20,062 nt of DNA from the IMG/VR virus record IMGVR_UViG_3300045538_000210, positions 1 to 20,062 of that record; one strand, 5' to 3'. The stretch comes from a virus. Below, piece after piece: positions 1-20,062 of this stretch; position 1 is the stretch's first letter; each line of letters begins with the position of its first letter. The notes under the pieces were generated by a model. It was not told where the DNA came from. It saw nothing but the letters and a program-made list of their open reading frames with translations, and made no database searches. A program made the translations under genes and the position numbers.

Positions 1-881
1 TAAAGTCTTTTATTGATCAAAAAATGATGCTTCGTGTAGAAGACAACGGTGAATCTATTGTTGTTCCGGTAATATATGCAAATTCAGAAAAATGGGCATC
101 TATACAAAAAGACGGTTTCTTGAAAGATAAAAAAGGAAAGACAATAATACCTTTGATAACTTTTAGAAGATCTAATGTTGCTATAAAGCAAGAAATGCGT
201 AGAAACAAAGTTGCAACAACAAAACAACTTTATTATGTAATGCAACACAGATATAACAGAATGAAACCGTATGATAGATTCACGACTCAATATGAAAGAA
301 AACCGTCATATGAGTATTATTTAACTCCTATGCCAGATTTTGTTGATATTACGTATGACTTTATAGTTTGGTGCGAATATCAAAATCAACTAAACCATAT
401 TCTCGAACAATTCGTTCATTTCAATGGACAGGCATTTGGTGATAAGAACTATTACAAATTCTCAACATACATGGATTCAATGGGCATAGAAGATAATAAT
501 ACAACCGGTCAAGACCGTGTTGTTCGTTCTTCATTTCAATTAACAGTTCATGGTTATCTGATACCAAAAGATGTTGGTGCAGATACAACAACAAAAAGAG
601 TTATTAGTGCAAATAAAATCAGATTTGTTTCTGAAATGTTCGGTGATATTAACTCCATGATGGATCCAGACAATGTAAATTACTATGGAACAACCAATGA
701 GTTAAATGCTAGATTGAGAGGTGCAGGCCAAGCGGATGCAGAACGGGGTAGATTTGGAAACGGAAATGACGATGGTTCCGATGCACTTGCTGCATTTAGA
801 CGTAGAGTTGCACAAATGGTGGATATATCTCTATCTAGATCAGCAGATGTTTATACATTTGAAGTAGATGAAACCGATTAA
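1..881 (+). CDS. Tail terminator / sheath stabiliser, T4 gp15-like (5' end outside window)
   Basis: Probable neck protein that caps the head-proximal end of the tail tube and sheath and docks the tail to the head. The reading frame is open back to the window edge (codons from position 3), and the residues before ATG 24 still look like gp15 (the segment before the VPVIYA motif). ATG 24 is therefore probably internal and the gene starts upstream. Counting from ATG 24, residues 13-20 (IVVPVIYA), the 'IIPLITF' strand near 40, the 'ITYDFIVWCEYQNQLNHILEQF' region near 108 and 'SSFQLTVHGYLIP' near 170 follow the order seen in T4 gp15 (272 residues). The C-terminal 70 residues are polar and Gly/Asp-rich and I do not recognise them. 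Identification rests on remembered family patterns and on its place before sheath and tube genes. It could be another neck protein, but the gp15 match is fairly specific. Confidence 0.72.
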   Translation, partial: KSFIDQKMMLRVEDNGESIVVPVIYANSEKWASIQKDGFLKDKKGKTIIPLITFRRSNVAIKQEMRRNKVATTKQLYYVMQHRYNRMKPYDRFTTQYERKPSYEYYLTPMPDFVDITYDFIVWCEYQNQLNHILEQFVHFNGQAFGDKNYYKFSTYMDSMGIEDNNTTGQDRVVRSSFQLTVHGYLIPKDVGADTTTKRVISANKIRFVSEMFGDINSMMDPDNVNYYGTTNELNARLRGAGQADAERGRFGNGNDDGSDALAAFRRRVAQMVDISLSRSADVYTFEVDETD

Positions 882-905
882 AAATACATTTACAAGTTTT
901 ACAAA

Positions 906-917
906 CATATTTATATG
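906..917 (+). promoter_or_regulatory. Late-promoter-like motif, copy 1
   Basis: CATATTTATATG lies between the gp15-like gene and the small coiled-coil gene, 36 bases before ATG 951 (measured from the last T of TATTTAT). It is one of seven intergenic copies of ATATTTAT. The opposite strand reads TATAAATA, the T4 late core. Promoter function and direction are inferred. Confidence 0.5.
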
Positions 918-950
918 TGTTATATTTTACAATTTTAAGTGAGGTTTTAT

Positions 951-1250
951 ATGGCAGAGAATGCTGAAAATACAGTTACAGAAAAAGAATTTGAGCAGGA
1001 AGACATTGATACCGTAAAATCATTACAATCCGGTTATGCAAGAACAACTGCACAAATTGGTCAAGTGGAAATAGAGTTACATCTTTTGAATAAAAGATTA
1101 GAACAAATGAAAGAATTGAGAGAAAGATTGTTTGCCGAATATGTAGGTTTACAAGATAAAGAATCCGAACTAGTAAAAACATTAAATGAAAAATATGGAG
1201 ATGGAGTTTTGGATTTGGATTCTGGTAAATTTATTGCGTCGAAAACATAA
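951..1250 (+). CDS. Small coiled-coil protein of unknown function
   Basis: This 99-residue protein is acidic at the N-terminus and mostly helical. Residues about 20-85 show leucine-spaced heptads (QVEIELHLLNKRLEQMKELRERL and on) typical of a coiled coil. It has no signal peptide or membrane segment. I chose ATG 951 over the in-frame GTG 939 because GTGAGG (939-944) is the ribosome-binding site for ATG 951 with a 6-base spacer. The gene lies between the tail terminator and the sheath with its own promoter-like motif, so it is a late gene. It may be a minor virion protein or an assembly factor; I do not recognise a named family. Confidence 0.8.
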   Translation: MAENAENTVTEKEFEQEDIDTVKSLQSGYARTTAQIGQVEIELHLLNKRLEQMKELRERLFAEYVGLQDKESELVKTLNEKYGDGVLDLDSGKFIASKT

Positions 1251-1266
1251 TTTGGATTTTTTGTTT

Positions 1267-1278
1267 CATATTTATATG
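1267..1278 (+). promoter_or_regulatory. Late-promoter-like motif, copy 2 (sheath)
   Basis: CATATTTATATG is identical to copy 1 over 12 bases and lies 38 bases before the sheath GTG. The dodecamer is a near palindrome (CATAT-TT-ATATG), so the strand cannot be settled from this copy alone. Confidence 0.5.
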
Positions 1279-1313
1279 CAGAAATTCATTCTATAATTTT
1301 ATGGAGATAATAA

Positions 1314-3752
1314 GTGGCTAATGAAAGAATTGTAAGTCCTGGAGTGTTTACCAATGAAATGGACCTCTCATTCCTCCCACAAGGAATTGGAAACATTGGT
1401 GCGGCTCTCATTGGACCAACGCTAAAGGGACCTGCATTCGTCCCGACTGTGGTTAATGGTTTTGGTGATTTCACAACACATTTCGGTAATACATACGAAC
1501 ATTCATACTTACCATATACAGCAAAAAATTATCTTAATAATGCTGGTAGTGCAACGATAGTTCGTGTTCTTGGATCTGGTGGATATTCACTAAAACATCC
1601 TGTTGCTGTTGTTGCAACTGGCTCGTGGGGTAAGAAGTTAATTTCATTCTTACATCCAACATTTGTTGTAACTAATTCAGATGCAACATCTTTGTTTGAA
1701 AAAACAACAATTTCTTCAAACAATAGCGGAAGTTTTGTTTTAACACTATCTGGTTCATTCACAACCGATGTATCAACATTTACAAATGCAAGTGATGAAA
1801 ACGGAACATCATACAGTTCATCTATAAATCCAGAATCTTCTGCATTTATTGGTGATTTGTATGGCTATAATCCTTATGGAACTCATGCTGTTTACAATTA
1901 TGTAAACTTTAAGAAAGAAGCTTCTGCTTCACTTGCAGCCGATGCAGCCACTAGTATATTGATTGAAACTGGTTCCGCTGGTTCTCCTTGGGACTTTACA
2001 GATGACTATATGGCCGCTTATACACCTTGGATAACATCACAAAAAATTGGTGCAACTAAAATAGATTTGTTTAAGTTTCACACAATTTCTCATGGTATTC
2101 ATTCAAATTATGAAGTAAAAGTTGGTATCGCAAACATTCGTCCTGCTGGAACAATCGCAGGTTCTGAATACGGTGATTTCGATGTTGTTGTTAGATTTGT
2201 TGATCAATCTAAACTTCCACAAACACCGTTTACTTATGAAGATGAAGATTTGCGTCCAAATGTGATAGAATCATTTAAGTGTAATCTTGATCCAAATTCA
2301 CCTAAATTTATTTCACGTGTAATTGGTGATAGATATATCACAATTACAGATGAGGGTAAAGTTGTTGTAAATGGTGATTATTCTAATAAATCAAAATATA
2401 TTCGTGTTGAAGTAACAGAAGCTGTAACAAACGGTGGTGTATCTCCAAATCTCGTTCCTTTTGGATTCCGTGCTTTGAAATCACCAATACCAAAAGACTT
2501 TACACAACCTCCTGCCGCTTCATTCGTTAGTGATCAAGTAGCCGGTGGTGCTTACAACAGACGAGTATATTGGGGATTCAATTATGATTTTGGTAACACA
2601 GATAACTTTAATTATTTGCGTCCATTACCTATAACTGCAAATCAAACAACTGGATCTAATTCAGATTTCTACTTGGGTGATTATCAACAAAATCCTGGTG
2701 CAAGTTTTCCATCAAGTGCTGTTGCTTACAGTTCATCTATTGATTTGTCTACAAATACTGCACTTGATTCTCGTAAATTCATGATCCCGATGCAAGGTGG
2801 ATTTGATGGCCATAAACCAAATCTTCAAAAGAAATTGGGAACATACATTGAAGCTGGAAACACACAAGGATTTGATATATCAAACTCAACTGCAGATGGA
2901 TATACTTCTTACAAAAAGGCACTTGATACAATTTCAAATGCTGACGAATTTGATATTAACATGATTGTAACACCTGGTGTTCTTCATTCATTACATTCTG
3001 CCATAACAACTTATGCTAAGGATGTATGTGAGGATCGCGGTGATGCTTTCTATGTAATGGATTCAGTCGGAATAAATGATAACATCGCAACTGCAGTTGC
3101 AACAACAGAAGGATTTGACAGTAATTATGCTGCCACATATTATCCTTGGGTTAAGATTCTTGATTTCGATAGAAACAAACCTATTTGGGTTCCACCATCT
3201 GTTGTTCTTCCTGGCGTTATCGCGTTCAATGACCGTGTTGCAGCCGAATGGTTTGCTCCTGCTGGTTTGAATCGTGGCGGTCTTACAGAGGTGGTCGAAG
3301 TTAAATCTCGTCTAACTCATGCAGAAAGAGATACACTTTATGAAGCTCGTATCAATCCTATTGCAGTATTCCCATCAACAGGAGTATGTGTATGGGGTCA
3401 AAAGACACTTCAAGGTCGTCCATCTGCTCTTGACCGTATCAATGTTCGCCGTCTCTTGATTGCTGCTAAGAAGTTTATTGCTTCTTCCACAAGATACCTT
3501 GTGTTTGAACAAAACACTTCACAGACACGCTCAAGATTCTTGAACATCGTAACTCCTTACTTGGAGTCAATTCAACAACGTCAAGGTTTATATGCTTTCC
3601 GTGTTATCATGGATGAAAGTAACAATACACCAGATATAATCGACCGCAACATCTTATACGGCCAGTTGTTCTTACAACCTGCCAAGACTGCTGAATTTAT
3701 CATTCTTGATTTCAACATTCAGTCTACTGGTGCTGCTTTTCCTGGTGCTTAA
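1314..3752 (+). CDS. Tail sheath protein, T4 gp18-like
   Basis: Contractile sheath subunit that polymerises around the tail tube and shortens on infection. It has 812 residues against 659 for T4 gp18. The N-terminal part (residues 3-90, beginning ERIVSPGVFTNE and holding 'IGAALIGPTLKGPAFVPT') is the usual sheath start. The conserved C-terminal domain runs from about 600 to 805, with 'YYPWVKILD', 'WVPPSVVLPGVIAFND', 'NRGGL', 'LYEARINPIAVFPSTGVCVWGQKTLQ', 'RINVRRLLI' and a final beta strand 'AEFIILDFNIQ'. The middle (about 95-500) is poorly conserved Ser/Thr/Asn-rich beta sequence and accounts for the extra length, probably as domains on the outer face. Start is GTG 1314 with GGAG at 1303-1306 (7-base spacer). 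Arg codons in the conserved half are mostly CGT/CGC, unlike the AGA-rich neighbours, as expected for a very highly expressed protein. Confidence 0.97.
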   Translation: MANERIVSPGVFTNEMDLSFLPQGIGNIGAALIGPTLKGPAFVPTVVNGFGDFTTHFGNTYEHSYLPYTAKNYLNNAGSATIVRVLGSGGYSLKHPVAVVATGSWGKKLISFLHPTFVVTNSDATSLFEKTTISSNNSGSFVLTLSGSFTTDVSTFTNASDENGTSYSSSINPESSAFIGDLYGYNPYGTHAVYNYVNFKKEASASLAADAATSILIETGSAGSPWDFTDDYMAAYTPWITSQKIGATKIDLFKFHTISHGIHSNYEVKVGIANIRPAGTIAGSEYGDFDVVVRFVDQSKLPQTPFTYEDEDLRPNVIESFKCNLDPNSPKFISRVIGDRYITITDEGKVVVNGDYSNKSKYIRVEVTEAVTNGGVSPNLVPFGFRALKSPIPKDFTQPPAASFVSDQVAGGAYNRRVYWGFNYDFGNTDNFNYLRPLPITANQTTGSNSDFYLGDYQQNPGASFPSSAVAYSSSIDLSTNTALDSRKFMIPMQGGFDGHKPNLQKKLGTYIEAGNTQGFDISNSTADGYTSYKKALDTISNADEFDINMIVTPGVLHSLHSAITTYAKDVCEDRGDAFYVMDSVGINDNIATAVATTEGFDSNYAATYYPWVKILDFDRNKPIWVPPSVVLPGVIAFNDRVAAEWFAPAGLNRGGLTEVVEVKSRLTHAERDTLYEARINPIAVFPSTGVCVWGQKTLQGRPSALDRINVRRLLIAAKKFIASSTRYLVFEQNTSQTRSRFLNIVTPYLESIQQRQGLYAFRVIMDESNNTPDIIDRNILYGQLFLQPAKTAEFIILDFNIQSTGAAFPGA

Positions 3753-3760
3753 TTGATATG

Positions 3761-3796
3761 AGTGGGGAGATGAAATATGCTCCCCATTATTTTTTC
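3761..3796 (+). terminator. Intrinsic terminator after the sheath gene
   Basis: The arms AGTGGGGAG (3761-3769) and CTCCCCATT (3780-3788) pair over 9 bp with one G-U, around a 10-base loop. Six T follow at 3790-3795. It lies 8 bases past the sheath stop codon, so it would limit read-through from the sheath into the tube gene, which has its own promoter-like motif. Confidence 0.8.
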
Positions 3797-3802
3797 AAAG
3801 TT

Positions 3803-3815
3803 CTATATTTATTTA
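3803..3815 (+). promoter_or_regulatory. Late-promoter-like motif, copy 3 (tail tube)
   Basis: CTATATTTATTTA sits just after the sheath terminator and 31 bases before ATG 3844. It keeps the ATATTTAT core but loses the ATATG right half, so it is less palindromic than copies 1 and 2. Function is inferred. Confidence 0.45.
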
Positions 3816-3843
3816 AGAAGATATTTTTAATTTGGAGATATAA

Positions 3844-4332
3844 ATGGCTGAATTACTCGATCCCAATGAAATTTTTTTCACACCGTTTGAGCCAAAATTA
3901 CAGAACCGATTTATTATGTATATTGAGGGAGTTCCTGCATATTTGGTAAAAGGTGCTGGTAGACCAAACATCAGTTTCAATCCAATCACACTTGACCACA
4001 TCAACGTCAAACGTAAAGTAAAGGGAAAGGGTGAATGGCAAGATATTACAATCAAATTGTATGATCCTATCGTGCCCTCCGCTGCTCAGGCAACAATGGA
4101 ATGGGTGCGTCTTTCACACGAATCTGTAACAGGTCGTGATGGTTATTCTGACTTCTATAAGAAGGATATAACACTTCATGTTCTCGGTCCTGTTGGTGAT
4201 AAAGTTGAAGAATGGACACTTAAAGGTGCTTTCATTACTGCAACAACATTCGGTGAAATGGATTGGGCAAATGATGCGTTTGTTGAGATTTCTCTCACAC
4301 TCGCGTATGATTATGCTATCCTCCAATACTGA
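3844..4332 (+). CDS. Tail tube protein, T4 gp19-like
   Basis: Forms the hexameric rings of the inner tail tube through which DNA passes. Its 162 residues match T4 gp19 (163). Seen in the sequence: the N-terminal 'LQNRFIMYIEGVPAYLVKGAGRP' strand-turn-strand, the central 'INVKRKVKGKGEWQDITIKLYDP', a helix around 'ATMEWVRLSHE', and the C-terminal beta strands '...WTLKGAFITATTFGEMDWANDAFVEISLTLAYDYAIL', which is the usual end of the T4 gp19 tube family. ATG 3844 is preceded by TTTGGAG (GGAG 3834-3837, 6-base spacer). The gene lies directly downstream of the sheath, the standard order in contractile tails, and is bracketed by two terminators with its own promoter-like motif. Arg codons favour CGT, as in the sheath gene. 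Confidence 0.95.
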   Translation: MAELLDPNEIFFTPFEPKLQNRFIMYIEGVPAYLVKGAGRPNISFNPITLDHINVKRKVKGKGEWQDITIKLYDPIVPSAAQATMEWVRLSHESVTGRDGYSDFYKKDITLHVLGPVGDKVEEWTLKGAFITATTFGEMDWANDAFVEISLTLAYDYAILQY

Positions 4333-4365
4333 TTTTATTATCATATTGAAATTGAAATGAAAAAC

Positions 4366-4403
4366 GGGTATACTGATTTTTTTCGGTATACCCATATTTA
4401 TTT
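4366..4403 (+). terminator. Hairpin / likely terminator after the tube gene
   Basis: GGGTATACTGA (4366-4376) pairs with TCGGTATACCC (4383-4393) over 11 bp with one G-T, around a loop of six T. A T-rich stretch (ATATTTATTT, 4394-4403) follows. The late-promoter-like motif begins at the last base of the stem, so terminator and motif are fused. The tract is interrupted by A, so termination may be partial. Confidence 0.65.
4393..4403 (+). promoter_or_regulatory. Late-promoter-like motif, copy 4 (chaperone)
   Basis: CATATTTATTT abuts the 3' arm of the post-tube hairpin and lies 50 bases before ATG 4452, the longest spacing of the seven copies. Promoter role is inferred from its recurrence. Confidence 0.45.
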
Positions 4404-4451
4404 GTGTATATTAAAACGTTTTATTACAAACATTGTTATAGGATTTAAGTT

Positions 4452-5318
4452 ATGACAAAAATTCCAACCGGTTACAATGTAGCCAATGAAGAAACAGTTT
4501 CAGATGCCGATATTAAGGCACAACTTCTTGCAGAACATAAACAAACTTCTGTTAAAAAAACAAACTTTCCAACAGAGATAATACCTTTGCCATCAAAAGG
4601 ATTGTTTTATCCAGAAGGACATCCACTTGCCGAAGGTGTTATTGAAATGAAATATATGACTGCAAAAGAAGAAGATATTTTAACATCACAAAACCTCATT
4701 AAACAAGGTGTAGTTTTAGATAAATTGTTTGAGTCTTTGATTGTTACACCAATCAACTACCATGATTTATATGTTGGTGATAAAAATGCAATTATGGTTG
4801 CCGCTAGAATTTTAGGATATGGAAAAGATTATACCGTTCAGGTTGACGATCCATTTTCGCCGGGTAATAAACAACAAGTTACAATAGATTTAACTGAAAT
4901 TGAGCACAAGGAGGTCGATTACAGCCCATTTCAGAACAGAGCAACCGAATTTGATTTTGAATTGCCGGTATCAAAAAGAACCGTTACATTTAGATTTATG
5001 ACTCATGGATTAGAAAAACAAATACAGAGTGAAATAAAATCTATGAACAAAACTATGGTAAAAACTGGAGTTGATAAGGAACTAACAACAAGACTCAAAC
5101 ATATTATCACATCTATTGATGGTGAAACAGGAAGAGCTGCTATAAATAGTTTTGTTGATAATGAACTATTTGCTGCAGATTCAAGGGCATTGAGGTCATA
5201 CATGAAAGAAATCTCACCCGATCTAGATATGACTTTTACATTTGTTTCCGATTTAACAGGTGAGGTAAAGGAGATTGATATACCTATTGAGGTATCATTT
5301 TTTTGGCCTGGCACCTGA
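4452..5318 (+). CDS. Tail assembly chaperone / baseplate hub assembly protein, T4 gp26-like
   Basis: Probable assembly factor that keeps the tape measure soluble and helps start tube growth. In T4 the family is called baseplate hub protein gp26 (208 residues; this protein has 288). Family-like features are 'EIIPLPSKGLFYPEGHPLAEGVIEMKYMTAKEEDILTS' (residues about 43-80), a conserved 'LxSKGLFY' followed by the 'MTAKEEDIL' helix, then a helical core. It lies exactly between the tube and the tape measure genes, where contractile and long-tailed phages keep their chaperone genes. ATG 4452 has AGGA at 4440-4443 (8-base spacer). The last codons, TCA TTT TTT TGG, contain a T7 run inside the overlap with the next frame, so a fraction of ribosomes may change frame and make a longer fusion protein (see the site at 5298-5304). 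The gp26 assignment comes from remembered motifs plus position. Confidence 0.78.
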   Translation: MTKIPTGYNVANEETVSDADIKAQLLAEHKQTSVKKTNFPTEIIPLPSKGLFYPEGHPLAEGVIEMKYMTAKEEDILTSQNLIKQGVVLDKLFESLIVTPINYHDLYVGDKNAIMVAARILGYGKDYTVQVDDPFSPGNKQQVTIDLTEIEHKEVDYSPFQNRATEFDFELPVSKRTVTFRFMTHGLEKQIQSEIKSMNKTMVKTGVDKELTTRLKHIITSIDGETGRAAINSFVDNELFAADSRALRSYMKEISPDLDMTFTFVSDLTGEVKEIDIPIEVSFFWPGT

Positions 5319-5541
5319 TTATAGATTAGGACTACATGAAGAAATTTTTTCTTTGTGTTATTATGGAAAAGGTGGATTTACTTGGAATGAAGTTTACAAT
5401 CTTCCGATTCATTTGAGAAGATTTTACATAAATCAAGTAAAAAAGGCATTGGATGAAAAGAATAAAGCAGAACACGCAGAGGTATCGAAACAAAAAGTAA
5501 GTATGCCTACCTTTACTAAACCACCAATGCCAAGACGATAA
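5275..5541 (+). CDS. gp51-like C-terminal extension of the chaperone, probably reached by frameshift
   Basis: This frame is open from 5269 (TAA at 5266-5268) to TAA 5539-5541 and overlaps the end of the gp26-like gene. It encodes GLAPDYRLGLHEEIFSL, then 'YYGKGGFTWNEVYNLPIHLRRFYINQVKKAL' and a charged tail. The pattern (a YGK..F turn, then a 'LP.HLR.FY' helix and a Lys-rich end) resembles T4 gp51-type hub assembly proteins as I remember them. There is no ATG before the conserved part. Only TTG 5275 and TTG 5287 are available, and AAAGGAG at 5267-5273 is too close to the first and about 13 bases from the second. A +1 or -2 slip on the T7 run is the better explanation: it would attach about 79 residues from this frame to about 284 of the upstream protein, like G/GT of lambda. 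Independent initiation by re-start is the alternative. The gene itself is likely real because the frame is conserved-looking and coding in composition. Confidence 0.7.
   Translation: MIYLLRYHFFGLAPDYRLGLHEEIFSLCYYGKGGFTWNEVYNLPIHLRRFYINQVKKALDEKNKAEHAEVSKQKVSMPTFTKPPMPRR
5298..5304 (+). other. Candidate programmed frameshift site (T7 run)
   Basis: Seven T read as TTT TTT T in the upstream frame (codons TCA TTT TTT TGG). Phe-tRNA on TTT 5301-5303 can re-pair perfectly after a +1 move (5302-5304) or a -2 move (5299-5301), and both lead into the gp51-like frame at GGC 5305. A -1 slip meets TAG at 5327-5329 after seven more codons past the run. The site lies inside the 50-base window where both frames are open. 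Confidence 0.55.
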
Positions 5542-5546
5542 TTTTG

Positions 5547-5587
5547 CGGTTTACATATTTATATGATATGTAAACCGTTTTTATTTT
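5547..5587 (+). terminator. Intrinsic terminator between chaperone and tape measure genes
   Basis: CGGTTTACATAT (5547-5558) and ATATGTAAACCG (5566-5577) form a perfect 12-bp stem with a 7-base loop. TTTTT, A, TTTT follow (5578-5587). It lies 6 bases after the gp51-like stop codon. The late-promoter-like motif is wholly contained in the hairpin. Confidence 0.82.
5554..5565 (+). promoter_or_regulatory. Late-promoter-like motif, copy 5 (tape measure)
   Basis: CATATTTATATG, identical to copies 1 and 2, forms part of the 5' arm and the loop of the terminator hairpin and lies 45 bases before GTG 5608. A transcript started just downstream of the motif would include only the 3' arm of the hairpin. 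Confidence 0.45.
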
Positions 5588-5607
5588 ATGAGTATTCGTA
5601 GAAACAA

Positions 5608-8600
5608 GTGGCATCAAAAGAAGACGTAAAACTCGCGGCAGAACTAAAAGCTCTAACCCAACAACGAGTTGATTTGGAAAAACAAATCGTTGAACAAAAG
5701 AGTAAAATGGAATCGGCCGAAAAAAAATCAATAGAGAATATCAAAAAATTGGTAACATTAGAAGCACTTCGTATGGATTCCGTAGAGAAGGAAGAAGAAG
5801 TGCGCAAAAAACTTGAAAAGTTAGATAAAGATGCAGAAGATAGACAAAAGAAATCAGAGAAATACCAAAAGGAAACTGCAGATAGATCAAAGAAAGAAAC
5901 TGAGGACGCGGCCAAACGAGAAAAAAAAGACAAAGACAGATTAGATCTTGCAGATCAAACTCGTAATCTAGCAAATGAACAAAAAAAGATAAATGCAGAT
6001 ATAGGTGCTAGTCTTGGTATAATGAATGACAAAACAAAAAGTTTTGCACAAGAATTACAAAAGGGTAATGATGCAGGTAATGAATCTGTAGATTATTGGA
6101 ATAAAATTGCAAATTCGATTGAAAAAGGATATAACACAAGCACACAGTTTGAATCAAATTTGAAAGATGTAAAATCTATAAACGGTGATATATCAGATTT
6201 ATACCAAGAATCAGTTGCTCAAACAGGTGAAATAGAAAAGGGAAATGCAAAAATAATAAATACCGATAAGGCAAGAGAGGCCATTGCAAAAAAGAGGTAT
6301 CAAATTGAAAAAGACGGTTCTGGATTAAGTGCAGCCGATCAACAGACATTATTAAAAGGCCTTCAATATGAAGAAGCAAGACTTGATGCAATAGAAAATC
6401 AAAACAAAGTAATAGAAAAACAAACGGCATCAATGGGAATGATAAATGATGTGGGTTCAAAATTAGGAACTTCTATGTCATCGTGGGTTACTAAACTTCC
6501 TGGTGGTGATGCAATATACAAAATGCTTGGCATAGATAAGACTGCTGACAAAATGAACAAATCATTTACATCAGCAATTCAGAACGGACTTAAAGGAAAC
6601 TTCAAAACTGCTTTTGCAGAGGGTGCTAAAGGTCTTGGTAGTATGATTGCGATGGGACCAAAACTTGTTGGTGCTTTAGGATTAGGTGCATTGGCTGGTG
6701 GTTTTGGTTTGTTAGCAAAAGGAGCAAAAGGTTTATTCAATGTGTTAATGGAAGTTGATGGTGAAATTGCACAGATGGGTAAAGACTTTGCTATGAGTAA
6801 AAATGAAGCCGGTGAATTGTATAAAAATACTGCACGAATGGCAAATGAAATGAAAATTACTGGTATAAATAGCAAAGAGATAGGAGTCGGTTTACAGGCG
6901 GCACAAGAAGCATTTGGGGGAATGGATATTGCAGGAATGATCAATGCCGGAAACAAAGAAATGGAAGGTTTTGTAAAACAAGCATCTATATTAACAAAAC
7001 AATTTGGATTATCTGGTAAGGAAGTTGCGAATCTAAAAGACTTGTCAGTAATAACTGGATCATCAATGGATGATTTAGTAAAAGACGCAGTTGGTGTTGG
7101 TAAAGGTGTTATGAATGCAAAGGAGGCAATGAAAACTCTTGCAGGTGTTCCAAAAGAAGTTGCTGTTGGATTCAAGGGTTCAACAAAAGAACTTGCAGCT
7201 GCTGCTATAAAGGCAAAAATGTTGGGAACTGATCTTAAAAAAATAAAAGATATTGGTAGGGGAATGTTGGATTTAGAAGCATCTATGACTGCAGAATTTG
7301 AAGCACAGGCATTAACTGGTAAAAATTTGAATTTAAGTGCTGCTAGAAGATATGCGTTAGAAGGTGATGTTTACAATCTTCAAGAAGAATTGTTGAATCA
7401 AGCTGGATCTCTTGAAGATTTTCAAAATATGAATGTCATACAACAAGAGGCAATGGCAAAGGCAATGGGTATGTCTGTTGAAGAAATGACGGATATGCTT
7501 ACAAATGCTGAAAAATTGAAAGATGCAAAGATTGATGCAACAATGGCGGAAAATCTTTCTAAAATGAATGCACAACAATTAGCAGAGGCATCAAAGAAAG
7601 CAACCAATGAAAAACAAAAGGCATACATAGAAGAACTTGCTGCTCAAAAACGTTCTGCCAGTTTACAAGAATCAATGGCAGATGCTGTTGAGAAATTAAA
7701 ACAAAAATTTGCTCCTGTGATTGATGCAATAATTGATATGGTCGGTGGATTAGAAGAAGGCGGTGACAAGGTTTCTATATTCCAAGAAATGATAGATAGT
7801 ATTGATATGGATGCAATAGCAGCTGGTGTAAGAGAGGCACTACCAAAAGTAATGGAGGCAATAAAAGGTCTGATAAAAAGTCTTCCGAAAATAATAGAAA
7901 TGGTATCTGGACTTATCAGTAAATTTAGCGGCATCGCCGGAGCAGCCGGTGGATTTCTTGATATATTAGGTCCATCAACTGCTGGATTAGGTGCAATGGC
8001 ACTTAAAGTTGCGGGTCCAGGTGGTATAGCTGCTGGCTTCAAAGTTGCAAGTAAGGGAGCAATGGGACTGTTTGACATGGTTAAAGGTCCTCTCATGGAT
8101 GGAGTAAAAGGGTTGGCAGGTTCTGTTAGTGGAAAATTAGGTGGTGCTTTTAGTTCGGTTGCTTCCAAAGCAGGTAAACTTGGTGGCAAACTTGGAGGAA
8201 TGGCAGGTAAAATAGGCGGTGGAGATAAAGGTGGTGGATTGGCCTCAAAGGCAAAAATGCCAAAGGGCGGCGCCGGTGGTGGAGGATTTCTAAAAGGGTT
8301 GAATAATGCAGTTAAAGGAATGGACACTAAAAAAATGATGCAAGGTGCCGCTGCTATTTTAATTCTTGCTGCTGCTTTATTTGTGACTGCTAAGGCAATT
8401 CAAGAATTTATGAAAGTTGATTGGGCTGGTATGGCTAAGGCAGGTGTTGCATTACTTGGCCTCGCCGCGATTGCATATCTGATGGGATCTGCTAGTGCAA
8501 ATATGATATTAGGTGCAGCCGCTATGTTAGTTCTTGGAGCGGCATTATATGTAATTGGTGCAGGTTTACAATTCTTTACAAGTATTAGTTGGGAAGATTT

Positions 8601-9777
8601 AGGAAAGGCAGCAGTTGCACTTGTTGCTTTTTCTGCAGTTGCAGCTGGATTGGGTGTAGCTGCTCCATTGATCCTTATTGGTTCGGCTGCTATGGTTGCA
8701 TTAGGTGCAGGTGCCTTTGCATTTGGTGCAGGTATGAACGAAATAGTTCGTGCTCTTGTTGAATTGCAAAAACTTGGTGATTTAGATAAAGTTGGTGAGA
8801 ATCTTGGTAAAGGTATGGAATCGCTTGGATCCATATCAGATAAAGTAGATTTGAGTAAACTCGAAGATGCATTCGATGATTTGGATGATGCCCTCGAAGA
8901 ATTGGATTTTGAACAACTCGCAGCATTTGGACAATTAGGAAATTCTGCCCTAAAAGGAGCCGGTGAAAATCTTGTTGCAGGTATAAATTCTTTGATGGGT
9001 ATAAATCAAGGTATAAATTGGGGTGGACTTGAAGATACATTTGAAGGATTAGAAGATTCTCTTGATGAATTAGACCTAGAAGGAATACAGGCCTTTGCCA
9101 AATTAGGCGAAGAAGGTATAAAGAAAGCCGGTGAAAATTTAATTGCAGGACTAAATTCTTTTCAAGGAATGGATCCAAAAGCCGTAATAGCTGCAGTTGC
9201 TCCACTTGAAGATGTCTTTGGTGCATTAGAAGATGCATTTGATGAGTTAGATTATGAAGAACTTGATGCATTTGGTAAAGTTGATTTCTCCAAAATGGCA
9301 GCAAATACTACTGGACTATCACAATTTGCAACAGCAATCGGGGCTATAAGTGGAACACCTGGACTTGACAAATTGGAAGAACAATTCGCAAAACTTTCAG
9401 AAGCAATCGATGGATTGGATATAGACAAATTGAATGAACTTGGTAATATAAAATCCGAAGCAATGGATAATTTAGGAAAGTTACAAGCTGTTTTTCAACC
9501 ATCTCAAAAAATCGAAGGCGGTGAAGCCGGTGGAGCTGCTGCGGGTGCCGGTGGTGGAGCTGTTGCTGGTGCAGGTGGTGGAGCTGCTGCTGGTGGAGGT
9601 GGAGGAAGTTTAAGTGGTGTTGAAAGTAAACTTGATCAATTGATTGGTGTAATCAGTTCTCTTGCCACAACACCTGCTGTGATAAAGATAGGTGAAAGAA
9701 CAGTAGAAGAACTTCGTTTGAATATGGATATTAAAAAGACATTTAATGTTGAAAAGAGCTTTGGTCGTAATGTCTAA
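5608..9777 (+). CDS. Tail tape measure protein
   Basis: Sets tail length by stretching inside the tube; ejected on infection. It has 1389 residues against 590 in T4 gp29. By the usual 1.5 A per residue this predicts a tail near 200 nm. Order: charged coiled coil (1-105); Gly/Ala hydrophobic stretch (about 348-378); long helical part with 'MNAKEAMKTLAGVPKEVAVGF', 'RRYALEGDVYNLQEELLN' and 'MGMSVEEMTDML' (to about 720); Gly-rich segment (770-900); strongly hydrophobic, probably membrane-inserting segments (about 910-1040); acidic repeats (1080-1295); Gly/Ala linker (1303-1336); conserved-looking C-terminus with 'VIKIGERTVEELRLNMDIKK'. Identification rests on this architecture and on the position after the chaperone pair. 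Start is GTG 5608; TAG at 5599-5601 excludes anything upstream in frame, and no clear ribosome-binding site is seen. ATG 5707 would cut into the coiled coil. Confidence 0.9.
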   Translation: MASKEDVKLAAELKALTQQRVDLEKQIVEQKSKMESAEKKSIENIKKLVTLEALRMDSVEKEEEVRKKLEKLDKDAEDRQKKSEKYQKETADRSKKETEDAAKREKKDKDRLDLADQTRNLANEQKKINADIGASLGIMNDKTKSFAQELQKGNDAGNESVDYWNKIANSIEKGYNTSTQFESNLKDVKSINGDISDLYQESVAQTGEIEKGNAKIINTDKAREAIAKKRYQIEKDGSGLSAADQQTLLKGLQYEEARLDAIENQNKVIEKQTASMGMINDVGSKLGTSMSSWVTKLPGGDAIYKMLGIDKTADKMNKSFTSAIQNGLKGNFKTAFAEGAKGLGSMIAMGPKLVGALGLGALAGGFGLLAKGAKGLFNVLMEVDGEIAQMGKDFAMSKNEAGELYKNTARMANEMKITGINSKEIGVGLQAAQEAFGGMDIAGMINAGNKEMEGFVKQASILTKQFGLSGKEVANLKDLSVITGSSMDDLVKDAVGVGKGVMNAKEAMKTLAGVPKEVAVGFKGSTKELAAAAIKAKMLGTDLKKIKDIGRGMLDLEASMTAEFEAQALTGKNLNLSAARRYALEGDVYNLQEELLNQAGSLEDFQNMNVIQQEAMAKAMGMSVEEMTDMLTNAEKLKDAKIDATMAENLSKMNAQQLAEASKKATNEKQKAYIEELAAQKRSASLQESMADAVEKLKQKFAPVIDAIIDMVGGLEEGGDKVSIFQEMIDSIDMDAIAAGVREALPKVMEAIKGLIKSLPKIIEMVSGLISKFSGIAGAAGGFLDILGPSTAGLGAMALKVAGPGGIAAGFKVASKGAMGLFDMVKGPLMDGVKGLAGSVSGKLGGAFSSVASKAGKLGGKLGGMAGKIGGGDKGGGLASKAKMPKGGAGGGGFLKGLNNAVKGMDTKKMMQGAAAILILAAALFVTAKAIQEFMKVDWAGMAKAGVALLGLAAIAYLMGSASANMILGAAAMLVLGAALYVIGAGLQFFTSISWEDLGKAAVALVAFSAVAAGLGVAAPLILIGSAAMVALGAGAFAFGAGMNEIVRALVELQKLGDLDKVGENLGKGMESLGSISDKVDLSKLEDAFDDLDDALEELDFEQLAAFGQLGNSALKGAGENLVAGINSLMGINQGINWGGLEDTFEGLEDSLDELDLEGIQAFAKLGEEGIKKAGENLIAGLNSFQGMDPKAVIAAVAPLEDVFGALEDAFDELDYEELDAFGKVDFSKMAANTTGLSQFATAIGAISGTPGLDKLEEQFAKLSEAIDGLDIDKLNELGNIKSEAMDNLGKLQAVFQPSQKIEGGEAGGAAAGAGGGAVAGAGGGAAAGGGGGSLSGVESKLDQLIGVISSLATTPAVIKIGERTVEELRLNMDIKKTFNVEKSFGRNV
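8845..9490 (+). repeat. Four acidic repeats (56-59 residues) in the tape measure protein
   Basis: The core L-E-D/E-x-F-x-x-L-x-(D/E)-(A/S)-(L/F/I)-(D/E)-(E/G)-L-D begins at codons 8860, 9028, 9205 and 9373 (residues 1085, 1141, 1200, 1256). The first two units also share 'AGENLxAGxNS'; a related 'VGENLGKGMES' precedes unit 1. The repeats are diverged at DNA level, so they are old. They follow the hydrophobic segments and precede the Gly/Ala linker. Confidence 0.8.
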
Positions 9778-9792
9778 TAAATAATGTAGTAA

Positions 9793-9806
9793 TATATTTA
9801 TACGTG
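9793..9806 (+). promoter_or_regulatory. Late-promoter-like motif, copy 6
   Basis: TATATTTATACGTG lies in the 51-base gap after the tape measure gene, 27 bases before ATG 9829, the shortest spacing of the set. No terminator hairpin is visible in this gap, so read-through from upstream is likely as well. Confidence 0.45.
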
Positions 9807-9828
9807 AATAAAATAGGATAGAAAAAAT

Positions 9829-12800
9829 ATGTCATTAGTAGACTTAAAATCAGATTTATCGAAATATAGATCAGAAGTTTCAAAGGAAGGAAAGAACACT
9901 CCAGATGCTTCTTCTGCTACTAATGACAAAAATTTTGCAACACAACAACCGATTACGGATGAATTATACAAAGATGTTCCAAAGATAAAAAAACCAAAAG
10001 TTGTAAGTCTTACAAGTCAATTATCAAAAACAAAACTTGATGATATAAAAAATCCAAAATTAAGTGATGTTACTAAACAATTAAAATCAACCGAACTTGA
10101 TAATATAAAAAAACCAAGCACCGCTAAAATAGAAAATTTGTTGGATTCAACAAAATTAGATGAAATTGTAATACCATCTGATAAAAGGATTCAACTTGAA
10201 GATAGGTTGTCTTCAACAAATTTAGATGATATAGTTCAGAATCAAAATGAAAATTTATTGATAAATAGTTTATCTGAATTTTCACCAAGGACAACAGAAA
10301 CTGCAACAGGACTTGCATCTGGTGTTGGTCTTGACCAAATACAATCAAAATTTTCTGCAATAAACACAACTAGATTTTCAAGTCGTTTAACTGAATCGGA
10401 TGTTGAAATAAGTCCATCAAATCTTGGTCAAAACAATAATAGGTCTGATACGGTAATAAATATACCGCAACAAACATTTGAAAGAGATGACACATCACCA
10501 AACATATCAAAGAATGTTAATGATGTATCTGACAACATTGTAAATCCTGATATTGATATAAATGTTCCAGAACAATTTTTTAATAGAGAGGATCAAGCGG
10601 TTGCAATAAATACAAATATATTATCACCGATTGGTAATATAACCAATCCACAAATAGTAATAACAAGACCTCAACAATTTTTTGATAGAACGGAAAATAC
10701 AGTAAACATATCAAAGAATGTAAATGATGCTGTTAATAATATAACAATTCCAGATATTGAACCCATAATACCACCGCTTAGTTTTAGCAGAGTTGAACAA
10801 TCACCAAACATAATTACTGACACGATTCAGGAAGGTATAGTTGTAAATCCAAATACAACTGTTTTAAGAATTGATCAGGGAACGATTCATTCCGAAGGTA
10901 TTAGTGAATTTAATATAGATTCTACTCCAATAAGATTTGTTGGAACTTCCGAATTAGAAAAAATGATTGAAGTTGATGATAAGGGTCCAATTAGATATTC
11001 TGGAACAACAATACACGATTCTGATAGAAGTCAGTTAAATTTAGATGGCATAACGCCAACTATTCCTGGTGGAAGACTTGAAAAACCAGAGGATTCTCTT
11101 TATTCGGTTTTAGGATTGCAGGAAGTTAATTACTTCTCCAATCAATTTGCAATAGGATTCACCCAAAGACAACAACTCGGTGATAGTAAATATATTGGGT
11201 TTTCACAATTTGTTTGGACAGGTGGTTCTGATGATGGTCCATTTACAAGTGCTTTTGCAGATACAAATGGTAGAGGATTTCAAACATTTGTTGATCCGGC
11301 AGAATCTCTTTATCAACCAAACACATCACAATATGATTTTACAAAAATAACAGGAGTAAATTTTTTTGATGCAAATAATGATAATACTCTTGGTGGATTT
11401 ACCATATTCCCACAACATCAAATAACAGAATATAAAACAGAAACCTCACAACTTGGATGGCAAGGAAATCGGTTGGGTGCACCAACTGTAAACTTTTTAG
11501 ATACAATACTTCTAAACACAGAAGCAGGATTTAGTAAGTTTGCAGTTCAAGGTGATTCAAAATATATTCCAGATTCTTCAACATATGATTGGGATGGTAA
11601 TGCACAACAATCACCATCAGTTAATTATTTTGATTTGACTGGTAGAAGTTCAAATATGGGATTCCATAATTTTGCTGCATTTCAAGATTCAAAATATAAC
11701 CAAGATGCATCAGACTTTGTTTGGAAGGGAATCTCAACACAAAATGCTCCTGGTGTAAATTATTTTGATATACAAAAACAATTTGCTGTTGCTGGCTTTC
11801 ATGTTTTTCCACAACTATTTGATTCAAAATACATAAAACAATCTTCTGAATTTGATTGGGATGGTAATAGATTAGATGCACCTGCTGTTGATTATTTTGA
11901 TTTAACTTATGAAAAAACTATAACAGGATTTAATACGTTTCCACAAACGTATATTTCACAATATGTTCCAGAATCTTCAAGATTTACATGGGTTGGAACC
12001 AGAGGTGAAGCACCAAATACAAATTATTTGGATATATCAGCAACAAACGCTGTATCTGGTTTTGATACGTTTACACCGTCACTAGAATCAAAATACATAA
12101 AGGAATCTTCTAAACAAACTTGGAATGTTGATACACAAGATGCTCCGGCTACAAATTATCTTGATATACTCAAACAATTTACAAATAAAGGATTTCATAA
12201 TTTTCATGCACTATTTGATAGTGTTTACAATAAAGATTCATCTCAATTTGATTTCAATGGAACAAAACAAAATGCTCCCTCTGTAAATTATTTCGATTTA
12301 CAAGGAAAATTTACAACAACAGGATTCCATACATTTTCTGTTTTAAGAGAAAGCAAATATATCAAAGATTCTTCGGAATTCGATTGGAATGGAGATAGGT
12401 CTGATGCTCCTGCTATAAATTATTTTGATTTACAAGGAACTAATACATCTATCGGATTCTATACATTTGCTCAAGAATATGATTCAAAATACATCAAAGA
12501 ATCATCTCGTTTTGATTGGGATGGTGGTAGAAGAAGTGCACCTGCTGTGAATTATTTTGATTTACCTGGTAGTTTTACAAAAACTGGTTTTCATACATTT
12601 GCACAAATAAGAGATACAAAATATATTCCAGAATCTTCTGAATTTGATTGGGATGGCAATAGAAGTAAATCACCAGAAGTAAACTTTTTTGATATTAACA
12701 AAAAGGTAACTACTGCTGGTTTCCATAGACTTGCTGAAATCTATGACAGTAAGTATGTAGAAGAAATATCTATATTCGACTGGAATGGTAGCAGAGGTGA

Positions 12801-15800
12801 ATCACCCGAAGTGAATTATTTTGATTTAAGAGGTAAATTTACAACGATTGGATTTCATAGACTTGCTGAAATATATGATAGTAAGTATGTAAAAGATTCA
12901 TCTGAATTTACTTTTCCTGGAAAATTTCCAAAGGCGGGCACGGATTACTTTGATAAAGAAATGTTAAATCAAACAGGATTTACACTTAATATACAACCAA
13001 AGGGAACAAGTAAACCTCCTGGAACAGAGTATTTCCATGAGAGTTCTTTTTATACATTCAAGGGAGGAAGACCTGGTGATCCGGTAGAATCAGTCATAAA
13101 TTTCTTCAAAGATACAAACCAGACTGGTTTTACAATGGACATCAAACGGAATGAGGGATTACCTGCAACAGAATATGCAACCGAATCTTCTATTTTTGTA
13201 TTTCAAGGTGGTAGACCAAAATTACAAAGTTTCTTTCCAGATGACAACCAAACTGGTTTCACTTTGGACATTATGCCAAAAGGTGGTAGTAGACCTGGAA
13301 CAGAATATGAAACAGACTCATCAGAATATGGATTTAAGAAATTTAGAAGACCTCCAAAACTGGATTATTTTCCAAATGATAATCAAGGTGGATTTACTCT
13401 TGATATTATGCCAAAGGGTGCTGGAAATCCAGATACAGAATATCTAACTGAATCATCAAGATTTGGTTTTGCTGGTTTAAGACCGAAAGGTGTAAATTAT
13501 TTCCCAAATGATAATGCCAGTGGATTTACAATAGATACGATGAGAAAAGGTAGTGGTAGACCACAAACAGAATACTCAACGGAATCATCTACATTTGATT
13601 GGAATGGAACTAGGGCAAATGCTCCTAGCAATAATTACTTTGGTTTGTATAGAACACCGACTGGAAAACAATATATTGATGTTCAACAAAAGAACAACAC
13701 AACACAAGCCGGTAGAGGATTCCAAACATTCTATACAGATAAAACCGTAACAAATTATGCTCCAGGATATTCAATACATTCTACTGAAAGCGGAACTAAT
13801 AAATTAAGTGTATTTGGATCATCAGATAAACCTGTAACAAATTTCTTTGGATTCATACCAATAAAACGAGCAGGTTTTATGCCAAACATGACACAGAATG
13901 ATGGAACACTTTATCCAATAGTTGCTCCAGAGTTGGTGTATAATTTAGATAAAGGTGGTAGATTATCTGTTGCAACAAATCGTGCATCTGGAGGTGTGAG
14001 TACACAAAAAGGTGAAACATTTGCTCCACTTTCATTAGGAAAAAGACCTTGGGCACAACAAGGAACATTGTCTTCTTTGGAAAATCAAATCCCAAATATA
14101 AAAACAAAGGCACCTGCTGGTGCATATAATAGAAAATATGAAACAACATTAAAATCATCTACACAAAATGCTGGGTATCTTTCTAGTTACGGAAATGACC
14201 AGGGACAAATAGATGCAATTCATAGAAAGTTTCAATTAGATCCAAACCAGTTTCAAGGTAAATCTTCATACAACGGTGCTGGTAAAAAAATTGCATCGCT
14301 TGTTCTTCGTGGTATTCAAAGAAAAGGAAATTTTGTAAATGAGGCATACGGAACGATAAATGAAGGTGTTAATGAAAGAATGGGAGGATATTCCGATACA
14401 TTCAAAGCAACGGTTGAAATTGACAGACAGAGAATACAGGCATGGTTGGATCAAAATTCAACATCTTGGGAATCATTACAAAAAGCATTATATGACAATA
14501 ATCCATTGGTTGATAGTTTAACTGCAATTAACGATTCTAGTGGAAAAGCTATATCAATGACTCGTCAATATAACCCAAAATCTTTGATACAAACTATCAC
14601 AGACAGAGAAACTAGGAACAGAAAAAGTTTGGTAATCAGACATGGAATGGCTGGTATGGAGTATAATGACAATTATGAAAGTGTTACCAACTTTATGAAT
14701 ACGGTTGCAGTAGAGGGGATGGAAAATGAAGGAAAGGATAAAGTTACTATTTTTCCAAGAAAATCTGGTGAGACATACTATGCGTCAGCGATAAAGTCTA
14801 CAACTGGTGGAATCTATACCCATTACAAATACAATAGATTGATTGCATTGGTTGCAGAACTTTTACCATCTGCTTATATTCCGATAAATAATAAATTAGG
14901 ACCAGATATAAAAAATCTTATCAGTCCTGCAAATAGAAAAATAAATAGATTATCCGGTATTGGTGGACCAAACTCAGGAACTTCTCCCGATGGAACAACA
15001 GAAATTATGCGAGCATCACATCCATTTTTGAAAATATATGATACATCTGGTGTTCTTGTCAATAATGATCCATCGTATGCGAGTAGTGCAAAAAGAGATA
15101 CATGGTTTGGACCAAAAACAAAAATTGACTCTACTGATGAAGTAGATAACACTTACGGTGGTTTAATGCAAAAACAATATGAAGATTCAACAAAAACATT
15201 TGATGGATTGATGACTGCACTTTCATATTTGTTAGATGGTGGAAAACTCTCTGGAAAGGAAACAACAACATATCCAACGGAAGGCGGCGGCGAAGGTGGA
15301 ACCGGTGGAACTGGTAATCCACAAAATTCTGCTTATATTCAACCTGGAACATATCAGTTAATAAAACAGAGAAAGCCATTTGATCCAAATCATCTTGCAT
15401 TTATTGATAGAACTCGTGCAAATATAATCAATAGTGATGTAACAACAACACCACTTACTACCACTAAAATAGTAAATACACCGCCAAGTGGCGAAGATGC
15501 TACTACAAGTCCTATAAAACAATATGCAACTGTTGCTTACGGTAAACTTAAAAAAGTAAAGAGATCAGAGGCACCAGCAGACCGTTCTGCAGACTTTAAC
15601 GATTTTAGACACGATATAGATGATTATGCTACAAAGACTGCAAACTTTTCAACTGATCCAAAAATAGCAAATTACAAAGACAATAATTTGGAAAATAAAT
15701 TTGGTTTCGGTAATCCTGGAAAAGTTGGGGTAAAAAGAGATAAACCATATAAAACTAATATACAGTATAATGGTGGTAAAGCAACAAAGAAATCTGGTGA

Positions 15801-16899
15801 CCAATATGAGTTCAGAGGAGACAGAATAAACATAATAGATTACAAGAAGTGGGAAGGTAATGAATTATTACCAAAAGATTTTGTATATGAATTGGGTAAT
15901 TATTCTAATAATGATTTGCCAGGAAAAGAAGATTTAATTGAATTTTATTTTACAAGTGTAAATTTGAAAAAATATGAGAATATACCGGCAGAAGCTATTG
16001 TATTTAGAGCGGCATTTGATACAATAACCGATAACCACAAACCAAGTTGGAGCAATACAACATATATGGGTAGAGGAGATCCAATCTATACATTTGGTGG
16101 ATATGAAAGAGATGTTAGCTTTGGGTTTACGGTTCATATTGGAACTCGCGATGAAATGAAAGCAACATGGCGTAAACTAAATTATTTGGCGTCATGGACT
16201 GCACCAGATTATCGCGGTAGTAGGATGCGTGCGCCCTTGTGCCGTTTGAACATAGGTCATCTTTTTAGAAAGACACCTGGTTTCATAAACTCATTAACGT
16301 ATACATTTGACAACGCGGGTGGAACATGGGAAACAAGACAAATGCCGGAGGATAAAGACTACAACAATGAAATGTCAAGACCAGGTGTATTGCAAGTTCC
16401 AAAGACAATTCAAGTTGCAGTTGGATTTACTGTTATAGGTAATTATCGTCCTGAAAGAAATTCTGTATTTTATAGTATATTTGATGATGATGGTGACGGT
16501 CTACTTCCATCAAGATCAAATGATGCAAAAGGTGTTAATTACTTCAAACACGATGATGATCCAACAACAAATGATAATAATGATGAAATACCAAAGCCAG
16601 ATGATAATACATCAGACACAGATGCACCTGCAAAAGTTGATACAACATATGATGATACTCAACTAGCAAGCTTGGGTATTAAAACAAGGATTGCAAAAGA
16701 CAAAGATGGTAAAGAAATAAAGGATGCAGACGGCAATCCAAGATATGAAGTGGATCCTTCAAGTAAAGGATTTTCCAAAGAAGATCCAGGAGCAGGAGGA
16801 GCCGGTGGATCAGGAAACGAAGCAGACGAAGCTGCCGCGAATTCGGCTCTTGCGGCTAAAGCCAGTGGCGGACAGTATGGACCAAATTTCCCACCGTAA
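9829..16899 (+). CDS. Giant repeat-containing virion protein with C-terminal baseplate/tube-associated domain
   Basis: This 2356-residue protein takes 35% of the window. Order: N-terminal 'MSLVDLKSDLSKYRSEV'; four 20-22-residue helical repeats (about 58-139); about four 40-residue repeats (205-335); some 20 units of about 44 residues (443-1350); a non-repeated region (1350-2030) with a Gly-rich linker near 1822; a C-terminal domain (about 2030-2210); and an acidic, Gly-rich tail. The C-terminal domain holds 'DLIEFYF', 'IVFRAAFDTITDNHKPSW', 'YMGRGDPIYTFGGYERDVSFGFTV', 'WRKLNYLASW', 'RMRAPLCRLNIG' and 'TPGFINSLTYTF'. I remember this pattern from tail structural proteins of marine T4-like phages, and it loosely recalls the tube-cap/initiator proteins gp48/gp54. 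Start ATG 9829 has AGGA at 9815-9818. Its place after the tape measure and before gp53-like and hub-like genes suggests a baseplate or tail-tip component. What the repeats do is unknown. No frameshift or break is visible. Confidence 0.85.
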   Translation: MSLVDLKSDLSKYRSEVSKEGKNTPDASSATNDKNFATQQPITDELYKDVPKIKKPKVVSLTSQLSKTKLDDIKNPKLSDVTKQLKSTELDNIKKPSTAKIENLLDSTKLDEIVIPSDKRIQLEDRLSSTNLDDIVQNQNENLLINSLSEFSPRTTETATGLASGVGLDQIQSKFSAINTTRFSSRLTESDVEISPSNLGQNNNRSDTVINIPQQTFERDDTSPNISKNVNDVSDNIVNPDIDINVPEQFFNREDQAVAINTNILSPIGNITNPQIVITRPQQFFDRTENTVNISKNVNDAVNNITIPDIEPIIPPLSFSRVEQSPNIITDTIQEGIVVNPNTTVLRIDQGTIHSEGISEFNIDSTPIRFVGTSELEKMIEVDDKGPIRYSGTTIHDSDRSQLNLDGITPTIPGGRLEKPEDSLYSVLGLQEVNYFSNQFAIGFTQRQQLGDSKYIGFSQFVWTGGSDDGPFTSAFADTNGRGFQTFVDPAESLYQPNTSQYDFTKITGVNFFDANNDNTLGGFTIFPQHQITEYKTETSQLGWQGNRLGAPTVNFLDTILLNTEAGFSKFAVQGDSKYIPDSSTYDWDGNAQQSPSVNYFDLTGRSSNMGFHNFAAFQDSKYNQDASDFVWKGISTQNAPGVNYFDIQKQFAVAGFHVFPQLFDSKYIKQSSEFDWDGNRLDAPAVDYFDLTYEKTITGFNTFPQTYISQYVPESSRFTWVGTRGEAPNTNYLDISATNAVSGFDTFTPSLESKYIKESSKQTWNVDTQDAPATNYLDILKQFTNKGFHNFHALFDSVYNKDSSQFDFNGTKQNAPSVNYFDLQGKFTTTGFHTFSVLRESKYIKDSSEFDWNGDRSDAPAINYFDLQGTNTSIGFYTFAQEYDSKYIKESSRFDWDGGRRSAPAVNYFDLPGSFTKTGFHTFAQIRDTKYIPESSEFDWDGNRSKSPEVNFFDINKKVTTAGFHRLAEIYDSKYVEEISIFDWNGSRGESPEVNYFDLRGKFTTIGFHRLAEIYDSKYVKDSSEFTFPGKFPKAGTDYFDKEMLNQTGFTLNIQPKGTSKPPGTEYFHESSFYTFKGGRPGDPVESVINFFKDTNQTGFTMDIKRNEGLPATEYATESSIFVFQGGRPKLQSFFPDDNQTGFTLDIMPKGGSRPGTEYETDSSEYGFKKFRRPPKLDYFPNDNQGGFTLDIMPKGAGNPDTEYLTESSRFGFAGLRPKGVNYFPNDNASGFTIDTMRKGSGRPQTEYSTESSTFDWNGTRANAPSNNYFGLYRTPTGKQYIDVQQKNNTTQAGRGFQTFYTDKTVTNYAPGYSIHSTESGTNKLSVFGSSDKPVTNFFGFIPIKRAGFMPNMTQNDGTLYPIVAPELVYNLDKGGRLSVATNRASGGVSTQKGETFAPLSLGKRPWAQQGTLSSLENQIPNIKTKAPAGAYNRKYETTLKSSTQNAGYLSSYGNDQGQIDAIHRKFQLDPNQFQGKSSYNGAGKKIASLVLRGIQRKGNFVNEAYGTINEGVNERMGGYSDTFKATVEIDRQRIQAWLDQNSTSWESLQKALYDNNPLVDSLTAINDSSGKAISMTRQYNPKSLIQTITDRETRNRKSLVIRHGMAGMEYNDNYESVTNFMNTVAVEGMENEGKDKVTIFPRKSGETYYASAIKSTTGGIYTHYKYNRLIALVAELLPSAYIPINNKLGPDIKNLISPANRKINRLSGIGGPNSGTSPDGTTEIMRASHPFLKIYDTSGVLVNNDPSYASSAKRDTWFGPKTKIDSTDEVDNTYGGLMQKQYEDSTKTFDGLMTALSYLLDGGKLSGKETTTYPTEGGGEGGTGGTGNPQNSAYIQPGTYQLIKQRKPFDPNHLAFIDRTRANIINSDVTTTPLTTTKIVNTPPSGEDATTSPIKQYATVAYGKLKKVKRSEAPADRSADFNDFRHDIDDYATKTANFSTDPKIANYKDNNLENKFGFGNPGKVGVKRDKPYKTNIQYNGGKATKKSGDQYEFRGDRINIIDYKKWEGNELLPKDFVYELGNYSNNDLPGKEDLIEFYFTSVNLKKYENIPAEAIVFRAAFDTITDNHKPSWSNTTYMGRGDPIYTFGGYERDVSFGFTVHIGTRDEMKATWRKLNYLASWTAPDYRGSRMRAPLCRLNIGHLFRKTPGFINSLTYTFDNAGGTWETRQMPEDKDYNNEMSRPGVLQVPKTIQVAVGFTVIGNYRPERNSVFYSIFDDDGDGLLPSRSNDAKGVNYFKHDDDPTTNDNNDEIPKPDDNTSDTDAPAKVDTTYDDTQLASLGIKTRIAKDKDGKEIKDADGNPRYEVDPSSKGFSKEDPGAGGAGGSGNEADEAAANSALAAKASGGQYGPNFPP
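9999..10245 (+). repeat. Four short repeats (20-22 residues), N-terminal set
   Basis: The core S-x-T-x-L-D-(D/N/E)-I recurs as SKTKLDDI, KSTELDNI, DSTKLDEI and SSTNLDDI, each followed by a short Pro- or Gln-containing linker and an amphipathic segment ending in L. The period is 20-22 residues. They look like short helices with turns, perhaps a docking or multimerisation segment. Confidence 0.75.
10440..10835 (+). repeat. About four repeats of about 40 residues, second set
   Basis: The pattern I-x-x-P-x-x-x-F-x-R, then N-I-(S/x)-x-N-(V/I), a spacer, and 'NI..P.I.I' recurs about four times. Two copies of 'NISKNVND' are identical (near 10501 and 10708). The set differs in sequence from both the set before it and the large array after it. 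Confidence 0.7.
11155..13875 (+). repeat. Array of about 20 repeats, 132-bp / 44-residue period
   Basis: Each unit starts with Gly-Phe. The GF residues are at 443, 483, 523, 567, 611, 656, 700, 744, 788, 832, 876, 920, 964, 1008, 1050, 1100, 1143, 1188, 1232, 1297 and 1349. From 656 to 1008 the spacing is exactly 44 eight times running. Subfamily A (units to about 14) reads GFHTF-x4-DSKYI-x-ESSEFDWDGNR-x2-AP-x-VNYFDL. Subfamily B (units 15-19) reads GFTLDIMPKG-x3-P-x-TEY-x-TESS-x-F, then G-x-RP and YFPNDNQ. The high content of Phe, Tyr, Asp and Ser suggests a beta-rich repeat fold. Confidence 0.95.
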
Positions 16900-16943
16900 T
16901 AGTGTATATTTTTATCTGGTGTTATATGTATTTAACATTTTAA

Positions 16944-16960
16944 CATATTTATAGTATATG
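16944..16960 (+). promoter_or_regulatory. Late-promoter-like motif, copy 7
   Basis: CATATTTATAGTATATG lies in the 85-base gap before the LysM gene, 32 bases before ATG 16985. ACATAT and ATATGT (16943-16948, 16956-16961) could form a weak 6-bp hairpin. No T-run terminator is seen in this gap. Confidence 0.45.
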
Positions 16961-16984
16961 TCAAACACATAAAGGTTAGTTACA

Positions 16985-17323
16985 ATGTCTTTATTCAGAT
17001 ATGAAAGTTGTGACACGATAACAAATGTAAAACGAATAATGTCTGATGGTTCTGAAAGAAGAATCAATAGACTTTCAACTGTTTTTTATCCCGATTTCAA
17101 AAACAACGAAGATGTTTTTATAGTATCACAACTCGGTGATAGATTAGACAATATCGCATTTGATTATTATGGCAATAGTTCTTATTGGTATGTTATTGCT
17201 GTAGTTAATAATCTCGGAAGGGGAACAGTCATCGTTCCTCCAGGAATTGTTTTGCGTATACCATATTATGATGGATCAACTGGTATAGCTGCTCTATTTG
17301 AACAATATAACTTTATGAGGTAA
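16985..17323 (+). CDS. LysM-type baseplate wedge protein, T4 gp53-like
   Basis: Small (112 residues) baseplate protein. Residues about 43-96 form a LysM-like fold: 'DVFIVSQLGDRLDNIAFDYYGNSSYWYVIAVVNNLG' followed by 'VPPGIVLRIPYY'. The D-x-L-x-x-I-A-x-x-x-Y-G-x-x-x-x-W motif and the 'PPG..LRIP' ending are characteristic of tail LysM proteins such as Mu gp43/P2 gpX and the LysM part of T4 gp53 (196 residues). In such tails the domain holds the wedges to the hub. ATG 16985 has AAAGG at 16971-16975 (9-base spacer). It shares a transcript with the next gene, whose ATG follows this stop by one base and whose ribosome-binding site lies inside the last codons here, so the two are translationally coupled. 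Confidence 0.85.
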   Translation: MSLFRYESCDTITNVKRIMSDGSERRINRLSTVFYPDFKNNEDVFIVSQLGDRLDNIAFDYYGNSSYWYVIAVVNNLGRGTVIVPPGIVLRIPYYDGSTGIAALFEQYNFMR

Positions 17324-17324
17324 T

Positions 17325-19352
17325 ATGGCACATAGTATTGGTGAAAATAATCCATTTCTTCGTACTCCCGGAGCTGGGGCAAATGAGATTGCCGCTAGAG
17401 CTGCTTTTTACGGTGCAAAAGTTAGGAGTGGCGCCAGAGCAGGCAAGGGAGGGGATCCTTCAGAAAGAGGACTATATTGGGCTTATGGAAAAAAAGTCTG
17501 GGCTCGTTGTGGCGGACTTGGATTGGCAGGACCAAAAGTAAATTCAGATAGAAACTCACAACTTGCATTATACAGCCCAAGATCACATTTGCCAATTCTA
17601 CCACTTTTAACAGGCATATCCGCTTCAAATGAAGGTAGAATGGGATCTATTGTAAAAGCAACCATCAGTTTTACTATGTATCCTGATATAACAACATCTG
17701 GTGTTGCGATGAAAGGATTAAATGGAAACTTTTTTAGACCCGGTGCAAGTATATCTTGTTCATGGGGTTGGTCTGTTGCTGCTGCTGTTGCTTGTGCTTC
17801 AACATTCTCATTTGGTGGTAAAGTATTAAGTTTCAGTTGGACTGTAAATGCAGACGTTTCAGTAAATGCATCTTCAACAATTATGTCTGCAGGTGCTATT
17901 GCAACTGGAGTAACTGGAAATCTTTCAAAAACTTCTGTAACTGCTGCTGCAGGACCAACTACAACTCCAAGTGGAACAACAACAACTACTCCTGCTGCTG
18001 GTGGAAGTTCGGGTGGACTTAATGTGTTGGATGCAAAGCAAATACCAGTTCCTGGAGTAGATTTAGGATCTGAGATAGATAGAGCTATGGCAGAACTAAA
18101 TCCAGTTGGTGGAACTGGCGGAAGTGCAGCTGCAAATCCACAAGCATTGGTAGATGGATCTTTATATGGTGTTACGGCATGGCAAGTAGTACCAGGAAGT
18201 GTTGGTGGTCCATTGCAATTCTGTGCTGTTGGTATACCATGGCAACCTGACCCACCTACAACTGATGAAGTTAGTAAAAGCGATGAAGAACTTGTTGCAC
18301 AATTAACCGGAGGGGGATCAGGTGCATCCGGCGGTTCAGCCGGCACGCCACCTCTTGGCGGATCTGCAGGTTCTGCTGGTGGATTCCAAGTTCCTATTGT
18401 TAAAAAATTCTGGTATGTTTCTTTTAGTAGTATGGAACCATTTCTAAATCCCCTCATATCAGCCGCAACCAATAATGAAATATCTTTTGTTGATATAGCA
18501 AATGTTACAAATGATGCAGGTGCAGCCGGATTTCCAAGTGCATATCCAATGGAAGTAATATGGCAGGGAACATACGGTGCATCTGGAGCACCAGGTGTTC
18601 CGGCAGGACCAGGTCCGGGGCGCGGTATAAAAAAAATATGGTTTAATACCGATTACACGAAAGAAACATGGAGAAAGTTTTTTAACGAAAACAATACAGA
18701 AGTAAGCCAAAAGAATTTAACTTCGTTTTTAAGTGAGTTATCGAAACGAGCAAATGAAGCATCTGGAGATTTTTGGCAATTATCTGCAACTGTTATAGAT
18801 AAGTTTTCTTCATGCGGAGGTGCTGGCCGAAAAGGTGTATCTGCATTATCAGTCGAAGATTTTAGTTATTGTGAAGATAAAGGTGCATTTGGTTTTAATG
18901 CAAGTTTTGGCAGACCTATGTTAAAAAACGTTAGTGTATCATGTCAATCCAGTTCAACTATGGGTGCAGCCGTTATGGGTGGTGGTAATACCGATGTTCC
19001 TGGAAAAGGCGGTGCCACTCTAGGAGCTGATCCTACTGCTGCTATAGACGCACTATTCAACTCGGCAAAAGAAAATGGTATAAATACTTCTTGGGGAGAT
19101 GCAATGAAAGCTTGTTTGAAAATGAAAAAGAAAAATATGGCTAGTCATCACTCTAAAAAGAGAATCCTATTTCCTATAAGTTTTAGTGTTACGGTAGACG
19201 GTGTGAGTGGTTTAGGATTCAATGAGGCAGTAGATACAAATTTGAAACCACCGGGATATAGTGGGACTAAATTTGCAATAAATGGTATACAACATTCGGT
19301 TAGTCCTGAATCATGGGAAACAACTATAAACGCAATGATGCGTGCAAATTGA
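17325..19352 (+). CDS. Baseplate hub-like structural protein
   Basis: This 675-residue protein is probably part of the baseplate hub or tail tip. The N-terminal domain has 'LPLLTGISASNEGRMGSIVKATISFTMYPD' (about 90-121) and 'FRPGASISCSWGWS' (137-150), a pattern common in phage hub proteins where a beta domain repeats the tube fold. The C-terminal 60 residues, with 'FPISFSVTVDGVSGLGFNEA' and 'KFAINGIQHSVSPESWETTINA', are the typical hub ending (F.I.GI.H.I....W.T.I). Three low-complexity Gly/Ser/Thr/Pro linkers (about 209-235, 327-354 and 415-435) separate the folded parts. I see no lysozyme or peptidase motif. ATG 17325 has GAGG at 17317-17320 (4-base spacer), inside the LysM gene. Exact T4 equivalent (gp27 or other) is uncertain. 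Confidence 0.75.
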   Translation: MAHSIGENNPFLRTPGAGANEIAARAAFYGAKVRSGARAGKGGDPSERGLYWAYGKKVWARCGGLGLAGPKVNSDRNSQLALYSPRSHLPILPLLTGISASNEGRMGSIVKATISFTMYPDITTSGVAMKGLNGNFFRPGASISCSWGWSVAAAVACASTFSFGGKVLSFSWTVNADVSVNASSTIMSAGAIATGVTGNLSKTSVTAAAGPTTTPSGTTTTTPAAGGSSGGLNVLDAKQIPVPGVDLGSEIDRAMAELNPVGGTGGSAAANPQALVDGSLYGVTAWQVVPGSVGGPLQFCAVGIPWQPDPPTTDEVSKSDEELVAQLTGGGSGASGGSAGTPPLGGSAGSAGGFQVPIVKKFWYVSFSSMEPFLNPLISAATNNEISFVDIANVTNDAGAAGFPSAYPMEVIWQGTYGASGAPGVPAGPGPGRGIKKIWFNTDYTKETWRKFFNENNTEVSQKNLTSFLSELSKRANEASGDFWQLSATVIDKFSSCGGAGRKGVSALSVEDFSYCEDKGAFGFNASFGRPMLKNVSVSCQSSSTMGAAVMGGGNTDVPGKGGATLGADPTAAIDALFNSAKENGINTSWGDAMKACLKMKKKNMASHHSKKRILFPISFSVTVDGVSGLGFNEAVDTNLKPPGYSGTKFAINGIQHSVSPESWETTINAMMRAN

Positions 19353-19373
19353 TTATTTCATCGGAAATATAAA

Positions 19374-20062
19374 ATGAAAATCCGCGATTACAGACAAAAA
19401 CTTTATTACTCCAAGAATGAAATAGTAACAAATCTGTTTACTAATGGTCGCCAATTTATGAAATTAAGTGATTTTAGTGAATATGTTGGGTTTTATCATA
19501 GATATACAACTGGAGAAGTTTTTACAGAAAATGAATGGTTTCCTGAAAAATCAGAAAGGTTAATTAGATTCAAGAACTTATCAGAGCCAGTTAAGTCATA
19601 TTACAATACAAAACATTTTGTAAAAATGACTGGTAATAATACTGGATTAAGAAGAAAAAGAGCTGCCAATTCAGATGAATACTACAACTATACTGCACCA
19701 AGACCTATTAAACGTAGATTGACTGATAAGGAAATTGAAAATGGAAAAACTGAAAGATATTTTGTAACAAAAAGAAATGAAAGAGATAGAGTATTTTTTG
19801 AAATAGACTTTAATCAAATAGTTACATATAATTCTACAAAAGCGGGAATAAATCAATTTTTATATGAAGTAATAACAATTCCATGGAAAGTAGATGGTCC
19901 GGAATATGATATTTACAATGGCGATATTTTAATAATGCCAGGTGTCATTGACACTAATTTGAGAATAATTGATAGATTTTCAAGAAAGTATCGTTTATTA
20001 AGACAACTTGTTCAAAACCCAAGAGAATTGACTGTATATGAAAATGAACTTCCATCTTCAAT
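19374..20062 (+). CDS. Probable virion structural protein (3' end outside window)
   Basis: An open frame runs from ATG 19374 to the window end (229 codons and no stop), so it is incomplete. It begins MKIRDYRQKLYYSKNE and contains 'NLFTNGRQFMKLSDFSEYVGFYHRYTTGEVFTENEW' (residues about 20-55). A 'Y.G.YH....G....' stretch after an opening with 'L.T.G..F' recurs in structural proteins of T4-like aquatic phages as I remember them, without a known function. A basic region (about 87-125, many Arg/Lys) and a more ordered stretch 'FLYEVITIPWKVDGPEYDIYNGDILIMPG' follow. Arg codons are mostly AGA. It lies 21 bases after the hub-like gene with a weak GGA ribosome-binding site (19363-19365), so it is probably in the same operon and belongs to the baseplate. 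Confidence 0.8.
   Translation, partial: MKIRDYRQKLYYSKNEIVTNLFTNGRQFMKLSDFSEYVGFYHRYTTGEVFTENEWFPEKSERLIRFKNLSEPVKSYYNTKHFVKMTGNNTGLRRKRAANSDEYYNYTAPRPIKRRLTDKEIENGKTERYFVTKRNERDRVFFEIDFNQIVTYNSTKAGINQFLYEVITIPWKVDGPEYDIYNGDILIMPGVIDTNLRIIDRFSRKYRLLRQLVQNPRELTVYENELPSS

Follow-up and report, generated by a model that had tools for sequence, protein, structure and literature searches.

The length of a phage tail is usually ascribed to the action of a single protein, the tape measure. The window that we analysed, a phage contig of 20,062 bases, carries a contractile-tail module with sheath, tube, gp26-like hub, tape-measure protein (TMP), a giant open reading frame (ORF) filled with repeats, a LysM/gp53-like protein and a hub-like protein. 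The question raised by this locus is what the giant protein does beside the TMP. An earlier note had described its main repeat array and had offered a solenoid or fibre shaft, a molecular ruler, or an array of docking sites as possible roles. We refer to the repeat-bearing N-terminal part as the string. The features are collected in Table 1. The order TMP, string gene, LysM/gp53-like gene and hub-like gene is found in the window and in the loci that cover it.

Table 1. Features of the tail module and of the string protein in the window
Feature	Position	Strand	Basis
Tail sheath	1314-3752	+	Part of the contractile tail; length varies hardly at all among relatives
Tail tube	3844-4332	+	Contractile tail; near-constant length in relatives
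TMP, 1389 aa	5608..9777	+	PHROG tail length tape measure protein, E=7e-8; length regression
Putative baseplate protein bearing the string, 2356 aa	9829..16899	+	One uninterrupted ORF
Four 20-aa repeats (..STKLDDIKK..), aa 56-137	9994..10239	+	Lag-20 autocorrelation, aa 1-380
34-aa repeats, each 2x17 halves (FDRxxxSPxI / DNIxNPxI), aa 209-340	10453..10848	+	Lag-34 and lag-68 autocorrelation
44-residue array, 20 units, aa 443-1342	11155..13854	+	Unit HMM
Eight consecutive exact 44-residue units, aa 656-1007	11794..12849	+	Gly-Phe spacings
Start of post-repeat middle region, aa 1404-1700	14038..14928	+	Alignments A7 and A8; helix of model residues 120-153
Predicted C-terminal tail-tube-fold domain, tube-initiator-like, aa ~1996-2224	15814..16500	+	AF2 pLDDT ~80-90 over much of it; Foldseek
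LysM/gp53-like baseplate protein, directly downstream of the string gene	16985..17323	+	PHROG baseplate wedge subunit, E=6e-9

The string contains three kinds of repeat

The unit HMM bears out the estimate of about 20 tandem repeats and places the units at successive spacings of 40, 40, 44, 44, 45, eight times 44, 42, 50, 43, 45, 44 and 65 residues. Gly-Phe pairs at aa 656, 700, 744, 788, 832, 876, 920, 964 and 1008 give eight successive spacings of exactly 44, as the earlier note had read them. However, the exact register that it ascribed to the array applies to 11 of the 19 unit spacings. The lag-44 autocorrelation of residue identity is 0.29 over aa 371 to 1350, against a maximum of 0.10 among 300 shuffles, and reaches 0.47 within aa 650 to 1060.

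The array consensus, derived from 392 exact units, is GFHxFAQxYDTKYIxESSxFDWDGxRxxAPxVNYFDLxxxxTTx, and the best-conserved positions among these units are G1, F2, F5, Y13, S18, W22, G24, P30, N33, Y34, F35, D36 and T42. Compared in pairs, eight units share 49% of amino acids, 61% of nucleotides and 42% of the four-fold sites of conserved codons, which are nearly saturated. The excess of amino acid identity over four-fold-site identity indicates that the units are old copies under purifying selection rather than products of a recent duplication. Pfam, PHROG and PDB sequence searches matched the unit to no named repeat family, in keeping with the earlier impression that it is not a named domain; the weak Pfam lines lay under the curated cut-offs.

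The earlier note had confined the repeats to aa 443 and beyond. This proved too narrow, since the four 20-aa units and the set of 34-aa repeats lie upstream. The copy number of the 20-aa repeats shifts one at a time across three relatives (L028, L046 and L027), and the 17-aa halves of the 34-aa repeat occur as separate units in L137 and L139.

The 44-residue repeat occurs in one gene context

Close orthologues of the string protein (L002, L003 and L004) are 66 to 67% identical in the best segment. A distant one (35%) is WWT39329.1, an unannotated protein of Microcystis phage Mel-JY01. Among IMG/VR contigs and this Microcystis phage, orthologues have 1835 to 3136 aa. More than 570 relatives were recovered from IMG/VR when we searched with a C-terminal domain profile. 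All 187 of the 187 repeat-bearing ORFs either carry the C-terminal domain or adjoin a TMP gene, so that the 44-aa repeat is confined to this gene context. A search of 84,980 bacterial and archaeal genomes gave 28 pattern matches, none of them a relative, and we reject a bacterial origin of the repeat. The literature that we searched contained nothing on the morphology of Mel-JY01 or on a second tail ruler.

Among the 43 distinct phages in which the string gene and the TMP gene are both complete, the array usually has the shape 40 40 [44 x n] 41 39 (39) 41 41, or a variant of it. Most phages have units of 44 aa. In one clade the units measure 56 to 109 aa, and more distant orthologues have other repeats (14 to 74 aa) or none. 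The repeat type turns over fast between clades. Some orthologues end in a C-terminal Peptidase_S74 chaperone domain, which is absent from the window protein.

The predicted fold points to a baseplate tube initiator

We modelled four 44-residue units as a monomer with AlphaFold from an ungapped alignment of 80 rows. The model had a mean pLDDT of 43, a pTM of 0.17, and no helix or strand element. This outcome fits an extended string rather than a monomeric solenoid, and it leaves the proposal of a solenoid or fibre shaft unsupported. The units may thus be extended, or may need a partner or oligomerisation in order to fold.

The post-repeat middle region is conserved among relatives whether or not they carry 44-aa repeats. 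An AF2 model of aa 1404 to 2230 was of moderate quality overall (pLDDT 62) and good in the C-terminal domain. A Foldseek search placed this domain in the tail-tube fold class and gave 29 PDB matches at E<=0.001. The top matches were baseplate proteins of contractile systems, namely PVC (6j0n), Anabaena (7b5h), Streptomyces, AFP (6rao), cyanophage A-1(L) (8kea) and pyocin R2 (6u5b chain g). T4, whose gp48 and gp54 share the fold, ranked lower than these, and the BFVD matches included T4-like gp48 "tail tube caps". Pfam and PHROG gave no sequence-family match of the domain to gp48/gp54 or to any other named family.

The string gene also lies between the TMP gene and the LysM baseplate gene, as tube initiator genes do. 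The protein is therefore, by predicted fold and gene order and not by sequence family, a putative baseplate tube initiator. However, the matched solved tube initiators have about 150 to 400 aa and no repeat string, whereas the string protein has about 1340 additional N-terminal residues and the middle region.

Unit number tracks TMP length in the 44-repeat clade

Copy number was compared across related phages, as the earlier note had suggested, with TMP length as the proxy for tail length throughout. Among the 43 phages, the number of 44-mers (n44) correlated with TMP length at r = 0.76 in the raw data and at r = 0.52 (R2 = 0.28) in phylogenetic contrasts. We rejected the 44-mers alone as the ruler, given this low contrast fit and sister pairs that seemed to break the rule as long as the upstream repeats were left out of the count. 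Upstream repeat length entered as a second predictor after this single-predictor contrast test, so that the resulting model was shaped on the same data: TMP = 604 + 17.6 (+-1.5) n44 + 0.99 (+-0.09) upstream length, with R2 = 0.89. On 42 phylogenetic contrasts the two predictors gave R2 = 0.81, with t of about 10 for each term. The two trade off, and each alone had therefore looked weak.

The rule can also be expressed in units. We took the 17-mer count as the upstream length divided by 17, regex counts having proved too noisy; divisors from 15 to 20 fit almost equally well. Fitted separately, a 44-mer corresponds to 15.8 (1.6) TMP residues, a 20-mer to 20.0 (3.0) and a 17-mer to 18.3 (2.0), values that are equal within error. 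A one-parameter model, TMP = 17.1 (+-1.3) x (44-mers + 20-mers + 17-mers), gave R2 = 0.80 on the contrasts of the 43 phages. With its coefficients fixed, the rule reads TMP = 487 + 19.8 x (n44 + upstream/17), and the window phage has about 46 units in total. When the clade with expanded units was removed, a step that takes out seven phages whose units are expanded or hard to count, the remaining 36 gave r = 0.983, a residual SD of 16.6 TMP residues, a contrast R2 of 0.90 and a slope of about 19. The phages with units of 56 to 109 aa still fit the rule on unit number, and contour length predicts far worse. The view that unit length is under selection thus has to be amended, since in this clade it is the number of units that keeps to the rule. 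The units of this clade cannot be counted with certainty, and L241 is the worst outlier.

Two pairs of phages illustrate the exchange between kinds of unit. From L137 to its sister L139, the string gains three 44-mers and loses 47 upstream residues of 17-mer repeats, and the TMP changes by -1 residue. From L041 to L049, it gains two 44-mers and loses 32 upstream residues, and the TMP changes by +5.

None of 20,000 permuted sets reached the observed contrast fit, and the contrast R2 was 0.70 or 0.76 with equal or square-root branch lengths. It falls to 0.31 when the eight largest contrasts are dropped. Whole-protein length (R2 = 0.21) and contour length (R2 = 0.45) are weak predictors of TMP length, so that chain length is a poor candidate for the ruler, and the length of the post-repeat region bears no relation to it (R2 = 0.00). 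The neighbouring proteins have near-constant lengths (sheath 812+-1, tube 162+-0, hub26 289+-3 and LysM 112+-3 aa). The rule predicts the whole TMP better than any one of its segments (R2 of no more than 0.46), and in one close series the TMP changes sit in low-complexity linkers. No period of 17 to 18 residues was seen in the TMP itself; its hydropathy autocorrelation peaks at 3, 4, 7, 11, 14, 21, 35 and 42.

The rule belongs to the 44-repeat clade. Nineteen relatives with other repeats or none show no positive relation of this kind (r = -0.22, Spearman -0.48), and we rejected a general rule for all relatives. L279 has a TMP of 2038 aa yet only about 240 upstream residues, and L093 has a TMP of 1186 aa and almost no string. 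The suggestion of a molecular ruler or docking array gains from the close match within the 44-repeat clade. In TP901-1, TMP length sets tail length (PMC5099701). As this holds in the phages studied, unit number probably follows tail length as well.

DISCUSSION

The reading that we favour, with a probability of about one half, takes the protein for a baseplate tube initiator with a string that follows the TMP up the tail and pairs with it along its length. In the N-terminal ~1340 residues, docking units in tandem would make up this extended string, and the C-terminal tube-fold domain would anchor the protein at the base of the tube. The string would lie beside the TMP, most likely in the tube lumen before ejection, with one unit for every 17 to 20 or so TMP residues. 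Unit number would then stay in step with TMP length and, through it, with tail length, and the string may either coat and chaperone the TMP during tube growth or act as a co-ruler. The repeats, the fold class of the C-terminal domain and the agreement of unit number with TMP length in this clade are results of the analysis; we infer that the partner is the TMP and not the rings of tube or sheath, that the string lies in the lumen, and that it serves as chaperone or co-ruler. More tentatively, two matched rulers may set or keep tail length, the TMP and a baseplate-anchored string with one unit per fixed TMP stretch whatever the unit length, the kinds of unit being swappable one for one.

Units of very different length count alike, which argues for one docking event per unit and a fixed axial step. 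For a helical TMP, which rises 0.15 nm with each residue, a step of 17 to 20 residues comes to about 2.6 to 3.0 nm and so falls short of the 4 nm of a tube ring. The TMP is thereby favoured over the ring lattice as the partner, but modestly only, since the rise is an assumed value for this TMP. A place in the lumen is volumetrically possible, since by a rough estimate three to six strings and three TMPs would fill 42 to 62% of a 4-nm lumen.

The same length data would also be explained if each unit docked on one ring of the tube or sheath, on the lumen wall or the sheath surface, with the TMP setting the number of rings. Identical units suit an identical repeating partner, and the ~46 units of the window come near the ~52 rings that a 1389-aa TMP should span if each residue adds 0.15 nm and each ring 4 nm. 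Long sheaths (about 800 to 845 aa) accompany strings in many loci, and short ones (572 to 576 and 709 aa) accompany little or no string in L093/L094 and immuto. However, the slope of 17 to 20 TMP residues per unit (intervals about 14 to 21) is below the 25 to 27 or so expected per 4-nm ring, and equal counting of 17-, 20-, 44- and up to 109-aa units is as odd for rings as for the TMP. We regard ring docking as rather unlikely. We give somewhat less credence to an exposed string, a flexible adhesin or whisker that passes through host mucilage, with string and tail length both adapting to the host surface. The aromatic, Asn/Ser/Thr-rich repeats and their fast turnover between clades would suit such a role, as would the S74 domain of some orthologues, which is typical of exposed fibres. 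But that domain sits at the C terminus and not on the string, and is missing in the window; moreover, the coupling is tight in the 36 phages, follows unit number instead of chain length, and survives swaps of unit kind.

S74 domains trimerise in other phage proteins. Together with the strict register and the strong conservation of Gly, Pro and aromatic positions, this would agree with a trimeric or otherwise oligomeric fibrous shaft that a monomer AlphaFold model does not reveal. Such a shaft is improbable, because it would be expected to scale with chain length, a poor correlate of TMP length; in addition, the monomer model has no strand element despite its 80 ungapped rows, and PDB searches found no sequence relative. 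Alternatively, common descent together with a few large changes could have produced the length match as a mere statistical effect, with no physical pairing. The deep lineages are few, the model is post hoc, and the sister clades lack the relation. We nevertheless consider this very improbable, given the permutation control on the contrasts, the several branch-length models, the constant lengths of neighbouring proteins, the lack of any relation for the post-repeat part, and the compensating swaps in two sister pairs.

A pairing of string and TMP would recall known tail proteins only in part. The lengths of lambda gpH, T4 gp29 and the TP901-1 TMP are tied to tail length, and the string units track TMP length. 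Some TMPs have 11- or 18-residue repeats (PMC5099701). Unlike a TMP, however, the string belongs to a second protein, appears to be anchored by a tube-initiator domain, and tracks by unit number and not by chain length. A typical TMP is mostly alpha-helical with hydrophobic segments, whereas the 44-residue units are modelled without helix and their array is polar (GRAVY -0.74). Tail assembly chaperones (lambda gpG/gpGT) have been proposed to coat the TMP before tube polymerisation, and complementary aromatic residues in chaperone and TMP have been noted in phage p2 (PMC5099701). Chaperones of the gpG/gpGT type are separate proteins that are displaced during assembly, whereas the string is a covalent part of its putative baseplate protein.

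In these phages, then, a second, unrelated protein appears length-matched to the TMP, and the match takes the form of a simple, testable counting rule. If the string does pair with the TMP, it would say how the TMP is held in an extended state as the tube grows, a step that a review describes as still unclear for T4 (PMC3004832), and its relatives would provide a natural series of matched lengths for experiments. A provisional role could also be given to giant hypothetical proteins of freshwater and cyanobacterial phages, such as that of Mel-JY01. The equivalent protein of the huge phage LR756508 (1579 aa) likewise has a homologous C-terminal domain and a long N-terminal repeat string. It differs in that its string is built of acidic 17-aa units, unrelated in sequence, and it stands beside a TMP of 1602 aa.

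Variation in the string protein among relatives

In the expanded-unit clade (relatives L026, L030, L038, L047, L050, L061 and L241), the later array units are lengthened from 44 to 56-109 aa. This growth left the fit between unit number and tape-measure protein (TMP) length unaltered, except in L241, whose units are poorly counted. The huge phage LR756508 has a TMP of 1602 aa and a long string of acidic 17-aa repeats ahead of the shared C-terminal domain. The TMPs of two relatives, L252 and L279, are very long, at 1889 and 2038 aa; the string proteins of these two have 46-aa repeats, and only about 180-240 residues precede the middle domain.

In some orthologues the C-terminus is formed by a Peptidase_S74 (endosialidase chaperone) domain, which is unusual on a tube-fold baseplate protein. 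The L002 protein matched this domain in Pfam (E=2e-14), and the L004 and L019 orthologues have the same sequence motif as the L002 end. The string proteins of the window and of L003 are without it.

Neighboring tail genes

In window 4452-5541, the gp26-like gene has at its 3' end the run CATTTTTTTGG, at about 5298-5308, and it overlaps a further ORF. The pair looks like a candidate programmed frameshift tail-assembly chaperone of the lambda G/GT type.

The hub-like protein varies from about 600 to 1350 aa among relatives, and most remaining tail genes are near constant in size. The string did not account for this variation (R2 0.17).

Coordinates of the features discussed
Feature	Position	Remark
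Peptidase_S74-bearing end	L002:16682-17491	
Peptidase_S74-bearing end	L004:16676-17458	
LR756508 string protein equivalent	L007:15888-20624	C-terminal domain same as window's
Further ORF, 88 aa	window 5275-5541	immediately precedes TMP; overlaps gp26-like gene
Hub-like protein	window 17325-19352	downstream of string protein
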